A stretch of DNA of 64,000 bases from Streptomyces sp. 2114.4 (GTDB taxonomy: Bacteria > Actinomycetota > Actinomycetes > Streptomycetales > Streptomycetaceae). Below the pieces are notes generated by a model. It worked only from the letters and a program-made list of their open reading frames with translations, was not told where the DNA came from and searched no databases. The stretch spans positions 4,402,001 through 4,466,000 of the forward strand of contig NZ_FYEY01000001.1 in assembly GCF_900187385.1 (NCBI RefSeq), read 5' to 3'. Positions within the stretch are counted from its first letter, which is position 1; each line of letters opens with the position of its first letter. Of the stretch, positions 1 to 64,000 are shown one piece after another. A program made the translations under genes and the position numbers.

Positions 1-78
1 TGAGTGGATATCTCGTCGGACGCCATGGCAACCTAAATATGTCGGCGAAAATCCTGGTTATCTTCTATGTGAGACGTT

Positions 79-717
79 GTGCGGGAATATCTCTCGCCCC
101 AGACATTGTCGGCGTATAAGCGGTCTCGCCGGAAATCGAGCGGGACAAAGCAAATCAAGCGCATTGGAGTTCAGGCGGTGGGCTCAGATGACCCAATTTC
201 CCAGAGGTTGCATGCCTCGCTGCCGTCGAGGCTTGCTGGGCGACCTCGTGACCACCGAGGTTACCCAATCACATATGTCACAGTAATCCGCCCTGACGGG
301 CGGCCAGATTTCACTGAGGTTGACGGCGCCACACGTCTGGAGTGCATCCGTGACGGGCTCTGCGGCTTGTGCGGTGAACTACTTGGGTATTGGCGAGCAG
401 TGATCGGCGGTCCGGTGGTCATGCGGAGCCGCTTGACGCTTGACCCTCCTATGCATATTGAATGCGCGAGATTCGCCGCTACGGACTCGATCAACGGTTG
501 CCCGTTTCTATTGCATATGGGGTTTGCTCGATATGCAAAATCACCCCCTGCAGACCGGGTGGCGCGTCCCAGCCGCATGTTTCTCGGTAGGACTCGGTCT
601 CACGAGTTGAAGCGTGACGGTGCTGATGTGCTAGCTCATTGCGCGCCGTTCAAAGAGATGTGGGAGGTTCGAGCCGGGAGCCTGGTCAAGCTTCGAGATG
701 CGGCGTCTTGGCCCTAG
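79..717 (+). CDS. Hypothetical zinc-knuckle-type protein, 212 aa
   Basis: No function is recognised. The middle carries CGLCGE, then DPPMHIECA, then a late CPFL. This Cys-rich pattern (CxxC, then HxxC, then a late Cys) recurs in small uncharacterised actinobacterial and phage-associated proteins and suggests a structural zinc site. A GTG at 79 is the first start after an in-frame stop at 70-72, but no clear ribosome binding site precedes it. The true start could be internal, or the gene could have lost its 5' end. It is the only plus-strand gene in the first 11 kb. The DNA around it looks lower in GC than the chromosomal half, in keeping with acquired DNA. The frame is plausible rather than certain. 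Positions 718-878 hold no recognisable gene. Confidence 0.5.
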   Translation: MREYLSPQTLSAYKRSRRKSSGTKQIKRIGVQAVGSDDPISQRLHASLPSRLAGRPRDHRGYPITYVTVIRPDGRPDFTEVDGATRLECIRDGLCGLCGELLGYWRAVIGGPVVMRSRLTLDPPMHIECARFAATDSINGCPFLLHMGFARYAKSPPADRVARPSRMFLGRTRSHELKRDGADVLAHCAPFKEMWEVRAGSLVKLRDAASWP

Positions 718-878
718 CCCCAATCTGGGGCGGCGGATGGATTCCATCCAGTCGTCCTGCTGGGGCTGGCGTGGCTATTTTGGTCGAAGGATTACGGGTG
801 GCAGCCGGGCTGGGGGCTGCTTGTGCTGCCACCCTCGGCACATCGGAGCGTCCCAGCCTGGGCCGACTGCCTCGATGG

Positions 879-3059
879 TTACTCGCGATCGGGGTCCTGC
901 TCTGCGCTCGACGCGTCATCCAAATCCAGCTCAGATTGAACGGGCCGGCCAGGATGGGAGGATCGCCACGCTTCGAACTCCTCGTCTGAGCCCCCGAACC
1001 AGGTGCGAAGGGCCTTTTTGAGCGCGCTGGTGGCCAGCTCTGTTGCCTTTTCCTCCCTTGCACCCGGCCCAAGCGTGGGCTCACTGACCTTGAGCGCGTT
1101 CGACTGCTGCTTGGTGCACAGGTCGAGGTAGAGGCGGCGAGACTGGCCCAAGCCCTTGTCGAACGCCGTGCGGTCGATCAGCCACGGGGCGATGTGTTGC
1201 CACGCCGACGGGGTGGCGAGTGCCTGCAGCCAGAAATACCGGAAGTACACCGCGTTCGGCGTGTCCATGTTAACAATCTGGTTGATCGACTTGCTTGCCT
1301 CCTTGCTGAAGGCGTGCCGGCGATCGTGAGCCTTCCGGCGGTCCAGCTCGAAGAACGCGTTCCAAGCGTCAACGAGGGACGCTGCGAAGGCGGGTAGGTC
1401 TTTGAGCTCGGCTCCACCCGGCTGGTTCTTGCGCATTTCCCACAGAGAGGCAAGGGTCATGATCATGCCGAGCTGGCAGGCGTGAGTGTTGAAGACTGCG
1501 AACGCGGCCTTCGACTGCTTGATGGTGAGGGGGGTCGTTGCGTTGAGGTAGGCGCGGGCACGGTGCTCCTCGAAGTCAGCTTCCTTCTCCTTCAATGCCT
1601 CCCAAGCCCGGATGACATCCGTCTTCACCGGCATGTGACCCGTTCCTTCGGCGCGCCGCCGTTGGTACTCGTCGTAGCTGTCGCGCAGGGTCCAGTAGAT
1701 TCCCACACCGCCGAAGAGGGCGTCATACGCGAGTGCAGAGTGGTTATGGGTGGTATCCCAGCTGTCCTTGAAGGTGGCGAGGCCGGCGGCATGCGCCCTA
1801 TAGGGTTCCGTCTTGGACAGAAGGGTCAAAAAGGCTGTCCCCCACGAGTCCATGAACCGGCCAACCAGCTCCTCTGCGCGGCCCAACGGAAATTCCGTCT
1901 CTCCGATGCCTTCCACGGTGTAGTGGCGTCCGACGTCGCTGAACTCGGGCGGCAGCAGGCTGACGAGGTCGAGCTGCTCGCGCATGAAGCTGTCGCGGTC
2001 CTCCAGTTTCTCCCGACCACCGAACGGTTGCGCCAGGTTGGTCAGGTACTTGGGCGGGCCGAAAATGCACCGCTTGACGACCATCTTGAACAGGTGAATG
2101 TTCGTCATCACGGACCAGCGTGCCGGGCGACTGCCGTTGATCTCGGGGTTGTCGTACTCCACCGCGTATAGCGGCAGCAGGCTCTCGGCCCGGCCACGCA
2201 AGGCGCTCAAGAGACTCCGAGTGAGTACGTTGGACAGCTCGCCGTCTGACAGCAGAATGATTCGAGACTCGCTCGGTGGCCGGGCTTCCTTGTTGACGTC
2301 GACGAAGAGCTTGCGGGCGGCCTCGTGCGGACGTGATGACTCGCCAGTTTCCTCCGGGAACCAGCACACTGTGACGGGGACTTCGATCTTCGCCAGGTCA
2401 GCCTCGGTGACCTGGTGGTCTCGCAGCAGCTGCTCGACCTGCTGCTCGTAGAAGGGCCGGAACTGCTTTCCGGCGCCCTGCCACGAGCGGGACAGAGTGC
2501 GTTCCACAGCCAGCAACCCCATAGCACGATGCTGGCCATCGAGAACAACCAGACTCGACTCGGAGTCGTTCCACCACAGCTTGCCCAGGTTCGCGGGGTG
2601 CAGGTTGCCGTCTGCCCCGAGAAGGCGGTGGATGCGGAACGCATTGCCAGCTTGTTCCTCCCGCCAGGGCGCATCATCGTGGTCCACCGGGATTGGTGCC
2701 CCAAGTGCCGGGAAGGTGGTCGGCCTCTTGGCCTGGAAGGGCAGCAGCACGGCAACGATCGGAGGAAAGAACGCTGGCCCTGTCATCTGCTGCTTGAACA
2801 GATACGGAATCAGCTTGCCCGCGACCCGGTGGTCATCGAGGTCGCGCTGCAGCAGCTGGTTGAAGTCCAGATCCACGGGGTCCATGACCTCGCGAACGGG
2901 CGCAAGGCTCTTGGTGAGCTGCCGCTCCGGCGCGTCGGCCTCTCCACCTAGCCTCGCCTTTGTCATGATGTAGTCGACTCGCCCAGCCGGAGTGTCGAAG
3001 CTCCCCCAGGTTCCCTGGACGAAGTCGCGGAACGTGAGCTTGGAACCTGAGCCAAACAT
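879..3059 (-). CDS. Long DGQHR-motif protein (DndB/DpdB-like)
   Basis: This is a 726-residue protein with a DGQHR motif at about residues 174-178 (VVLDGQHRAMGLL), followed by the family's second block (LFVDVNKEARPPSESR). DGQHR proteins include DndB of phosphorothioation loci and DpdB of 7-deazaguanine loci. DndB is about 380 residues, so this one carries an extra C-terminal half of about 350 residues that I cannot assign. The ATG at 3059 has a GAGAGG about 11 bases upstream. It follows the GHKL ATPase gene on the same strand after a 179-bp gap that contains a hairpin, so it may be a separate transcript or the distal gene of that operon. The role is inferred to be DNA binding or sensing of sulfur-modified DNA in a defence module. 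No nuclease motif was recognised. Confidence 0.85.
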   Translation of the reverse strand: MFGSGSKLTFRDFVQGTWGSFDTPAGRVDYIMTKARLGGEADAPERQLTKSLAPVREVMDPVDLDFNQLLQRDLDDHRVAGKLIPYLFKQQMTGPAFFPPIVAVLLPFQAKRPTTFPALGAPIPVDHDDAPWREEQAGNAFRIHRLLGADGNLHPANLGKLWWNDSESSLVVLDGQHRAMGLLAVERTLSRSWQGAGKQFRPFYEQQVEQLLRDHQVTEADLAKIEVPVTVCWFPEETGESSRPHEAARKLFVDVNKEARPPSESRIILLSDGELSNVLTRSLLSALRGRAESLLPLYAVEYDNPEINGSRPARWSVMTNIHLFKMVVKRCIFGPPKYLTNLAQPFGGREKLEDRDSFMREQLDLVSLLPPEFSDVGRHYTVEGIGETEFPLGRAEELVGRFMDSWGTAFLTLLSKTEPYRAHAAGLATFKDSWDTTHNHSALAYDALFGGVGIYWTLRDSYDEYQRRRAEGTGHMPVKTDVIRAWEALKEKEADFEEHRARAYLNATTPLTIKQSKAAFAVFNTHACQLGMIMTLASLWEMRKNQPGGAELKDLPAFAASLVDAWNAFFELDRRKAHDRRHAFSKEASKSINQIVNMDTPNAVYFRYFWLQALATPSAWQHIAPWLIDRTAFDKGLGQSRRLYLDLCTKQQSNALKVSEPTLGPGAREEKATELATSALKKALRTWFGGSDEEFEAWRSSHPGRPVQSELDLDDASSAEQDPDRE

Positions 3060-3201
3060 TCTTGGTGATGCCTCTCAATCGGTTCTACCGCATGGCGGCG
3101 GATGCTGGTGATGCACGGCGCAAGACGAGCTGGATGCCTTGACGCTTGAGAGCAAGGGACGTCGTTTGGGTGCCGCAGATGAAGGCCCCCGGGGGCCGTT
3201 G

Positions 3202-3228
3202 GGCGGGGTGGGTGCCGAACACCCCGCC
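3202..3228 (-). terminator. Hairpin between GHKL and DGQHR genes
   Basis: A 9-bp perfect stem (GGCGGGGTG / CACCCCGCC) has a 9-base loop. It lies just past the stop of the GHKL gene when read on the minus strand. There is no T-run, so attenuation or partial termination is as likely as full termination. Confidence 0.45.
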
Positions 3229-3238
3229 TGAGGCTCGC

Positions 3239-4969
3239 CTACTGGTCCCTGAACGCCTCCCGCAGAAGCGCCTCGGTGAACATGCCCCAGTAGGTCCGGA
3301 GGTCGTCGAGCCGCTCGGGGTCTGGGTACATGGCCTCTGCGTGGGCGTAGGCGATGAGCAAGTGGTCGACGGCGGTCTGCGCCCGCCGTGCAAGATCGAT
3401 GATCTCCTCGGGGTCCAGGTTCTGTGTGCCCTCATCGGCGAGCTTTTTAAGGGGCAGATAGACCTGCTCGAACAGAGCATGTCGGAGGTTGAACTTGACG
3501 GCGGCCTTGCCGTTCAGATGGTCAATGACCAGTAGTTCCTTGCCGGGCCACGAACCGCCCATGAGGGTGATGGGCTTGGTACGGATCTGCTCGCGGATCC
3601 GCTCGATCTTCTCGGCATCCTCTTCGTGGTCCAGACCGAGATCGACCACAGCCTGCTCGACAACCTTCTCTTCGTCTTCGGGGGTCGCGCCACGGCCGGC
3701 AATGCCTCTCGGGAATTTCGGAAAGACCCGAGCTGCGGTGTCCATCGTCTCGGTGTGCTCACCGTCCTCGAGACGCTTGCGCTTCTCGGTCTCCTTCCAG
3801 TCCGCGCGAACCTTCTTGAGGGCCTGCTTAACGGGTGCCTTCAGCCATTCGCGAAGCTCGCTGCGGAGCTTGCTGACCGGCTCAGTCCCGCGCTTGACGT
3901 TGCGGACCTGGAAGTACTCGTCCAGCTCCGCCGGGAAGCTCACCTCGATTGCAACGTAGCGCAAGACCTTGTCGCTGCGTCCACCTTCGAGCAGCCGTGG
4001 AACGATGTCGTAGTAGATCTCCCGACCGTTGCGCAGGATGCTGATTTTGGCAGTGTTGTCCTCGTTGATCTGGAACTCGGAGATGTCGTGACCCTTGTGG
4101 TCCGTGCTACCGCCTGCACCCGAGTAGGGACGGAATTCGCGGGGCACGATGGCGACGGCAACGTGCACGTTGTGGCCGTCGATCTTCAGATCAGTCTCTT
4201 CGACCAGTTCACCGCGAGGGTCGAGTGGCTTGTAGCGCGAGATGATCCTCGGGTTGTCGCGCAGGAACAGCGGATCATGCAGCGTGGTGAGCTTGCCGTC
4301 CAGCTCGAAGGTCCTGCCGGTGTCGATGTAGGTCCGGAAGGCGCGTGCGATGAACTTGCGGAGCTCGGCAATCTTCTGCTCCAGGGAGGTGCCGTAGGTC
4401 CCGCCGCTGGAAAGACGGTCGATCTTGCCGAACACGACGAGTGTGCCGGATGCGAACGGCGTCTCGTCACGGCTGGTCATCAGCTTGGCCGCCTCGGCGG
4501 GCCACTCCTGAACCTCGTCGGTGGTGATGTAGTGCTGCTTCCCCTCGCGGATCTCCTGTAGGTCGATGTAGCTGTGGTAGAGCTTCGTGCTGCCAGTCTG
4601 TCGGCTGTAGATGTCGATGCGCTCACCGAGGCTGAGCCCGGCGAGTTTGAGTCCGACACCGAAACGTCCCAGCCCCTTTCGCTCGCCGTAGCGGCTGCTG
4701 TACCCCATCGAGAGCACGTGGTGCATCTTCGTGGGCTCGATGCCGACGCCGTTGTCGGCAATGAGGATCCTGTCGATCGTCTTTTTGCCGCGGCCGAAGA
4801 CCGTCCGCACGCGCATCAGGGTGGCCTCGGCCTCGATGGAGTTGTCCAGCGGCTCACCGATGGCCGCGGTCAGATCGAAGCCGGCATCCCGCATGGAGTC
4901 CAGTGCGCGGTCGACCTGAATGAGATCGGCGCGCTGGTCGTGTGGGGCTAGGAACATGGGTGTAGTCAT
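3239..4969 (-). CDS. GHKL (MORC/Hsp90-like) ATPase next to dnd
   Basis: This is a 576-residue ATP-binding protein. The N-terminal Bergerat fold is complete. The N-box is IGEPLDNSIEA (E39, N43), the G1 box is DNGVGI (72-77), and the G2 region is KGLGRFGVGLKLAG (98-111). A second S5-like domain and a charged Lys/Glu-rich segment follow. The arrangement is that of GHL ATPases (MORC, Hsp90, MutL), which use ATP to close as dimers on DNA or clients. It is not a sensor histidine kinase, because no transmembrane or dimerisation-His region was seen. Its ATG at 4969 overlaps the GIY-YIG gene's TGA by 4 bases, so the two are translationally coupled. The likely role is the ATP-driven core of a Dnd-linked defence module. 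The restriction role is inference; the fold call is firm. Confidence 0.9.
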   Translation of the reverse strand: MTTPMFLAPHDQRADLIQVDRALDSMRDAGFDLTAAIGEPLDNSIEAEATLMRVRTVFGRGKKTIDRILIADNGVGIEPTKMHHVLSMGYSSRYGERKGLGRFGVGLKLAGLSLGERIDIYSRQTGSTKLYHSYIDLQEIREGKQHYITTDEVQEWPAEAAKLMTSRDETPFASGTLVVFGKIDRLSSGGTYGTSLEQKIAELRKFIARAFRTYIDTGRTFELDGKLTTLHDPLFLRDNPRIISRYKPLDPRGELVEETDLKIDGHNVHVAVAIVPREFRPYSGAGGSTDHKGHDISEFQINEDNTAKISILRNGREIYYDIVPRLLEGGRSDKVLRYVAIEVSFPAELDEYFQVRNVKRGTEPVSKLRSELREWLKAPVKQALKKVRADWKETEKRKRLEDGEHTETMDTAARVFPKFPRGIAGRGATPEDEEKVVEQAVVDLGLDHEEDAEKIERIREQIRTKPITLMGGSWPGKELLVIDHLNGKAAVKFNLRHALFEQVYLPLKKLADEGTQNLDPEEIIDLARRAQTAVDHLLIAYAHAEAMYPDPERLDDLRTYWGMFTEALLREAFRDQ

Positions 4970-5367
4970 CGTCGGTCCTTCGTCGTGGCGGGCCGCACGT
5001 GCTCGTGGGCGGCATGGATGCGGTCTCGGCGGGCGGCCTGCTGCTGGGGTAGGCAGAAGGCGCAGGGGATGGGATGACCCTCTGGCCGTGCCGGGTGGAT
5101 TCGATTAGAAGCGTCAAGGGCGAGCAGGTGGAACAGCGCGCACTCGACCATGTATGCGCTGGTGGCACTGTGGTGTACGTCGTAGGTGAAGTAGTCGGCA
5201 CGGCGGTCTGAGCAGTGCCGTAAGAGCCGTCGACGGATGTCCGTGTCGCTCCGGCCGACGTAGGTAGGGCGACCATCCTCTGCGTACAGGACGTAGGTGC
5301 CGATCCGCTGCGGCGGTATGAGGGTACGCACGAGGGTCGGACTGAGCCTTACGGGGATGGGGGTCAC
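4966..5367 (-). CDS. Small GIY-YIG nuclease-like protein
   Basis: This 133-residue protein has the paired motifs of the GIY-YIG superfamily, GTYVLY and, 10 residues on, PTYVGRSDTDIRRRLLRH. These give the tyrosines and the conserved Arg, and VECALFHLL supplies a candidate metal-binding Glu. A CAFCLP pair near the C-terminus could bind metal. The start is taken as the GTG at 5367, which overlaps the TGA of the upstream gene (GTGA) behind GAGGCGG; an in-frame ATG further upstream at 5391 is less likely. It sits in a tight three-gene overlap with the sigma-like gene and the GHKL ATPase, so it is the obvious nuclease candidate of that module. Some GIY-YIG proteins of this size act in repair rather than restriction. 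Confidence 0.8.
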   Translation of the reverse strand: MTPIPVRLSPTLVRTLIPPQRIGTYVLYAEDGRPTYVGRSDTDIRRRLLRHCSDRRADYFTYDVHHSATSAYMVECALFHLLALDASNRIHPARPEGHPIPCAFCLPQQQAARRDRIHAAHEHVRPATTKDRR

Positions 5368-5834
5368 GCCACCGCCTCCGCGGCCTGCCACAGGGCCCGC
5401 GCGCGGCGCCGGGCCCGGCTGACGCGCTCACGCATGCGCAGCAGCGGCACCGCTTGTCGGTCGGCTAAGGACACGGCGTCGTGGCCGCCCGCGAGGTCGT
5501 TGAGCAGTATCCGCTCTGCGTGGGTGAGGTTCGGTTCGGTGTTGACCCACGCGAGAATTTCGACGGCCAGAAGGCTGGAATCGGGCTGCCCGCAGTTGAC
5601 GCGGTCAGGGTCGAGCGGGATGAACTGGGCAATGGCTCGGCGGCGCTCGAGCACTTCGTAAGCATGCCCCATGGCCGACTTCGTGCGGTAAGGGGCTGGA
5701 GTAGAGGCGTCCGTCGGGTTGCGCAGGAGCTCGTCGAGCGCACGGTCGATGCGGTCGAGCTCGTAGGTGTCACTGCTGGCCAGCGCCTGCTTCTGCAGCG
5801 CGTTGACCGCCCCGGCGACGGGGTAGCTGATCAT
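5364..5834 (-). CDS. Sigma-region-4-like small protein
   Basis: This 156-residue protein has no firm family. The C-terminal part (LTHAERILLNDLAGG ... RMRERVSRARRRARALW) resembles the helix-turn-helix of sigma-70 region 4, with a basic recognition helix. The N-terminal half is helical and featureless, and no region 2 is seen, so it is not a complete sigma factor. The ATG at 5834 has GGAG 9 bases upstream; in-frame ATGs at 5870 and 5882 lack this support. It is the first gene of the unit leading to the GIY-YIG and GHKL genes and its stop overlaps the next start. A regulatory or DNA-binding adaptor role is inferred. The 250 bp upstream, up to the dndE terminator, must hold the promoter of this second unit. 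Confidence 0.6.
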   Translation of the reverse strand: MISYPVAGAVNALQKQALASSDTYELDRIDRALDELLRNPTDASTPAPYRTKSAMGHAYEVLERRRAIAQFIPLDPDRVNCGQPDSSLLAVEILAWVNTEPNLTHAERILLNDLAGGHDAVSLADRQAVPLLRMRERVSRARRRARALWQAAEAVA

Positions 5835-6085
5835 GCTGTTTCGCTCCGGGTGTCTGGTGGTGGGCCCCATGCGGTGGCACACGTCCGAAAAGTGAAACGG
5901 TGTTATGTGGTTGTTGGTCCAGCGTACTGCCAGGGGCTGACAGGTCGGGAGTGTTTGAGTGAAGTCCGCGTCGTTGAGGGGGCCTTGGTCCCCTACCTAT
6001 AGAGGTCGGGTGGCAGGGAGAGTTGTTGCGCCTAAGAGGAAACATTTTTGATGGCCCGACAGCTCCTAGTGCCACGGGTACGGCA

Positions 6086-6120
6086 AAGCCCGCCTCCCCA
6101 GTGCTGGGGGAAGCGGGCTT
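6086..6120 (-). terminator. Terminator downstream of dndE
   Basis: The outer stem AAGCCCGC / GCGGGCTT encloses an inner stem CCCCAG / CTGGGG. On the minus strand the hairpin ends in TT and follows the dndE stop by 14 bases. It separates the dndBCDE transcript from the GIY-YIG/GHKL unit. Confidence 0.75.
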
Positions 6121-6133
6121 CAACGGGGCGTGG

Positions 6134-6514
6134 CTACTCGGTGGTGATGGTGATGAGGTCCTGGATGGAGCGCAGATCCTGGCGGCCGGCGAGGTAGCCA
6201 ATACCGCGGTGCAGGTGGATCAGCAGGGTCTTGCTTATAGCGGCGTCCGTGGGTTCCTCGCCGTCCTTCGCGCACCGCTGCTTGAGGAGCGACAGGTAGA
6301 CATCGCCGTGTGGTCCGGCGAAAGTCCTCCAGGAGATCTCCACGTTCGAGTCGGTGGTGATGTCCCGCACGAGCGGTGTCGACGGGTCACGTAGAGACAG
6401 CGCGAGCCCCCAGCGGCACAGTTCGTTCCACTGGGTCAGCCCAGTGTGGCGCTTGAGCCAGGCAAGCTGGTCTTTGGCGGCCTGGGAAAGCCGGATAGTG
6501 ATCTCAGACGACAT
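6134..6514 (-). CDS. dndE: DNA phosphorothioation protein DndE
   Basis: This 126-residue protein has the usual DndE length. It contains the N-terminal basic helical segment (RLSQAAKDQLAWLKRHTG), the CRWGLALSL block and the conserved LHRGIGYL segment near the C-terminus. DndE is a small tetrameric component of the Dnd modification complex that binds nicked DNA and is needed with DndC and DndD for sulfur insertion into the backbone. Its start overlaps the end of dndD by 11 bases. It is the last gene of the dndBCDE run, followed at once by a hairpin terminator. The call rests on sequence blocks plus position. Confidence 0.93.
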   Translation of the reverse strand: MSSEITIRLSQAAKDQLAWLKRHTGLTQWNELCRWGLALSLRDPSTPLVRDITTDSNVEISWRTFAGPHGDVYLSLLKQRCAKDGEEPTDAAISKTLLIHLHRGIGYLAGRQDLRSIQDLITITTE

Positions 6515-8495
6515 GGAGGGCTCCCTCGGTCCACCAGTAGCCCTTGCCGACGCGGGTGGTGAACGTGGTGTCGTCGTGCGCGAGGACGTAGCTCTGGGCG
6601 ATGGAGGGCCGCAGCCGGTTCAAGAGGTTCTCGTCAATCTCCTCGTCTGTCGACAGCAGAAGGACCTGCCGGCCGGCGTAAGGGAAGTACCGATCAACGA
6701 GATGTTCGCGGTGGAGGCTGTCCAGGCGCCCGAGAGGGGTGTCGATGACGGTGGGGAGTCGGTTGCCGGCCACCTTGGCCAGCCCCCATAGGAGGGAGAC
6801 GGCCAAGAGCTGACGCTCTCCGGCGCTGAGCCGGGCGGGGTCGACGGGATCCCTGTCCTGGTCGGTCAGAGCGATGGTGAACTTGTCAGTATCGATCCGC
6901 AGGCTCTTGATCAGCCCGCTCTTGCGCATCAGAGTCTGGAAGCTGATCAGGACAGCTACCTGCAGGCTGCTGATGTGCTTGCGCAGGAGAGCGGAGCCGA
7001 AGCGTTCCAGGGTCGCGCGAGCCTTCTCTGCGTAGGTGGCGACTCGCTTGAGCTCCTCCTCGCGGACTAGTGGCAGGGCCTGCTTCTCGCGTGTGCGCTC
7101 GAAGTCGGCCTCAAGCCGCGCCTGGCGGGCCTCGGCTTCTGCGAGCAGTTGGGTGGCCTGTTCGACGGCGGCACGGGCGATGGTCACTTCATCCCTGGCC
7201 GCCTGACGCTTGTCGATAAGGTTTTTGATCTTGCGTTCGTCCGGGACGGCGGCCAGTTGACGTTCAGCCTGCTGCAGCTCGTGCGCACCCTTGTCGGCGG
7301 CTTCCAGGAGTTCGGCAGCGCGAGCCTCGTCAGCTCGCAGAACCTCATCCAGCGTAGACAGTTTCCGGATGAGGTTGTGCGGTAGGCCCAGATCCAAGCT
7401 GAGGTCGGCTGCCGCGGTGCGCTTCTTCCTCTCGACCGTCAGTTTCTTCTTCAACGCGGTGCGGGCTGCAGTGGGCACGCTGTCGGCCAGCTGATCAATC
7501 AGCCATGCATCTCGTGATTCGAGGATGCCGACGACCTGTCGCGCTTCGTGTGCCTCCTGCTCCTGTACGGCCTGTTCCATCAGCGTGGCGAGTTGATCAC
7601 GGAGCAGTGCCAGAGGGAACGCGCCTTCAGCCAGACCGCGCAGGGACTTCTGTGTCTGCGCCAGGCGATCCGCAGCAGCTACCTTGGCCGCCTCGAGCGC
7701 GAGGCGCTCCTCGAACAGATGCCCACCTGCGCGCTTGAATTGTCGCTCTATCTTCTTGAGTTCTGCCTCGGCCTCGGTGTGGCGCTCATTGGCCTGATCC
7801 AGTTCCGTCTCTCGGGCGGACGCCTCCTGGGAGGCTGCCTGCTTCTGAGCCTTCAGGTCGTGGAGCTGCTCAAGGGCCCCCCGGTCCTCTGACGACAGCC
7901 TCTGCCGGCGCTGAAGGACGAGGAGGTCGGTGCGCAGCTGTTCGACAGCCCTGACGCCGAGAAGCGAATGGACGGCGGCTTCGATTACGCCGGCTGCCCG
8001 CTCGGGGTCGGCCAGCTGCTCGACTTTCTCACCGTCGAAGAAGAAGAGCGAGGCAACCTCTAGGGGCAGGATTTCCTCGACGTGCTCTGCCCAGTTCTCG
8101 CTGATCGTGGCGTCATACCGGCCGTCGATGGTGACGGCCAGGTTCTCCCTCACGTTCTTACCGATGAGGGCCCAGGTTCGGTCGACCTCGTAGGTGCGGC
8201 TGCGGCCCTCTACGGTGATCGAAAATTCCAGTTGTAGCGCAGACCCCTTGGCGGAGTCGGCTGCGCGGTTGATGCTTTCGCGCAAATATGTGTCGTACGC
8301 GCGATTGCCTCGCCCGCTGCAACGGGCCCTAGGGCCGTACAGCACGAGCTGGATCGCGTCGAGCAGCGTCGTCTTGCCGCAGCCGTTCAGGCCGCCGATC
8401 AAGATGATCGGACGTTTGGGCTTGACCCGAAGGTCGAGGTGCTGCCGACCTTGGTAGGCGCCGAAGTCTTGGAGTGTCAGGCTATGCAGGTGCAT
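6504..8495 (-). CDS. dndD: DNA phosphorothioation ATPase DndD
   Basis: This 663-residue SMC/Rad50-like ATPase has its Walker A at about residues 34-42 (GGLNGCGKTT). A long coiled-coil middle runs over roughly residues 190-510. The ABC signature is LSAGERQLLAVSLLWG and the Walker B is LPTVIDTPLGRLD, close to the C-terminus. DndD supplies ATP hydrolysis, and probably DNA opening or nicking, for phosphorothioate formation in complex with DndC and DndE. The start overlaps dndC by 14 bases and the end overlaps dndE by 11, so the genes are co-translated. All nucleotide-binding motifs are intact. Confidence 0.95.
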   Translation of the reverse strand: MHLHSLTLQDFGAYQGRQHLDLRVKPKRPIILIGGLNGCGKTTLLDAIQLVLYGPRARCSGRGNRAYDTYLRESINRAADSAKGSALQLEFSITVEGRSRTYEVDRTWALIGKNVRENLAVTIDGRYDATISENWAEHVEEILPLEVASLFFFDGEKVEQLADPERAAGVIEAAVHSLLGVRAVEQLRTDLLVLQRRQRLSSEDRGALEQLHDLKAQKQAASQEASARETELDQANERHTEAEAELKKIERQFKRAGGHLFEERLALEAAKVAAADRLAQTQKSLRGLAEGAFPLALLRDQLATLMEQAVQEQEAHEARQVVGILESRDAWLIDQLADSVPTAARTALKKKLTVERKKRTAAADLSLDLGLPHNLIRKLSTLDEVLRADEARAAELLEAADKGAHELQQAERQLAAVPDERKIKNLIDKRQAARDEVTIARAAVEQATQLLAEAEARQARLEADFERTREKQALPLVREEELKRVATYAEKARATLERFGSALLRKHISSLQVAVLISFQTLMRKSGLIKSLRIDTDKFTIALTDQDRDPVDPARLSAGERQLLAVSLLWGLAKVAGNRLPTVIDTPLGRLDSLHREHLVDRYFPYAGRQVLLLSTDEEIDENLLNRLRPSIAQSYVLAHDDTTFTTRVGKGYWWTEGALHVV

Positions 8496-9990
8496 CGGTG
8501 GTGGTCTCTTCGTTCAGCGACAGCTGGGTCGGGTCACTCTCGCGCAATGCCTTCAGCTTCTTAGCGAAATGCAGCGCGTCGTCCGCGTCCTCGTAGTAGC
8601 CCTTCTTGATTGCTTTCTCCAACGACTCGAACAGGCCGGCGCGTCGGGACATCGTCCGGTACTGCCGCTCGACCGCGAGGAGTTCACGCGTCATGGAGAA
8701 GTGGATCGGATCGTCCTCACATGCTTCCTTGAGTAGACCGATCTCCTCCGCGCCCAGCACGAGCTGCTCGTCCAGGGGCAAGCCGGGGAACGTCTCGCCG
8801 GTCACCTCTTCGTAGATCCGCGGCACGGAGTCCTCAACTTCGTGCTTGTCGAACACCCAGATCCGGCGGATCTCGTGCAACTCCTTCATCGAGATCAGTT
8901 CGATGCCGCGCACGTGCTCCGGGGCTTTCTTGTGGTTGCGGACCTTGTTCTGCGCGCTGAGCAGCTTGCGCAGCCAGTCCTCGCGAGCGGACTGCTTGTA
9001 CGGTCCAGGAATGGTTCGGTCGCCGTCGCCGAGCAGTTGGACATTGCCGTTCATCCGGCGGAAGTCGCGTGTCTGGCTCTCGTTATTGACGTCGTCGAGC
9101 TCGTTGCGGAGCCTGAGCAGCGGCCGCATCCACTCCTTCTCGTCGTCATTGCGAATCATGGCAGTCATCGACTTGTCCTGCTCGACCAGCGTGCACGTCC
9201 AGCAGCCGAACCGGCTGTCGCCGCATGAGGGTGTGGTGTCGTCAACAACCAGCGGGCATTCTGAATCATCAGATGCGCCCTGATACATCGTCAGCAGGTC
9301 TTTGTTGTCGTGACCCCACGGGTTGGGGTACTGCATCAAGAACGCCCACACCTCCTCGGTCGACCAGTCCTCAATCGGGCTGTAGACCAGGGAATTGGGG
9401 AGCTTTCCATTGGGTGAAAGGCGGTCGCGAACGCGACGCTTCTCGTGCCGGGCCATCGCCCGAGCCCGGGCCTGGCTTTCGGCCTTGCGGATGCCCAGCA
9501 CGAGGATGGTCTCCCCGTGACGTCGCACAACTCGTCGGATGAAGGCGTTAGACGGCTTAATCTTCAACCGCTCTGTGCACCAGCGGAACTTCGGCCGGGG
9601 CGCGGGGTAGCCCTTGCCGATCAAGCTGACCCAGAATGTGTCTTTGACGTCCGGGGTCAGCTTGTGTGACTCGACCGGAAGCTGCTGTTCCTGCGCGGCG
9701 GCACGCATGGTGTCCAGGGATTGCCCGACCCAGGCGGAGACGACAGGGTTCTCCACCAGGGTGTCCGTGCTGATCACGTGGACTGGCTTGGTGCGCTGGT
9801 CGGTGGGCAGACCCTTGAGCGCGAGCCATACCAGTTGGAGCACTGCAGTGGAGTCTTTCCCGCCGCTGTACCCGATGACCCAGGGCACTTCATCCGCGAC
9901 ATAGAGTTCGCGAATTTCCTCCGTCAGCTCTTCGACGACCTCTGCCAAGGGCCTGTCTTGGAAGGTCCTCGTCGAGTTGGGGGTGCTCAT
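8482..9990 (-). CDS. dndC: DNA phosphorothioation sulfurtransferase DndC
   Basis: This 502-residue protein of the PAPS-reductase/ATP-pyrophosphatase fold has the PP-loop SGGKDS at residues 42-47. A Cys cluster (CGDSRFGCWTC, after SECPLVVDDTTPS) can hold the 4Fe-4S centre described for DndC. It takes sulfur mobilised by DndA, activates the DNA backbone and transfers sulfur within the DndCDE complex. Its ATG at 9990 overlaps the dndB stop by 4 bases (ATGA). Length and motifs match the family and nothing is degenerate. Confidence 0.95.
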   Translation of the reverse strand: MSTPNSTRTFQDRPLAEVVEELTEEIRELYVADEVPWVIGYSGGKDSTAVLQLVWLALKGLPTDQRTKPVHVISTDTLVENPVVSAWVGQSLDTMRAAAQEQQLPVESHKLTPDVKDTFWVSLIGKGYPAPRPKFRWCTERLKIKPSNAFIRRVVRRHGETILVLGIRKAESQARARAMARHEKRRVRDRLSPNGKLPNSLVYSPIEDWSTEEVWAFLMQYPNPWGHDNKDLLTMYQGASDDSECPLVVDDTTPSCGDSRFGCWTCTLVEQDKSMTAMIRNDDEKEWMRPLLRLRNELDDVNNESQTRDFRRMNGNVQLLGDGDRTIPGPYKQSAREDWLRKLLSAQNKVRNHKKAPEHVRGIELISMKELHEIRRIWVFDKHEVEDSVPRIYEEVTGETFPGLPLDEQLVLGAEEIGLLKEACEDDPIHFSMTRELLAVERQYRTMSRRAGLFESLEKAIKKGYYEDADDALHFAKKLKALRESDPTQLSLNEETTTDAPA

Positions 9991-11123
9991 GACTCTCCTC
10001 GCAGATAGGCATCTTCCACGCGCTGTTCCTCGGCGCTCAGCTCTAGCTTGAGGTGCTTACGCACGTAGTTCACGGTCAAGGTCAAGTTCTGTCGGCTCTT
10101 GGAGACCCGCCCGCCGACAAGGGCTCGCCCTTCCCACTCCGTGTTGGAACGCGTCCAGTCCACAGTGGACAGGCGATTGAGGGTTAGAGCCCAGCTCCGT
10201 GGCGCCAGGGACTTTCGCAGCAACGTGTTGCCGACGCGTCCCAGTGCATGCAAGGCGATGCCGTGGCTGTGCAGGAAGTCGCTGCGCATCTCTGATGCCG
10301 ACATCTCACGCCGTCGCACCATGTCCCACTCTGGGATCAGTGCGTCGATCGCGCTCCAGTACGCCTCGGCCAGCTCCTGGGACTGTTGCTTGCTGATTTT
10401 TAGGTCCTGCAGCAGAGACTGCGTGGCGTAGTAGAGGGAGCTCAGAGTGAACAGCTTACGGGAGCGCTTTGACAAGGTGCTGTTCTCCATGTCCACGTGC
10501 CCCTTGAACATCGGGGCACGCATGGCCAGCAGCCGCACCGTGGTGGACAGATCGTCACGGTGGTCGTACAGCACACCGATGGAGCGGGGTGGTCTCACGG
10601 CATGCCGGTTCAAGTCGGCGAACATCTGCTGGCAGCGAGCAAGGCCGGCGTCGTGAAAGAACACCACGGCTATCGTCTCCTCGCCGAGGTCGGGGTTCTC
10701 CTTGAGCGCCTGCTCGATCGCGGCGCGTCGGTGCTGGCCGTCGTTGATGAGGAACCGGGCAGCCATCGAGATGCGGATCTGGCCGGCGCGCATGCCCACG
10801 CCACTGTCTGCAATGCCCCCGAAGCGGATGTCGCCATCGACAGAGGCCGTTAGCGCACTGAAGACGTAGTCGGTGGGGTTGTCGATGATGTAGCGGGTCA
10901 GCGCCGGCAGTCGCCCCTTGTTCAAAGTCCGCTGAGCGCGTACCTCAGGGGCCAGCTCGTCCTCATCGAAGAGGAAGATCTTGGGGATGAGGCGGAGTGG
11001 GCACATGGACACGTAGAACTCGCGTCCTGCCTGGATACCGCGGATAGCCGGAAATACGTACTCAAAACCGGCAGACGTCGGCGATTCGGCAGGTTGAGGA
11101 GCGACAGAAGATCCCACCTGCAC
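9987..11123 (-). CDS. dndB: DndB, DGQHR regulator of phosphorothioation
   Basis: This 378-residue protein has FLINDGQHRRAAIEQAL (DGQHR at 128-132) and the family block FADLNRHAVRPPRSIGVLYD. DndB is dispensable for modification itself. In studied hosts it represses dnd transcription and tunes modification frequency and site choice. The start is a GTG at 11123. I see no ribosome binding site before it; a TACGAT ends only 5 bases upstream and could be a -10 box, so the transcript may be leaderless. The gene heads the overlapping dndBCDE operon and diverges from dndA, as in S. lividans. The intergenic palindrome at 11132-11153 is a likely control site. Confidence 0.95.
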   Translation of the reverse strand: MQVGSSVAPQPAESPTSAGFEYVFPAIRGIQAGREFYVSMCPLRLIPKIFLFDEDELAPEVRAQRTLNKGRLPALTRYIIDNPTDYVFSALTASVDGDIRFGGIADSGVGMRAGQIRISMAARFLINDGQHRRAAIEQALKENPDLGEETIAVVFFHDAGLARCQQMFADLNRHAVRPPRSIGVLYDHRDDLSTTVRLLAMRAPMFKGHVDMENSTLSKRSRKLFTLSSLYYATQSLLQDLKISKQQSQELAEAYWSAIDALIPEWDMVRRREMSASEMRSDFLHSHGIALHALGRVGNTLLRKSLAPRSWALTLNRLSTVDWTRSNTEWEGRALVGGRVSKSRQNLTLTVNYVRKHLKLELSAEEQRVEDAYLRGES

Positions 11124-11131
11124 ACGCTATC

Positions 11132-11153
11132 GTACGTCAGGTAAATGACGTAC
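11132..11153. promoter_or_regulatory. Perfect palindrome in the dndA/dndB divergent promoter
   Basis: GTACGTCA (11132-11139), six bases, then TGACGTAC (11146-11153) form a perfect 8+8 bp inverted repeat in the 69 bp between the chosen starts of dndB and dndA. From memory, DndB of Salmonella binds a TACG-spacer-CGTA motif upstream of its own operon; here TACG and CGTA are 12 bases apart. Autoregulation by DndB, or binding of another dimeric regulator, is inferred. Confidence 0.7.
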
Positions 11154-11192
11154 ACAGCACGTGGGAATCACGCTCGAAGGTGGTTGGGTTCG

Positions 11193-12338
11193 ATGGTGAC
11201 GTACCTCGACGCGGCGGCGACGACGCGCGTGGACCAGAGAGTGGCCGATGTTGTCCTGCACTGGATGACGGCCGAGTTCGGGAACGCCGGTAGCCGCCAC
11301 GAGTACGGTCTCCGCGCCAAGCGCGCGGTTGAACGTGCCCGCGACTACCTGGCGGGGACCGTTGGAGCGGAGCCCGATGAGTTGATCTTCACTAGTGGCG
11401 CTACGGAGAGCAACAACATCGCTCTGCTTGGGCTCGCTGCCTACGGCGAGCGGACCGGCCGGCGCCACATCATCACTTCCGCTATCGAGCACAAGGCGGT
11501 GCTTGAGCCCCTGGAGTACCTAGCCCGCCGGGGTTTCGAAGTGGACTTCCTCAAGCCCGGCCCCTCGGGCCGGGTCGCGGTCGAGGCTGTGTTGGAGCGG
11601 TTGCGACCGGACACCCTGCTGGTGTCACTGATGCACGTGAACAACGAGACCGGGGTCATCCAGCCCGTTGTCGATCTCGCGCGCGAGCTACTATCCACTC
11701 CGACTTACTTGCACGTGGATGCAGCTCAGGGGTACAGCAAGGTCCCTGCCGATCTGACCGCCCCGATCGACATGATCAGCATCAGTGGTCACAAGATCGG
11801 CGCGCCCAAAGGCGTAGGGGCTCTGGTTACTCGACGTCGAGAAAGCATGGACGACGAGCGGCCTCCCTTGGAGCCGATCATGTTCGGCGGCGGCCAGGAG
11901 CGCGGCCTGCGGCCCGGCACCCTGCCCGTGCCCTTGATCATGGGCTTGGCCGAGGCCGCGAAGGTCTTTGAAAGGGAGCATGCCCAGTGGAAGGCTGCCG
12001 CACTGGAACTGCGCGCGCGGCTCCTCGAAGGGTTGGCATCAGAGCGCTTCCACCTGAATGGTGACCAGGATCACGTTGTTCCGCACATCGTTAACGTCTC
12101 ATTCGAGGACGTGGATTCTGAAGCGTTTCTCGTCACGCTCAAGGAGCTGGTTGCGGTCGCGACGGGCTCTGCGTGCACTAGCGCCTCCTACACGCCGAGC
12201 CACGTACTCACCGCAATGGACCTGCCTGACGCGGTGGCGAGGAACGGGCTGCGGTTTTCCTGGTATCCCGAACAAGCAGATGGCCTGGACGTCGCGGAGC
12301 TGGCCAACGGAGTCGGGAAGCTCCGGCCGCGGGTCTGA
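11193..12338 (+). CDS. dndA: Cysteine desulfurase DndA
   Basis: This is a 381-residue IscS/NifS-type PLP enzyme that releases sulfur from L-cysteine as a persulfide for DndC. It opens with the family start TYLDAAATTRVD. The PLP lysine lies in ISGHKIGAPKGVG, and the catalytic Cys in TGSACTSASYTPSHV. The start is the ATG at 11193 behind GAAGG (a GTG follows at 11196). An open frame runs back to 11145, but that extension would add residues the family lacks. It is divergent to dndBCDE and ends 12 bases before the convergent methyltransferase gene. It has its own promoter and shares the intergenic palindrome. Confidence 0.95.
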   Translation: MVTYLDAAATTRVDQRVADVVLHWMTAEFGNAGSRHEYGLRAKRAVERARDYLAGTVGAEPDELIFTSGATESNNIALLGLAAYGERTGRRHIITSAIEHKAVLEPLEYLARRGFEVDFLKPGPSGRVAVEAVLERLRPDTLLVSLMHVNNETGVIQPVVDLARELLSTPTYLHVDAAQGYSKVPADLTAPIDMISISGHKIGAPKGVGALVTRRRESMDDERPPLEPIMFGGGQERGLRPGTLPVPLIMGLAEAAKVFEREHAQWKAAALELRARLLEGLASERFHLNGDQDHVVPHIVNVSFEDVDSEAFLVTLKELVAVATGSACTSASYTPSHVLTAMDLPDAVARNGLRFSWYPEQADGLDVAELANGVGKLRPRV

Positions 12339-12350
12339 GTGGGCCAGGGC

Positions 12351-13784
12351 CTAGTCGCGAGTTCGGACGAGTCGGTGCCCGTGGAGGGTTCGCTGGCACC
12401 GAGCGAGCTCGCTCTCCCAGCCGGCCTCGGTGCCAATCAGGTGTGGGTATGCATACAAGCCAGCCTTGACCTCTGCCTCTGTCAGGCGCTGGTACTTCGG
12501 CGCATCCGGGTCGTCGGGGTGCAGGAACTCATGCTTGCGGTGCAGCAGCGGCCGATTGCTACGACCTCCGTACGAATGATGGGAGGTCTCGAAGGTCCCC
12601 AAATCCACCTGGTAGGACGTCAGCAGACGCGGATGGGGGTCACGGTCGAACTCTGGGTAGTCCAACCAGCTAACCGCACGGCCCCGGTGGCAGAGTTTGA
12701 CAACGGTCCACGCCTGCGGTCGGCCGGCTGCAATCGATGCACAGTGCTCGTACAAGCGCAGTACGGTCGGCATTCGATCCACCGCTCTGCGGTGCACGTA
12801 AAGCGCGGTCGGGGTCAGCTTGCCAACGGTGGAGGCGCTCATAGCTCCGCGGATGTAGGCGTCGTCCCGCAGCTTGAGCAGCAGCCGGTCGGCTCGTTGG
12901 CACGCCTCCTTGTATGACGAGAAGAACGCCCGAATGTCCAGCTGCACAGTTAGCGGCAGACTCGTGAACGGGCCGCGCCCGTTGAAGAGTTCAACTGCAA
13001 GGAACAGCAGCGTGTTGAGAGTGGTGCGTTTGGCCCCCTCACTCACCTTGGCTGGGTCGGCGGACTCGCGTGCAAGGCGGCGTACCTCCGCCTGGCTCAG
13101 GTGCGCCAGTAGTTGGGCTGTGAGCCGGGGCGTTTCTTCCAGGCGCGGAGGGCGCCCGCGTCGCTCCACGTGGTCGATGAGCGCGGCTACTGCGGTAGCG
13201 GTGTCGCTCGAAGCCAGCCACTCGTCATCGGCGATGATGCGGCGTGCGAGATAGCTCAGCCGGTCGCTGTCGGCCTTGAATGCATAGATGATCCCTGGCC
13301 CGGCGGAGACGGCCCGGACACCAGTGATCTCTTCAACGTAGATCCGAAGCTCGTTGGCCCCATACAAGTGTTGGAATGTCTTGCGCCGGGTCAGCAGACC
13401 GTCCCCGAACTCTTGACCGTTGACCTTCGATCTTTCCCAGGACAGGCGTGCGGAAGCGATCAACACCTTCCCTGCGAGGTCCCAGGCGCTCTGGAGGGTG
13501 CGCCGCCGTTCGACAGGGTCTTCGATGACGTTTAGGACGTAGGTGAGAAGCACCACCGTGGCTGGCTTCAGTTGCACATCGGGCTCGTAGAAGGGATCCC
13601 AGCCGGCGGCGTCACACCCCAGGTGCCGCAGTGCGCGAACATCTTCCCCGCGCCCGCATCCGTAGTCGAAGACAGCATCGTCGGGAAGGATCTGTCGGTC
13701 GAGTAGGGCTTGGCGGGCGGGAACGGACAAGCTGCCTCGCGTGATGGCAGTGAGCCATCTCCTGCTTCTGGCCTCTTGAGACAT
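12351..13784 (-). CDS. Dnd-associated putative DNA methyltransferase
   Basis: This 477-residue protein has a class I SAM-binding motif at about residues 39-46 (VFDYGCGRGEDVRAL), then GWDPFY and LLTYVLNVIEDP. It matches the pattern of the methyltransferase family recurrently found beside dnd genes (TIGR04096-like, by memory). Its target is unproven; the family is usually assumed to modify DNA or a Dnd component. The ATG is at 13784. It is convergent with dndA and is not part of either dnd transcript. SAM binding is supported by motif; methylation of DNA is inference from context. Confidence 0.85.
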   Translation of the reverse strand: MSQEARSRRWLTAITRGSLSVPARQALLDRQILPDDAVFDYGCGRGEDVRALRHLGCDAAGWDPFYEPDVQLKPATVVLLTYVLNVIEDPVERRRTLQSAWDLAGKVLIASARLSWERSKVNGQEFGDGLLTRRKTFQHLYGANELRIYVEEITGVRAVSAGPGIIYAFKADSDRLSYLARRIIADDEWLASSDTATAVAALIDHVERRGRPPRLEETPRLTAQLLAHLSQAEVRRLARESADPAKVSEGAKRTTLNTLLFLAVELFNGRGPFTSLPLTVQLDIRAFFSSYKEACQRADRLLLKLRDDAYIRGAMSASTVGKLTPTALYVHRRAVDRMPTVLRLYEHCASIAAGRPQAWTVVKLCHRGRAVSWLDYPEFDRDPHPRLLTSYQVDLGTFETSHHSYGGRSNRPLLHRKHEFLHPDDPDAPKYQRLTEAEVKAGLYAYPHLIGTEAGWESELARCQRTLHGHRLVRTRD

Positions 13785-13936
13785 GACCTTCCCCGGTGTC
13801 TGCTCGTTTCCTCTCGGAGTATGGCGGATTTAAGCGGTCAGGGACGGCGCCTCGTCGGATCCTCACCGCCTGGCAGCTGACGAGACGTACAGGAGTGCTG
13901 TCATGACTGTCGGAGCTTGCTGGAAGGATCTGTGCC

Positions 13937-14230
13937 ATGGATGCTTCGAGGTCTATCAACGCCGCAACTACTGGAAAGGAATTGGGAGTTCGCCCTAGAA
14001 CGGCACCGCCGCGGTACGCCATGATCCTGGTATCTCCCCACGGCGTGGCGCATCTCCCCGGCAAGTGCAACCACCATCCCGACAAGAGCCACCGAGAGGC
14101 GGGCTGGGGATGGGTGGTGGAGCCAGATGAAGGGGTCTGGGAGGGGATCAGCCGTGAAAACCCGCTCCAAGCGACGCACGGCAACGCAGCACGTGTCGCA
14201 TGGGAACGATGTGGTCACTGCCTCATGTAG
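13937..14230 (+). CDS. Small Cys/His-rich hypothetical protein, 97 aa
   Basis: No family is recognised. The ATG at 13937 follows GGAAGG with 9-base spacing, which is good support for translation. Cys and His residues (GKCNHHPDKSH and ERCGHCLM at the very end) could bind zinc, and the centre is rich in Trp and Gly (GWGWVVEPDEGVWEGIS). It lies between the Dnd methyltransferase gene (divergent) and the tRNA-like junction. It could be a small accessory protein of the island; coding status is moderately supported. Confidence 0.45.
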   Translation: MDASRSINAATTGKELGVRPRTAPPRYAMILVSPHGVAHLPGKCNHHPDKSHREAGWGWVVEPDEGVWEGISRENPLQATHGNAARVAWERCGHCLM

Positions 14231-14309
14231 GGGGCGCGACAGAGCATTGAGACGGGCAGCGGCCCCCGAGCCGCTGCGTTCATACGGGCCGAAATCAGAT
14301 GGGTCACAA

Positions 14310-14340
14310 AACAACCCCAGGTGGCTGACCTGGGGTTGTT
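14310..14340 (-). terminator. Intrinsic terminator of the tRNA-like remnant
   Basis: A perfect 13-bp stem (AACAACCCCAGGT / ACCTGGGGTTGTT) has a 5-base loop. Read on the minus strand it is followed by TTTTG and sits 3 bases past the CCA of the tRNA-like fragment. It looks like a native tRNA terminator. Confidence 0.85.
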
Positions 14341-14343
14341 ACA

Positions 14344-14371
14344 TGGATCGGGCGACGGGAATCGAACCCGC
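14344..14371 (-). other. tRNA 3'-end fragment (attachment-site remnant)
   Basis: On the minus strand these 28 bases read as a T-arm (GCGGG, loop TTCGATT, CCCGT), a 7-base acceptor strand and an encoded CCA. They closely resemble the 3' end of a bacterial tRNA-Gly, with an A where Gly tRNAs usually have C before TCCA. I could not fold a D-arm and anticodon arm of normal size upstream, so this is a fragment. Such duplicated 3' ends are left where elements integrate into tRNA genes. Positions 14372-14648 hold no gene I can support. Confidence 0.6.
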
Positions 14372-14648
14372 GGAACGGCCGCCAAGGCGGGCCCTCCCTG
14401 GGAAGGATAGGGCCATGAACACGGCGGATGTCGTGGTCATCGGCGCCCTTCTCTCCGTTCCCGTCGCCAGAAGCTGGTCACCTGCCGCACCAACGCCAGC
14501 GGCGTTGTTTGCTGACCTCCGTTTCGCTGCACCAGCATGGGGAGGCCAACCGAGGGAACGGGACCCCGGTGGATCCCCCAAGTTCTCGTCCGAGTGATAG
14601 CAGGGCGACGCGTCACCCAGGGCGCCCCAGCATGCCTAGCGTGCCGGG

Positions 14649-15149
14649 ATGACGATCGAGTACGAAAGCCTTGGGCAGCCCCTGGGGGAGTATCAACTGA
14701 CGCGAGCTGATCACCGCCGTCAACAGGAGGCCGAGGACATAGCCGCATGGGTGGAGAAGCAGCTTGCTAAGGCGCCTCGCTGGTCTGAGGAGAAGATCCG
14801 GCAGGTTCAGGAGCTCTTTGAGAGCTGCACGGTGCCACCTCCATGGGAGTACATGAGGTGGCGAGTGCGTCTCTACTGCGGCCATATTCAGGAGGTCAAG
14901 GGACTGCGCCGCGAGAGTCGCCCTGACGGGAGGGCCACGGACGTTTGTTGCTCCGAGTGCGGCAAGAGTCCTGCGGTGATCGTGGCCTTTGAGGTGATCG
15001 GGCCAGTGGCCGAACCGCCGGCAGCGCCGCAGGTCATGCCTCGGAACACGGCGTCACGCCCTGTTCCCGCTGATCGCCGCACAAAGGCGGAGCTGGAGGC
15101 GGAGAACGCCACCCTCCGGGCAGAAGTCGAGCGTCTACGCCGCACCTGA
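14649..15149 (+). CDS. Hypothetical protein with zinc ribbon and coiled coil
   Basis: This 166-residue protein has no known function. It has an acidic helical N-terminus, then CGH and, about 25 residues later, CCSECGKSP, which together look like a zinc ribbon. The last 30 residues (TKAELEAENATLRAEVERLRR) have heptad spacing of a short leucine-zipper-like coiled coil. This layout suggests a dimeric nucleic-acid or protein-binding adaptor. The ATG at 14649 lacks a strong ribosome binding site. It stands alone on the plus strand, convergent with the cargo operon. Confidence 0.6.
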   Translation: MTIEYESLGQPLGEYQLTRADHRRQQEAEDIAAWVEKQLAKAPRWSEEKIRQVQELFESCTVPPPWEYMRWRVRLYCGHIQEVKGLRRESRPDGRATDVCCSECGKSPAVIVAFEVIGPVAEPPAAPQVMPRNTASRPVPADRRTKAELEAENATLRAEVERLRRT

Positions 15150-15179
15150 CCGAGTAGATCGCGTTTCCAGCAGCCGCGG

Positions 15180-15686
15180 TCATCTCAGCGGGTGCCTTTC
15201 CAGTAGTCGTCCGGGCGGTGGTGCGCTCGCTGGGCGTTCACCGAGTCCGCCATGCTGGGTTGATACCTCAGCCCAGACTACTTTTCCGCCGTGCCGGGGC
15301 GGGTGGGAGTAGCCCCAGCGGCTGGCCATGGCTTCTGTCAGGAGCAGTCCCCGTCCGCACGTTGCGTTGCTGTCCGCCGAGCGGCGTGATGGTGGGCGAG
15401 GGTCGCAGTCGCTGACCAGGATGAGCACGCTCGGTCCTGTCAGGCGGAGCCTGAGAGAGATCGTTCTGACCTCGTACGAGCTTGAGGGAGCGACTTCTTG
15501 CGCCGGGCTAGCGTGCCGGACGGCGTTAGTCGTCAGTTCGGAGGCGAGGAGCCGAACTGTCTCGACAACGTCGCTCCCGAGCTGCCATCGGCGCAGGACG
15601 TCGACGGTGTGTCGCCGGGCCCAGGAGGCGGCGTTGGGCGTGGCCGCAAGGGTGAGATCGCTGATCGTTTGGTGGGCCTGATTCAT
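15180..15686 (-). CDS. ATP-binding protein, anti-sigma-factor (HATPase) type
   Basis: This is a 168-residue single-domain GHKL protein of the RsbW/SpoIIAB-like type that is abundant in Streptomyces. The N-box is LLASELTTNAVRHAS, and SDCDPRPPSRR and GRGLLLTEAMASRWG correspond to the G1 and G2 regions. The ATG at 15686 follows GGGAGG. It is the last gene of the minus-strand cargo run, 133 bases after the methyltransferase gene. Family members act as anti-sigma factors or orphan Ser kinases; no sigma factor is encoded nearby, so its partner is unknown. Confidence 0.8.
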   Translation of the reverse strand: MNQAHQTISDLTLAATPNAASWARRHTVDVLRRWQLGSDVVETVRLLASELTTNAVRHASPAQEVAPSSSYEVRTISLRLRLTGPSVLILVSDCDPRPPSRRSADSNATCGRGLLLTEAMASRWGYSHPPRHGGKVVWAEVSTQHGGLGERPASAPPPGRLLERHPLR

Positions 15687-15819
15687 GGGGGATGCCTCCC
15701 TCAGGGGGATGGCTGAGCATGAGTGGGTGCCAGGCGCTGTTGGATGTCTGTATGGCAGTCCCTGGGCATAGAGAGCCGCTTGTGGCCGCTACCTGGCCAG
15801 TCGGCGTCGGCGGAGATCG

Positions 15820-16557
15820 CTACTTCGTGGCGATGACATAGACGCTGCCCCAGCGACGCTTCGGATTGGCGATCTTGGGGTCGAAGGTCCACGGCTCTAC
15901 GGTGGCGAAGCCTGCTTCGGTGAAGAGCTGGACGAGCTTCTCGTAGTCGTAGGCCCAGAGATGTGGGGTGTACTTGGGGTCGTCGTCTTGGTCACGGAAG
16001 ACGAGGTTGACGAGGTCGAGCCGGGTGTTGATGTCGTTGCGGCAGTCGCGCTTGGCGTACCAGCGCTCGACCATCTCGTCGGCGGGGTCCAGCGGCCCGG
16101 GGTACTGGCTGAGGGCGAAGGCGGCGTCGGGGACGCCAGTGATGATCCGGCCGCCTGCTGCGAGTACGCGGTGGGCTTCCTGGACGTAGTTTTTGACGGA
16201 GCGGGGGTAGTCGATGTGCTCCAGGAAGTGCTCGGAGAAGATCAGCTCGACGGTGTCGTCGGGCAGGGGGATGCCTTCGCGGACATCCCAGAGCAGGTCG
16301 GCCGGCGGGACGGCGTCGACGTTGAAGAACCCCTCGATGCGGTGGGTTCCACCGCCGATCTGGACCTTGGAGGGCTTCTGGTCGATGCGGCTGTCAGGCC
16401 AGGCTCGCTGGCTGGCGTGATGGTAGCGGTGGAGTCCGATCTCCCAGGCCGCTGTGCGGAGTGCTCGGGCAAGGCCGTGGGTGGTGGAGGGGGCGCTCAG
16501 CAGGGCGTCGATCTGCTCCCCGAGGAGGTCGACGGAGGGCATGCCGAAGTAACTCAT
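15820..16557 (-). CDS. SAM-dependent methyltransferase
   Basis: This 245-residue class I methyltransferase has QIGGGTHRIEGFFNVDAVP as motif I and the acidic loop. It is followed by FSEHFLEHIDYP (the acceptor-side EHFLEH signature) and AGGRIITGVPDAAFAL. Proteins with this EHFLEH pattern often act on small molecules or sugars. The ATG at 16557 has AAGGAG upstream. It lies 57 bases after the unknown 463-residue gene and is probably co-transcribed with the HD and CYTH genes. The substrate is unknown. Confidence 0.8.
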   Translation of the reverse strand: MSYFGMPSVDLLGEQIDALLSAPSTTHGLARALRTAAWEIGLHRYHHASQRAWPDSRIDQKPSKVQIGGGTHRIEGFFNVDAVPPADLLWDVREGIPLPDDTVELIFSEHFLEHIDYPRSVKNYVQEAHRVLAAGGRIITGVPDAAFALSQYPGPLDPADEMVERWYAKRDCRNDINTRLDLVNLVFRDQDDDPKYTPHLWAYDYEKLVQLFTEAGFATVEPWTFDPKIANPKRRWGSVYVIATK

Positions 16558-16614
16558 GGCGAGGCTCCTTGGAAGAAGAGGCAGCAGAGAAGCTGCTGAT
16601 GAGGGCAGGGGTGG

Positions 16615-18006
16615 TTACGCGGCGCTGGGCGCCGGGGCGGTCCACTGGTTGTTGCGCATGAGGGTGTACTTGATGTCCACCAGCCGCGGGGCGATGGTCA
16701 GGGAGAGCTGCTCGGCCGGGTGGAGGTGGCCGGCGTCGTCCTGTTCGGCGCGCCAGACGCGGTAGTCGAGGTTGGGGTAGGCGGGGTTGATCCCGATCTC
16801 GCCTTTGGGCATCGTGCCGTTGAACGGGGCGACGATGTCCATGTGGTTCCAGTAGTTCCAGGCTTGCAGGGCCTTGTACTGGTCGAAGTAGAAGTAGAAG
16901 TCGGGGTAGCGGCCGAAGGTGCGCAGTTCCCGGTGGATGAGGTGGCCCAGGAGAGGGCCAAGCTGGGTGGAGAGGGCGTCGAATTCCCAGCGTGTGTGGT
17001 GCCGGGCTTCCGGGGCCTCTCCAGGAGCGAAGAGCCGGGCTGCGATGAGGTGGCTGATGCGTTCGACCAGGTAGTCGGCCGCGTGGTTGATCTCGATGGT
17101 CGGGTCGACCTGGTGGATGAGGTCGGCCAGCTGGCTGGGCCGGGGGCGGAACCTCGCGAGGTCGAACTTGCCCGCCATGTTCGGGTAGGAGGCGAAGAGC
17201 ATCTCCTTGTACAGCCAGTTGTTCAGCTCTCCGATGTCGGCCAGGCGTCGCGTGTGCTGTGAGGCTGAATGGAGCATCAGGTACTCCGCCAGTGCCTCGA
17301 AGTAGAGGTAGCCCAGGATCGGCAGGCGGGGGATGGTCTCGTCGAGCAGGCCGAGGAAGGGCCTGGCGGCGATGCGCGTACCTCGGTAAGCCACGGCCGC
17401 TGCGGTGGCGAGGAAGGCGGCGGAGTTCTTCACCCTGGCCACGACGGTCTCGCGTAAGCGGTGCCGCTCGCTCTTGCTCAGCAGGTATTCGAGGTGGCAG
17501 TAGATCCGCAGGTGGATGAGGCCGAGGCGCAGATAGTCCACTCCCGCCAGCCCTTGGTACGCCTGCGGCGGGGTGTTGATCTCGAAGATCAGCGGGGTGG
17601 GTACGCGGTCGGTGACGCCGAGCTTGGCCAGGAAGGCCGGCGCTTCCCTGGTCAGGACATACGCGGCCAGGTTGTGCATCCGCAGGCCCCGGTCCGTAGC
17701 CGTGAGCGGGGCGCAGTAGATGCTGCCGACGAGGCAGCCCCCGGACGGGTAGAGGACCCCTTGCTCGTTGATCTGCTCCAGTGCGTGGGTGACGTGGAGG
17801 AGGTGCAGTGTGCCGTTGCCGTTGAGGGCGTCGAAGAGGGAGTTCTGCTGCAGCAGGCGCCCGTTCGGTGTGGCGGCCAGTCGCTCGTCCCAGATTGCCG
17901 ACTGCTGGGCCAGCGGATCGTTTGTGTCGGCGGGGCTGGGGATGAGGGCGGTGTCGTAGAAGGCGTGGGCGTCGGCCCAGAGATGGTAGGCGTCGAGGAA
18001 GTCCAT
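16615..18006 (-). CDS. Unknown 463-aa cargo protein
   Basis: I do not recognise this protein. It is rich in Tyr, Leu and His, has no signal peptide or obvious membrane segment, and reads as a soluble, mostly helical protein. Notable conserved-looking stretches are LIFEINTPPQAYQGL, FYFYFDQYKALQAWNYW and EIGINPAYPNLDYRVW. No nucleotide-binding or catalytic signature was found. The start is set at the ATG at 18006, two bases after the HD gene stop. A longer frame to 18165 would overlap that gene and is Arg/Pro-rich. Tight spacing with the HD and methyltransferase genes suggests one pathway. Confidence 0.75.
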   Translation of the reverse strand: MDFLDAYHLWADAHAFYDTALIPSPADTNDPLAQQSAIWDERLAATPNGRLLQQNSLFDALNGNGTLHLLHVTHALEQINEQGVLYPSGGCLVGSIYCAPLTATDRGLRMHNLAAYVLTREAPAFLAKLGVTDRVPTPLIFEINTPPQAYQGLAGVDYLRLGLIHLRIYCHLEYLLSKSERHRLRETVVARVKNSAAFLATAAAVAYRGTRIAARPFLGLLDETIPRLPILGYLYFEALAEYLMLHSASQHTRRLADIGELNNWLYKEMLFASYPNMAGKFDLARFRPRPSQLADLIHQVDPTIEINHAADYLVERISHLIAARLFAPGEAPEARHHTRWEFDALSTQLGPLLGHLIHRELRTFGRYPDFYFYFDQYKALQAWNYWNHMDIVAPFNGTMPKGEIGINPAYPNLDYRVWRAEQDDAGHLHPAEQLSLTIAPRLVDIKYTLMRNNQWTAPAPSAA

Positions 18007-18008
18007 GG

Positions 18009-18773
18009 TTACGCCAGCTCCTTCTCCGCAAGCGCGTACAGGACGGCTGCCGGGCTGTGCGCGCCGGCCAGGTGGGCCTTCTCGGAGATGCTCACGAGGT
18101 CGAAGGCGAGGCTGTGGAAGGTGTCGAAGGCGGGTTCTTTGATGTGCTGGGCGTTCGGCCACCACCTGGTCTTCGGCAGGCGGTAGCGGTCCAGGGCGTC
18201 GGCGGCCTTCACCACGTCGCAGATGACCTGGCTCCGCAGGTAGTCGGCCTGGTCGTCGGGGCTGAACGCGCTGTACGGCACGTCGTGCAGCCGGATGGTG
18301 GTGGCGGCCCGTGTGACGCGACGCGGTGTGGCCGTGAGGTCGAAGCGGCCCCAGACCGTGTCCGCGTTGGCGGCGAGCCAGATCGCCGCGCGTTCCCCGT
18401 GCCCCCGGTCGTCCTTGTCGTGATGGCGCTGGCAGTCGTGGACGGCAGCGGCCACGATGACGGTGGTGGTGTCGGCGTCGTCCAAGCCGTGCGCCTCGGC
18501 GAGGACGGCGGCCAGTGTTGCGGTACGCATGGCGTGCCGGACGCCGTGGATCGAGTCGTACAGCCGGGGCTCGGCCAGCCAGCCGCGCGGCAGTGCGGCC
18601 CGTCGCAGGAGGTACTGCGACAGCGGCCGAAGGGCCGGTTGCGGTGAGGGCTGGAGGTCAGGCCGGTTGGTGGCGATCCAGTCGATGGTGGCCCAGTCCA
18701 TGTACTGGTGGAGCGGCAGCTGCCCGCGGGCAGCAAGGTCGATCAGGCTTGCGGTCGCTGGGGTCGTGCTCAT
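18009..18773 (-). CDS. HD-domain phosphohydrolase
   Basis: This 254-residue protein has the metal-binding pattern of the HD superfamily. SIHGVRHAMR supplies the first His, AAAVHDCQRHHDKD gives the HD doublet, and the distal Asp is probably in VVKAADALDR. HD enzymes cleave phosphomonoesters or phosphodiesters of nucleotides and second messengers; which one is used here cannot be told. The ATG at 18773 follows AGGGGGTGG. It lies between the CYTH protein (upstream) and the unknown 463-residue protein (downstream), all closely spaced. Confidence 0.85.
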   Translation of the reverse strand: MSTTPATASLIDLAARGQLPLHQYMDWATIDWIATNRPDLQPSPQPALRPLSQYLLRRAALPRGWLAEPRLYDSIHGVRHAMRTATLAAVLAEAHGLDDADTTTVIVAAAVHDCQRHHDKDDRGHGERAAIWLAANADTVWGRFDLTATPRRVTRAATTIRLHDVPYSAFSPDDQADYLRSQVICDVVKAADALDRYRLPKTRWWPNAQHIKEPAFDTFHSLAFDLVSISEKAHLAGAHSPAAVLYALAEKELA

Positions 18774-18812
18774 CAGTGCCCACCCCCTGGTGGTCTCCGC
18801 GGTGACGTGCTC

Positions 18813-19397
18813 CTATCGGATGGGCGCGGCCTGCCGCTCGCGCTCCTTGCGTTCCTTCTCAGCGGCTTCGAAGGCGGCGGTGAACTCAGCCAGTTCCTGC
18901 TCGGTCATCAGGGCGACACCCAGCTCGTCGGCGACGTCCGTGATCTTGGCGGCTGCCTCGGCACGCGCGGCGTCGGGGGCGTCGTCGTCCAGCAGGACCT
19001 CGAATTCGGCGTGGTAACCCCATGCCTCGCTCCACTTGACCGCGATCTCGACACCGCCGAAGCGGAAGTTGTGCCGAAGATTGGACGCCTCGTGCATCGC
19101 TCCCTCGAACCCGAGAGCGTTGAACACCTTCACCGCGGCATCCACGTCGGCCGGGGCGATGGCGAACTCGGTCTCCGCGAATGCGGCGCCCTGCCCGATC
19201 TTGCTTCCCTTGAGGGTGATCTTGGCGGTGCCGGCAGCCGTGTTGTCGGTGACCTTCAGCAACTGGTCCGGCAGCACGTAGAAGTAGATGTGCTTGTCGT
19301 CGGGCCCCAGGTCTTCGCCGTCCCTCTTCAGACGGTCGACGAGCTGGTCACGGGCCTCTCTGCTGAAGCGGGCACGCATCTCGATCTCGATGGGCAT
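18813..19397 (-). CDS. CYTH-domain protein (CyaB/ThTPase-like)
   Basis: This 194-residue protein begins with EIEMRARF, a variant of the CYTH ExExK motif with Arg in the Lys place. It continues with AKITLKGSK, the acidic pair in AETEFAI and KWSEAWGYHAEFEVLLDD, matching the alternating basic and acidic strands of a triphosphate tunnel. CYTH enzymes bind triphosphate substrates (class IV adenylate cyclase, thiamine triphosphatase, inorganic triphosphatase). The start is the ATG at 19397 behind AGGAGG with 9-base spacing, not the upstream ATG at 19424. It is part of the cargo run with HD and NDK-like genes, which supports nucleotide or polyphosphate chemistry. Confidence 0.8.
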   Translation of the reverse strand: MPIEIEMRARFSREARDQLVDRLKRDGEDLGPDDKHIYFYVLPDQLLKVTDNTAAGTAKITLKGSKIGQGAAFAETEFAIAPADVDAAVKVFNALGFEGAMHEASNLRHNFRFGGVEIAVKWSEAWGYHAEFEVLLDDDAPDAARAEAAAKITDVADELGVALMTEQELAEFTAAFEAAEKERKERERQAAPIR

Positions 19398-19561
19398 GGG
19401 CGTATCGCCTCCTGAATCAGGCATGACGGAGCCATCCGGACCGGCGCCAGGGGGATGGGTAGCCGGTTCGGGCGGCTGCTGCTTCTGCGGTTGTGGGTCA
19501 GGGGCGGGGCGGTGCGGCCGTCACTCGGCCCGGCTCACCACCCCGCCGGATGGATCACTGG

Positions 19562-19861
19562 TCAGTCCAGGTCGCCGAAGCGTTCCCGGACCACGCCCTC
19601 GTGCAGGTAGGTCGGGAGCTGGACGCCCCCCACCGAGGTGCGGCTGGTGGCCACCTGCTCCTCGGTGTCGCTGGGGAAGCCCTCCAGGAGTCGCAGGCAC
19701 TGCTGCACCCACTCACGGGACTTGGGCCGGTCCCCCAGGTCGCGGTGGCGTACCGCCAGGACGTACGCGGTCTCGGTGGCGGCCCACCGGTCTGTCGTCA
19801 GTTCGCGCTGGAAGACGGACTCCAGCTCATCGGCGGAGGCCAGGCGGGTCTGGATGGTCAT
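19562..19861 (-). CDS. Small hypothetical protein, 99 aa
   Basis: No family is recognised. It is a soluble, mildly acidic helical protein with a TPR-like look in the middle (AATETAYVLAVRHRDLGDRPKSRE). The ATG at 19861 follows GAGGGGA at good spacing, so it is probably translated. It lies between the NDK-like and CYTH genes on the same strand and probably belongs to their operon. Confidence 0.65.
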   Translation of the reverse strand: MTIQTRLASADELESVFQRELTTDRWAATETAYVLAVRHRDLGDRPKSREWVQQCLRLLEGFPSDTEEQVATSRTSVGGVQLPTYLHEGVVRERFGDLD

Positions 19862-19940
19862 CGTTTCCCCTCAGAAGTTCGGTCGTGCACTGATGGTGCT
19901 CAACGCATCGGCGCCCCCGCGGTGACGCCGTAACCCGCCG

Positions 19941-20450
19941 CTAGTAGGTGTAGAGCTCCGCGAGGGTCTTGTAGTCGTGCAGCTCGTCCTTGTCGAACCA
20001 CAGCTCAAGCTCCTGCTGCGCTTCCTCCTTGTTGCCGGAGGCGTGCACGAGGTTGGCCACGGCCTTGCCCGAGGCGATGCTGCCCGCGGCGCTGTAGTGC
20101 GAGAAGTCGCCCCGCACCGTTCCCGCCGGCGCCTGGTTCGGGTACGTGCTGCCGACGATCTTCCGCACCGTGGCGATGGCGTCGAACCCTTCCAGCACCA
20201 GTGCGATGACCGGCCCCTGCTGCATGAACGTCGACGTGACGCGGTAGACGTCCGATCCCAGCCGCTCCTCCAGATCGAAGTAGTGCCGCCGGGTGAACTC
20301 CTCGTCCATCCACTTCATCTTGGTGCCGACGATCTTCAGCGCGGCTTCCTCGAACCGGGTGATGATCCTTCCCGCCAGGCCACGCACGAGCGCATCGGGC
20401 TTGAGCAGGACGAGCGTGCGCTCAACCGGGTTTGCCTGATCCTCAGCCAT
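19941..20450 (-). CDS. Divergent nucleoside-diphosphate-kinase-like protein
   Basis: This 169-residue protein has the NDK fold signature. TLVLLKPDALVRGLAGRII at the N-terminus carries the conserved Lys, and PVIALVLEG and VRKIVGSTYPNQAPAGTVRGDF follow. The phosphoacceptor His is kept in NLVHASGNKEEAQQELELWF. In housekeeping NDKs that site reads HGSDS, and here it is HASGN. NDKs move the gamma phosphate between nucleoside tri- and diphosphates through this His. Core Streptomyces genes include a separate ndk elsewhere, so this is an accessory copy with possibly altered specificity. It heads the minus-strand cargo operon and diverges from the HTH-Nudix gene. Confidence 0.85.
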   Translation of the reverse strand: MAEDQANPVERTLVLLKPDALVRGLAGRIITRFEEAALKIVGTKMKWMDEEFTRRHYFDLEERLGSDVYRVTSTFMQQGPVIALVLEGFDAIATVRKIVGSTYPNQAPAGTVRGDFSHYSAAGSIASGKAVANLVHASGNKEEAQQELELWFDKDELHDYKTLAELYTY

Positions 20451-20587
20451 GGGGTCCCTTTCGGTTTGTCAGCATGGAGATTGACGGCAGGTCAGCCATC
20501 AGGTAGCTGAGGTTACCGGCGCTTACTTGCTCGTCCGGACGCTCGGACCTTCGCTCGGATGGCGGACAGCGGAAGGCGACACGATAG

Positions 20588-20614
20588 GGCTGAAAACAAG
20601 GGCCTATTTCAGCC
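20588..20614. promoter_or_regulatory. Inverted repeat in the NDK/Nudix divergent region
   Basis: GGCTGAAA (20588-20595) and TTTCAGCC (20607-20614) form a perfect 8+8 bp inverted repeat with an 11-base spacer. They lie in the 404 bp between two divergent cargo transcripts. An operator for both directions is inferred. The HTH-Nudix protein encoded next door is a possible ligand. Nothing else was identified in 20451-20854. Confidence 0.5.
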
Positions 20615-20854
20615 AAGTGCGATGGCACGCCTACTTGTTGGGGGTCCTCGCCTAGACTCTCCTTTTGGTCGACCGGCGCTTTTGCGCACAGGCGGGTTGG
20701 CCGCTCAGGGGGTCTCCTGCGGCTCATTCCGCCCTGGCGACCATCATTCTTCCGAGTCACCCACGGGGCGGCCATGAAGCGCCAGTGCAGCCGGAGTGCA
20801 CCTTCAGTGCGTGAGCTCCTGCACTGAGAGCGGGGCGAAGGAGGAGGGTGGACT

Positions 20855-21514
20855 GTGGATGTGATCGAAGTCTGGAGCGGCCGCCACGCCTGCCTGCTGC
20901 AGTCGGCTCTGCGCCTCACCAATGAACAGTTCGCGGCCCGGCTGGGCATCGCGGTACGGACCGTGGCGGCCTGGCACGCTGACCCAGCTGTAGTGCCGCG
21001 CAAGGAGATGCAACAGCTCCTCGATACCGTCCACGAGAAGGCTCCGGCAACGGCACGACAGCGGTTCACGCTCCTGGTCTCCGGTGAACGAGGGTCGTCC
21101 GCGCCGAGCGCAGTGGGTGCGCAAGCCCTGCGCGTTGCGATCGCCGTGGTCATACGTGAGAGCGAGGTGCTGCTGGTCTGCCGGCGAGACGATGACGCAA
21201 CGGGCCTCAGCTGGCAGTTCCCGGCAGGCGTGATCAAACCGGGCGCCAAGGCCGAGACCGCGACCGTGCGGGAAACGCTGGATGAGACCGGCGTGCACTG
21301 CGCGATCCGGCAGCATCTCGGAAACCGGCTTCACCCGGTGACCGGCGTCCTGTGCGAATACTTCCTGTGCGAGTACCTCGCGGGCCAGGCCACCAACTCC
21401 GATGCCGTCGAGAACATCGACGTGATGTGGGTTCCCAGAAACGCGGTGACCCGTTTCATCCCCGTCGATACGATCTTCCCACCCGTGCTTGCCGTCCTGG
21501 AGGAGCAGACATGA
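20855..21514 (+). CDS. HTH domain fused to a degenerate Nudix domain
   Basis: This is a 219-residue protein. Residues about 14-60 resemble an XRE-type helix-turn-helix (LTNEQFAARLGIAVRTVAAW). From about residue 95 a Nudix fold follows, with box GVIKPGAKAETATVRETLDETG. The first Glu of the consensus box is Ala and the REUxEE core reads RETLDE, so hydrolysis may be weak. Such fusions can act as regulators that sense a nucleotide-type ligand. Its stop overlaps the start of the next, canonical Nudix gene by 4 bases. It is divergent to the NDK-like operon. Confidence 0.8.
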   Translation: MDVIEVWSGRHACLLQSALRLTNEQFAARLGIAVRTVAAWHADPAVVPRKEMQQLLDTVHEKAPATARQRFTLLVSGERGSSAPSAVGAQALRVAIAVVIRESEVLLVCRRDDDATGLSWQFPAGVIKPGAKAETATVRETLDETGVHCAIRQHLGNRLHPVTGVLCEYFLCEYLAGQATNSDAVENIDVMWVPRNAVTRFIPVDTIFPPVLAVLEEQT

Positions 21515-21924
21515 CGCAGCAGACAGCCGATGAGCGACCCGGCATTGCAGCGGCCATCATCGTTCACGAGGGACGCGTTCTGATGGTCCGGCGCCGGGTC
21601 AGTGAGGGGAAGCTCTCCTGGCAGTTCCCGGCCGGCGAAGTCGAGCCCGGCGAAACCCGCGAGGACGCCGCTGTGCGGGAGGCCAAAGAGGAGACCGGCC
21701 TGGACGTCTCCTCCGTCAAGCTGCTGGGCGAGCGTGTCCACCCGGCAACGGGCCGGCTGATGTCCTACACGGCCTGCGACGTGGTCAGCGGAACCGCGCA
21801 CGTCGCGGACACCGAGGAACTGGCCGAGCTTGCCTGGGTTGCGCATGACCAGATCCCCGAGTACGTCCCGTACGGCCTGTTCGGGCCGGTGCAGGAATAC
21901 CTGGACGCCGCTCTCGCCAGCTAG
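21511..21924 (+). CDS. Nudix hydrolase
   Basis: This is a 137-residue stand-alone Nudix enzyme with a full box, GEVEPGETREDAAVREAKEE followed by TGL. Nudix enzymes hydrolyse nucleoside diphosphates linked to another group, using the box glutamates to bind Mg. The substrate cannot be told from sequence. The ATG at 21511 overlaps the upstream HTH-Nudix stop (ATGA), so the two are translationally coupled. This copy is complete where its upstream partner is degenerate, suggesting an enzyme and sensor pair. Confidence 0.9.
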   Translation: MTQQTADERPGIAAAIIVHEGRVLMVRRRVSEGKLSWQFPAGEVEPGETREDAAVREAKEETGLDVSSVKLLGERVHPATGRLMSYTACDVVSGTAHVADTEELAELAWVAHDQIPEYVPYGLFGPVQEYLDAALAS

Positions 21925-22070
21925 CCACCCCGCCCCACGCTGTCTCCTGCGTACGGCCTGAAGGGCGGCACGGGAAAGCCTGATGTCTTCCTTCGCGACG
22001 AGCGGGAGAGGACATCAGCCGTGCAGAGTCCAGAACCGCATCACTTCTGCCGACAGCTTGGAGTCCCCGC

Positions 22071-22628
22071 GTGACCGATCAGCCTGACCAGCAGACCAAG
22101 AAGCCCTTCCTGTACATCGTCGTCTGCGCAGCCGGAATCGCTGGCGATGTCGGCAAGCTGATCACGGCTGCCCAGGAGGCGAACTGGGACGTAGGCGTCA
22201 TCGCCACCCCGCAGGGCCTCGGCTTCGTCGACGCCGACGCCTTGGCGGCCCAGACCGGCTGCCCCATCCGTCCGGCATGGCGCTCGGCCGGAGACCCGCG
22301 TCCGCTGCCGCCCGCCGACGCCATCGCGGTCGCCCCGGCCACCTTCAATACGATCAACAAGTGGGCAGCTGGGATCTCCGACACCCTTGCGGTGGGCATC
22401 CTGTGCGAGGCGTACGGCTTCGGCATCCCCACCGCCGTCTTGCCGTACGTGAACTCGGTCCTGGACGCCCACCCCGCGTACCGGCAGAGTCTGGAGCGGC
22501 TACGTGGGATGGGCGTCCTGATCGGCTCGTATGAGCCGCACCTGCCGAAGGCCGGCGGCGGGGCCGACCGTTTCCGTTGGGAAGAGGCGCTGGAATTGCT
22601 TACTCCCCGAGTGTCTGCCCCATCGTGA
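22071..22628 (+). CDS. Flavoprotein, PPC-decarboxylase-like
   Basis: This 185-residue protein has the HFCD/flavoprotein fold. LYIVVCAAGIAGDVGKLI forms the first strand and loop, and the signature APATFNTINKWAAGISDTLA matches the flavin-binding PATxNT region. Relatives decarboxylate phosphopantothenoylcysteine or peptide C-terminal cysteines, or act as prenyltransferases. The proper substrate here is unknown. It lies 146 bases after the second Nudix gene on the same strand and may share its transcript. Its stop abuts the stop of the convergent relaxase gene with no gap. Confidence 0.85.
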   Translation: MTDQPDQQTKKPFLYIVVCAAGIAGDVGKLITAAQEANWDVGVIATPQGLGFVDADALAAQTGCPIRPAWRSAGDPRPLPPADAIAVAPATFNTINKWAAGISDTLAVGILCEAYGFGIPTAVLPYVNSVLDAHPAYRQSLERLRGMGVLIGSYEPHLPKAGGGADRFRWEEALELLTPRVSAPS

Positions 22629-24335
22629 TCAGCGCCGCCGTCCTTGGGATGGCTGCGACGATCGAATTGCCGCCGCGGTGTGGGCCGGAGCCGGAACAAT
22701 GGGGCCTTGCGTAACGCTGCGAGCCTTGGCGGCCTGCGCCCGTGGGCTGGGGGCGTGGCGTTCACCGAGGCGGCGGACGCGCCAGGTCAGTGCACGGGCG
22801 GGGTTGCGAGCGTCATCCAGCGTGCGCTGGCCCAGTGCCTGGTCGAGGACGGTGGCTGCGTTGTGCCCAGTAGCTTCTGCCTCGGCGAGCACGGTGGCGA
22901 GTGCCTCCCGGGCGGGGTCGTTCAGGATGCGCCCGGCGTGCTCGGGTACCACCTGCTGGAGGTGGTGGGCGAGACGGTGTTTCGTTGGGAGGCTGGGGGC
23001 GCGGTGCGCGAGGACGGTCAGGACCGGCTCGGCGGTCTGCTCGTACGCAGACTGCAGGTGGACGAGGGCCTGCTTGGCTGCGGCTTCCTGCTGGGCGTGT
23101 TGGCGGGTGCGGTGCCAGTGCACCGCAACGGCCACCGCCGTGAGCATGGTGTCCAGGAGCATGGCGAACCCGGCGCCGTCCCTGTCCTGGGGCCGGTCGC
23201 GCCAGATCGTCTGCATGCTGCGGCGCAGGACGCGGGCGCTGTCGCGATCGCCGGTTATGCGGGAGCGGGTGGCGCGCTCGAAGGCAGCGGCGGCCTGTTC
23301 GAGGTCGGCCTTCACCGCCGCCGGTGCGGTGACCGGTAGCAGGTCCAGTGCTCCACCGAGTGCTTCCAGCTGGCCCTGGGCCACTGTGTCGTCACTGCCG
23401 GCTAGGTGGCTGGGGATGCGTTCGGTGGCGGCGGTGGCCTGATGCCACGGATTGCCCGGCAGGGCAGTGACCGGTTCGGGGCTGGTGGCGGCGAGGCGTT
23501 TGCGGATCTGGGGCAAGGACAGGTCGGGGGAGAGAGTCGAGCCCGCGTAGAACACCGGCTCGCCCTTGTCATTGGTGTCGCCGGGCAGGGCGAAGTTGCA
23601 GCCGAGCGCGTCGCCGGAAGGGCCGAGCTTGAGGCGCACGGTCACGTCCGTCGCCTCCAGCAGGGCGAAGAACTCCGCCTCGTCGGCCGCGGCGGCCACC
23701 GCGCGGCGCACCCGCAGGCGCAGGACGTCGCGGGCGGCGGCGTCGTGGCCCAGGCGCTTGGCCTTGAAGTGCTCCTTGCTGGTGGTGCGCTTGGCAGCGG
23801 TGCCGTCACCCGGCTTCAACCGCCTCAGCCCGTAGTTGACTTCGATCTGGCGGGCCTCGCGCTGGACGGCGCGCTGGTCGTGGTCGCGGTTGGGGCGTTT
23901 GCCGTCTTGGCGTACGAGGGTGGCGGCGATGTGGATGTGGTCGTCGGCGTGGCGGACGGCGACCCAGCGGCAGGCTTCGTCGTCTCCTTCGGGGGCGATG
24001 CCGGCGGCGGCCACGATCCGGCGGGCGATGTCGGCCCACTGGGTGTCGGTGAGGATTGGGTCTTCGGGGGAGGCGCGGACGGGGCAGTGCCACACGGTGT
24101 GCTTGGGTGCCTTGTCGCCCAGCATCTTCACGGGCTGGTTGAGCTGTGCGGTGAGCTGGTCCTCCACGTCCTTCGGGTCGCGGTGGGTGCTGCGGCCGGG
24201 GTCGGGGGCGAAGTCGTTCCAGGAGGCCACCAGGTGCGGATCGGTGTGCTCGTTGGCCCGGCCTTTGCCGAAGAGGTAGCGGATTGTGCGGCGCGTGGCG
24301 TCTGGGCCCGTGCCGAGGATGATCTTCGGTATCAC
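22629..24335 (-). CDS. MobA-type relaxase
   Basis: This is a 568-residue relaxase. The three-His metal motif is seen in VRHADDHIHIAATLVRQDG at about residue 150, and the N-terminus (MIPKIILGTGPDATRRTIRY) holds a candidate catalytic Tyr. The C-terminal 300 residues are Ala-rich and helical without a clear helicase domain. It would nick at oriT and lead transfer of the single strand. Its start lies 4 bases after mobC, the usual mobC-mobA order. No type IV coupling or FtsK-type ATPase was found in the window, so transfer would need a helper element. Confidence 0.85.
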   Translation of the reverse strand: MIPKIILGTGPDATRRTIRYLFGKGRANEHTDPHLVASWNDFAPDPGRSTHRDPKDVEDQLTAQLNQPVKMLGDKAPKHTVWHCPVRASPEDPILTDTQWADIARRIVAAAGIAPEGDDEACRWVAVRHADDHIHIAATLVRQDGKRPNRDHDQRAVQREARQIEVNYGLRRLKPGDGTAAKRTTSKEHFKAKRLGHDAAARDVLRLRVRRAVAAAADEAEFFALLEATDVTVRLKLGPSGDALGCNFALPGDTNDKGEPVFYAGSTLSPDLSLPQIRKRLAATSPEPVTALPGNPWHQATAATERIPSHLAGSDDTVAQGQLEALGGALDLLPVTAPAAVKADLEQAAAAFERATRSRITGDRDSARVLRRSMQTIWRDRPQDRDGAGFAMLLDTMLTAVAVAVHWHRTRQHAQQEAAAKQALVHLQSAYEQTAEPVLTVLAHRAPSLPTKHRLAHHLQQVVPEHAGRILNDPAREALATVLAEAEATGHNAATVLDQALGQRTLDDARNPARALTWRVRRLGERHAPSPRAQAAKARSVTQGPIVPAPAHTAAAIRSSQPSQGRRR

Positions 24336-24339
24336 CGGC

Positions 24340-24945
24340 TCACCGTGCCTCTGTGACCCGGGCGACGGCGGTGTCCAACTCGGCGATGGACGCCTCGACC
24401 CGGTCCAGGAGCCGTTGGACGGTGTCGGGGTGGGGCCAGGCGCCGTCCTTGTTGAGGTGCCAGGTGAGCTGGTTGAGGTTGTTGCCGATGCCGCCGAGCT
24501 GCCGGTTGGCGGCCATCAGTGCCTTCACCATGGCGCGGTAGTCGGCGACGGCTGCGGTGGGGTCGTCGGCACGGGCGGCAGCGAGCGAGCACTCGGCGAC
24601 GTAGCCGCCAGGGTTCATGCGGCTGAGGTCGGCGGCGTTCTTCACGAGGGCGAGTTCGTCGTCGTTGTAGCGGGGAGAGATGCGGTGCTCGCGCAGCTGC
24701 TTGTCACGCAGTCGACGACGCGGCGCGGGCTTGGGCGGCACGTTCGACGACTGCTCGATGGCCCCTCCTGCGGTCGGCTCCCCTGGGCCGGCCGACTCCG
24801 GTGCCTCCTCGGCGCCGGATGCCTTCGCCTCCTCCGGGGCGGAGGCCGGGTAAGGACTCCTTACCCGACAACTTGCTGCGCGTGAGACGGGGGCGGTGGT
24901 CATCTCAGGCTGAGGGATGAGGGGTTCGTGGTGCTGGTCGTGCAT
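24340..24945 (-). CDS. MobC-like relaxosome protein
   Basis: This 201-residue protein has a C-terminal region with the MobC pattern (NRQLGGIGNNLNQLTWHLNK). Before it lies a ribbon-helix-helix-like segment (RISPRYNDDELALVKNAADLSRM). The first 85 residues are low-complexity Ala/Pro/Glu. The start is the ATG at 24945 behind GGAGAA; the frame continues to 25026 without support. MobC proteins bind near oriT and help the relaxase open the nic site. It is directly upstream of the relaxase gene and downstream of a strong hairpin at 24995-25029. Confidence 0.85.
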   Translation of the reverse strand: MHDQHHEPLIPQPEMTTAPVSRAASCRVRSPYPASAPEEAKASGAEEAPESAGPGEPTAGGAIEQSSNVPPKPAPRRRLRDKQLREHRISPRYNDDELALVKNAADLSRMNPGGYVAECSLAAARADDPTAAVADYRAMVKALMAANRQLGGIGNNLNQLTWHLNKDGAWPHPDTVQRLLDRVEASIAELDTAVARVTEAR

Positions 24946-24994
24946 GGATCGGTTCTCCGTGGGTGCTGGTGTCGGGTGCCCCGCTGTAGCGGTG

Positions 24995-25029
24995 CCCGTG
25001 TCCCCGCGCTGTCGGCACGGGGACACGGG
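24995..25029. other. Strong hairpin upstream of mobC (oriT or terminator)
   Basis: CCCGTGTCCCCG (24995-25006) and CGGGGACACGGG (25018-25029) make a perfect 12-bp stem with an 11-base loop. A short CCGC-TGTA-GCGG hairpin lies next to it. It sits between the DUF2637 gene and mobC. No T-run follows on either strand. Relaxases often recognise such inverted repeats at oriT, but it could also be the terminator of the DUF2637 gene. Confidence 0.5.
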
Positions 25030-25068
25030 GTGAGCGGGAAGGGTGGGGCGATCGGCGTGATCGCGGGG

Positions 25069-26067
25069 TCAGGCAGCGGCGACGGGGGCTGCGTCGCGTT
25101 CCGCCTGCCGCTGGTAGGCGGCTTCGTCGAGTTCGGCCTGAAGGATCTCCTTCAGCCTGTCCGCCTCCTTCCTGCCGATGGTCAGGTCCTGGCTGCGGAA
25201 CGTGTTCTCGATGTGGCGGCGCGAGGCTCGGCCTTGGCGCCCCAGTGGTGCAGTACGCGCGATGGCGAGCCGTTCGGGGGAGATCTCGCCGGCCTCGTGG
25301 TTCTGCGATGCAGTCGAGGGCTGAGGGGCCTCGGCCACGTCTGGGGTGTCCGAAGCCACGTAGGCAGAACTCCGAGCCACGTCGCCCGGGCCGTGAGCCA
25401 CGTCGGCAGCGGTTGGCTCCGGTGCATCGGGAGCGGTGCCCGCGGGGACGGCGGGCTTGTCGCTGTCGGTGCCGTTGTGGCTGTGCCCGACGAGGTTGTG
25501 GCTCTTGGTGATGCCGGGCTCGTGGGGACGGGGCGAGGGTTGGCGGCGGATGACGATGTAGAGGTGGACGGCGCCGGCCAGGGCGAGCGGAGCGATGGCG
25601 GACAGGGCTCCGACGGTGAGGTCGTCGAGTCGCAGGCTTTCGCCGTGGCGGGCCTGCTGGTTGAGGCGGACGGCGTGTAGGGCGTTGGCCCAGATGCTCG
25701 TCACGGTGGCCAGTCCAACGAGGGCCCACACGTACACGCGGGAGCGTGTCGGGGCAGTGCGGAGCTTGAGCAGGGCGCCGACGCCGATGGCGATGAACCC
25801 GTCGATCACGAGCGGGAAGGCGTAGGTGAGCAGTCCGCGGATGTGGACGGCGACGGCCATCTGCCGCAGGGCGTCGTAAGAGAGGGCAAAGGCGAACGCG
25901 GCGAGCAGCGCGATGCCGGCGCGGATCGCGGTGGTGCCCGGTATGGCGGGCGTGGTGGTGCTGTGGGAGGTCAAGCGGAGGTACTCCAGGTTGGGGCGGA
26001 CGGCGGCCATGGGCGCGGGTAGGAGTGGCTGCCGCTCCGTTGCGGTGACTCGTACCACTCGTTGCAT
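25069..26067 (-). CDS. DUF2637 membrane protein
   Basis: This protein has up to 332 residues. About four transmembrane helices lie at roughly residues 48-190 (for example AIRAGIALLAAFAFALSYDALRQMAV and TVGALSAIAPLALAGAVHLYIVI, described here by their ends). A Pro/Ala-rich linker leads to a C-terminal helical, HTH-like region (RHIENTFRSQDLTIGRKEADRL). DUF2637 proteins are a hallmark of actinomycete integrating plasmids and related elements and are presumed to assist transfer or spreading. The ATG at 26067 gives the full frame; the ATG at 26010 is an equally plausible start, and neither has a strong ribosome binding site. The repeat cluster at 26047-26138 overlaps the longer start. Confidence 0.75.
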   Translation of the reverse strand: MQRVVRVTATERQPLLPAPMAAVRPNLEYLRLTSHSTTTPAIPGTTAIRAGIALLAAFAFALSYDALRQMAVAVHIRGLLTYAFPLVIDGFIAIGVGALLKLRTAPTRSRVYVWALVGLATVTSIWANALHAVRLNQQARHGESLRLDDLTVGALSAIAPLALAGAVHLYIVIRRQPSPRPHEPGITKSHNLVGHSHNGTDSDKPAVPAGTAPDAPEPTAADVAHGPGDVARSSAYVASDTPDVAEAPQPSTASQNHEAGEISPERLAIARTAPLGRQGRASRRHIENTFRSQDLTIGRKEADRLKEILQAELDEAAYQRQAERDAAPVAAA

Positions 26068-26138
26068 GCCTGGTCAGAGCAGGTACGAGTGGCGTGGTGA
26101 TGTCGAGTTGACTCGTTGCGGGACGGGTGGTACGAGTC
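26047..26138. repeat. Five ACTCGT/ACGAGT hexamers with a 12-bp inverted repeat
   Basis: ACTCGT begins at 26048, 26057 and 26111, and its complement ACGAGT at 26085 and 26132. The outermost copies extend to a perfect inverted 12-mer, GACTCGTACCAC (26047-26058) and GTGGTACGAGTC (26127-26138). The cluster fills the gap between the DUF3631 and DUF2637 genes. It looks like an iteron-like protein-binding array, such as an operator or replication or transfer site. Confidence 0.65.
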
Positions 26139-26146
26139 GTGGCGGG

Positions 26147-27424
26147 TCAGGCTCCGGTGCCGGGGAGCGGCTCGGCGGCCTGATGGGCGGGCCCAGCCGA
26201 AGGCGTCGGCTCGGGGCAGTAGCGCGCCCAGGTGTCGAGGAACTGGTTGCGGGTGAAGCCCCTGGCCTGGGTGCCGTCGGGGAAGCGGCGATTGGACGAG
26301 TGGAGGCCGTAGGGCTTCAGCAGGATCTGCAGGCCGCGCGGGGTCAGGCCGTTGGCGCTGTAGTCCGCCCACGGTGCTTCCTTGTCCGCGTTGAGGTGCT
26401 CCAGCAGGCGCTGCGTGCGTATTGCTGGCGGGTCGTTCTCGGCGGCGAAGGCCCGGCGGATACCGACCAGCAGGCGCGTGCGCAGACCGCCCTGTTCGTC
26501 CTGCCCGGCCTCGTAGTCGGTCATGATGCGGCAGGCGGTGCGGGCCAGCGCAGGCCACTCGCCGCCGGCGAGGTCGGCGATGGTCACCAGAGGCTCCCAG
26601 GTGTCCGCTGCACGGTCCTCCACCGGCATGGCCGGCTCCATGTCCATCGCCTGCCGGAACAGCGGCTTCAGCCACGCGGCGAGACGGTCGCGTATCGCGT
26701 GCAGGGCCGGAGTGTCGCGGACGGTGCGGAAGTGCGCCACCTTCTCCTTCCCCACTCGGCGGCGCATGCGGATGACCACCGACCGGTCCATGACCGTGTC
26801 CGGCAGGTCGCCGATCCCGGCAAGCGCCGCCATGGCGAAGGTGGAGAACTTCGTCGGCTTGTGCTCTGGCCCGACCACCCGCAGCGTCGGGCGGTTGCGC
26901 TGGTGGCCTGCGTTGATCAGGCCGCGCACCTCCTCGTTCTTCTCCGCTGCCTTGGTGGTGCCGAAGAGGGTGTCGGCCTCGTCGACCAGGAGCGTGATCG
27001 GGTCATCGTCGTCGACCGACCGGAAGATCGCCGCCGGACTGGCGTTGACCGTGATCAGGGGGTTGTGCACCGTCTCGGTGATCACGTCCAGCAGCCGCGA
27101 CTTGCCGCACCGCTTCTCCGGCGCGACGATCGCGAGGCGCGGCGCGTGCTGCCACGCCCGCTGCAGGTGCGTCGCCGCGACCCACAACGTCACCGCCGTG
27201 AGCGCCTCCTCACTCGGCATCACCACATACCGCGCGATCTGCGCCCGCAGGTCGGCCAAGACTTGCGCTCCTTCGGGCAGCGGCGCCACCGAGGGCGCGT
27301 CGTCGCGGTCCCCTGCTGCGGGAGGTGTGGCGGGGATGGCCAGTTGGCCGGGTATGTGGGCCGGAGGCCGCGACATGGCGGCGTCGTCGGGAAGGGATGG
27401 CGTATTCGGCTGGGCATCGGTCAT
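26147..27424 (-). CDS. DUF3631 P-loop ATPase of the mobile element
   Basis: This is a 425-residue protein. The Walker A is APEKRCGKSRLLDV at about residue 85, the Walker B is ITLLVDEADTLF, and an arginine-finger-like stretch is VMDRSVVIRMRRRVG. DUF3631 proteins are common on actinobacterial integrative elements and resemble primase-helicase-associated ATPases, so a role in element replication or maintenance is inferred. The start is the ATG at 27424 behind GAGGAGC. The frame stays open to 28102, but that would run through the XRE gene on the other strand and is rejected. It heads the minus-strand mobility operon (DUF3631, DUF2637, mobC, relaxase). Confidence 0.85.
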   Translation of the reverse strand: MTDAQPNTPSLPDDAAMSRPPAHIPGQLAIPATPPAAGDRDDAPSVAPLPEGAQVLADLRAQIARYVVMPSEEALTAVTLWVAATHLQRAWQHAPRLAIVAPEKRCGKSRLLDVITETVHNPLITVNASPAAIFRSVDDDDPITLLVDEADTLFGTTKAAEKNEEVRGLINAGHQRNRPTLRVVGPEHKPTKFSTFAMAALAGIGDLPDTVMDRSVVIRMRRRVGKEKVAHFRTVRDTPALHAIRDRLAAWLKPLFRQAMDMEPAMPVEDRAADTWEPLVTIADLAGGEWPALARTACRIMTDYEAGQDEQGGLRTRLLVGIRRAFAAENDPPAIRTQRLLEHLNADKEAPWADYSANGLTPRGLQILLKPYGLHSSNRRFPDGTQARGFTRNQFLDTWARYCPEPTPSAGPAHQAAEPLPGTGA

Positions 27425-27482
27425 ACTGGGTATCAGCTCCTCTGCTCGCGGGCCATATGGGACGGCAATCCCGGACTCCGCG

Positions 27483-27500
27483 GGTCGATCGCTAGGGATG
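27483..27500. promoter_or_regulatory. 18-bp operator candidate, copy 1
   Basis: GGTCGATCGCTAGGGATG lies 59 bases upstream of the DUF3631 start. An exact inverted copy is at 28292-28309. Its core, ATCGCTAGGGAT, is itself a near-palindrome centred on CTAG, as expected for a dimeric regulator. The XRE-type protein encoded between the two copies is the obvious candidate to bind, which would let it control both the mobility operon and the xis-int genes. Confidence 0.65.
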
Positions 27501-27522
27501 GCGGTTGAGAGGTTTGCGCTTG

Positions 27523-27550
27523 AGCCCCCGGCATCGCCGGGGGCTTCTTT
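27523..27550 (+). terminator. Hairpin with T-rich tail upstream of the XRE gene
   Basis: AGCCCCCGGC and GCCGGGGGCT form a 10-bp perfect stem with a 3-base loop, followed by TCTTT on the plus strand. No plus-strand gene ends here. It could insulate the regulator promoter or stop antisense transcription into the DUF3631 operon. Confidence 0.6.
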
Positions 27551-27618
27551 CATGCGATGTGCGGTCGTGCGGGGCTCCTCGGGCTGGTGGGGTGGGGGCC
27601 ACCAGTATGCCACACGAA

Positions 27619-27689
27619 TTGCGATTCGCAGAAGTGTTTTGCATTTCGCAGTAGCCATGCTACTGTTTAGGGGTCGCTGCAAATTGCAG
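27619..27689 (+). promoter_or_regulatory. Promoter with three repeated boxes before the XRE gene
   Basis: Boxes TTGCGATTCGCAG (27619-27631) and TTGCATTTCGCAG (27639-27651) start exactly 20 bases apart. A third, palindromic box, CTGCAAATTGCAG, is at 27677-27689. TTGCAT at 27639 and TACTGT at 27661 fit a -35/-10 pair with 16-base spacing, so box 2 covers the -35 and box 3 lies just past the likely transcription start. Autorepression by the downstream regulator is inferred. Confidence 0.7.
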
Positions 27690-27718
27690 TGATCTGCTAC
27701 GAACGGAAGGAGGTGGCC

Positions 27719-28234
27719 GTGGCGGACGAAGACGCCGCAGAGGGCGTGCTGCTCAGCGGAGAGGCGAACGTCGCCGTGCGCATCAAGGTGGAGCGCGAGG
27801 CGCGTGGCTGGAGCACCAACGCCCTGTCCGACCGCCTGAACGAGGCCGGATTCGAGATGAACCCGTCCGCGGTCTGGCGGATCGAGAACGGCAAGCGCCG
27901 CATCAACCTCAACGAGGCCATCGGATTCGCCGAGGTCTTCGGCCTCGACCTGCGCAACCTCGTCGGCCCCCCGCAGCTGGCCGCAAAGGCCCGTGCAATG
28001 GAGCTCATCGACGATGTTGTGGACGCGTTCCGTGGGACGCAGCGTGCCAACGCGGCCTTCACAGAGGCGCGCGACGCCCTCGACGCCTACCTCGTCGAGC
28101 ACCCCGACATCCGCGAGGAAGCCGACGTCATGGTCTCCAACGCCATCGCGGAGGAGGCCAATAAGAACCTGCTGAAGATGTATGGGCCGCCGCCAGGCGA
28201 GGGCGGCGACGCCGCCTCCGCCGGCGAGGCATAG
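27719..28234 (+). CDS. XRE-type helix-turn-helix regulator
   Basis: This is a 171-residue regulator. The N-terminal HTH of the Cro/CI type spans about residues 15-75 (EARGWSTNALSDRLNEAGF, then NPSAVWRIENGKRRINLNEA). The C-terminal half is helical and acidic and probably mediates dimerisation. The start is the GTG at 27719 behind GGAAGGAGG; an upstream in-frame start at 27689 would sit in the third promoter box. It lies between the divergent DUF3631 operon and the xis-int genes, flanked by inverted 18-bp operator candidates. The likely role is master repressor of excision and transfer, analogous to KorSA/Pra-type control in Streptomyces elements. Confidence 0.85.
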   Translation: MADEDAAEGVLLSGEANVAVRIKVEREARGWSTNALSDRLNEAGFEMNPSAVWRIENGKRRINLNEAIGFAEVFGLDLRNLVGPPQLAAKARAMELIDDVVDAFRGTQRANAAFTEARDALDAYLVEHPDIREEADVMVSNAIAEEANKNLLKMYGPPPGEGGDAASAGEA

Positions 28235-28291
28235 CCTCCGCCTTCATTCCCGTCCTGGACCCGCAAACCCCCAGTACGGGCATCTCACCCT

Positions 28292-28309
28292 CATCCCTAG
28301 CGATCGACC
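28292..28309. promoter_or_regulatory. 18-bp operator candidate, copy 2
   Basis: CATCCCTAGCGATCGACC is the exact reverse complement of 27483-27500. With one mismatch the match extends to 22 of 23 bases. It lies 56 bases upstream of the excisionase start, where a regulator could control xis and int. Confidence 0.65.
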
Positions 28310-28364
28310 GGCGGGCCGGTGTTGCCGCACCCACGCCCGCCACGACCTGAAGAGGACTCACTCC

Positions 28365-28739
28365 TTGCGCCGACCCGCAATACCCCCTGCCTCGGCACCG
28401 GCTCCGCACGCCGAGGCCGACCTGCCGCGCCTCTATGTCCCGGAGGAAGTCGCCGCCTTCCTCGGCTGCTCAGCCTGGTGGGTCAAGGACCGCGCCCGTC
28501 GACGACTCATCCCGTTCACCCGCGTCGGCCGCGCCTACCGCTTCACCGGCGAGCACCTCGCGGAGATCATCCGCATGCACGAGGCCCGCCCTGCCCTCCC
28601 GCAGCAAGGGGCGGTAGCTGCTGCTGTCTCCAAGCCCTCTGCTCCTCAGCCTTCTCCGTCGCCCGTCGTTTCCACGGCTCGCCTGCGCGCTCGGCCACCA
28701 CGCCGAGCCCGCCAGAGCCAGTTCGGGACCGCCGCCTAG
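28365..28739 (+). CDS. xis: Excisionase-like helix-turn-helix protein
   Basis: This is a 124-residue protein with a MerR-like winged HTH of the excisionase type (LYVPEEVAAFLGCSAWWVKD, then RLIPFTRVGRAYRFTGEHLAEI). The C-terminal third is Pro/Arg-rich and unstructured. The start is taken as the TTG at 28365 after GAAGAGGA; the frame is open further upstream but is low-complexity there. It ends 27 bases before the integrase gene. Excisionases bend attachment-site DNA and push the integrase toward excision. Confidence 0.75.
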   Translation: MRRPAIPPASAPAPHAEADLPRLYVPEEVAAFLGCSAWWVKDRARRRLIPFTRVGRAYRFTGEHLAEIIRMHEARPALPQQGAVAAAVSKPSAPQPSPSPVVSTARLRARPPRRARQSQFGTAA

Positions 28740-28766
28740 CACGACGACGAAGGAGGGGAGGGATAC

Positions 28767-30278
28767 ATGGGTTTCGGCGAGAAGCGCGGGAACTACTGGC
28801 GAGGCCGGTACAAGATCGCGCCCGGCAAGCACCTCACGGTCGTCGGCGAGGACGGCAAGCCGCTCAAGTTCGCGACCAAGGGCGAGGCCCAGCGCGCCGC
28901 GAGCGAGGCCGAGAACAAGTACCGGCGCGGTGACTGGCGCGACCCGGCGCTCGGCCAGGAGACCTTCGGTGAGTACGCGAGCCGTTGGTACGCCGCCCAG
29001 GACCTGGCCGCCTCGACGATGCAGAACTACAAGCGCCACATCGAGGAGCACCTGCTCCCCGAGTTCGAGGACAAGGCGCTCGCGGGCATCCTGCGCACGG
29101 ACGTCGACCTGTGGGAGAAAAGGGAGAGGGCCGTGTACGCGGCCTCCAGCGTCAAGACCTGGCGCTCGACGCTCCACCTGATCTTCGAGGGCGCGATCGA
29201 CGAGGGCCTGATCACGTCCAACCCGGCGGCCAGGCGGCGCGGGCGCGGCAAGCGCGCCGGCCGCTCGCGGGATCGCGGTCCGGAGAAGGTCGTCACCGAC
29301 GCGCTCGGCATCCTGCTGACCGCCGAACGGGCAGCCCTGCTGTCCGGCCGCGACGACGAGTTCGTCGCCACGGTCCTCAAGGGCTACACCGGCAAACGCT
29401 GGGGCGAAATAGTCGGCCTGGAAACGGAGTTCGTCCGGCCCATCGCCTTCAGGGTCGAGTGGCAGCTGTACGAACTGGACACCGGCGAGCTGGTGCGCTG
29501 CCCGCCCAAGGACGACAGCTACCGCACCATCGACTCGATGGACTGGCTGTCCTCCCTGGTCTTCAACCACATCGCCCGGACGAAGCCGACGCCCTGCCCC
29601 TGCCACCGCAGGACGTACGTCTTCCGAGGCCAGGGGGCCGCCCGCACCAGCGGGCATCAGGGCGCGAAGCTCGCCGACGTCGCGCGCCTCGCAGGGGTGT
29701 CCACGGGGACGGTGTCCAACGTCCTCAACCACCCCGACCGCGTACGGGAGGACACCCGCGTCCGCGTCGAGCAGGCGATCGCCGACCTCGGATTCGTACG
29801 GGGCGGTACCACGTCCGAGCACGCCGCCCACTGGCGCCGGAACGGTTTTGCGACGTGGCTGTTCACCCCGGCGGTCTCCGGCTGGTACCCGAAGAAGGCG
29901 CCCCAGGAGGCCCGCCCGGTACCGATCCTCGGCGAGCCGTGGCCCGGCATCCCCGCACGCGGTCGCGGCGCCGCTGCTCGGGCTGACGCCTGCTGGCTCC
30001 CGATCGCCAAGGGCCTCACACCCCACGGCCTGCGTCACACCCACCGCACGATGATGGAGGACCTCGGCACCGAGAAGGTCCTCATGGACGAACGCATGGG
30101 CCACATCGACGGTTCGGTCTCCGCGCGCTACGCCCACGTCACGCCCGGCATGCGCCGACGCCTCATGGCCGGTCTGACCGAGCAGTGGGAAGCAGCACTC
30201 GACGCCCGGCTCGTGATGAGTCCCACGTCGCCGGTGCGCGTGCTCAATGATCTCCTGCGCGCACGCGCGGTCCAGTAG
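28767..30278 (+). CDS. int: Tyrosine integrase with inserted LacI-type HTH
   Basis: This is a 503-residue site-specific recombinase. The N-terminal arm/SAM-like region includes TFGEYASRWYAAQDLAASTM. The catalytic Arg is in GYTGKRWGEIVGLE, HGLRHTHRTM gives HxxR, MGHIDGS the next His, and SARYAH the nucleophilic Tyr. Between the two catalytic halves, at about residues 298-345, lies a LacI-family HTH (LADVARLAGVSTGTVSNVLN). The ATG at 28767 follows GAAGGAGGGGAGGG. All catalytic residues are present, so the insert sits inside an apparently active enzyme. The tRNA-Pro 3' end 1.5 kb downstream is the likely attachment site. Confidence 0.93.
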   Translation: MGFGEKRGNYWRGRYKIAPGKHLTVVGEDGKPLKFATKGEAQRAASEAENKYRRGDWRDPALGQETFGEYASRWYAAQDLAASTMQNYKRHIEEHLLPEFEDKALAGILRTDVDLWEKRERAVYAASSVKTWRSTLHLIFEGAIDEGLITSNPAARRRGRGKRAGRSRDRGPEKVVTDALGILLTAERAALLSGRDDEFVATVLKGYTGKRWGEIVGLETEFVRPIAFRVEWQLYELDTGELVRCPPKDDSYRTIDSMDWLSSLVFNHIARTKPTPCPCHRRTYVFRGQGAARTSGHQGAKLADVARLAGVSTGTVSNVLNHPDRVREDTRVRVEQAIADLGFVRGGTTSEHAAHWRRNGFATWLFTPAVSGWYPKKAPQEARPVPILGEPWPGIPARGRGAAARADACWLPIAKGLTPHGLRHTHRTMMEDLGTEKVLMDERMGHIDGSVSARYAHVTPGMRRRLMAGLTEQWEAALDARLVMSPTSPVRVLNDLLRARAVQ

Positions 30279-30284
30279 TCCCAC

Positions 30285-30315
30285 GGTGCCCCCGCAGCGT
30301 CGTTGCGGGGGCACC
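30285..30315 (+). terminator. Terminator after int
   Basis: GGTGCCCCCGCA and TGCGGGGGCACC form a perfect 12-bp stem with a 7-base loop, starting 7 bases after the integrase stop. There is no T-run, which is common in Streptomyces. Further on, 30362-30380 (GGGACA/TGTCCC) and 30386-30400 (GGAAC/GTTCC) are two more short inverted repeats. Otherwise 30316-30676 holds no gene I can support. Confidence 0.75.
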
Positions 30316-30676
30316 GCCGATCTCATCTGCCACAAAGGCGACGCCTGGTTCTGTGCCGTCGGGGACAAGAAGGCTGTCCCGAAACGGAACAGAGCGTTCC
30401 CTAGTGGAGCGGACCTCCGTCGCCCGCCGCATCACCAAGGGGCGGCCATGATTTCCGCCGAGTCCCGCTCAGCCGGACAACTCCTCCGTACTTCTCACCC
30501 CGGCCGCTCGCTGCCAGGACTCGACACGGCCACCTCAGCGAAGTACGCACCGGCGCTTTCCCTGCCGCACCCAGCTACCCGAACAACCACTCATGCCCCG
30601 ATCACCGCCTCGGCCCGGACGCGAACCATCTCTCTCGCGCTCGCCCCGCCCTCTGAACTCCCATCCGCTATCCGAC

Positions 30677-31591
30677 ATGGAGCACACCCTGAAGATCCAC
30701 CCCGCCGCAGACATCTTTCCGATGCTGAGCCAGGACGAACTGCTCGACCTCGCCGAATCCATCAAAGCCGAAGGCCAGCACCACCCGATCGTCCTCGACG
30801 CCGACGGAGCCGTTCTCGATGGCCGCAACCGCCTCGCCGCCTGCAAGCTCGCCGGCGTCGATCCCCGCTTCACCACCCACACCGGCAACGACCCCCTGGC
30901 TGAGGTCCTCAGCGGCAATCTGCGCCGCCGGCACATAGGCAAGGGCCAGCAGGCCATGATCACCATCATGGCCTGTTCCCTTTCGGGACACTCTCTGCGC
31001 GAGCAGGCCAAGCTCCACGGACTCAGCCGCAGTCGCCTGTCCGCCGCCAACGTCGTCCTCAAACACTCCCGGCGCCTCGCCGAACAGGTCCGCACCGGTG
31101 AGACCGGCCTCGACACCGCATACCGCACTGCTCTCGAAGACAAGGCCCGGACCGCCGCCCTCCAAGAGAAGTACGACCGCCTCCGCGAGTACGCCCCCGA
31201 ACTCGCCGAACAGGTCACTGAGGGCCTCCTCGCCATCGACGACGCCATCAGCACCCTCGACGAACGCCAAGAGGAGGGACGACTCCAGCACCATGTGCGC
31301 GACGCCGACGCCATCCGTCTCGCCGACGGCGACACCGCTCCGTCCCTCGCTCAGCTCGTTGAGCAAGGAGACATCACCTGGCGTCAGGCGCACCAGCGGG
31401 CCGAGGAGTTCCTCGCCCAACGACAGGACGCCATCCACCGAGCGCGACAAGCCCTCCAGTTGATCGCCGAGACGTGGGCCACCGTCCAAGATCTTGCCGC
31501 CCGACTCGACACCCCCTACGGGCGAGACATCCTCGACGGCCTCACCCCCGAAGCCCGCTCCCTCGCCCAAAGCCTGACCACCCTGGTGTGA
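30677..31591 (+). CDS. ParB/Spo0J-like protein of the element
   Basis: This protein has about 304 residues. The N-terminal ParB-nuclease-like domain shows KIHPAADIFPMLSQDELLDL, GQHHPIVLDADGAVLDGRNR and the CTP-site-like block LSGNLRRRHIGKGQQ. An HTH-like segment follows (SLREQAKLHGLSRSRLSAAN), then a helical C-terminus. Proteins of this kind partition plasmids or act as ParB-like regulators of mobile elements. The start is set at the ATG at 30677; the frame is open to 30593 but Arg/Pro-rich and unlikely. It lies between int and the tRNA-Pro attachment site, so it is the last gene of the island. Confidence 0.85.
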   Translation: MEHTLKIHPAADIFPMLSQDELLDLAESIKAEGQHHPIVLDADGAVLDGRNRLAACKLAGVDPRFTTHTGNDPLAEVLSGNLRRRHIGKGQQAMITIMACSLSGHSLREQAKLHGLSRSRLSAANVVLKHSRRLAEQVRTGETGLDTAYRTALEDKARTAALQEKYDRLREYAPELAEQVTEGLLAIDDAISTLDERQEEGRLQHHVRDADAIRLADGDTAPSLAQLVEQGDITWRQAHQRAEEFLAQRQDAIHRARQALQLIAETWATVQDLAARLDTPYGRDILDGLTPEARSLAQSLTTLV

Positions 31592-31641
31592 CGGGGCGCA
31601 CACCTCTTGGGGCCGGCACCCAGTCTCCGAGGGGACAGGAG

Positions 31642-31690
31642 GGGAGCCATCCGGGAGCCCGATTCCGAAGTCGGCTCCCAAATGGCTCCC
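31642..31690. repeat. Inverted GGGAGCC/GGCTCCC repeats near the attachment site
   Basis: GGGAGCC occurs at 31642 and 31653, and GGCTCCC at 31673 and 31684, giving two pairs of inverted 7-mers with a 49-bp span. They lie 75-120 bases inside the island end. Arm-type integrase or excisionase binding sites have this layout; that role is inferred. Confidence 0.55.
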
Positions 31691-31708
31691 AAGAGGCCCG
31701 AAAAACGA

Positions 31709-31748
31709 GTCAGGGGCCTGATCCGATTTCTCGGATCAGGCCCCTGAC
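31709..31748 (-). terminator. Terminator downstream of tRNA-Pro
   Basis: An 18-bp perfect stem (GTCAGGGGCCTGATCCGA and its complement) has a 4-base loop. On the minus strand it is followed by TCGTTTTTCGG. It begins 16 bases past the tRNA 3' end and should end the tRNA transcript and shield the ParB-like gene. Confidence 0.9.
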
Positions 31749-31763
31749 CTGTTGTTCCTTCAG

Positions 31764-31837
31764 TCGGGGTGGCGGGATTTGAACCCACGACCTCTTCGTC
31801 CCGAACGAAGCGCGCTGCCAAGCTGCGCTACACCCCG
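31764..31837 (-). tRNA. tRNA-Pro (CGG)
   Basis: This 74-base tRNA folds fully. The acceptor is CGGGGTG/CACCCCG with discriminator A, the D-stem is GCGC, and the anticodon stem CTTCG/CGAAG has loop TTCGGGA (anticodon CGG). The T-arm is GTGGG-TTCAAAT-CCCGC. CCA is not encoded. Its 3' end faces the island, the usual arrangement for an intact attachment tRNA. Confidence 0.96.
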
Positions 31838-31849
31838 AAGCAACGAGCT

Positions 31850-32575
31850 CTACTTTAGCGGACTGATCCCCGTAGGTGAAATCCGGTTGTCGTGGAGCCG
31901 GGGAGCGGGCCTGACCTGGTCGATCCCGATGGTGATCAAAGGGAGGGCGCAGATGGCCAGGCCGAGGGTGAGGGCAGCGGTGACGGTGGGGGAGGGCGCG
32001 CCCGCGGCGGTGGGGAAGGCAAGGGTGAAGGCGAGGTAGAGCAGGGGGTAGGCCGGCCACTGCCAGGCGTAGGAGAGGCGGAAGCCGCGGGGGGTGGTGA
32101 GCAGGAGCCAGTCGGCGAGGGCGGCGAGGGGGGTGAGGGTGTAGAGGAGCTGAGAGGAGAGGGCTTGGGTCACGCCGGTGGTGGTGACCGGCAAGGTGAA
32201 GGCCGTGGTGCCGGCGGCCGGGAAGACGTAGTGGAGGAGGGCGGGGAGGCAGAGGAAGGGGACGAGCGCGCCGGCGATGCGAGGGCTTACGGGGTGGCGG
32301 CCGGTCCAGGCGCGGTGCGCGGAGCAGGCGGAGACCAGTGCCGCGGCGATGTTGGCCTGGACGGTGAAGTGGGTGAGGAGCTGGGCCGGGTCGGTGGTGC
32401 CGAGTGCCGCCAGGACGAGTCCGGTCAGGGCGGCCGCGGTGACGAGGAGACGGAAGGCGGCTGCCAGGGGGTGGCGGCTCGTAGGGGCGACGGCTGCTGC
32501 CGGGGTGCGGGCGGCGGCGCCGGCCGGGCCGGTGGCGTGGCGCGTGGACTGCGAGGTCCGGGTGGGGTCGGACAT
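31850..32575 (-). CDS. Pr6Pr-family membrane protein
   Basis: This 241-residue integral membrane protein has about six helices, beginning with AFRLLVTAAALTGLVLAAL at residues 40-58, after a Pro/Ala-rich cytoplasmic N-terminus. The stretch FTVQANIAAALVSACSAHRAW and the membrane His (ALLHYVFPA) fit the Pr6Pr family (FAR-17a/AIG1-like), whose human relatives are fatty-acid-ester hydrolases. Bacterial function is unknown. It is the first chromosomal gene beyond the tRNA. The start is the ATG at 32575, 29 bases before a GC-rich repeat tract begins upstream. Confidence 0.75.
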   Translation of the reverse strand: MSDPTRTSQSTRHATGPAGAAARTPAAAVAPTSRHPLAAAFRLLVTAAALTGLVLAALGTTDPAQLLTHFTVQANIAAALVSACSAHRAWTGRHPVSPRIAGALVPFLCLPALLHYVFPAAGTTAFTLPVTTTGVTQALSSQLLYTLTPLAALADWLLLTTPRGFRLSYAWQWPAYPLLYLAFTLAFPTAAGAPSPTVTAALTLGLAICALPLITIGIDQVRPAPRLHDNRISPTGISPLK

Positions 32576-32674
32576 CCCTCCACCGTAGAGGGATGATCAA
32601 CGGGTGCGGGAGACCCCGTCGGGCAAAACGCCCATCCGGCGGGATGACCGCCGGGTGAGAGGGATGCTCGGCAG

Positions 32675-32832
32675 GACGGCCGCCCGGCAAGACGGAGACT
32701 CGGCAGGACGGCCGCCCTGGCAAGACGCAGGCTGGGCCAAGACGGAGAGCGGGCAACACGGCCGCCCGCAAGACGGAGGCTGGGCCAAGGCAGAGGCTGG
32801 GCAAGGCGGCCGCCCGGTAAGACGGCCGCCCT
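32675..32832. repeat. Degenerate GC-rich repeat tract
   Basis: About 160 bases carry five copies of GGCCGCCC and many variants of CAAGACGGAGGCTGGG at irregular 20-50-base spacing. It lies between two minus-strand genes (Pr6Pr and metallophosphoesterase ends, 32576-32861). No coding function is seen. It may be an expanding non-coding repeat. Confidence 0.5.
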
Positions 32833-32861
32833 CCCGCCCGCCTCGCCCCGCCCCGTTGGAG

Positions 32862-33788
32862 TCAGCCCCGCGCCGTAAGGGTCAGCAGGGTCGCCTCCGG
32901 GGGGCAGGCGAAGCGGACCGGGGTGTAGCGGTTGGTGCCGCAGCCGGCGGAGACGTGGAGGTAGGAGGTGTGGCCGCCGGCGGTGTGGGTGGACAGGCCC
33001 TTCACGCGGTCGGTGTCGATGTCGCAGTTGGTGACCAGGGCGCCGTAGAAGGGGATGCAGAGCTGGCCGCCGTGGGTGTGGCCGGCCAGGATCAGCGGAT
33101 AGCCGTCGGCGGTGAAGGCGTCCAGGGAGCGCAGGTAGGGGGCGTGTACGACGGCCAGCGAGAGATCGGCACCGGATTCCGGGCCGCCGGCGACCTCGGC
33201 GTAGCGGTCACGCTTGATGTGCGGGTCGTCCAGGCCGGTCAGGGCGATCTCGATGCCCTCCAGCTTGAGGCGGCCGCGGGAATTGGACAGGCCGACCCAG
33301 CCGGCCGCGTCGAAGGCGTCGCGCAGCTCTTCCCACGGGTTGTGGACGGCGCCCACGGCGGGTGCATTGCCGTTGAGGCCGTGCCGGCCCTGCGCCCGCT
33401 CGAGCAGGTAGCGGGCGGGGTTGCGCAGCTTGGGGCCGTAGTAGTCGTTGGAGCCGAAGACGTAGGCGCCGGGGAATTCCATCAGCGGGCCGAGCGCGTC
33501 CAGCGCTTCGGGGACGCCCTCGGTGTCGGAGAGGTTGTCGCCCGTGTTGATGACGAAGTCGGGGCGCAGCCCGGCGAGCGACTGCAGCCAGCGCTGCTTC
33601 TTGCGCTGTCCGCTGACCATGTGGATGTCGGAGACCTGCAGGACGCGCAACGGCCGCATGCCGCGGGGCAGTACGGGCACGGTGACGCGCCGGAGGCGGA
33701 AGGAGCGGACTTCGAAGCCCGCGGCGTAGGCCAGGCCGGCCGCGCCGACTGCGGTCAGGGTCAGGGGTACTCCGTATCGCGCGCGCAT
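32862..33788 (-). CDS. Membrane-anchored metallophosphoesterase
   Basis: This is a 308-residue calcineurin-type phosphoesterase. The metal motifs are intact: VSDIHMVSG (DxH), INTGDNLSD (GDN), GSNDYYG (GNxx equivalent) and LAGHTHGGQ (GHTH). The N-terminus (TLTAVGAAGLAYAAGFEV) is a short hydrophobic segment that could anchor it to the membrane. Close relatives (YkuE/YaeI-like) cleave UDP-linked lipid or cell-wall intermediates; the substrate here is unproven. It is divergent to the YqeY-like gene. Confidence 0.9.
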   Translation of the reverse strand: MRARYGVPLTLTAVGAAGLAYAAGFEVRSFRLRRVTVPVLPRGMRPLRVLQVSDIHMVSGQRKKQRWLQSLAGLRPDFVINTGDNLSDTEGVPEALDALGPLMEFPGAYVFGSNDYYGPKLRNPARYLLERAQGRHGLNGNAPAVGAVHNPWEELRDAFDAAGWVGLSNSRGRLKLEGIEIALTGLDDPHIKRDRYAEVAGGPESGADLSLAVVHAPYLRSLDAFTADGYPLILAGHTHGGQLCIPFYGALVTNCDIDTDRVKGLSTHTAGGHTSYLHVSAGCGTNRYTPVRFACPPEATLLTLTARG

Positions 33789-33914
33789 GCACCCATCGTC
33801 GCAGAGTGCGGGGGGTGGATGCAGCGGGCGGGAGCCGCCCGGCGGGGTGCGCCGTGGCGGTGCCGGGGAGAAAAGGCGCCGTGGTTGTCGGCGGGTGGGG
33901 GCATACTCAACGTC

Positions 33915-34379
33915 ATGACCACGCTCAAGTCCAAGCTGCAGGACGACCTCACCACCGCGATCAAGGCGCGCGACGAACTGCGTTCCTCCACCCTCCGCCT
34001 CACGCTGACCGCGATCCAGAAGGAGGAGGTCGCGGGCACCGAGGCACGCGAGCTGTCCGACGACGAGGTCGAGAAGATCATCGCGCGGGAGGCGAAGAAG
34101 CGCCGGGAGGCCGCGGACGCCTTCGAGAAGGGCGGCCGGGGCGATTCGGCCGAGCGGGAGCGCGCCGAGGGTGAGGTGCTCGCCGACTATCTGCCCAAGC
34201 AGCTGACCGACGACGAGCTGGAGCAGCTGGTCGCGGCGGCCGTGGCCGAGGCCAAGGGCGCCGGTGCCGAGGGGCCGCGCGCGATGGGTGCCGTGATGAA
34301 GATCGTCAACCCGCAGGTGGCGGGCCGCGCCGAGGGCGGCCGGGTGGCCGCGGTGGTGAAGAAGCTGCTCGCCGGCTGA
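33915..34379 (+). CDS. GatB/YqeY-domain protein
   Basis: This 154-residue protein has the YqeY layout. The N-terminal helix is LKSKLQDDLTTAIKARDELR, followed by EVEKIIAREAKKRREAADAF, YLPKQLTDDELE and a C-terminal MGAVMKIVNPQVAGRAEGG motif that resembles the tail of GatB. It may bind tRNA or aminoacyl complexes, but its task is not established. The ATG is at 33915. It ends 30 bases before a strong terminator. Confidence 0.92.
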   Translation: MTTLKSKLQDDLTTAIKARDELRSSTLRLTLTAIQKEEVAGTEARELSDDEVEKIIAREAKKRREAADAFEKGGRGDSAERERAEGEVLADYLPKQLTDDELEQLVAAAVAEAKGAGAEGPRAMGAVMKIVNPQVAGRAEGGRVAAVVKKLLAG

Positions 34380-34408
34380 GCGGCCGGACGGAGCTTTTCA
34401 GGGAAGAT

Positions 34409-34440
34409 GAGGGGCGCCCCCATGGTGTGGGGCGCCCCTC
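34409..34440 (+). terminator. Terminator after the YqeY-like gene
   Basis: GAGGGGCGCCCC and GGGGCGCCCCTC form a perfect 12-bp stem with an 8-base loop, followed on the plus strand by CTTCTTTCGTT. It lies between convergent genes and can serve both. Confidence 0.88.
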
Positions 34441-34531
34441 CTTCTTTCGTTGTACGGGCCGGCGTCCTTCGCCGTACGGGCCGGCATCCGTGGCCGCCGT
34501 AGGGCCCAATCGGCCGTTCGCCAGCGGCAGT

Positions 34532-36739
34532 TCACCAGCCGCCGTTGCCGCCGCCCAGGACGTCGGGGAAGCCGGGGATGTGCCAGCCGCCGCCCGGCTT
34601 GTTGTTCCCGCCGTGGCCGCCCCGGCCGGGCTTGTGCTTGCCGCGGCCCTTGTCGCCCTCGTCGCCCTGGCTCTTGTCCTTCGTCGGATCGTCGATCGCG
34701 ACGGTGGGCAGGGTGGGCGCGGGCCGTCCGGCCAGCGCGCCGGACATGGCATCGCGCCAGATGGGGCCGGGGGTGTCGGCGCCGTAGACCTTGTCGTGGG
34801 GCACGCCGCCGATGGTGATGTCGTACATCTTGCGCTTGTGCTGCGGGTCGCCGACCCAGACCGCGCCGGCCGCGTTGGGGGTGTAGCCGACGAACCAGGC
34901 GGCGTAGCGGCTGTCGGTGGTGCCGGTCTTGCCGGCGCTGTCGCGGCCCTTGAGTCCGGCCTCCTTGCCGGTGCCGTCCTCGACCACGCCCTTGAGCAGC
35001 GTGTTGATCGTGTCCGCGGTCTTCTTGGACATGGCGGTGCGGCAGCTGCTCTGCGGGACCTTCAGCGCCCGGCCGCGCGCGTCGGTGATCGACTCGATGG
35101 CCACCGGCGAGCAGTACCGGCCGCCGCCGGCGAAGGCGGCATATCCGGCCGCCATCGTGAGCGGCGACATCTCCTGGGTGCCGAGTGTCATCGACGGGAC
35201 CTGCTGCAGCGCCTTGCCGTCCGCCCGCTCGATGCCCATCTTCTGTGCCATGTTGACCACGGGACAGACGCCGATGTCGCTGATCAGCTGCACGAAGTAG
35301 GTGTTGACCGACTTCGCGGTCGCCTCCTTCATGGAGTACGGGCCGACCTCTTCCTTGTTCTCGTTCTCGACGTTCTCGGAGCCGCTGCCCCGCCATTCGC
35401 CGTCACAGGTCTGGACGGGGCTGGGGTAGGGCATCCGGTACGGCGACGGGTACTCCTGCTCCGGATTCGTCCCCTGCTCCAGCGCGGCCGCCGCGACCAC
35501 CGGCTTGAAGGTCGACCCGGGCAGGTAACCGGCGCCGCCGCCCATGTCGTGGTTGACCGAGAGGTTGATCACGGTCTCGTTCTCACCGAATCCGTACGGG
35601 CGCGACTGGCCCATGCCGAGGATCTTGCCGGTGCCCGGTTCGACGATGGTGGCGGCCGAGGCGACCGGGTCGTCCTCGTAGACGTGGTCCTTGAGCGACG
35701 CCTGCACCGACTTCTGGGTTTGCGGGTCAAGGGTGGTGCGGATGGTCATACCGCCCTCGTTCCAGCGCTGCAGACGGATCTTCCGGCTCTTGCCGAACGA
35801 CTTGTCGCGGAGGAACACCGTGCGGATGTAGTCGCAGAAGAAGCCGGCGCCATGGGTGGCGGTGATGCAGCCGTTCTTGGGGCGGCTGACCGCCAGCTTG
35901 ATCGGCTTCTTGGCGGCCGCGTCGGCCTCCGCCTGGGTGACGTCCTTCATATCGGCCATCCGCTGCAGCACGGTGTTGCGCCGCCGGGTGGCCTCCTGCG
36001 GGTCATTGACCGGGTCATAGCGGCTGGGCGACTGGACGATGCCCGCCAGCAGCGCCGACTCCCCGAGGTTCAGGTCCTTGGCGTGCTTGCTGAAGTAGCG
36101 CTGGGCGGCCGCCTCGATGCCGTAGGCCTGCTGCCCGAAGAACGTGATGTTGAGGTAGTTCTGCAGGATCTTGCGCTTGCCGAGCTCTTTCTCGACCTGG
36201 ATCGCGTACTTGAGCTCCTTGACCTTGCGGCCGAGGGTCTGCTGGGTGGCCTGCGCGACCTTGTCCGGGTTGTCGCCCGCTTCCTCGATGAAGACGTTCT
36301 TCACATACTGCTGGGTCAGCGTCGAGGCGCCCTGGGAGACGGCACCGGACTGGGCGTTCTTGTTGAGCGCCCGCAGGATGCCCTTCACGTCGACGGCACC
36401 GTGCTGGTAGAAGCGCGCGTCCTCGATCGCGACTATCGCCTTCTGGATGTACGGCGACATGTCCTTGAGGTCGACGACCGTACGGTCACGGGAGTAGACC
36501 TTGGCGATCTCGCCGCCCTTGGCGTCCAGAATCCGGGTCCGCTGGCTGAGCGGCGGCGTCTTGAGGTTCGCCGGGATGTCGTCGAAGCCCTCGACCGATC
36601 CCTTGGCGGTCAGGCCCAGCGCCCCGGCCGCCGGGAGCGCAAGGCCGGCGAGCACTGCTCCGGCCAGGACGCTGACACCGAGGAACTTGGCGGCCTGCTG
36701 AGTCTTGGGCAGACCCCCGCCATCGCGCTTCTTAGGCAT
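34532..36739 (-). CDS. Class A penicillin-binding protein
   Basis: This is a 735-residue bifunctional peptidoglycan synthase. One transmembrane helix lies near residues 18-40 (FLGVSVLAGAVLAGLALPAA). The glycosyltransferase domain carries AIVAIEDARFYQHGAV and the GASTLTQQYVKN motif. The transpeptidase domain has the active-site SxxK in GSTFKPVVAAAAL, SVN in AKSVNTYF and KTGTTD. The C-terminus is Gly/Lys-rich (KPGRGGHGGNNKPGGG). It polymerises and crosslinks glycan at the outer membrane face. In S. coelicolor a PBP gene also lies beside wblA (memory). It is divergent to wblA. Confidence 0.95.
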   Translation of the reverse strand: MPKKRDGGGLPKTQQAAKFLGVSVLAGAVLAGLALPAAGALGLTAKGSVEGFDDIPANLKTPPLSQRTRILDAKGGEIAKVYSRDRTVVDLKDMSPYIQKAIVAIEDARFYQHGAVDVKGILRALNKNAQSGAVSQGASTLTQQYVKNVFIEEAGDNPDKVAQATQQTLGRKVKELKYAIQVEKELGKRKILQNYLNITFFGQQAYGIEAAAQRYFSKHAKDLNLGESALLAGIVQSPSRYDPVNDPQEATRRRNTVLQRMADMKDVTQAEADAAAKKPIKLAVSRPKNGCITATHGAGFFCDYIRTVFLRDKSFGKSRKIRLQRWNEGGMTIRTTLDPQTQKSVQASLKDHVYEDDPVASAATIVEPGTGKILGMGQSRPYGFGENETVINLSVNHDMGGGAGYLPGSTFKPVVAAAALEQGTNPEQEYPSPYRMPYPSPVQTCDGEWRGSGSENVENENKEEVGPYSMKEATAKSVNTYFVQLISDIGVCPVVNMAQKMGIERADGKALQQVPSMTLGTQEMSPLTMAAGYAAFAGGGRYCSPVAIESITDARGRALKVPQSSCRTAMSKKTADTINTLLKGVVEDGTGKEAGLKGRDSAGKTGTTDSRYAAWFVGYTPNAAGAVWVGDPQHKRKMYDITIGGVPHDKVYGADTPGPIWRDAMSGALAGRPAPTLPTVAIDDPTKDKSQGDEGDKGRGKHKPGRGGHGGNNKPGGGWHIPGFPDVLGGGNGGW

Positions 36740-37121
36740 GAGGGCACCCTACGTTCTCAATCGCCGGACAGGGGCGCACCTGTTCGTTTAGCCTGTTCTC
36801 AGCTACCACAGCTGAACGGTTACGCATCGGTTCGTCAACCCCCTCCTCCCGCGGGTCGCGCCCCCACGTGCCCGTGTATGTCGAGAGAAACCCCGTGTCA
36901 GGACGGTGAACTGTCCCGTCTTGTGCACAACGTGACGTATGCCGTTCGGTCACTCCGTTGGGTGATCTGCCGCGTACGCATAGTCCGTTCGGGCCATTCA
37001 AGATTGGGCCCGAAGGGGGTGTTGCGCCCTGCCTGCCTTCCGTAACGTCCTCAACTGGCAACGGTGAATATGCCGATTGCCGCCGTGGGGGAGCCTCGAT
37101 TCGGGAGAGGACGGCGCCAGC
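36740..37121 (+). promoter_or_regulatory. Long leader region of wblA
   Basis: The 382 bases between the divergent PBP and wblA starts contain no credible gene. wblA is known to be strongly developmentally controlled in Streptomyces, so regulator sites are expected here. I see no single dominant palindrome; the segment 36880-37010 is notably less GC-rich than the rest. Confidence 0.5.
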
Positions 37122-37463
37122 ATGAGCTGGGTAACCGACTGGAGTGCACAGGCAGCCTGCCGCACTACCGATCCGGATGAACTGTTCGTACAAGGGGCAG
37201 CGCAGAACCGCGCCAAGGCAGTGTGCACCGGGTGTCCGGTACGCACGGAATGTCTGGCCGACGCCCTGGACAACCGGGTGGAGTTCGGCGTGTGGGGCGG
37301 GATGACCGAGCGCGAGCGGAGGGCGCTGCTGCGTCGCCGCCCGACCGTGACGTCATGGCGTCGGCTGTTGGAGACAGCGCGCACGGAGTACGAGCGCAGC
37401 ACGGGCATCCTGCCGTTGGACTGCGAGGACGAGATCTTCGACGAGTTCGCCGCGGTCGGGTAG
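37122..37463 (+). CDS. wblA: WhiB-like regulator WblA
   Basis: This is a 113-residue WhiB-family protein. The four Cys ligands of the 4Fe-4S cluster are in AACRTTDP, VCTGCPVRTECL (CxxC, then Cys). The beta-turn GVWGG and a basic C-terminus (RERRALLRRRP) follow. The start is the ATG at 37122, giving MSWVTDWSAQ, which matches WblA from memory. WblA is a global regulator that favours sporulation-stage development and represses antibiotic synthesis, acting with sigma factor at promoters. The PBP and ArsA-like neighbours match the S. coelicolor wblA (SCO3579) neighbourhood. Confidence 0.95.
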   Translation: MSWVTDWSAQAACRTTDPDELFVQGAAQNRAKAVCTGCPVRTECLADALDNRVEFGVWGGMTERERRALLRRRPTVTSWRRLLETARTEYERSTGILPLDCEDEIFDEFAAVG

Positions 37464-37584
37464 GCGGGCACCTGCGGGCTGTGGCCCGTGGCCCGCGGAC
37501 TGCGGCCGGGAGATTTGGCCGAGAAGCTTTGGCTGGTGGCGCGTTCTGAGTGACGTGTGATGGCGTGCCATCAGTGTTGTTACG

Positions 37585-37612
37585 GCGCCCGGGAGTTGAG
37601 TGCTCCGGGCGC
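37585..37612 (+). terminator. Hairpin downstream of wblA
   Basis: GCGCCCGGGAG and CTCCGGGCGC pair over about 10 bp with a one-base bulge and a 7-base loop, 120 bases after wblA. It is the only clear structure in the 407-base gap 37464-37870, which otherwise holds GT-rich sequence and no gene. Confidence 0.5.
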
Positions 37613-37870
37613 TGCGTGCACGGGAGTTGGTGCGTCCGGCAGTTGGGCTGCCAGATGTGGGACGCCCGGGGCGTGCGCAGGTGGTGCGGTGTGACACTTG
37701 GCTGTGTGTGACATGCGCCGGCGTGCGGACGTGTCGGTGCGTGTGTGCCTACCTGTTGTGCGCGCCGGTGAGAGACGTGGCATGAGGTGAGCGGCGCTTC
37801 GGTGGAAAGGCTCTTCGTGAGTGGCGACGGGCGCTGCGCGTTCGGTGGCTGAGCCGGCCGTGCGTACGGC

Positions 37871-39322
37871 TCAGCCGTCGGTGTCCGCGGGGTTCAGCGC
37901 GAGGCGGTCGCCGATGGCCCGCAGCCCCGCGAGGTCGTGGACATCGCCGGGCAGCGCGGCGACCTCGGCCACCGGAACCTCGGGATGCAGCGCGGTGAAG
38001 CGGTCCCGAGTGCGACGTTCGCGCGCGAGGACCTGCATACGTTCCGCGTGCAGCCGTAGCAGCCCGGCGGCCAGTTGGGCCGCCGAGACCGACGTGGGTG
38101 CTACATGATCCGCCGCGACAGCGGGGGAGAGGCTGCCGGCGGTACGTGATCCAGCCTTCCCGCCGTCGAGATCCACAATGCCGGTGGTTTCAAGATTATT
38201 TTCTGCGCGGCCGGGAGCCGGGTCGGCATCCATGGCGGAGCCGTGGTCGGGGCCGGCCGCTGCGACCGTGGCGGCGCCGGCGTCCGTGGCGGTCTCCGCG
38301 GCCGTTTCCGCGGCCGTGTCCGACGTTTCCGAAGCCGTGTCCGCGTGGGTGTCCTCCGCCATGCGGTCGGTCAGGGTCTCCGCGGCGGCCAGGGCGCGCT
38401 CGGCGCTCAGTTGGGCGGCGCCGCTGCCGTGCACCCGGTTCAGCACGAGGCCGGCCAGCGGCATCCGCTCGGCGGCCAGCCGCTCGACGAAGTACGCCGC
38501 CTCGCGCAGCGCGTCCCGCTCCGGCGCGGCCACCACGAGGAACGCCGTGCCGGGCGCCTGCAGCAGGCGGTAGGTGGCGTCCGCGCGGGTGCGGAAGCCG
38601 CCGAACATGGTGTCCATGGCTGCCACGAAGGTTTGTACATCGCGCAGCAGTTGACCGCCCATGAGCTTGCTGAGGGTGCCGGTCATCATCGACATGCCGA
38701 CGTTGAGGAACTTCATGCCGGCCCGGCCGCCGACCTTCGCCGGCGCCATCAGCACCCGGATGAACTTGCCGTCCAGGAAGGAGCCGAGGCGCTTGGGAGC
38801 GTCGAGGAAGTCCAGTGCGGAACGGCTCGGCGGGGTGTCGACGATGATCAGGTCCCACTCGTCGTTCGCGCGGAGCTGGCCGAGCTTCTCCATGGCCATG
38901 TACTCCTGTGTGCCCGCGAAGCCGGCCGACAGGGACTGGTAGAAGGGGTTCTCCAGGATGGCGCGGGCCCGGTCGGCATCCGCATGGCCCTCGACGATCT
39001 CGTCGAAGGTGCGCTTCATGTCCAGCATCATGGCGTGCAGTTCGCCGCCCGCGCTCTCGTCGACGTCCTTGACCTGGCGCGGGACGTTGTCGAGCTCGGA
39101 GATGCCCATGGACTGGGCCAGCCGTCTGGCCGGGTCGATGGTCAGCACGACGACCCGGCGGCCGCGCTCGGCGGCGCGTACGCCCAGGGCCGCGGCGGTC
39201 GTGGTCTTGCCGACGCCGCCCGAGCCGCAGCACACCACGATGCGGGTGTGCGGGTCGTCGATCAGGGCATCGACCTCGAGCCGCGGGGCCGAGGCGTCCA
39301 GCGTCGTGGTGTCCGAGGTCAT
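37871..39322 (-). CDS. ArsA-like ATPase, second of pair
   Basis: This is a 483-residue deviant-Walker-A ATPase with P-loop CCGSGGVGKTTTAAALG at about residues 32-48, the switch motif LTIDPARRLAQSMG and DLIIVDTPPSRSALDFLD. A low-complexity Ala/Thr/Asp/Glu insert lies at about residues 330-390 before the conserved end. ArsA/Get3-type ATPases move metal oxyanions or tail-anchored proteins; in actinobacteria the paired form has no proven cargo. The start overlaps the stop of the first ATPase by 4 bases (ATGA). The pair probably forms a heterodimer. Confidence 0.9.
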   Translation of the reverse strand: MTSDTTTLDASAPRLEVDALIDDPHTRIVVCCGSGGVGKTTTAAALGVRAAERGRRVVVLTIDPARRLAQSMGISELDNVPRQVKDVDESAGGELHAMMLDMKRTFDEIVEGHADADRARAILENPFYQSLSAGFAGTQEYMAMEKLGQLRANDEWDLIIVDTPPSRSALDFLDAPKRLGSFLDGKFIRVLMAPAKVGGRAGMKFLNVGMSMMTGTLSKLMGGQLLRDVQTFVAAMDTMFGGFRTRADATYRLLQAPGTAFLVVAAPERDALREAAYFVERLAAERMPLAGLVLNRVHGSGAAQLSAERALAAAETLTDRMAEDTHADTASETSDTAAETAAETATDAGAATVAAAGPDHGSAMDADPAPGRAENNLETTGIVDLDGGKAGSRTAGSLSPAVAADHVAPTSVSAAQLAAGLLRLHAERMQVLARERRTRDRFTALHPEVPVAEVAALPGDVHDLAGLRAIGDRLALNPADTDG

Positions 39323-40374
39323 ATGGGCCCCTGTTTCCGCAGGTCTCTCGCCAGGTGGTAGAGCCCGGCGAGGTCCACTCCCTCGGGGAGCAGCTCCAAC
39401 TCGTAGGTGGGCAGGCCGAGCGCGGTCAGTTCGGCGTGTTCGGCGCGCTCCAGCTCGACCCGCTCGGCGTGTTCGCGCGCCTGCTCCAGCAGGGGGTCGA
39501 TCAGCCGGTCCGCCAGGCCGCCGCGGCGGGCGCCGCCCAGACCGGCCTCGGAGAGCGCCTTGGCGACGCCCGTACGCGCCCCGCGGGCGGCGCTGTCGAG
39601 GGCGCCGTTGTCCAGCAGTGCCGGGCGGGTCATGTTGATGACGACGCCGCCCACCGGGATGCCGGCGGCACGCAGCTCGGCGACGCCGTCCGCGGTCTCC
39701 TGGACCGGCATCTCCTCCAGCAGCGTCACCAGATGCACCGCGGTCTCGGGCGATTTGAGGACCCGCATCACGGCCTGTGCCTGATTGTGGATCGGGCCGA
39801 TCTTCGCGAGGCCGGCGACCTCGTCGTTGACGTTCAGGAAGCGGGTGATCCGGCCGGTCGGCGGGGCGTCCATCACGACCGCGTCGTAGACGAACTTTCC
39901 GCTCTTGTCCTTGCGGCGCACCGCTTCACACGCCTTGCCGGTCAGCAGGACGTCCCGCAGGCCCGGCGCGATGGTCGTGGCGAAGTCGATCGCGCCGAGT
40001 TTCTTCAGCGCCCGGCCCGCGCTGCCGAGCTTGTAGAACATCTGGAGGTAGTCCAGAAGGGCGCGTTCGGCGTCGATGGCCAGGGCATGGACCTCGCCGC
40101 CCGACCGTCTTCCGCCGCCGCGGGAGGACTCTCCCGCGGACTCCGCCCGGGGGGCGCCCCACGGCGACGCACCGTCCGATGCGGGACCCACCGCGATCTT
40201 GCGTTCCTCGTAAGGAAGCGCTTCCGTTTCGAACAACTGGGCAATGCCCTGCCGGCCCTCGACCTCGACCAGGAGGGTTCGTCGTCCCTCGGTGGCCAGG
40301 GCGAGGGCGAGGGCAGCGGCGACCGTGGTCTTGCCGGTACCGCCCTTGCCGCTGACGACATGGAGCCTGCTCAC
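39319..40374 (-). CDS. ArsA-like ATPase, first of pair
   Basis: This is a 351-residue partner with P-loop VVSGKGGTGKTTVAAALA at residues 7-24, LLVEVEGRQGIAQLF and the switch region VVMDAPPTGRITRFLNV. It begins the minus-strand pair and diverges from the DUF4177/RidA genes. Both subunits keep full nucleotide sites. S. coelicolor has such a pair next to wblA (memory), so the linkage is conserved. The 210 bases upstream contain the divergent promoters. Confidence 0.9.
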   Translation of the reverse strand: MSRLHVVSGKGGTGKTTVAAALALALATEGRRTLLVEVEGRQGIAQLFETEALPYEERKIAVGPASDGASPWGAPRAESAGESSRGGGRRSGGEVHALAIDAERALLDYLQMFYKLGSAGRALKKLGAIDFATTIAPGLRDVLLTGKACEAVRRKDKSGKFVYDAVVMDAPPTGRITRFLNVNDEVAGLAKIGPIHNQAQAVMRVLKSPETAVHLVTLLEEMPVQETADGVAELRAAGIPVGGVVINMTRPALLDNGALDSAARGARTGVAKALSEAGLGGARRGGLADRLIDPLLEQAREHAERVELERAEHAELTALGLPTYELELLPEGVDLAGLYHLARDLRKQGPI

Positions 40375-40584
40375 GCAAAGGAGCCTAACCAGTCCGCGTC
40401 CCGGCTACGCACGGGATACACCTGGGAAGCCCCGGAGAATCTTCCCGCGGCTTCTCCGGGAAGGGTCCGGGATGCTCCGTAGGGGTCGGGCGGCCGCGCG
40501 GCCGGAACGCCGTACGGGAGGGGTGCGGGCGGCCCGCGGCGGACGGCGTCCACCGCGCTCGTGGACAGGCATTACGCTCGGTCC

Positions 40585-40743
40585 ATGACCAAGTGGGAAT
40601 ACGCGACCGTGCCGCTGCTGGTGCACGCGACGAAGCAGATTCTGGACACCTGGGGCGAGGACGGCTGGGAGCTCGTCCAGGTCGTGCCCGGCCCGAACAA
40701 CCCCGAGCAGTTGGTGGCCTACCTGAAGCGGGAGAAGGCGTGA
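40585..40743 (+). CDS. Small DUF4177-type protein
   Basis: This 52-residue protein (MTKWEYATVPLLVHATKQIL at the start, then GWELVQVVPGPNNPEQLVAY) has the W-E-Y and G-W-E-L-V pattern of DUF4177. It is probably a small beta-alpha structural protein of unknown role. The start is the ATG at 40585; the stop overlaps the RidA gene start (GTGA). It is co-translated with that gene. Confidence 0.88.
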   Translation: MTKWEYATVPLLVHATKQILDTWGEDGWELVQVVPGPNNPEQLVAYLKREKA

Positions 40744-41204
40744 GCGCGGCGGAGGACAAGATCGCGGCGCTCGGGCTCAAGCTGCCGCAGGTCGTGCCGC
40801 CGCTGGCCACCTACCAGCCCGCCGTACGCTCCGGCGCCTATGTGTACACCTCCGGCCAGCTGCCGATGGTGGACGGCGCGCTGCCGGTCACCGGCAAGGT
40901 CGGTGCCGAGGTCAGCGCCGAGCAGGCCAAGGAACTCGCCGCGACCTGCGCACTCAACGCGCTGGCCGCCGTGAAGTCGGTCATCGGCGACCTCGACAAG
41001 ATCCAGCGGGTCGTGAAGGTCGTCGGTTTTGTGGCCTCCGCGCCGGACTTCACCGGCCAGCCGGGTGTCCTCAACGGCGCCAGCGAGCTGCTGGGCGAGA
41101 TCCTCGGCGACAAGGGCGTGCACGCCCGGTCCGCGGTGGGTGTGGCGGTGCTGCCGCTGGACGCCCCCGTCGAGGTCGAGATCCAGGTCGAGATCGCCGA
41201 GTAG
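40740..41204 (+). CDS. RidA-family deaminase
   Basis: This 154-residue protein begins at GTG 40740. It shows the RidA/YjgF signature in its longer actinobacterial form: QPAVRSGAYVYTSGQLPMVDG, CALNALAAVKSVIGDLDKI, KVVGFVASAPDF, and HARSAVGVAVLPLDAPVEVE with the conserved Arg. RidA hydrolyses reactive enamine/imine intermediates from PLP enzymes. The Nudix and MBL genes downstream are likely in the same direction but after a 171-base gap. Confidence 0.92.
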   Translation: MSAAEDKIAALGLKLPQVVPPLATYQPAVRSGAYVYTSGQLPMVDGALPVTGKVGAEVSAEQAKELAATCALNALAAVKSVIGDLDKIQRVVKVVGFVASAPDFTGQPGVLNGASELLGEILGDKGVHARSAVGVAVLPLDAPVEVEIQVEIAE

Positions 41205-41375
41205 ACACCCTGTAACGGCACCGGGAAGACACCGCCGTAAGGGCGCCGGGCCAAGACCCGTACGGGATCTGCGCCCGAAGTGTGTGCCGTGTGCCGGAGG
41301 GCCCCTCGTCAGCAGGGGCCCTCCGGCGCGGAAGACGCCCTCGAACATCCGCGCGCGAGCGCATAGCATCCGGCC

Positions 41376-42389
41376 ATGTCGTCCACGACCAACGGCCAGT
41401 GGTACCCACCGGAGTGGCCGGACCGCATCCGGGCACTCGCGAACGGCGAGCTGACCCCTGCCGAGCCCCGGCGGGCCGCCACCGTCCTGCTGCTGCGGGA
41501 CTCCGTCTCCGGCGGGCCCACCGTCCACATGCTGCGCAGACGCACCTCCATGGCCTTCGCCGGCGGCGCGTACGCCTATCCGGGCGGCTCCGTCGATCCG
41601 CGCGACGAGCGACCGGTGGCCTGGGCCGGCCCGTCGCGCGCCCAGTGGGCGGTCCGTATGGGCGTCGACCCGGCGACCGCGCAGGCCATCGTCTGCGCGG
41701 CGGTCCGCGAGACGTTCGAGGAGGCGGGCGTGCTGCTCGCGGGCGCCTCGGCCGACACGGTCATCGCGGACACCACCGGCGAGGACTGGGAGGCCGACCG
41801 CGCCGCCCTCGTCGCCCATGAGCTGTCCTTCGCCGACTTCCTGGGCCGCCGCGGCCTGGTCCTGCGCTCCGATCTGCTCGGTGCCTGGGCCCGCTGGATC
41901 ACCCCCGAGTTCGAGCCGCGGCGCTACGACACCTGGTTCTTCGTCGCGGCGCTCCCCGAGGGCCAGCGCACCTGGAACGCCTCCACGGAGGCGGACCGTA
42001 CGGTATGGATCCGGCCGCAGGAGGCGGCGGCCGGATACGACCGCGGTGAGCTGCTGATGATGCCGCCGACCATCGCGACGCTGCGCTCGCTCCAGCCGTA
42101 CGCCGCCTCGGCGGAGGTGCTGGCCGCGGCGGAGGCCCAGAACCTGACGCCGGTGCTGGCGCGGGCCCGCCTCGTGGGCGGGGAGATCGAGTTGAGCTGG
42201 CCGGGGCACGACGAGTTCACCAAGCACATCGCCCAGACCGGTGCCGGCACCGCTACCGATGCCGGTGCCGGCGCTGAATCCGGTGCCCCTGCCGACACCC
42301 GTGCCCCCGAGGACGACGACGGCCTTTCGGACGGCCCCGGCCCCTCGGACAGCCCCAGCCCCAGCCCCTCGGGAGGGACCCCCGCATGA
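41376..42389 (+). CDS. Nudix-fold hydrolase (large form)
   Basis: This 337-residue protein is of the Nudix family in the longer form related to human NUDT19 (RP2p-like). TVLLLRDSVSGGPTVHMLRR leads into AFAGGAYAYPGG, and later AAVRETFEEAGVLL supplies the REUxEEXGU core. The box is split by an insert, as in that subgroup. The last 50 residues are a Pro/Ala/Asp-rich tail. Relatives act on CoA derivatives. The stop overlaps the MBL gene start (ATGA). Confidence 0.85.
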   Translation: MSSTTNGQWYPPEWPDRIRALANGELTPAEPRRAATVLLLRDSVSGGPTVHMLRRRTSMAFAGGAYAYPGGSVDPRDERPVAWAGPSRAQWAVRMGVDPATAQAIVCAAVRETFEEAGVLLAGASADTVIADTTGEDWEADRAALVAHELSFADFLGRRGLVLRSDLLGAWARWITPEFEPRRYDTWFFVAALPEGQRTWNASTEADRTVWIRPQEAAAGYDRGELLMMPPTIATLRSLQPYAASAEVLAAAEAQNLTPVLARARLVGGEIELSWPGHDEFTKHIAQTGAGTATDAGAGAESGAPADTRAPEDDDGLSDGPGPSDSPSPSPSGGTPA

Positions 42390-43222
42390 CCGAAGCATCC
42401 GCCCTCCCCGGTCAGCCCCGCGGCGGAGTGATCGCCGGGCAGGCGACCGCGCGGGCCCGGTGCGTACTGGCCCCGAACCCGTCGCCGATGACGCTGGACG
42501 GCACCAACACCTGGATCGTGGCCGAGCCGGACTCCGATCTCGCCGTCGTCATCGACCCCGGGCCGCTCGACGAGAGCCACCTGCGGGCCGTCATCGAGAC
42601 CGCCGAGCGGGCCGGCAAGCGCATCGCACTGACCCTGCTGACCCACGGTCACCCCGACCACTCCGACGGGGCCGCCCGCTTCGCCGAACTGACCCGTTCG
42701 GCCGTACGGGCGCTGGACCCGGCGCTGCGCCTGGGCGACGAGGGGCTCGACGCGGGCGATGTCATCACCACCGGAGGCCTGGAACTGCGCGTGGTGCCCA
42801 CCCCGGGCCACACCGCGGACTCGCTCTCCTTCCACCTCCCGGCCGACCACGCGGTACTCACCGGCGACACGATCCTGGGGCGCGGCACCACCGTGGTCGC
42901 ACACCCCGACGGGCGGCTGGGCGACTACCTGGACTCGCTGCGCCGGCTGCGCTCCCTGACGGTCGACGACGGGGTGGCGACGGTCCTCCCGGGGCACGGG
43001 CCGGTGCTGAACGATGCACAGGGGGCGGTGGAGTTCTATCTGGCGCACCGCGCGCACCGGCTCGCCCAGGTGGAGACCGCGGTCGAGGCCGGACACCGCT
43101 CACCCGCCGAGGTCGTCGCGCACGTCTATGCCGATGTCGACCGCTCGCTGTGGCCGGCCGCCGAGCTGTCCGTGCGGGCACAGCTGGACTACCTGGGCGA
43201 ACACGGGCTGATCGAGAGCTGA
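42386..43222 (+). CDS. Metallo-beta-lactamase-fold hydrolase
   Basis: This 278-residue protein has the zinc motif HGHPDHSDGA (HxHxDH), later His at TPGHTADS, Asp at TGDTILG and His at LPGHGP. It has the LACTB2-like layout with a C-terminal helical domain (AHVYADVDRSLWPAAELSV). Human LACTB2 is an RNase, but many actinobacterial homologues are uncharacterised. It is translationally coupled to the Nudix gene, which suggests a joint clean-up function. Confidence 0.92.
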   Translation: MTEASALPGQPRGGVIAGQATARARCVLAPNPSPMTLDGTNTWIVAEPDSDLAVVIDPGPLDESHLRAVIETAERAGKRIALTLLTHGHPDHSDGAARFAELTRSAVRALDPALRLGDEGLDAGDVITTGGLELRVVPTPGHTADSLSFHLPADHAVLTGDTILGRGTTVVAHPDGRLGDYLDSLRRLRSLTVDDGVATVLPGHGPVLNDAQGAVEFYLAHRAHRLAQVETAVEAGHRSPAEVVAHVYADVDRSLWPAAELSVRAQLDYLGEHGLIES

Positions 43223-43337
43223 CGGCGGCGGGTGGGGACGAGGGCGGGCGGCCGGGGAACTCCGGGCGAGGACGTTGGCCGGGGCGGTGGCGAGGGCGTG
43301 GGCCCGCCCCGCCCCCGGGCCCGGCGGAGAGGCGCCG

Positions 43338-44159
43338 TCAGTCCGTCCGGGGCGGGGGCGTCTTCGCCCCGTGGACGGCCAGATATTCGGCGGCCAACCA
43401 GGGGGCGAGGCCGGTGAGCAGGTCGTCCAGCAGCTCCGGGTATGCGGCGGGCGCCCGCGCGGCGCGTGCCGCGGCGTGCATCTGCTCGGCGTGCGCCGGG
43501 TAGTAGCGGCCGAACACCTCGGCGGACTCGGCGAGATCGCTCGTCCAGCCGCCCCAGTGCGGCATGACCAGGGTGAATCCGGTGCGCACCAGCCGGCGCG
43601 CCACACCCCGGGTCAGCCGGGTGCGCTCGGCCTCCGTAGTGGCCGCCGCAGCCTTCTCACGCCAACCGGGCAGGCTGCGGAAGAGGTCGCCGTTGGTTTC
43701 CCGGGCGAGGAGCGAAGTGGGACGGTAGCGCGGCAGCTCGGCGGCGAGATCCGGACCGCTGACCGGGGTGCACAGACAGGCCACGAACCATCCGAGGTCG
43801 TACCGCTCCCGCGCGCTGCGCAGCCGGTGCACGCCGAACAGCAGGATTCCCACGCCGTTGATCTGCGGAAACGCGGCATCCAGCGCATGCTCGACGGCGC
43901 GGACGGCAGCGCGGTCGGCATCGGTCGGCTCGTCCCCCAGGGCGATCAGCGCGTCGAGGTCGGAGACCCCGGGGACGGCGGTGCCGCGCGGGACGCTGCC
44001 GAAGAGGTAGCTGCTGTGCAGGCGACCGGGGCCGAAGCACGTGCCGATCCGGGCGCCGAGCTCCGCCACGACGGGCGCGAACGGCGCGGAGACGCGGTCC
44101 AGGGAGCCTTCCCGCAGGAAGTAGCCGTCCCGGTCCAGCCCCGCGCCGTGTTCGGTCAT
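43338..44159 (-). CDS. Aminoglycoside-adenylyltransferase-like nucleotidyltransferase
   Basis: This 273-residue protein has the polymerase-beta-type nucleotidyltransferase motif LFGSVPRGTAVPGVSDLDAL (GS then DxD). DUF4111-like helices follow. The domain order matches ANT(3'')-like enzymes, but there is no evidence for drug modification and many Streptomyces carry housekeeping relatives. The start is the ATG at 44159; the frame is open to 44285 but Pro-rich. It stands alone, convergent with the MBL gene and downstream of crp. Confidence 0.8.
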   Translation of the reverse strand: MTEHGAGLDRDGYFLREGSLDRVSAPFAPVVAELGARIGTCFGPGRLHSSYLFGSVPRGTAVPGVSDLDALIALGDEPTDADRAAVRAVEHALDAAFPQINGVGILLFGVHRLRSARERYDLGWFVACLCTPVSGPDLAAELPRYRPTSLLARETNGDLFRSLPGWREKAAAATTEAERTRLTRGVARRLVRTGFTLVMPHWGGWTSDLAESAEVFGRYYPAHAEQMHAAARAARAPAAYPELLDDLLTGLAPWLAAEYLAVHGAKTPPPRTD

Positions 44160-44289
44160 GGCGCCACTATGGCCAGGAGGGCGGTGGTGCGGCGATCCGT
44201 TTACGGGGGCCGGCGACTGCGCTACGGGCGGAGCTGGTGATTCCGCGGGCCCTGATGAAGGAAGCGGCGGTCCCCGTGGCCCCATGACG

Positions 44290-44313
44290 AAGGGCCCCGC
44301 CGGCGGGGCCCTT
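44290..44313 (-). terminator. Terminator after crp
   Basis: AAGGGCCCCGCC and GGCGGGGCCCTT form a perfect 24-bp palindrome 17 bases after the crp stop. It lies between crp and the nucleotidyltransferase gene. Confidence 0.75.
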
Positions 44314-44330
44314 CCAGGAGGTCTGCGGGA

Positions 44331-45005
44331 TCAGCGCGAGCGCTTGGCCAGCCGCTCGACGTCCAGCAGGATCACGGCGCGCGCCTCCAGACGCAGCCAG
44401 CCGCGGCCCGCGAAGTCCGCGAGGGCCTTGTTGACCGTCTCGCGGGAGGCACCGACCAGCTGGGCCAGCTCCTCCTGCGTGAGGTCGTGGACGACATGGA
44501 TGCCTTCCTCGGACTGCACGCCGAAGCGGCGCGACAGGTCGAGCAGGGCGCGGGCCACCCGGCCCGGCACGTCCGAGAAGACCAGGTCGGACATCTGGTC
44601 GTTGGTCTTGCGCAGTCGGCGGGCCACCGCACGCAGCAGGGCCGTGGCCACCTCGGGGCGGGCGTTCAGCCAGGGCTGAAGGTCGCCGTGGCCCAGGCCG
44701 AGGAGCTTGACCTCGGTGAGGGCGGAGGCCGTGGCCGTACGCGGGCCCGGGTCGAAGAGCGAAAGCTCCCCGATCAGCTCTCCGGGGCCGAGAACGGCGA
44801 GCATGTTCTCCCGGCCGTCCGGGGAAGTGCGGTGCAGCTTCACCTTGCCCTCGGTGACCACGTACAGGCGGTCGCCGGGGTCCCCTTCGTGGAACAGGGC
44901 GTCGCCGCGGGCGAGCGTGACCTCTCCCATTGAGGCGCGCAGCTCGGCCGCCTGCTCGTCATCGAGCGCCGCGAAGAGCGGTGCGCGCCGCAGAACGTCG
45001 TCCAC
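44331..45005 (-). CDS. crp: Cyclic-AMP receptor protein Crp
   Basis: This is a 224-residue CRP/FNR-family regulator. The N-terminal cyclic-nucleotide domain includes FHEGDPGDRLYVVTEGKVKL and GELIGELSLFDPGPRTATA. The C-terminal HTH is TQEELAQLVGASRETVNKAL. The start is the GTG at 45005 behind AAGGAGAG, which gives the exact length of S. coelicolor Crp. Upstream ATGs to 45083 would add unmatched residues. In Streptomyces, Crp is needed for germination and controls secondary metabolism. It is divergent to nth, as in S. coelicolor (crp SCO3571, nth SCO3569, from memory). Confidence 0.95.
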   Translation of the reverse strand: MDDVLRRAPLFAALDDEQAAELRASMGEVTLARGDALFHEGDPGDRLYVVTEGKVKLHRTSPDGRENMLAVLGPGELIGELSLFDPGPRTATASALTEVKLLGLGHGDLQPWLNARPEVATALLRAVARRLRKTNDQMSDLVFSDVPGRVARALLDLSRRFGVQSEEGIHVVHDLTQEELAQLVGASRETVNKALADFAGRGWLRLEARAVILLDVERLAKRSR

Positions 45006-45187
45006 GAGATCTCTCCTTGTCGACATGCTCCGGGGGACTGTGGTCCCCATCATGCCGGAATGCAAAACAGTGCGATCAATCACAAGTTTGCCGGACCGGC
45101 GCCCCGAGCCATAAGGCAGGGGGCCGATTGGGGTCAGGAATCACAGCGATCAAGCCGGATGTCAGTGGCTGGCCTTAGTCTGGCCGA

Positions 45188-46471
45188 GTGTCCAATACGC
45201 CGGTGAGAGCAGAGGAGTGGGGGGCCGGAAGAGTGAGAGCAGGGCGTGATTCCGCTGTGGGCGAACAGCCGTCCGGCCACACATCGAATTCCGATGAAAG
45301 TAACAAATCGCCCTCCGGGGTGACGTCCGGCAGGACGCCGGACACCCTCAAGCCTGGCGCGTCGCGACCGGCGGCGCCGGACACCACCTCGCAGACCTCC
45401 GTGAAGAAGACCCAGGTAGGCAGGACCTCGGCAGGGAAGAAGGCCGCCGTGAACGAAGCACCAGAGCAGCCGGCGGCGGCCACGAAGGCCGCGGCGAAGA
45501 AGGCCGTCACGAAGAAGGCCACCGCAAAGAAGACCGCCGCAAAGAAGACCGCCGCAAAGAAGACCGCCGCAAAGAAGACCGCGGCAAAGAAGACGGCGGC
45601 AAAGAAGACGGCGGCCAACAGGACGGCGGCCGAGAAGACGGCCCCGAAGGCCCCCGCCAAGAAGGCTCCCGCCAAGAAGGCCCCCGCGCGCAAGCCCGAG
45701 TCGCGTGTCGCCATGGTGCGGCGGGCCCGCCGGATCAACCGTGAGCTGGCCGAGCTGTATCCGTACGCCCACCCCGAGCTGGACTTCACCAACCCCTTCG
45801 AGCTGCTGGTCGCCACGGTCCTGTCCGCGCAGACCACCGACCTGAGGGTCAACCAGACCACCCCCCGCCTCTTCGCGGTCTGCCCGACGCCCGAGGACAT
45901 GGCCGCGATGGACCCGGAGCGGCTGGAGGAGCTGATCCGGCCGACCGGCTTCTTCCGGGCCAAGACGAAGTCGCTGCTCGGTCTGTCGGCCGCGCTGCGC
46001 GACCGCTTCGGCGGCGAGGTGCCGGGCCGCCTGGAGGACCTTGTCTCTCTCCCCGGGGTCGGCCGCAAGACCGCCAATGTGGTGCTGGGCAACGCCTTCG
46101 GCGTTCCGGGCATCACCGTCGACACCCACTTCGGCCGGCTCGCCCGCCGTTTCGGCTGGACCACCGCCGAGGACGCCGAGAAGGTCGAGGCGGATGTCGC
46201 CGAGATCTTCCCCAAGAGCGAGTGGACGATGCTCTCGCACCGGGTGGTCTTCCACGGCCGCCGCGTCTGCCACTCCCGCAAGCCCGCCTGCGGCGCCTGC
46301 CCCATCGCCCCCCTGTGCCCCGCGTACGGCGAGGGCGAGACGGACCCGGAGAAGGCGAAGAAGCTGCTGAAGTACGAGCTCGGCGGCCAGCCGGGGCAGC
46401 GGCTGAAGCCGCCGCCCGGCTATCCGGGGAAGCCGGCGCCCCCGATGGCGCCCTCTGTGGCCGCCTCATGA
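45188..46471 (+). CDS. nth: Endonuclease III with Lys/Ala-repeat tail
   Basis: This 427-residue protein has a catalytic half from about residue 175. It has the HhH motif [18 protein letters not shown] with catalytic Lys, the Asp in TVDTHFGRL, and an iron-sulfur cluster set CxxxxxxCxxCxxxxxC ([17 protein letters not shown]). It removes oxidised pyrimidines and cleaves abasic sites. The first 170 residues are a disordered tail with tandem KKTAA units like a histone H1 C-terminus. Enteric Nth is about 210 residues, so the tail roughly doubles the protein. The GTG at 45188 is the first start, without a strong ribosome binding site; later starts are possible. Confidence 0.93.
45526..45620 (+). repeat. 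15-bp tandem repeats in nth encoding KKTAA
   Basis: About six consecutive units close to GCAAAGAAGACCGCC encode AKKTA repeats. Synonymous changes (ACCGCC to ACGGCG) are in the later units, so the peptide is kept while the DNA drifts, which suggests selection on the protein. Confidence 0.9.
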
Positions 46472-46522
46472 GGCGCCCGCCAGAGGTGACCGACGATCGA
46501 CGCCAGGCCTGAGGGGGCGCGT

Positions 46523-47275
46523 ATGAGGAGCGCACGGGAGCAGCGGTACGGCGAGGAGGCGGACGCCCGCGCGGCGGCGGCAGGCGCGGGGGCCGAGGTG
46601 GCGTCCGGCCGGGACGCCACGGTCACCGCCGACGGCCTGCCCGAGTGGCTGGCCCCGGTGGCCCGCGCGGCCGCCACGATCGAGCCGCGCCAGCTCAGCC
46701 GCTTCCTGCCGCCCAAGAGCGGAGGCCGGCAGTCCGCCGTGCTCATCCTCTTCGGCCACGGCGCCCGCGGCCCCGAGCTGCTTCTCATGGAGCGCGCCGG
46801 GACCCTGCGCTCGCATGCCGGCCAGCCCTCCTTCCCCGGTGGCGCCCTCGACCCGGAGGACGGCGACCCCGACGGCCCCGGCCCCGTGCGGGCGGCGCTG
46901 CGCGAGGCCCAGGAGGAGACCGGCCTCGACCCGTCCGGTGTGCAGGTCTTCGGCGTGCTGCCGCGGCTCTACATCCCCGTCAGCGGCTTCGTGGTGACGC
47001 CGGTCCTGGGGTGGTGGCGCCGGCCGAGCCCGGTCGGCGCGGTCGACCAGGCGGAGACCGCCCGGGTCTTCACGGTTCCCGTGGCGGATCTCACGGACCC
47101 GGCCCATCGGGTGACAACCCGCCATCCCAGTGGCCACACCGGAGCCGCGTTCCTTGTCGAGAATGCCCTGGTCTGGGGTTTTACGGCCGGGGTGATCGAC
47201 CGGATCCTGCACTACGCCGGCTGGGAGATTCCGTGGGACCGTGACAAGGCGGTCCCACTGGACTGGCGCTCATGA
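46523..47275 (+). CDS. CoA-pyrophosphatase-type Nudix hydrolase
   Basis: This is a 250-residue Nudix enzyme. Upstream of the box is LLMERAGTLRSHAGQPSFPG, typical of NUDT7/YeaB CoA pyrophosphatases. The box reads GGALDPEDGD, then ALREAQEETGLD. The start is the ATG at 46523 behind GAGGGGG. It follows nth on the same strand by 51 bases. The MarP-like protease gene starts 13 bases after it, so the three are probably one operon. Confidence 0.9.
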   Translation: MRSAREQRYGEEADARAAAAGAGAEVASGRDATVTADGLPEWLAPVARAAATIEPRQLSRFLPPKSGGRQSAVLILFGHGARGPELLLMERAGTLRSHAGQPSFPGGALDPEDGDPDGPGPVRAALREAQEETGLDPSGVQVFGVLPRLYIPVSGFVVTPVLGWWRRPSPVGAVDQAETARVFTVPVADLTDPAHRVTTRHPSGHTGAAFLVENALVWGFTAGVIDRILHYAGWEIPWDRDKAVPLDWRS

Positions 47276-47288
47276 GACGGTGGCCGGC

Positions 47289-48488
47289 GTGAACGTCCTG
47301 GACATCTTGCTGCTGGTCGCGGCCGTGTGGTTCGCGATCATCGGCTATCGGCAAGGCTTTGTCGTCGGCATCCTGTCCGTGATCGGCTTCCTCGGAGGCG
47401 GTCTGATCGCGGTCTATCTGCTGCCCGTGATCTGGAACGAGATCACCGGAGACGCGACACCCGGCAGCTTCGCGGCCATCGCGGCGGTTGCCATCGTGAT
47501 CGTGTGCGCATCCGTGGGCCAGGCGCTCACCACCCACTGGGGCAACAAACTGCGCCGCTACATCACCTGGTCACCGGCGAGGGCCCTGGACGCGACCGGC
47601 GGCGCGCTGGTCAACGTCCTGGCGATGCTGCTGGTCGCCTGGCTGATCGGCTCGGCGCTGGCCGGTACGTCCCTGCCGACGCTCGGCAAGGAGGTCCGCA
47701 ACTCCAAGGTGCTGCTCGGTGTGTCCCGGGTGATGCCCCAGCAGGCCGGCACCTGGTTCGCGGACTTCTCCTCGGTCCTCGCGCAGAACGGCTTCCCGCA
47801 GGTCTTCACGCCGTTCTCCAACGAGCCGATCCACGACGTGCCGGCGCCCGACCCCCGGCTGGCCTCCAGCCCGGTGGCGGCGCAGGCCAGGCAGAGCATC
47901 GTCAAGGTCGTCGGCACGGCCCCCGGCTGCGGCAAGGTCCTCGAAGGCAGCGGCTTCGTCTTCGGCCGGCACCGCGTCATGACCAACGCCCATGTGGTCG
48001 GCGGGGTGCGCGAGCCGACCGTCCAGGTGGGCGGCGAGGGCCGTACGTACGACGCCAAGGTCGTGATCTACGACTGGCGGCGCGATATCGCGGTCCTGGA
48101 AGTGCCCTCCCTGGAGGCACCGGCGCTGCAGTTCGCCAACGGGGACGCGAACAGCGGCAACAACGCCATCGTCGCCGGCTTCCCGGAGAACGGCGGCTAC
48201 GACGTCCGCGCCGCCCGTATCCGCGGCCGCATCCAGGCCAACGGCCCGGACATCTACCACCGCGGCACGGTCGGCCGCGACGTCTACTCCCTCTTCGCCA
48301 CGGTCCGGCAGGGCAACTCCGGCGGCCCGCTGCTCACCCCGCAGGGCAAGGTCTACGGCGTCGTCTTCGCGAAGTCGCTGGACGACTCGCACACCGGCTA
48401 TGCGCTGACCGCCGACGAGGTCCGCCAGGACGTCCTCAAGGGACGTACGGCCCGGCAGCAGGCCGACAGCCAGGGCTGCGCCATCTAG
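47289..48488 (+). CDS. MarP-like membrane serine protease
   Basis: This 399-residue protein has four N-terminal transmembrane helices of the CvpA type (residues 1-120, beginning VNVLDILLLVAAVWFAIIGY) and an extracytoplasmic chymotrypsin-fold protease. The triad is His in MTNAHVVGG, Asp in WRRDIAVLEV and Ser in RQGNSGGPLL. Cys at GCGK and at GCAI near the end could pair. Mycobacterium MarP is needed for survival in acid and processes a peptidoglycan hydrolase; the same role is a hypothesis here. The start is the GTG at 47289. The 3' end lies in a 26-bp tandem repeat. Confidence 0.92.
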   Translation: MNVLDILLLVAAVWFAIIGYRQGFVVGILSVIGFLGGGLIAVYLLPVIWNEITGDATPGSFAAIAAVAIVIVCASVGQALTTHWGNKLRRYITWSPARALDATGGALVNVLAMLLVAWLIGSALAGTSLPTLGKEVRNSKVLLGVSRVMPQQAGTWFADFSSVLAQNGFPQVFTPFSNEPIHDVPAPDPRLASSPVAAQARQSIVKVVGTAPGCGKVLEGSGFVFGRHRVMTNAHVVGGVREPTVQVGGEGRTYDAKVVIYDWRRDIAVLEVPSLEAPALQFANGDANSGNNAIVAGFPENGGYDVRAARIRGRIQANGPDIYHRGTVGRDVYSLFATVRQGNSGGPLLTPQGKVYGVVFAKSLDDSHTGYALTADEVRQDVLKGRTARQQADSQGCAI

Positions 48489-48539
48489 CCGACAGCCAGG
48501 GCTGCACCATCTAGCCAACAGCCGGGGCGTCGCCATCCG
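48462..48539 (+). repeat. 26-bp tandem repeat across the stop of the protease gene
   Basis: Copies begin at 48462, 48488 and 48514. The first two differ at one base and both contain CATCTAG, the stop; the third is diverged. The duplicated unit carries the last codons and the stop, so the gene end has been copied into the 3' region. Confidence 0.9.
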
Positions 48540-48771
48540 GTCGGCACTCGGGGAGGCGCCGTTTGGGGGTGCCTCCCCGGGACGCATCCAGACGGTGTCC
48601 GTAAGGCCCTCACGGGTGCCCGGCGCGCGTGCGCGGCGCCCGGTCAGGTGTGCCCCGGCGGTCGGTAGGGGTGTGCCCGGCGGGTCGGCTGCGGCGCCGG
48701 ACACGCGCCATGGGGCGCGTCAGGCGCGGGAAGACGTGCTTCCCACGCCCCGCCGGCGGCACGGCCGATGG

Positions 48772-49286
48772 AGGTACGCCGTGGATTCAGGTACGCCGTG
48801 GTTCAGGTACGGGGATGGCGTAGCCGCGCGCTCATCCAACGCGCTCTGCGGCGCAGGATGCGCGGGATGCCCATGGGGTGCGCCGGGTCGGGGGATTGGC
48901 CGGACCCGAGGTCCGGGGTTCCCCTGTCCTGAGTACCCACTACAGCGGCACTGCTGCGGCGGTTGCGTGCCACGTCACGGTAGTCGTGCGTCCAGCCCAT
49001 ACCCTCGACTCTGCCCGTGGCCCAAGGTCCGTAACCGCCTCGGGGGCCGCCAATTGGCCTATGCGCCAGGCAAGTGGCTGTTCGTCATACGCGCGTTCGA
49101 GCTTCGGGTGGGTGAGCCCCGCCGAGCGGTTCGCGCCGCCCGCTCAGCGGGGTACGGGCCCGTGACGGGACGGGGCGCACACAGACGCCCACGGCAGGCG
49201 TCCGCGGCCGGTACGCCTGGCCAGCGGGCGCGGCAGGCGGGCACGGGCCTCAACGGTCGGGCCCGGGCTCAACGGTCGGGCCCGGG
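48772..49286. repeat. Short tandem repeats in a gene-free stretch
   Basis: In 48489-49324 I find no supportable gene, although a long plus-strand frame exists. Two tandem repeats are present. AGGTACGCCGTGG units begin at 48772, 48789 and (partial) 48805. A perfect 19-bp duplication, CTCAACGGTCGGGCCCGGG, occupies 49249-49267 and 49268-49286. No other structure was recognised. Confidence 0.7.
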
Positions 49287-49324
49287 GCTCCTGTTGCCGC
49301 GGGTCCGCTCCCGCGCGCGGCCGT

Positions 49325-50263
49325 TCAGCGATCCGGTTCCGGGTCCTTGAGCCAGTTGATCAGCTCCGTGGAGAACGCCACCGGGTCCTCCTCGTGCGGG
49401 AAGTGGCCCAGGCCGTCGAACAGCCGCCAGCGGTACGGCGCCTCGACGTACTGGCCGGAGCCGGCCGCGCTGCGGGTGCGCATCACGGGGTCGAGCGAGC
49501 CGTGCAGGTGCAGGGTGGGGACCCGTACGGGCATCTTCATCCGGCGGTTGAACTGGAGTCCGTCGGGGCGCGCCATCGACCGCACCATCCAGCGGTACGG
49601 CTCGATCGAGCAGTGCGCCGTCGACGGGATGCTCATCGCCCGCTGGTAGACCGCGATCGCCTCGTCCTCCGGCTGCCGGGGCCCGGACCAGTCGCGGACC
49701 ATCCGGCCCACCAGCGCCGCACCGTCCGCCGTCAGCGCGCGTTCGGGCAGCCAGGGCCGCTGGAAGTTCCAGATGTGCGAACTCCGGGCGCTCTGCCGGA
49801 CGTCGGCGAGCATCGCCGAGCGCCAGCGCCGCGGATGCGGCATCGAGGACACGGCCAGCCGGCGCACCAGCTTGGGCCGCATCACCGCCGCCGTCCAGGC
49901 GAGGTAGCCGCCCAGGTCGTGCCCGACGAGCGCGGCGTCCGGCTCGCCCAGGGACCGTATGACGCCCGTGACGTCCAGGGCGAGATTCGCCGGGTCGTAG
50001 CCGCGGGGGGTGCGGTCGCTGCCGCCGACGCCCCGCAGGTCCATCGCCACCGCGCGGAAGCCCGCGTCGGCCAGGGCGGTGAGCTGGTGCCGCCAGGTCC
50101 ACCAGAACTGCGGAAAGCCGTGCAGCAGCAGCACCAGCGGGCCTTCGCCCAGCTCCGCGATGTGGAAGCGGGCGCCGTTGGCCGCGACGTCGCGGTGCGA
50201 CACCTCTTTCCCGCCGGGGATGCCGAGCCGTACGACCGAGGCGGTGCTGTCAGGGGCTGTCAT
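49325..50263 (-). CDS. Alpha/beta hydrolase, epoxide-hydrolase-like
   Basis: This 312-residue protein has the nucleophile elbow GHDLGGYLAW (Asp nucleophile), the oxyanion HGFPQFWWTWRHQL and the late catalytic His in DGLGHFPHEE. The Asp nucleophile and HGFPxxWxxWR signature mark the epoxide hydrolase/haloalkane dehalogenase group; WR and the cap residues favour epoxide hydrolase. The ATG at 50263 overlaps the stop of the upstream gene by 4 bases. The substrate is unknown. Confidence 0.88.
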   Translation of the reverse strand: MTAPDSTASVVRLGIPGGKEVSHRDVAANGARFHIAELGEGPLVLLLHGFPQFWWTWRHQLTALADAGFRAVAMDLRGVGGSDRTPRGYDPANLALDVTGVIRSLGEPDAALVGHDLGGYLAWTAAVMRPKLVRRLAVSSMPHPRRWRSAMLADVRQSARSSHIWNFQRPWLPERALTADGAALVGRMVRDWSGPRQPEDEAIAVYQRAMSIPSTAHCSIEPYRWMVRSMARPDGLQFNRRMKMPVRVPTLHLHGSLDPVMRTRSAAGSGQYVEAPYRWRLFDGLGHFPHEEDPVAFSTELINWLKDPEPDR

Positions 50264-50718
50264 ACCGATGAGCGTGTCACAGACTCCAGCGCCGGGTGTT
50301 CCACCGGGGCCAGGCGCGGGTGCGGCTTGGCCTTCTGGAGCACGGCCGCGGTCTCCTTGGCCGAGCTGATGGACCTCTCCGGCTTCTTGATCTTCTTCAT
50401 CTTGGCCATCGCAATGAGGGCCAGCAGGCCGGCGAGGACCAGGAAGGCGCCGCCGACGATCAGGAAGGACCAGGCGAGCCCGAGTCCGAGGTTGTGGATG
50501 CCGTAGGCCGCGGCGAAGCTCAGTACCGGCAGCGCGAACAGCGCCAGCGCGCCCGCGACCATGAACGCGGCACTGCCGATGCCCGCCCGCTTGGCGTCCT
50601 GGCGGAACTCCGCCTTGGCCAGCGCGATCTCGTCGTGCACCAGCGCGGACATCTCGGCCGTGGCCGTGGCCACCAGCCGTCCGAGGCTGCGGTCCGTGCT
50701 GTCGTCGGCTGCGCTCAT
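50260..50718 (-). CDS. Phage-holin-superfamily (Phage_holin_3_6) protein
   Basis: This is a 152-residue membrane protein. An amphipathic N-terminus (EMSALVHDEIALAKAEFRQD) is followed by two transmembrane hairpin helices at about residues 50-75 and 82-105, then a basic tail. This is the layout of Phage_holin_3_6/DUF1469 proteins that are common in actinobacterial chromosomes and are not phage genes. The start is the ATG at 50718 behind GAGGGAG. It lies between nhaA and the hydrolase, translationally coupled to the latter. Confidence 0.85.
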   Translation of the reverse strand: MSAADDSTDRSLGRLVATATAEMSALVHDEIALAKAEFRQDAKRAGIGSAAFMVAGALALFALPVLSFAAAYGIHNLGLGLAWSFLIVGGAFLVLAGLLALIAMAKMKKIKKPERSISSAKETAAVLQKAKPHPRLAPVEHPALESVTRSSV

Positions 50719-50762
50719 CGCCGTCTCCCTCTTTTCTTCACCCGGATGCAAAGCCTCTCAGA

Positions 50763-52157
50763 TCATGCCGGACCATCGTCTCCGCCATGCCTGCCGGAGG
50801 CCACTTCGGCAAGCCGCCGGTGTTCCGCGGCCTTGGCTTCGTGGATTGCCGCCATCCGCAAGTGGTACTCCGGGTCGTCGCGCTCGTAGATGTCGGGGAT
50901 GCCGTCCTGGTCCTCGTCCCGCTCCTCTTCCTCGCACAGTTTCCTGTACTTGGTGTTACGGAGCTTGAGGAGGACGCCGGCGAAGACGGCCGCCAGCAGC
51001 GAGCCGATCAGCACTGATGCCTTGATCTCGTCGGTCAGTACCGGGTTCCCGGCGAAGGCGAGTTCGCCGATGAGCAGCGAGACGGTGAAGCCGATGCCGG
51101 CCAGGGAGGCGAGGGCGAAGACATCCGGCCACTTGAGGTCGGGGTTGAGTGTGGCCTTGGTGAAGCGGGCGGTGAGCCAGGTGCCGCCGAATATGCCGAA
51201 CGTCTTGCCCACCACCAGGCCGAGCACCACGCCCAGCGTCTCCGGCCGGGTGAAGACGTCGTGGACCGCGCCGCCGGATATGGAGACACCCGCGGAGAAG
51301 AGCGCGAACAGCGGCACGGCGAGGCCGGCCGAGAGCGGGCGGACCAGATGTTCGATGTGCTCGCCCGGGGACTGTGTCTCGCCGTCGCGCCGGGTGCAGC
51401 GCAGCATCAGGCCCATGGCGACACCGGCGATGGTGGCGTGCACCCCGCTGTTCTCCATCAGACCCCAGATGACCAGGGCGAGCGGGACGTAGACGTACCA
51501 GCCCCGGACGCCCTTGCGCAGCAGCACGTAGAAGAGCACCAGACCGGCGACGGCCAGGCCGAGCGCCAGGAAATTGATCGTCGAGGTGAAGAAGACCGCG
51601 ATGATCAGGATGGCGAAGAGGTCGTCGACGACGGCGAGGGTGAGCAGGAAGGCGCGCAGTGCGGCGGGCAGGGACGTGCCGATGACGGCGAGTACGGCGA
51701 GGGCGAAGGCGATATCGGTGGCGGTGGGGACCGCCCAGCCCTGCAGTGAGCCGCCGCCGATGCTGTTGACGGCGAAGTAGACCACCGCCGGCACCGCCAT
51801 GCCGCAGAGCGCGGCGATCACGGGCAGGGCGGCGGCCTTCGGGTCGCGCAGTTCGCCGGCCACCAGTTCACGCTTGAGCTCGATGCCGGCGACGAAGAAG
51901 AAGACCGCGAGCAGCCCGTTGGCGGCCCAGTGCTGAACGGACAGGTCCAGGCCCAGCGTGGCCGGTCCCAGGTGGAAGCCGCGGACCGCTTCATAGCTCC
52001 CACCGAGGGTGTTTGCCCAGATCAGGGCTGCTACGGCGGCGGCGAGCAGAAGGACGCCGCCGACGGTTTCGGCGCGCAGCGCGTCCGCGACGAAGTTCCG
52101 CTCGGGCAGCGGCAACCGCCCCAGGAAGGGGGTGCGGCGGGGGGTGGGGGTGCTCAC
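50763..52157 (-). CDS. nhaA: Na+/H+ antiporter NhaA
   Basis: This is a 464-residue NhaA. The paired ion-binding aspartates are in LAVVDDLFAIL, the unwound helix region is TATDIAFALAVL, and the family stretches FFFVAGIELKRELV and IGFTVSLLIGELAF are present. About eleven to twelve helices are expected. The C-terminal 60 residues are a charged cytoplasmic tail. It expels sodium in exchange for protons. The start is the GTG at 52157 behind GGAGGTCA. A palindrome lies 82 bases upstream. Confidence 0.95.
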   Translation of the reverse strand: MSTPTPRRTPFLGRLPLPERNFVADALRAETVGGVLLLAAAVAALIWANTLGGSYEAVRGFHLGPATLGLDLSVQHWAANGLLAVFFFVAGIELKRELVAGELRDPKAAALPVIAALCGMAVPAVVYFAVNSIGGGSLQGWAVPTATDIAFALAVLAVIGTSLPAALRAFLLTLAVVDDLFAILIIAVFFTSTINFLALGLAVAGLVLFYVLLRKGVRGWYVYVPLALVIWGLMENSGVHATIAGVAMGLMLRCTRRDGETQSPGEHIEHLVRPLSAGLAVPLFALFSAGVSISGGAVHDVFTRPETLGVVLGLVVGKTFGIFGGTWLTARFTKATLNPDLKWPDVFALASLAGIGFTVSLLIGELAFAGNPVLTDEIKASVLIGSLLAAVFAGVLLKLRNTKYRKLCEEEERDEDQDGIPDIYERDDPEYHLRMAAIHEAKAAEHRRLAEVASGRHGGDDGPA

Positions 52158-52238
52158 GCGGTGACCTCCGGGCCTCTCGGTAGCTGCGTACGGCTGTTGC
52201 AGTTGCCGACCAGACTTCCCGGCGCACCCTGAGTTTCT

Positions 52239-52248
52239 TGACGCGTCA
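52239..52248. promoter_or_regulatory. Palindrome upstream of nhaA
   Basis: TGACGCGTCA is a perfect 10-bp palindrome, followed directly by a second TTGACGCG half. It lies in the 391-base region between the acsA end and the nhaA start. A regulator site is possible; the sequence is short. Confidence 0.35.
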
Positions 52249-52499
52249 TTGACGCGGTTCCCACTGTACCGGGGAGGGGCAAGCGGCTATCCGGTGGCCT
52301 CACTTTACGGGCAATTCGGACCCCGGGCCGCTGGAGCGGGACGGGCTGCGGGAGGGGGACCGGAGGGACCGGGCGGGGTGGACTGGCCGGGCCGGTGGAG
52401 GCGACGGGAGCGCCGCGCCGGGAGCCGGGCTGACCGGCGGAGGCGGCGGATCGTCGGGGAAGCGGGGTGGCGGAGAAGCCGGACTGCCGGAGACGACGG

Positions 52500-52532
52500 A
52501 GGGGCACCCGGCCGCGTCGGCCGGGTGCCCCT
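52500..52532 (-). terminator. Terminator after acsA
   Basis: A 14-bp stem (AGGGGCACCCGGCC and its complement) with a 5-base loop lies 16 bases past the acsA stop on the minus strand. Confidence 0.85.
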
Positions 52533-52548
52533 CTGCAATCCGTCCCGC

Positions 52549-54516
<1,968 letters not shown>

Positions 54517-54664
54517 AACTTCTCCCATTCCCAGGGCGTCCGATGTGTCCCCAGGTCATAGCTCATCAGCCCGCGCCTGGCCCTGACAAGGTCTGTGGAA
54601 AAATATTGGTGTAGACCTGTTGGTTCGGCGCTGTTTCAAGGGTGTTGTGAGGCCGCCGCGCAGG

Positions 54665-57001
54665 TCAGACCGTTACCGGTGCCGGTTCGCCGCGGACCGG
54701 ACTGAACCGCCCGGTCGCCTCGTCCAGCACGTAGGTCTGGGCCTCGCCGACATGGAAATACATGCCGTGCAGCGTGAGCGTGCCCTCGGCCACCCGGCGG
54801 GCCACGCAGGCGTGCTCCCTGAGGTGGTCGAGCTGCTGCATGACGTTGACGAGCGCCAGTCGCTCGTGGTCGTCGCTCACCGGCCGTCCGCTCAGTGAGA
54901 CTTCGCCTCGCCCCAGCCGTCCGATGCGTGCCATACGGGCCAGGCTCGGCCGGCCGTGCCGCAGCCAGCGGGTGAGCGAGGTCGGCTCGGCTTCTTCCGG
55001 TGCGGCGGCGCCCAGCAGCGCCCCCATGGCCCCGCACCCCGAATGGCCGCACACCGTGATCGAACCGACCCGCAGCACCTCGACGGCGTACTCGATCGCC
55101 GCTCCCACGGAGTCGCAGGAAGCATCCGAGCCGGGCGGCGGCATCAGGTTGCCGACGTTGCGGACGGTGAACAGATCACCCGGTCCGCTCGATGTGATCA
55201 TGCTCGTGACCAGCCGGGAGTCCGCACAGGTCAGAAACAGCTGGCGGGGCCGCTGGCCCTCGCGCGCCAGCCGGGCCAGCTCCTCGCGCACGAGCGGAGC
55301 CGTATGGCGCTGGAACGCGCTGACCCCGCCCAGCAGTTGGCTGCCGCTGCTCTCCGGGGCCGCTGCCGGGTCCGCGGCGGGCCGGGTGCAGTGATGGTTG
55401 CGCCACGGGGTCCACGGACGGCAGGAGTGCGCACTGACCGGCTCGGCGATCGGCCGGCCCGAACGGCCGCCGAGGGTCACCCAGCCGCCGTGCGCCCGGT
55501 GGGCGCTGGACCAGGACTGCAGCGCCTCGTAGGCGGCATGGTCCATGAACGACCCGCCCAGCTCGACGACGACATCGGTGTGCGCGGGCACCTGCCCCAG
55601 CGCCCGGGTCAGCCGTGGCACCGCCAGAAAAGTCAACTGCCCGCTGACGCGCACCCGGTAGCCGTCGGCCTCCGCCGTCACGGTGATACGGGTGTGCGTC
55701 AGGCGCCGCAGCGCCAGGAAGAGCGCGACCGCGATGCCCGTCACCACGCCCTGGAGCACACCGAGCAGCACGACGCCGCCCAGCGTGGCGGCGTACACCG
55801 GGAATTCGCGGTGCCGCTGGACGTGCCGGATGTGCGCGAAGCTCACCATCCGCACGCCGACGACCATCACCAGAGCGGCGAGCGCGGCCAGCGGGATCAT
55901 CTCCAGCGCCCCGGCCAGCAGGCCCGCGCACACCAGCACCCAGACGCCGTGCAGCACGGTGGCGCGGCGGGTGGCCGCACCGGCCCGCACATTGGCCGAG
56001 CCGCGCATCGCGCCTCCGGACACCGGCAGCCCGCCCAGCAGCCCGGAGAGGGCATTGGCCACGCCCTGCCCGGCCAGTTCGCGGTTGAGCCGCGCCCGCC
56101 CCGTGGGAGCGCCCGGCCGTTCGGCCGCCAGCCGGTCCACGGCCACCGCCGACAGCAGCGACTCCATACTGGCGACGAGGGTGACGGTCAGTACCGCGGC
56201 GGCGAGGGCCGGAAGGGACGCGTCCGGCAGCGTGGGCTGCTCGGGCAGTTGCCAGGACGGCAGCTCCACGCGCGAGACCGCCGCCCCCGCGCTGACGGCC
56301 GTCGCGGCGAGCACGGCGGCCAAGGGGGCGGGGAGTACACGTGCCCATCGCCCGGCGCGGCCCGGCAGCCGTCCCCAGCCGATGAGGATGCCGACGGTGA
56401 CGGCGCCGATCAGCAGTGCGGTGGTGTGCGGATGCGCCAACTGGCCGGGCAGCGCGGTCGCGTTGTCGAGCGCCGACCCGTCGGGGCTGCCGCCGAGCAC
56501 CACATGGAGCTGCCCGAGGGCGATGGTGACCCCGATGCCGGCCAGCATGCCGTGCACGATCGCCGGGCTGACGGCCAGCGTCGCCCGTGCCACGCGCAGC
56601 GCGCCCAGGGCGAGTTGGGCGAGGCCGGCCAGGACCGTGATGGCGCAGGTGGCGCGCCAGCCGTAGCGCTGGACCAGGCCGGCGGTGACCACCAGGAGGC
56701 CGGTTGCCGCGCCGCTCACCTGGAGCGGGGCGCCGCCCAGCAGGCCGGCGACGATGCCGCCCACAACCGCGGCGACCAGTCCGGCCTGGAGCGGGGCGCC
56801 GGTGGCCAGGGCGATGCCCAGCGACAGCGGGACGGCGAGCAGGAAGACGACGGCCGAGGCGGAGAGGTCCCCTCGGAAAGCGGCCCGGCGGGCCTTCTTG
56901 GCGTGAGGATCGGGCTCGCGAGACTCAGGACGCTCGGGAGGGATTTCGGTGGGGGGCGAGGTGCGCGGCGGCTGCGGCGGTGACTTCTCGATCTGCGGCA
57001 T
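54665..57001 (-). CDS. SulP anion transporter fused to carbonic anhydrase
   Basis: This is a 778-residue fusion. Residues about 40-420 form the SulP transporter, with ten or more helices (for example FRGDLSASAVVFLLAVPLSL). A STAS-like segment follows (RVSGQLTFLAVPRLTRALGQ, AYEALQSW). The last 200 residues are a beta-carbonic anhydrase with the zinc ligands in FLTCADSRL and CGHSGCGAMG. The arrangement suggests bicarbonate import tied to CO2 hydration at the membrane. The start is the ATG at 57001 behind GGAGGAG; the frame opens to 57091 without support. Confidence 0.93.
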   Translation of the reverse strand: MPQIEKSPPQPPRTSPPTEIPPERPESREPDPHAKKARRAAFRGDLSASAVVFLLAVPLSLGIALATGAPLQAGLVAAVVGGIVAGLLGGAPLQVSGAATGLLVVTAGLVQRYGWRATCAITVLAGLAQLALGALRVARATLAVSPAIVHGMLAGIGVTIALGQLHVVLGGSPDGSALDNATALPGQLAHPHTTALLIGAVTVGILIGWGRLPGRAGRWARVLPAPLAAVLAATAVSAGAAVSRVELPSWQLPEQPTLPDASLPALAAAVLTVTLVASMESLLSAVAVDRLAAERPGAPTGRARLNRELAGQGVANALSGLLGGLPVSGGAMRGSANVRAGAATRRATVLHGVWVLVCAGLLAGALEMIPLAALAALVMVVGVRMVSFAHIRHVQRHREFPVYAATLGGVVLLGVLQGVVTGIAVALFLALRRLTHTRITVTAEADGYRVRVSGQLTFLAVPRLTRALGQVPAHTDVVVELGGSFMDHAAYEALQSWSSAHRAHGGWVTLGGRSGRPIAEPVSAHSCRPWTPWRNHHCTRPAADPAAAPESSGSQLLGGVSAFQRHTAPLVREELARLAREGQRPRQLFLTCADSRLVTSMITSSGPGDLFTVRNVGNLMPPPGSDASCDSVGAAIEYAVEVLRVGSITVCGHSGCGAMGALLGAAAPEEAEPTSLTRWLRHGRPSLARMARIGRLGRGEVSLSGRPVSDDHERLALVNVMQQLDHLREHACVARRVAEGTLTLHGMYFHVGEAQTYVLDEATGRFSPVRGEPAPVTV

Positions 57002-57368
57002 TCCCGTCTCCTCCGGGGCGACGCGGTCGCGCGGGGCGCGATCGTGGGGCGGCGGTGTACTGCGGCGGGACGTGAGCCGGCCGGAGGTCATCGCTGTGGG
57101 GCGATGGTCCGGCGACTCTCAAGCATCGGTAAATGAACCGTAATGACAGGTAAAGGAAAGGAGAGGCTTTTACCGGCATATGCCGTCATCCTCCCCTCTA
57201 TCGGGTGAATCCGAGGGTTTTTGGCTTGCCCTTTCTCTGCCTTCTTCTTCGCGCAGGGAGTGGGTGCGCAGTTATTCCGGCGCATTACCCGGAAGGTGCG
57301 CACCGGCGCCGGGAGCGGGAAAGGAGTCGTCCGAAACGGCCCCTTGCGTCCCGGCGCCCGTCTGCGGG
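57002..57368. other. Intergenic region with no gene
   Basis: The 367 bases lie between the minus-strand SulP-CA start and the end of the CooC-like gene. The middle (57100-57250) is AT-richer than its surroundings and probably holds the SulP-CA promoter. No palindrome or gene was supported. Confidence 0.6.
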
Positions 57369-58355
57369 TCAGGCGGGCTGTGGGGCAGCCGTTCCCTCGA
57401 AGAGCACGAAGGACGGGTCGACCTGGGCCGCGAGGTCGAAGCCGGTCTTCGCATTGCCCCAGCTCTCCGCGTTCTTCAGGTGGAAGTGCACCATCTGGCG
57501 TGTGTAGCGCTCCCAGTCCCGGCACCCGTAAGCGGCGTCGGCCGTGCGGTGCAGCGTCTGCAGGGCATGGCGGTTGCCCTCCTCCAGGCGGCTGAAGGGG
57601 GCCGGGCGGCCCTTCTCCATGGCGCGCACCCAGTCGGAGTGGCCGACGGTCACCAGCAGGTCGTCGCCCACCTCGTCGCGCAGGAACGCCAGGTCCTCGG
57701 GGCCCTGCACCTTGTTGCCCACCACCTTCAGGGGGACGCCGAAGTCCCGTGCGTACTCCTTGTACTGGCGGTACACGGCGATGCCCTTACGGGTCGGCTC
57801 GGCGACCAGGAAGGTCATGTCGAAGCGGGTGAACATCCCGGACGCGAAGGAGTCGGAGCCGGCCGTCATATCGACGACGACATACTCCTCGCGGCCGTCC
57901 ACGAGGTGGTTCAGGCACAGCTCCACCGCGCCGACCTTGGAGTGATAGCAGGCCACGCCCAGGTCGGACTCGGTGAACGGCCCCGTCGCCATCAGCCGCA
58001 CGGCGGACTCATCGAGCCGCACCGTCCTGGCGCAGGCCTGGTAAACGGGGTTGTCCTCGCCGACCCGCAGCAGCCGTGACCCCTCGCCGGGCGGGGTGGT
58101 CTTGATCATTGATTCGGCGGACGGGATCCGCGGGTTGCTGCCGCGCAAGTAGTCCTTGATCAACGGGAGGTGGGCGCCCATCGCGGGAAGCGCCGCGCCC
58201 TCCGTCTCGTCGAGGCCCAAGGCGGCGCCCAGGTGCTGGTTGATGTCCGCGTCCACGGCGATCACGGGGAGCCGGGCCGCGGCGAGATGCCGGATGAACA
58301 GGGAGGACAGGGTGGTTTTGCCGCTGCCGCCCTTGCCTACGAAAGCGATCTTCAT
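57369..58355 (-). CDS. CooC/MinD-type ATPase
   Basis: This is a 328-residue deviant-Walker-A ATPase with MKIAFVGKGGSGKTTLSSLF at the N-terminus, VIAVDADINQHLG (switch) and YVVVDMTAGSDSFASGMF. It resembles CooC-like maturation ATPases that load nickel or assist metal enzymes; other members of the MinD group handle septum or flagellar proteins. The target is unknown. The start is the ATG at 58355 in a weak ribosome-site context; the frame is open to 58490. It is divergent to the Fic-like gene. Confidence 0.88.
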   Translation of the reverse strand: MKIAFVGKGGSGKTTLSSLFIRHLAAARLPVIAVDADINQHLGAALGLDETEGAALPAMGAHLPLIKDYLRGSNPRIPSAESMIKTTPPGEGSRLLRVGEDNPVYQACARTVRLDESAVRLMATGPFTESDLGVACYHSKVGAVELCLNHLVDGREEYVVVDMTAGSDSFASGMFTRFDMTFLVAEPTRKGIAVYRQYKEYARDFGVPLKVVGNKVQGPEDLAFLRDEVGDDLLVTVGHSDWVRAMEKGRPAPFSRLEEGNRHALQTLHRTADAAYGCRDWERYTRQMVHFHLKNAESWGNAKTGFDLAAQVDPSFVLFEGTAAPQPA

Positions 58356-58456
58356 GTTCACCAAGGGTAAGTGCGATATCGCTCTGAGTGAGAGATCTGC
58401 GTGAGGAAGACCACTCCTTCGAGGGGTCGGGCCCGGTGGTGCGTAGGGTCGTACCC

Positions 58457-59359
58457 ATGGCTGGAAACACCCGGGGGACGTCCCCCGCACCCCCGAAAGC
58501 GAGCGACGACCCGCTCGCGACCCTGGCCTCGCTCCCGGGGGTCGCCGACTCCGTGGACTCCGTGCGCAAGGGCGTCGACCGGGTATACGGGCACCGGATC
58601 ATGCGACGCCGCAGCAATGAGGTGACATCCGAGGCGGCGCTGCGCGGAGCGCGCGGTTCCGCGGCCCTTTCGGGGGCCGACTGGGCGCTCGAAGAGGTGC
58701 GCCGCCGCACCGACTTCGGAGTCGAGGGAGAACCGCGGACGGTCGGCGCGGCTCTGCGGCTGACGGCCGAGGCCGGACATCTGCTCAGTGTGTGGCGGCA
58801 GTCGCCGCTGCGGGTGCTGGCGCGGCTCCATCTGGTGGCGGCATCGGGAGGCGGGCGGAGCTCCGACGGCGCCGACGGCGCGCGAGAGCCGGTCGGGGCG
58901 GCGGACGAGACGGTGGGGCGGCCCCGTTTGGCCGCCGAGCCGGTGGACGAACCGCTCATCGAGCTGCCGCTGCCGGATGCCGACGAGGTCGCCGGGCGGC
59001 TGGACGGGCTGTCGCGTCTGCTGCTCACCGGCACCGAGGCCCCGGCCCTGGTGACCGCGGCGGTGGTACACGGCGAATTGCTCGCCCTGCGGCCGTTCGC
59101 CACCTGTAATGGGCTGGTCGCGCGGGCCGCGGAGCGGATCGTGCTGATCGGCAGCGGGCTGGACCCGAAGTCGATCTGCCCTGCCGAGGTCGGGCACGCC
59201 GAACTGGGACGCGCCGCCTATGTCGCTGCCCTGGACGGCTATGTCTCCGGCACCCCGGAGGGCGTCGCGGCGTGGATCGCGCACTGCGGACGCGCGGTGG
59301 AACTGGGCGTACGGGAGAGCACCGCAGTCTGTGAGGCACTGCAGCGCGGCGCGGCATAA
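58457..59359 (+). CDS. Degenerate Fic-domain protein
   Basis: This 300-residue protein has helical content and the sequence ELLALRPFATCNGLVARAAE where Fic proteins have HPFxxGNGRxxR. The active His is Arg, the first Gly is Cys and the first Arg is Leu, so AMP transfer is not expected. An Arg/Gly-rich insert sits at about residues 120-150. The start is the ATG at 58457. A role as a structural or regulatory remnant of the Fic fold is inferred. Confidence 0.75.
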   Translation: MAGNTRGTSPAPPKASDDPLATLASLPGVADSVDSVRKGVDRVYGHRIMRRRSNEVTSEAALRGARGSAALSGADWALEEVRRRTDFGVEGEPRTVGAALRLTAEAGHLLSVWRQSPLRVLARLHLVAASGGGRSSDGADGAREPVGAADETVGRPRLAAEPVDEPLIELPLPDADEVAGRLDGLSRLLLTGTEAPALVTAAVVHGELLALRPFATCNGLVARAAERIVLIGSGLDPKSICPAEVGHAELGRAAYVAALDGYVSGTPEGVAAWIAHCGRAVELGVRESTAVCEALQRGAA

Positions 59360-59432
59360 GAACCGGAGCGAAAGCTTCGGGTGGTGTTCAACAATTCCGG
59401 AAGCATTGCTTCATCCACCCCTGAACAGGGTT

Positions 59433-59461
59433 GCGGCGGTACCAATGAGTGGTACCGCCGC
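59433..59461 (+). terminator. Terminator after the Fic-like gene
   Basis: GCGGCGGTACCA and TGGTACCGCCGC form a perfect 12-bp stem with a 5-base loop, 73 bases after the Fic-like stop. No gene was supported in the 363-base gap 59360-59722 between this gene and the convergent HAD gene. Confidence 0.75.
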
Positions 59462-59722
59462 TGGCATGTCCGCCCAGTTACCATGCGTGCTCACATATAT
59501 GCCCATCAGGTCGGAATCTTCGTCCGGTTACCTGGTGCGGCTGGCCCGTAATCGACGGGTCGGCGTCGCGTGGGTGCTCGGCATTCATGCATCGGTCCGT
59601 GGGCCACTTCCTGCGTTAAAGGTGTTCCTCTCGGATGTCCTTGGTCTCGCGGGCCGTTAAGTCCTTTGTACTCCTCGGGCCGGACAAGCGGAACCCCCAC
59701 CTGCAGATCTTTACGTTTGGCT

Positions 59723-60631
59723 TCAAACGCGGGCATTGCGGGCGGTGCGACCGGTGCGGCCGATAAGGCCGAGCCGTGGCTTTGTGGATTTCCGCCGGCT
59801 CGTGTACCAGACCAGCGTCGCGGTGGCCATGGCCGCCCCCACCGCCGCCATGACGGCGAGCGCCGGCCGGGAGGGCATCGTCAGCGTCGGGAGTCGCTGC
59901 TTGAGCGGGACCGGGCGATTGAAGGAGAGAACCGGCCAACCGCGCGCGATCGCCTCACGGCGCAGTGCCCGGTCCGGGTTGACCGCGTACGGATGACCGA
60001 CCGCCGAGAGCATCGGCACATCGGTCGCCGAATCGCTGTACGCGTAGCAGCGCTCGAGGTCGTAGCCCTCGGATGCGGCGAGTTCCCTCACGGCCTCCGC
60101 CTTGGTCGGGCCGTAGGCGTAATACTCCACCTCACCGGTGAAGCGACCGTCCTCGCCGACGACCATACGGGTGGCCACCACCCGGTCCGCGCCCAGGAGT
60201 TCACCGATCGGTTCGACGACTTCGGCGCCGGAAGTGGAGACGATCACGACATCCCGTCCGGCGGCGTGATGTTCCTCGATGAGCGAGGCCGCCTCGTCGT
60301 AAATGATGGGGTCGATCAGATCGTGCAGCGTCTCGGCGACGATCTCCCGCACCTGCGCGACGTCCCAGCCGCGGCACAGTGAGGAGAGGTATTCCCGCAT
60401 ACGCTCCATCTGATCGTGGTCGGCGCCGCCCGCCAGGAACACGAACTGGGCGTACGCAGTGCGCAGTACGGCCCGCCGATTGATCAGGCCGCCTTGGTAG
60501 AAGGACTTGCTGAAGGTCAGCGTGCTCGACTTTGCAATGACGGTCTTGTCCAAGTCGAAGAACGCGGCAGTACGGGGAGTCGAGTGAGGCACGGAGTGGT
60601 TTTCCACGGGGCGAGCATAGGCGCCCACCAT
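59723..60631 (-). CDS. HAD-IB family phosphatase
   Basis: This 302-residue protein has HAD motif I AAFFDLDKTVIAK, motif II VVIVSTSGAEVV, motif III Lys in GPTKAEAV and motif IV YAYSDSATDVPML. It belongs to subfamily IB, like phosphoserine phosphatase and the lysophosphatidic/CicA group. A C-terminal hydrophobic segment (LAVMAAVGAAMATATLVWY) could anchor it. The start is set at the ATG at 60631; a GTG at residue 9 is an alternative. It is divergent to the CpaE-like gene. Confidence 0.85.
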   Translation of the reverse strand: MVGAYARPVENHSVPHSTPRTAAFFDLDKTVIAKSSTLTFSKSFYQGGLINRRAVLRTAYAQFVFLAGGADHDQMERMREYLSSLCRGWDVAQVREIVAETLHDLIDPIIYDEAASLIEEHHAAGRDVVIVSTSGAEVVEPIGELLGADRVVATRMVVGEDGRFTGEVEYYAYGPTKAEAVRELAASEGYDLERCYAYSDSATDVPMLSAVGHPYAVNPDRALRREAIARGWPVLSFNRPVPLKQRLPTLTMPSRPALAVMAAVGAAMATATLVWYTSRRKSTKPRLGLIGRTGRTARNARV

Positions 60632-60722
60632 TCGGCGTAAGGTGTGGCGCGTGGGTTTGCCTGAGAAGGCTCTCGGGTACACCATGGAAGTCACGGATCG
60701 TTCGCGACCGTGCTAACCCGGT

Positions 60723-60787
60723 CCGACTCCTCCCCCCCCGAGTCGGCCGTGGGGACGACCCCCGCTCTCCCCCCGGCGGGGGTCGTC
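60723..60787. other. Two tandem hairpins in the HAD/CpaE intergenic region
   Basis: CCGACTC/GAGTCGG (60723-60746) forms a 7-bp stem. GACGACCCCCGC/GCGGGGGTCGTC (60754-60787) forms a 12-bp stem with a 10-base loop. They lie in the 454-base divergent gap 60632-61085. They could be terminators of short transcripts or part of a small RNA. Confidence 0.55.
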
Positions 60788-60979
60788 GCATGTCCGGACG
60801 CATTTTCGGCGGCCGGACGCCGACCCGCTCCAGCCCTTGCCTGTGGGCCGTCGGCACCCTCGACGCAAGCATTCCCTTACACACCGTAGTCGGCGTGCTG
60901 CTCCGGGGAGAGTCCCGTGAGTCCCAGAAGTAGCCGTTCGTCGCTGGAATAGGTGACGGGGATATACACAGCCCTGGAG

Positions 60980-60988
60980 TTGTCCACA
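60980..60988 (+). promoter_or_regulatory. TTGTCCACA box (DnaA-box-like)
   Basis: TTGTCCACA equals the Streptomyces DnaA-box consensus. A related TCCACA follows at 61003. They are in the AT-richer leader of the CpaE-like gene. Nine bases can match by chance in 64 kb, so the role is open. Confidence 0.35.
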
Positions 60989-61085
60989 ATTTCGGCTCAA
61001 GATCCACAAGATTTTCCCGATCGCTGCATCGTAAAAGTCGCGAGTTCGCGGATGTGCGAGTTGCGTAGCGACAGGGGGACGGAAC

Positions 61086-62372
61086 GTGGCCGAAACCACG
61101 CCATCGAATGGATCGGTCCGGACCGGCGGAGAGCGGGGCGGACCATTGATCATCACCGAGGACGAAAGGCTCCTCGACGATCTTCTGCGGCTGTGTGCCG
61201 CGGCCGGTGCGCTGCCCGAAGTGGCACATGGCCTCCCGGCCCGCAGAGCGGACTGGGAAGCGCCGCCCCTGGTGATCGTCGGCGGTGACTGCGCGCCCCG
61301 GATGCTCGGCTGCGCACGGCGCGCGGGAGTCATCCTCACGGGCGGCGATGCGGACGACCCGGATCTCTGGCGCCAAGCCGTCGCCCTCGGGGCCGAGCGC
61401 GTCCTCGCTCTCCCCGACGGCGAGCGCTGGCTGGCCGACCGGATCGCCGACGCGGTCGAAGGCGTCGGGCCCCCGGCCCTGACGGTCGGAGTCATCGGCG
61501 GCTGCGGCGGCGCCGGAGCCAGCACCCTGGCCGGCGCGCTGGCCGTCACCGCGGCCCGGACGGGGCGGCGCACCCTGCTCGTTGACGGAGACCCCCTGGG
61601 CGGCGGACTGGACGTCCTGCTCGGCGGGGAGAAGGAGAAGGGCCTGCGCTGGCCCGCCTTCGCCGAATCGCGCGGCCGGGTGGCCTGCGGCGCACTGGCG
61701 GAGTCGCTGCCGCGGCTGCATGCCTTGCGGGTCCTCAGCTGGGACCGGGGAGGCGAGGTCACCATCCCGCCCCCGGCCATGCGCGCGGTCATGGCCGCGG
61801 CCCGGCGGCGTGGCGGCGTCGTGGTGGTGGACCTGCCGCGCAGGGTCGACGAGGCGGCCGCGGAAGCCCTCGGGCAGGTGGACATGGCCCTGCTGCTCAT
61901 CCCTACGGAACTGCGCGCGGTAGCGGCGGCCCAACGGGTGGTGTCGGGGGTGCAGAAGGTCCTCGGCGATCTGCGGGTGGTGGCGCGCGGGACTCCCGGA
62001 CGCCATGGGCACGGACTGCCGCCGGACGAGATCGCCCGCCTCATGGAGCTGCCACTCGCCGGTGAAGTGGCCTGGGAGGCAAGCCTGGTGGCGGATCTGG
62101 CGCGTGGCGTGCCACCGGGGGCGCAGGTGCGCGGACCGCTGGCGCGATTCTGCGCGGGGTTCTGGGGGCGCGTGACGGAGAGCGGCAGCGAAGGCGGCGG
62201 GGCGGGAGCCGCCGGGCCGCCGGGGGTCCGGCCCGGCAGCGGTCCGGGGCCGGAGCCGGAGCCGGGCGGTGGCCAGGTGGCCGGGGCGGGGTCGAGGCCC
62301 GGTGCGGTGTCGTGGCCGGTGGCCGAGCCCATGGGGTCCCGTGCAGCCGGCCGGGACGGGGAATGGTCATGA
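61086..62372 (+). CDS. CpaE/Ssd-like septum-site or Tad-locus ATPase
   Basis: This is a 428-residue MinD/CpaE-type protein. A deviant P-loop lies in VIGGCGGAGASTLAGALA, followed by LLVDGDPLGGGLD and VVVVDLPRRVDEA. The N-terminal 130 residues form the receiver-like region of CpaE. The C-terminus is a low-complexity Gly/Pro tail. It matches the CpaE-like protein that precedes TadA in actinobacterial secretion neighbourhoods. The GTG at 61086 follows AGGGGGACGG; its stop overlaps the TadA start. It probably places or powers the Tad apparatus. Confidence 0.88.
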   Translation: MAETTPSNGSVRTGGERGGPLIITEDERLLDDLLRLCAAAGALPEVAHGLPARRADWEAPPLVIVGGDCAPRMLGCARRAGVILTGGDADDPDLWRQAVALGAERVLALPDGERWLADRIADAVEGVGPPALTVGVIGGCGGAGASTLAGALAVTAARTGRRTLLVDGDPLGGGLDVLLGGEKEKGLRWPAFAESRGRVACGALAESLPRLHALRVLSWDRGGEVTIPPPAMRAVMAAARRRGGVVVVDLPRRVDEAAAEALGQVDMALLLIPTELRAVAAAQRVVSGVQKVLGDLRVVARGTPGRHGHGLPPDEIARLMELPLAGEVAWEASLVADLARGVPPGAQVRGPLARFCAGFWGRVTESGSEGGGAGAAGPPGVRPGSGPGPEPEPGGGQVAGAGSRPGAVSWPVAEPMGSRAAGRDGEWS

Positions 62373-63535
62373 GCCAGGGCCAGGACTTGCTGGAGGTGGT
62401 GCGCAGACGGCTCGCCGAGGCCGGGGCGGAGCCCACGCCCGCCCGGGTGGCGGTGGCGCTGCGCGAGCAGGGGCGGCTCCTCGGGGATGCCGAAGTGCTG
62501 GGCGTGGTGGCCGCGTTGCGGTCCGAAATGGTGGGCAGCGGGCCGCTGGAACCCCTGCTGGCCGCGCCCGATGTCACGGACGTCCTGGTCACCGCGCCGG
62601 ACGAGGTATGGGTGGACCGCGGCAGTGGGCTGGAGCGTACCGGCGTGCGTTTCCGGGACGCGGCAGAGGTGCGCAGGCTCGCCCAGAGACTGGCGGCGGT
62701 TGCCGGGCGGCGGCTGGACGATGCCCGGCCATGGGTGGACGCCCGGCTGCCGGACGGCACCCGGCTGCATGCGGTGCTGCCCCCGGTGGCGGTCGGCGGG
62801 ACCTGTCTGTCGTTACGGGTGCTGCGGCCGCGGGCCTTCTCCCTTGCGGAACTGGTGGCGGCCGGCACGGTTCCGCCGGGCGGCGACCGGCTGCTCGCGG
62901 CTGTGCTGGCGGCCCGGCTGTCTTTTCTCATCAGCGGCGGTACGGGATCGGGAAAGACCACATTGCTCAGCACGCTGCTCGGGCTGGTCGGCCCGGCCGA
63001 GCGGATCGTCCTGGCCGAGGACTCGGCGGAGCTGCGGCCGGACCACCCCCATGTGGTGCGGCTGGAGAGCCGGCCGGCCAACCAGGAAGGCATCGGGCGG
63101 GTGACGCTGCGCGACCTCGTACGGCAGGCACTGCGGATGCGTCCGGACCGGCTGGTGGTGGGGGAGGTGCGCGGTGCCGAGGTCACGGACCTGCTGGCGG
63201 CGCTCAATACGGGCCACGAGGGTGGCTGCGGCACGGTCCATGCCAATGCGGCATGCGACGTCCCCGCGCGCCTGGAGGCCCTTGGTTCGGCGGCGGGCCT
63301 GGACCGCGCCGCGCTGCACAGCCAGCTGGCCGCCGCACTCTCCGTCGTCCTGCATCTGGTGCGCGATCGGACCGGCCGCCGCCGGATCGCCGAACTCCAT
63401 GTCCTGGAGCGGGGCCGCGACGGATTCGTGGTGACCGTGCCGGCTGCCGTCTGGGGCCCCGACGGCTTCCAGGAGGCGCGGGGCTGGGAGCGGTTGCTGC
63501 GGCTGTGTGAGCGGAGCGAGGGCGGAGCCCGATGA
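62369..63535 (+). CDS. tadA: TadA-family secretion ATPase
   Basis: This is a 388-residue type II/IV secretion ATPase. The Walker A is FLISGGTGSGKTTLLSTLL, the Asp box is IVLAEDSAELRPDHPHVV, the Walker B is RPDRLVVGEVRGAE, and the His box is GHEGGCGTVHAN. It drives assembly of Flp/Tad pilus-like fibres. The start is the ATG at 62369, overlapping the CpaE-like stop (ATGA). All motifs are complete. Confidence 0.95.
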   Translation: MSQGQDLLEVVRRRLAEAGAEPTPARVAVALREQGRLLGDAEVLGVVAALRSEMVGSGPLEPLLAAPDVTDVLVTAPDEVWVDRGSGLERTGVRFRDAAEVRRLAQRLAAVAGRRLDDARPWVDARLPDGTRLHAVLPPVAVGGTCLSLRVLRPRAFSLAELVAAGTVPPGGDRLLAAVLAARLSFLISGGTGSGKTTLLSTLLGLVGPAERIVLAEDSAELRPDHPHVVRLESRPANQEGIGRVTLRDLVRQALRMRPDRLVVGEVRGAEVTDLLAALNTGHEGGCGTVHANAACDVPARLEALGSAAGLDRAALHSQLAAALSVVLHLVRDRTGRRRIAELHVLERGRDGFVVTVPAAVWGPDGFQEARGWERLLRLCERSEGGAR

Positions 63536-64000
63536 GCGTGGTCGGTATGACGCCGGTGGCCGCGGTGCTCTGGGTGGTGGGGGCGGGCCGGCTGGTCAGC
63601 AGCCGTCGGGGCGACGTACGGCAACGGGCCCGGGCGCTGTTCGGGGGCGTCGGAGAGGCGGATCCGGAAGTGGGGTGGCGGGCCTGGCTGCGGGGTGAGG
63701 GGGTGCGGAAGTGGTGCGCGGGGCGGTTGGTCGAGGGGGAAGCGGGGCGGCGCTGGAGCTTCGGTCGCTGGGGGGACTGCGGGCGGGAAATCTGGTGTCT
63801 GCCGGCGGGGCTGGTGCCGGCGGTGACGGGCAGATCGGTCCTCCCGGTGCTCGCATCCGTGGTCGCCTTCTTCCTTGTCCGCCGCTGGCTGACCGCCCGC
63901 GGAGCGGCGCATGCACGGGGAGGGCGCTCTGCCGCGGTGATCGGGCTGTGTGCGGCGGTGGCGGGCGAGCTGCGGGCCGGACGGCAGCCCGCCCAGGCCC
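63532..64000 (+). CDS. tadB: TadB-like membrane protein (5' part only)
   Basis: A 156-codon open frame begins at the ATG at 63532, which overlaps the tadA stop (ATGA), and runs off the window. It starts with MSVVGMTPVAAVLWVVGAGR, has a hydrophobic pair of helices near residues 90-115, and ends in AVIGLCAAVAGELRAGRQPA, the typical opening of the T2SS-F domain of TadB. It would be the platform protein of the Tad system. Confidence 0.85.
   Translation, partial: MSVVGMTPVAAVLWVVGAGRLVSSRRGDVRQRARALFGGVGEADPEVGWRAWLRGEGVRKWCAGRLVEGEAGRRWSFGRWGDCGREIWCLPAGLVPAVTGRSVLPVLASVVAFFLVRRWLTARGAAHARGGRSAAVIGLCAAVAGELRAGRQPAQA

What the first reader, a model, noticed from the sequence alone, without database searches (positions are those of the whole stretch)
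879..5834. Candidate new Dnd-linked effector module: sigma-like, GIY-YIG, GHKL ATPase and long DGQHR protein
A complete dndABCDE set is present, but DndFGH and an SBD/HNH McrA-type enzyme are not seen in the window. Instead, just past the dndE terminator and on the same strand, three genes overlap by 4 bases (sigma-region-4-like, GIY-YIG nuclease, GHL/MORC-like ATPase), followed by a 726-residue DGQHR protein. A nuclease, an ATP-driven clamp and a DndB-like sensor make a plausible restriction or anti-phage unit that reads phosphorothioation status. I know of no described Dnd partner with this composition.
Basis: partly seen in the sequence, partly recalled or inferred. Interest (0 to 1): 0.85.

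Follow-up and report, generated by a model that had tools for sequence, protein, structure and literature searches.

The report
Sulfur-DNA-linked ATPase–nuclease gene module
Beside the genes that put sulfur into a Streptomyces chromosome's DNA backbone lies a small gene set (a DNA-binding protein, a nuclease, a MORC/MutL-like ATPase and a long DndB-like protein) that keeps turning up with sulfur-DNA systems across bacteria under a conserved RNA leader, and it is probably an undescribed effector that acts with this DNA mark.

Summary
A complete dndABCDE set is followed by SIG (156 aa, C-terminal HTH), GIY-YIG (133 aa), GHKL (576 aa) and a 726-aa DGQHR protein, with 4-base overlaps in the first three. 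A context-blind search with the GHKL protein found 30 loci in 30 species. In 24 the dnd genes are alongside and in 2 ssp genes are. Three more genomes carry dndC on another contig, and one carries an SspB-family gene. So 30 of 30 have a phosphorothioation (PT) system or its marker, against about 4% of Streptomyces with dndC. The trio is traded between dnd lineages and stands on different sides of dnd, so the link is not mere descent. The core is SIG–GHKL: the GIY-YIG gene is absent in six loci. The DGQHR gene is a separable dnd-linked partner that also occurs without the trio, with pbe. Unexpectedly, the leader in front of SIG holds a covarying hairpin (9 of 11 pairs compensated) absent from Rfam. 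No DptH (DndH) was found in 37 genomes. A ScoMcrA-like SRA–HNH enzyme exists elsewhere in this genome. I judge this a new variant of PT-linked effector module, probably a MORC/MutL-like clamp working with a GIY-YIG nickase. Function is untested.

The parts
879..3059 (-). 726-aa DGQHR protein: DndB/ParB-like N-terminal part with motif DGQHR (residues 174-178), all-helical C-terminal part
   Evidence: TIGR03187 E 7e-6, Pfam DndB E 0.009; in 17 of 30 module loci, always directly after GHKL; motif invariant in 17 orthologues; C-terminal half modelled as helices at pLDDT about 80, N-terminal half not modelled reliably
3239..4969 (-). 576-aa GHKL ATPase (MORC/MutL/TopoVIB-like), N-box E39/N43, G1 D72xG, G2 GRFGVG, S5-type K359 all conserved
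   Evidence: HATPase_c_3 E 4e-19; closest solved sequences MORC3/4 and TopoVIB; model pLDDT 81, Foldseek to MORC2/MORC4/Hsp90/MutL; invariant residues over 27 sequences
4966..5367 (-). 133-aa GIY-YIG nuclease with all catalytic residues (Y25, Y36, R47, E75, N88) and an invariant CxFC pair
   Evidence: Pfam GIY-YIG E 4e-6; residues invariant in 21 sequences from actinobacteria, cyanobacteria and Bacillus
5364..5834 (-). SIG: 156-aa protein, helical N-terminal half (inferred) and LuxR/sigma-region-4-like HTH at the C-terminus; constant partner of GHKL
   Evidence: 29 of 30 GHKL loci have it adjacent; coevolves with GHKL (r 0.93); HTH only weakly recognised
5854..5887 (-). covarying RNA hairpin in the 5' leader of SIG, just upstream of the Shine-Dalgarno sequence (GGAG, 5844-5847)
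   Evidence: 11 pairs, 9 with compensatory changes, covariation 0.343 vs 0.152 shuffled, 0/500; model R1 finds it before SIG in 26 of 30 loci; no Rfam family; in the window's own sequence it is not the minimum-energy fold
5990..6031 (-). conserved upstream sequence GCAACAAC-n-CACCCGACCTNTATAGGTGAGG, possible promoter or operator
   Evidence: seen about 145-200 bases upstream of SIG in many loci, including some where SIG is not next to dndE; function inferred
6086..6121 (-). terminator-like inverted repeat after dndE
   Evidence: sequence shown; function inferred
6134..6514 (-). dndE
   Evidence: TIGR03184 above cut-off
6504..8495 (-). dndD
   Evidence: TIGR03185 above cut-off
8482..9990 (-). 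dndC
   Evidence: TIGR03183 above cut-off
9987..11123 (-). dndB
   Evidence: TIGR03233 above cut-off
11145..12338 (+). dndA
   Evidence: TIGR03235 above cut-off
12351..13784 (-). DNA phosphorothioation-associated putative methyltransferase
   Evidence: TIGR04096 above cut-off

Best explanation
SIG-GIY-YIG-GHKL, usually with the DGQHR protein, is a PT-linked effector module that works beside the DNA phosphorothioation enzymes, probably to attack DNA whose PT state is wrong. Inferred mechanism: the GHKL protein dimerises on ATP and forms a MORC/MutL-type clamp or looping engine on DNA. SIG, its constant partner, brings it to DNA and/or controls expression of the operon. The GIY-YIG protein nicks DNA in trans, as MutH does for MutL. 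The DGQHR protein, a DndB/SspE-type NTPase fold, couples the PT state to licensing of the complex. The operon is held in check by a structured mRNA leader, as expected for a potentially self-toxic effector. Shown here: gene content, intact active-site residues, purifying selection, coevolution of the trio, linkage to PT systems, and the covarying leader. Inferred: complex formation, nicking, PT sensing, defence, and what the leader does.
For: Context-blind search: 30 GHKL loci in 30 species; dnd alongside in 24 and ssp in 2. The other four genomes carry dndC on another contig (3) or an SspB-family DUF4007 gene (1). DndC occurs in only 10 of 244 Streptomyces, and the close orthologue only in two of those ten. 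Trio members coevolve (GHKL-SIG r 0.93, GHKL-GIY 0.86, GHKL-DGQHR 0.86) more tightly than GHKL with DndD (0.67). Close trio relatives sit beside distant dnd types (L052, L065) and distant trios beside close dnd types (L062, L076), in several orientations, so association is repeated. GIY-YIG catalytic residues are invariant in 21 sequences. The GHKL fold and motifs match MORC/MutL/TopoVIB. Known precedents: MORC-type ATPases in restriction systems (PMC2292703) and DGQxR NTPase domains that sense PT in DndI/SspE (PMC11662687).
Against: GIY-YIG is absent from six loci, and two of these (L049, L060) have no other known PT effector in the fetched stretch, so the nuclease may not be essential (S. 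aidingensis, L060, has an SBD-HNH enzyme elsewhere). Known PT effectors co-reside in some loci: Pbe, a DndI-like Orf5 protein, and SspE by its sequence. One trio on a Nocardiopsis plasmid has no dnd or DUF4007 on that plasmid. Nothing was tested experimentally. The DGQHR N-terminal half could not be modelled and its relation to DndB is remote.
Confidence: 0.55

Rival explanations
1. SIG-GHKL is an accessory or regulator of the modification machinery (for example remodelling DndCDE/SspBCD on DNA or setting its level), and the GIY-YIG gene is an optional add-on rather than the effector.
For: SIG-GHKL is the constant pair while GIY-YIG is missing in six loci; the SIG leader is elaborately regulated; the module coexists with complete effector sets (Pbe, SspE) in some loci.
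Against: Most dnd loci lack the module, so modification does not need it. GIY-YIG active residues are invariant over great distances where present, and its sequence coevolves with GHKL.
Confidence: 0.25
2. The genes are independent backup or suicide effectors at the edge of the dnd locus, as Rakesh et al. 2024 proposed for stand-alone URI nucleases: they kill the cell when the main system is blocked.
For: GIY-YIG (URI) genes at dnd boundaries were noted and read this way (PMC10853773); trio and DGQHR gene are separable.
Against: The nuclease is not stand-alone: its start codon overlaps SIG, its stop overlaps the GHKL start, and it coevolves with GHKL.
Confidence: 0.15
3. The trio is an ordinary MORC-type restriction or defence operon that merely accumulates in the same islands as PT systems.
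For: Related GHKL proteins exist in other restriction contexts (PMC2292703); a Nocardiopsis plasmid carries the trio without dnd on the plasmid.
Against: All 30 genomes have a PT system or its marker, 26 of them alongside; no DNA methyltransferase partner is constant other than the dnd-associated one.
Confidence: 0.05

Closest known systems
MORC/paraMORC ATPases of restriction-modification operons (Iyer et al. 2008, PMC2292703)
   Same: GHKL+S5 ATPase encoded with a nuclease next to a DNA modification system; proposed clamp or looping role
   Different: there partnered with SF2 helicases, RE/HNH/Vsr nucleases and methylases; the term GIY does not occur in that paper's text and no dnd link was seen in the passages read
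URI/GIY-YIG nucleases at dnd boundaries (Rakesh et al. 2024, PMC10853773)
   Same: GIY-YIG gene near dndABCDE; probably includes members of this family
   Different: described as stand-alone backup effectors; no GHKL/MORC/DGQHR in the main text; operon with SIG and GHKL, ssp linkage and RNA leader not described there
DndI and SspE (DUF262 DGQxR NTPase fused to HNH nickase; PMC11662687)
   Same: ParB-like DGQ(H/Q)R NTPase motif; PT-linked effector
   Different: the 726-aa protein has a long helical C-terminal part with no HNH match; the nuclease would be a separate GIY-YIG protein
PbeABCD (PMC6459918) and DndFGH
   Same: occupy the same place beside dnd
   Different: different protein families; Pbe co-occurs with the trio in several loci; DndH not found
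MZA system MutL-like ATPase MzaB
   Same: best NCBIfam/PADLOC match of the GHKL protein (E 1e-16 / 6e-12)
   Different: 60 bits against a cut-off of 850; the Z1 and other MZA partners were not found among the neighbours examined

Membership tests
DndFGH restriction module | DptH/DndH (TIGR03237) in the genome | tested here: not met
   0 of 37 genomes incl. the window's own; positive control E. coli H240 rings at E 0; divergent DndH could be missed
PbeABCD | PLD-helicase PbeA and CxC ABC ATPase PbeC beside dnd | tested here: not met
   no such gene among the window's first 16 kb or the 17 kb left of it; present in several relatives
PT-dependent SBD-HNH enzyme (ScoMcrA type) | SBD-HNH protein over the NF045808 cut-off | tested here: not met
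   module genes: none; own genome has only a split sub-cut-off match (53 and 39 bits) in an SRA-HNH protein about 0.73 Mb away
MORC/paraMORC GHKL ATPases | GHKL Bergerat motifs with S5 domain | tested here: met
   motifs invariant in 27 sequences; MORC/TopoVIB/MutL sequence and fold matches; which paraMORC family was not resolved
GIY-YIG nuclease superfamily | two Tyr, Arg, Glu and Asn of the active site | tested here: met
   Y25, Y36, R47, E75, N88 invariant in 21 sequences
DndB | full-length match to DndB models | tested here: not met
   for the 726-aa protein: Pfam DndB 15.5 bits vs 29.1; TIGR03187 25.9 vs 58.85; profile comparison with true DndB aligns only 90 columns round DGQHR
sigma-70 factors | significant region 2 and region 4 matches | tested here: not met
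   no Pfam match for SIG; HTH only weakly similar to DosR-type proteins
anti-phage / restriction effector | reduces phage plating or uptake of unmodified DNA | not testable with these tools
   needs experiment
known structured RNA (Rfam) | leader hairpin matches an Rfam family | tested here: not met
   no credible match near 5854-5887

The most novel reading that the evidence does not exclude
SIG-GHKL is the core of a previously undescribed PT-reading device: a MORC/MutL-type ATP clamp that recognises backbone sulfur itself, since it serves both Dnd (double-strand PT) and Ssp (single-strand PT) hosts. It licenses exchangeable partners (GIY-YIG, DGQHR protein, perhaps Pbe) and is kept silent by a new class of structured leader RNA bound by SIG or by a ligand.
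Probability: 0.3. Interest if true: 0.88.

Novelty: new variant of a known kind. Interest (0 to 1): 0.74.

Why it matters
Many dnd clusters, especially in Streptomyces, have no DndFGH, and what reads their sulfur mark is an open question. This module is a concrete, recurrent candidate with an intact nuclease and ATPase, found beside both families of PT systems. It would bring MORC/MutL-type clamps into backbone-modification biology. The new leader RNA gives a handle on how such effectors are kept off. Gene deletions in a laboratory Streptomyces can test it directly.

Tried and rejected
The AlphaFold model of the 726-aa protein had an unusable N-terminal half (pLDDT about 30), and its PDB search gave only noise; SspE-CTD appeared at E about 2 and is not evidence. 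Three weak genus hits (L092-L094) and one phylum hit of the RNA model lie inside or between unrelated genes and are treated as chance. An upstream GTG start for SIG (5882) was rejected: the region between it and the ATG is a covarying hairpin, and the Shine-Dalgarno precedes the ATG at 5834. Hitchhiking in defence islands was rejected by the 30/30 PT co-occurrence. SspFGH as the known equivalent was considered; the paper describes SspH as FtsK-like and does not mention GHKL. MzaB membership was rejected on score. Mutual exclusion of the DGQHR gene and Pbe was considered but is contradicted by L053, L058, L032 and L033.
Full report
WHAT IS THERE. The window lies in an 8.07-Mb genome (G000:C1:4402001-4466000) whose closest relatives of the module are in Streptomyces species. 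Window 6134-13784 holds a complete dndABCDE set plus the dnd-associated methyltransferase, all above curated cut-offs. After a terminator-like repeat come SIG, GIY-YIG and GHKL with 4-base overlaps, then the 726-aa DGQHR gene after 179 bases. All are under purifying selection (dN/dS 0.07-0.25). The 17 kb to the left of the window shows no dnd, Pbe or DndFGH-like gene by blast and gene size.

LINKAGE. A search of 84,980 species with the GHKL alignment, blind to context, gave 30 loci in 30 species of actinobacteria, cyanobacteria, Bacillus and an acidobacterium. SIG is adjacent in 29, GIY-YIG is present in 23, and the DGQHR gene follows directly in 17. dnd genes are alongside in 24, with the dndC of L053, L058 and L070 found at or just beyond the locus edge. 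ssp genes are alongside in two: L071, and L069, where pbeA, pbeC, a DUF4007 SspB, SspC- and SspD-like genes and, by its sequence, an SspE-like gene follow. L061, L064 and L067 genomes carry dndC on another contig; L068's genome carries a DUF4007 gene. So 30 of 30 have a PT system or its marker. In a sample of 244 Streptomyces, dndC passes its cut-off in 10, three of them orphan copies; close GHKL orthologues occur in two, both dnd-positive. A 31st trio on a Nocardiopsis flavescens plasmid has no dnd or DUF4007 on that plasmid; its chromosome was not available. The pattern search favours close relatives, so very distant GHKL proteins are not covered by these counts.

NOT JUST SHARED DESCENT. 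GHKL distances correlate with SIG (r 0.93), GIY (0.86) and DGQHR (0.86) but less with DndD (0.67), while DndC-DndD is 0.98. Amycolatopsis jejuensis and Nocardia beijingensis carry a window-like trio (69-71% GHKL) beside a distant dnd type (37% DndD); Streptomyces sp. RPT161 and Sphaerisporangium carry a distant trio (51-53%) beside a window-like dnd (51-52% DndD, 71-73% DndC). The trio lies downstream on the same strand, convergent, or on the far side of dnd in different loci. Association therefore arose several times.

MODULARITY. The DGQHR gene without the trio sits in dnd loci of two Streptomyces (L032, L033, followed by pbe genes) and Nonomuraea (L046). The trio without DGQHR is found with Pbe (L062, L063, L070, L076), with a DndI-like 'Orf5' protein (L073) or in ssp loci. 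GIY-YIG is missing without remnant in L049, L058, L060, L064, L073 and L076. The constant pair is SIG-GHKL.

PROTEINS. GIY-YIG keeps all catalytic residues. GHKL keeps the ATP-binding motifs and an S5-type lysine; nearest solved proteins are MORC3/4, TopoVIB and, by fold, MORC2/4, Hsp90 and MutL. The 726-aa protein keeps DGQHR, the motif needed for NTP hydrolysis in DndI (PMC11662687), but otherwise only remotely resembles DndB and lacks a recognisable nuclease domain. SIG has a weak LuxR/sigma-4-like HTH.

LEADER RNA. The last about 60 bases before the SIG start are conserved in most loci although the flanking gene differs. They form an 11-pair stem with a mismatch and a bulged, nearly invariant A. 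Nine pairs show compensatory changes, the covariation score is 0.343 against 0.152 shuffled (0/500), and sliding the partner destroys it. A covariance model finds it before SIG in 26 of 30 loci, including L058, which was not used to build it. In 244 Streptomyces strong hits occur only in the two trio genomes; a phylum sample of 376 adds only one weak hit. Rfam has no match. A cyanobacterial leader outside the model folds the same way (L068, z -4.0), although the window's own sequence, which carries a U-C mismatch, does not favour it by energy alone (z +0.75). A second copy in Mycobacterium asiaticum precedes a YbjN-like gene. The leader is most simply read as translational control of SIG, possibly autogenous (inference).

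OTHER EFFECTORS. DptH is absent from all 37 genomes tested; the model works on E. coli H240. The window genome has an SRA-HNH protein with a weak SBD-like N-terminus at C1:3668826-3670256, about 0.73 Mb from dnd, so a ScoMcrA-like enzyme coexists with dnd here. Four trio genomes have full SBD-HNH enzymes elsewhere.

KNOWN WORK. Rakesh et al. 2024 (PMC10853773) report URI/GIY-YIG genes at dnd boundaries and read them as stand-alone backup effectors; MORC, GHKL and DGQHR do not occur in its main text. Iyer et al. 2008 (PMC2292703) describe MORC/paraMORC ATPases in restriction operons, with no GIY-YIG in the text. No open-access paper found joins GHKL, Dnd and phosphorothioate. Subscription papers and supplements were not searched, so prior notice of this gene set in a supplementary table cannot be excluded.

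VERDICT. This is a real, recurrent PT-linked module. Best reading: an effector built on a MORC/MutL-like ATPase with SIG, usually a GIY-YIG nickase and often a DGQHR licensing protein. That it defends, what PT state it reads, and what the leader senses are inferences awaiting experiment.

Noticed in passing
L063:19133-19192 (+), Mycobacterium asiaticum: A second copy of the leader hairpin (37.9 bits, E 2e-7) precedes a YbjN/TY-Chap1-like gene near the same dnd/trio locus, so the RNA may control more than SIG.
   Followed up: partly
G000:C1:3668826-3670256 (L108:6826-8256): SRA-HNH protein with a weak SBD-like N-terminus (ScoMcrA-like) in the same genome as an intact dnd cluster, though ScoMcrA-type enzymes are thought incompatible with matching PT.
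   Followed up: partly
L087, L088, L089 (Streptomyces G103, G147, G025); PLSDB hits H29-H36: DndC genes over the family cut-off without blast-detectable DndD/DndE beside them on plasmid-like contigs; several Streptomyces plasmids in PLSDB also carry an annotated dndC.
   Followed up: partly
L034, L035, L036, L040, L041, L042 (Streptomyces), L045 (Trichormus plasmid): Ssp loci carry a distant GHKL ATPase with an SF2 helicase and a PLD protein (and in L045 a long DGQHR protein): a parallel PT-linked GHKL-nuclease set.
   Followed up: partly
L069 and L100, Bacillus sp. FJAT-27445: Trio, pbeA/C/D-like genes, a sigma-70-like gene, SspB/C/D-like genes, an extra PP-loop gene and an SspE-like gene in one run of about 25 kb: three PT-linked effector sets together.
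   Followed up: partly
L043, Nocardiopsis flavescens plasmid CP054934: Trio with the same RNA leader but no dnd or DUF4007 on the plasmid; a divergent HNH nuclease gene lies next to it.
   Followed up: partly
L071:11879-12001 (+): Acidobacterial ssp locus keeps only a C-terminal GIY-YIG-like fragment after GHKL and has no recognisable SIG.
   Followed up: no
L047:15200-21728, L048:16599-18860, L075:18894-21737: Further defence-like genes directly beyond the cassette (nSTAND3-Mrr, Mokosh-like, PDC-S73-like, TmtA-like), suggesting defence islands.
   Followed up: no
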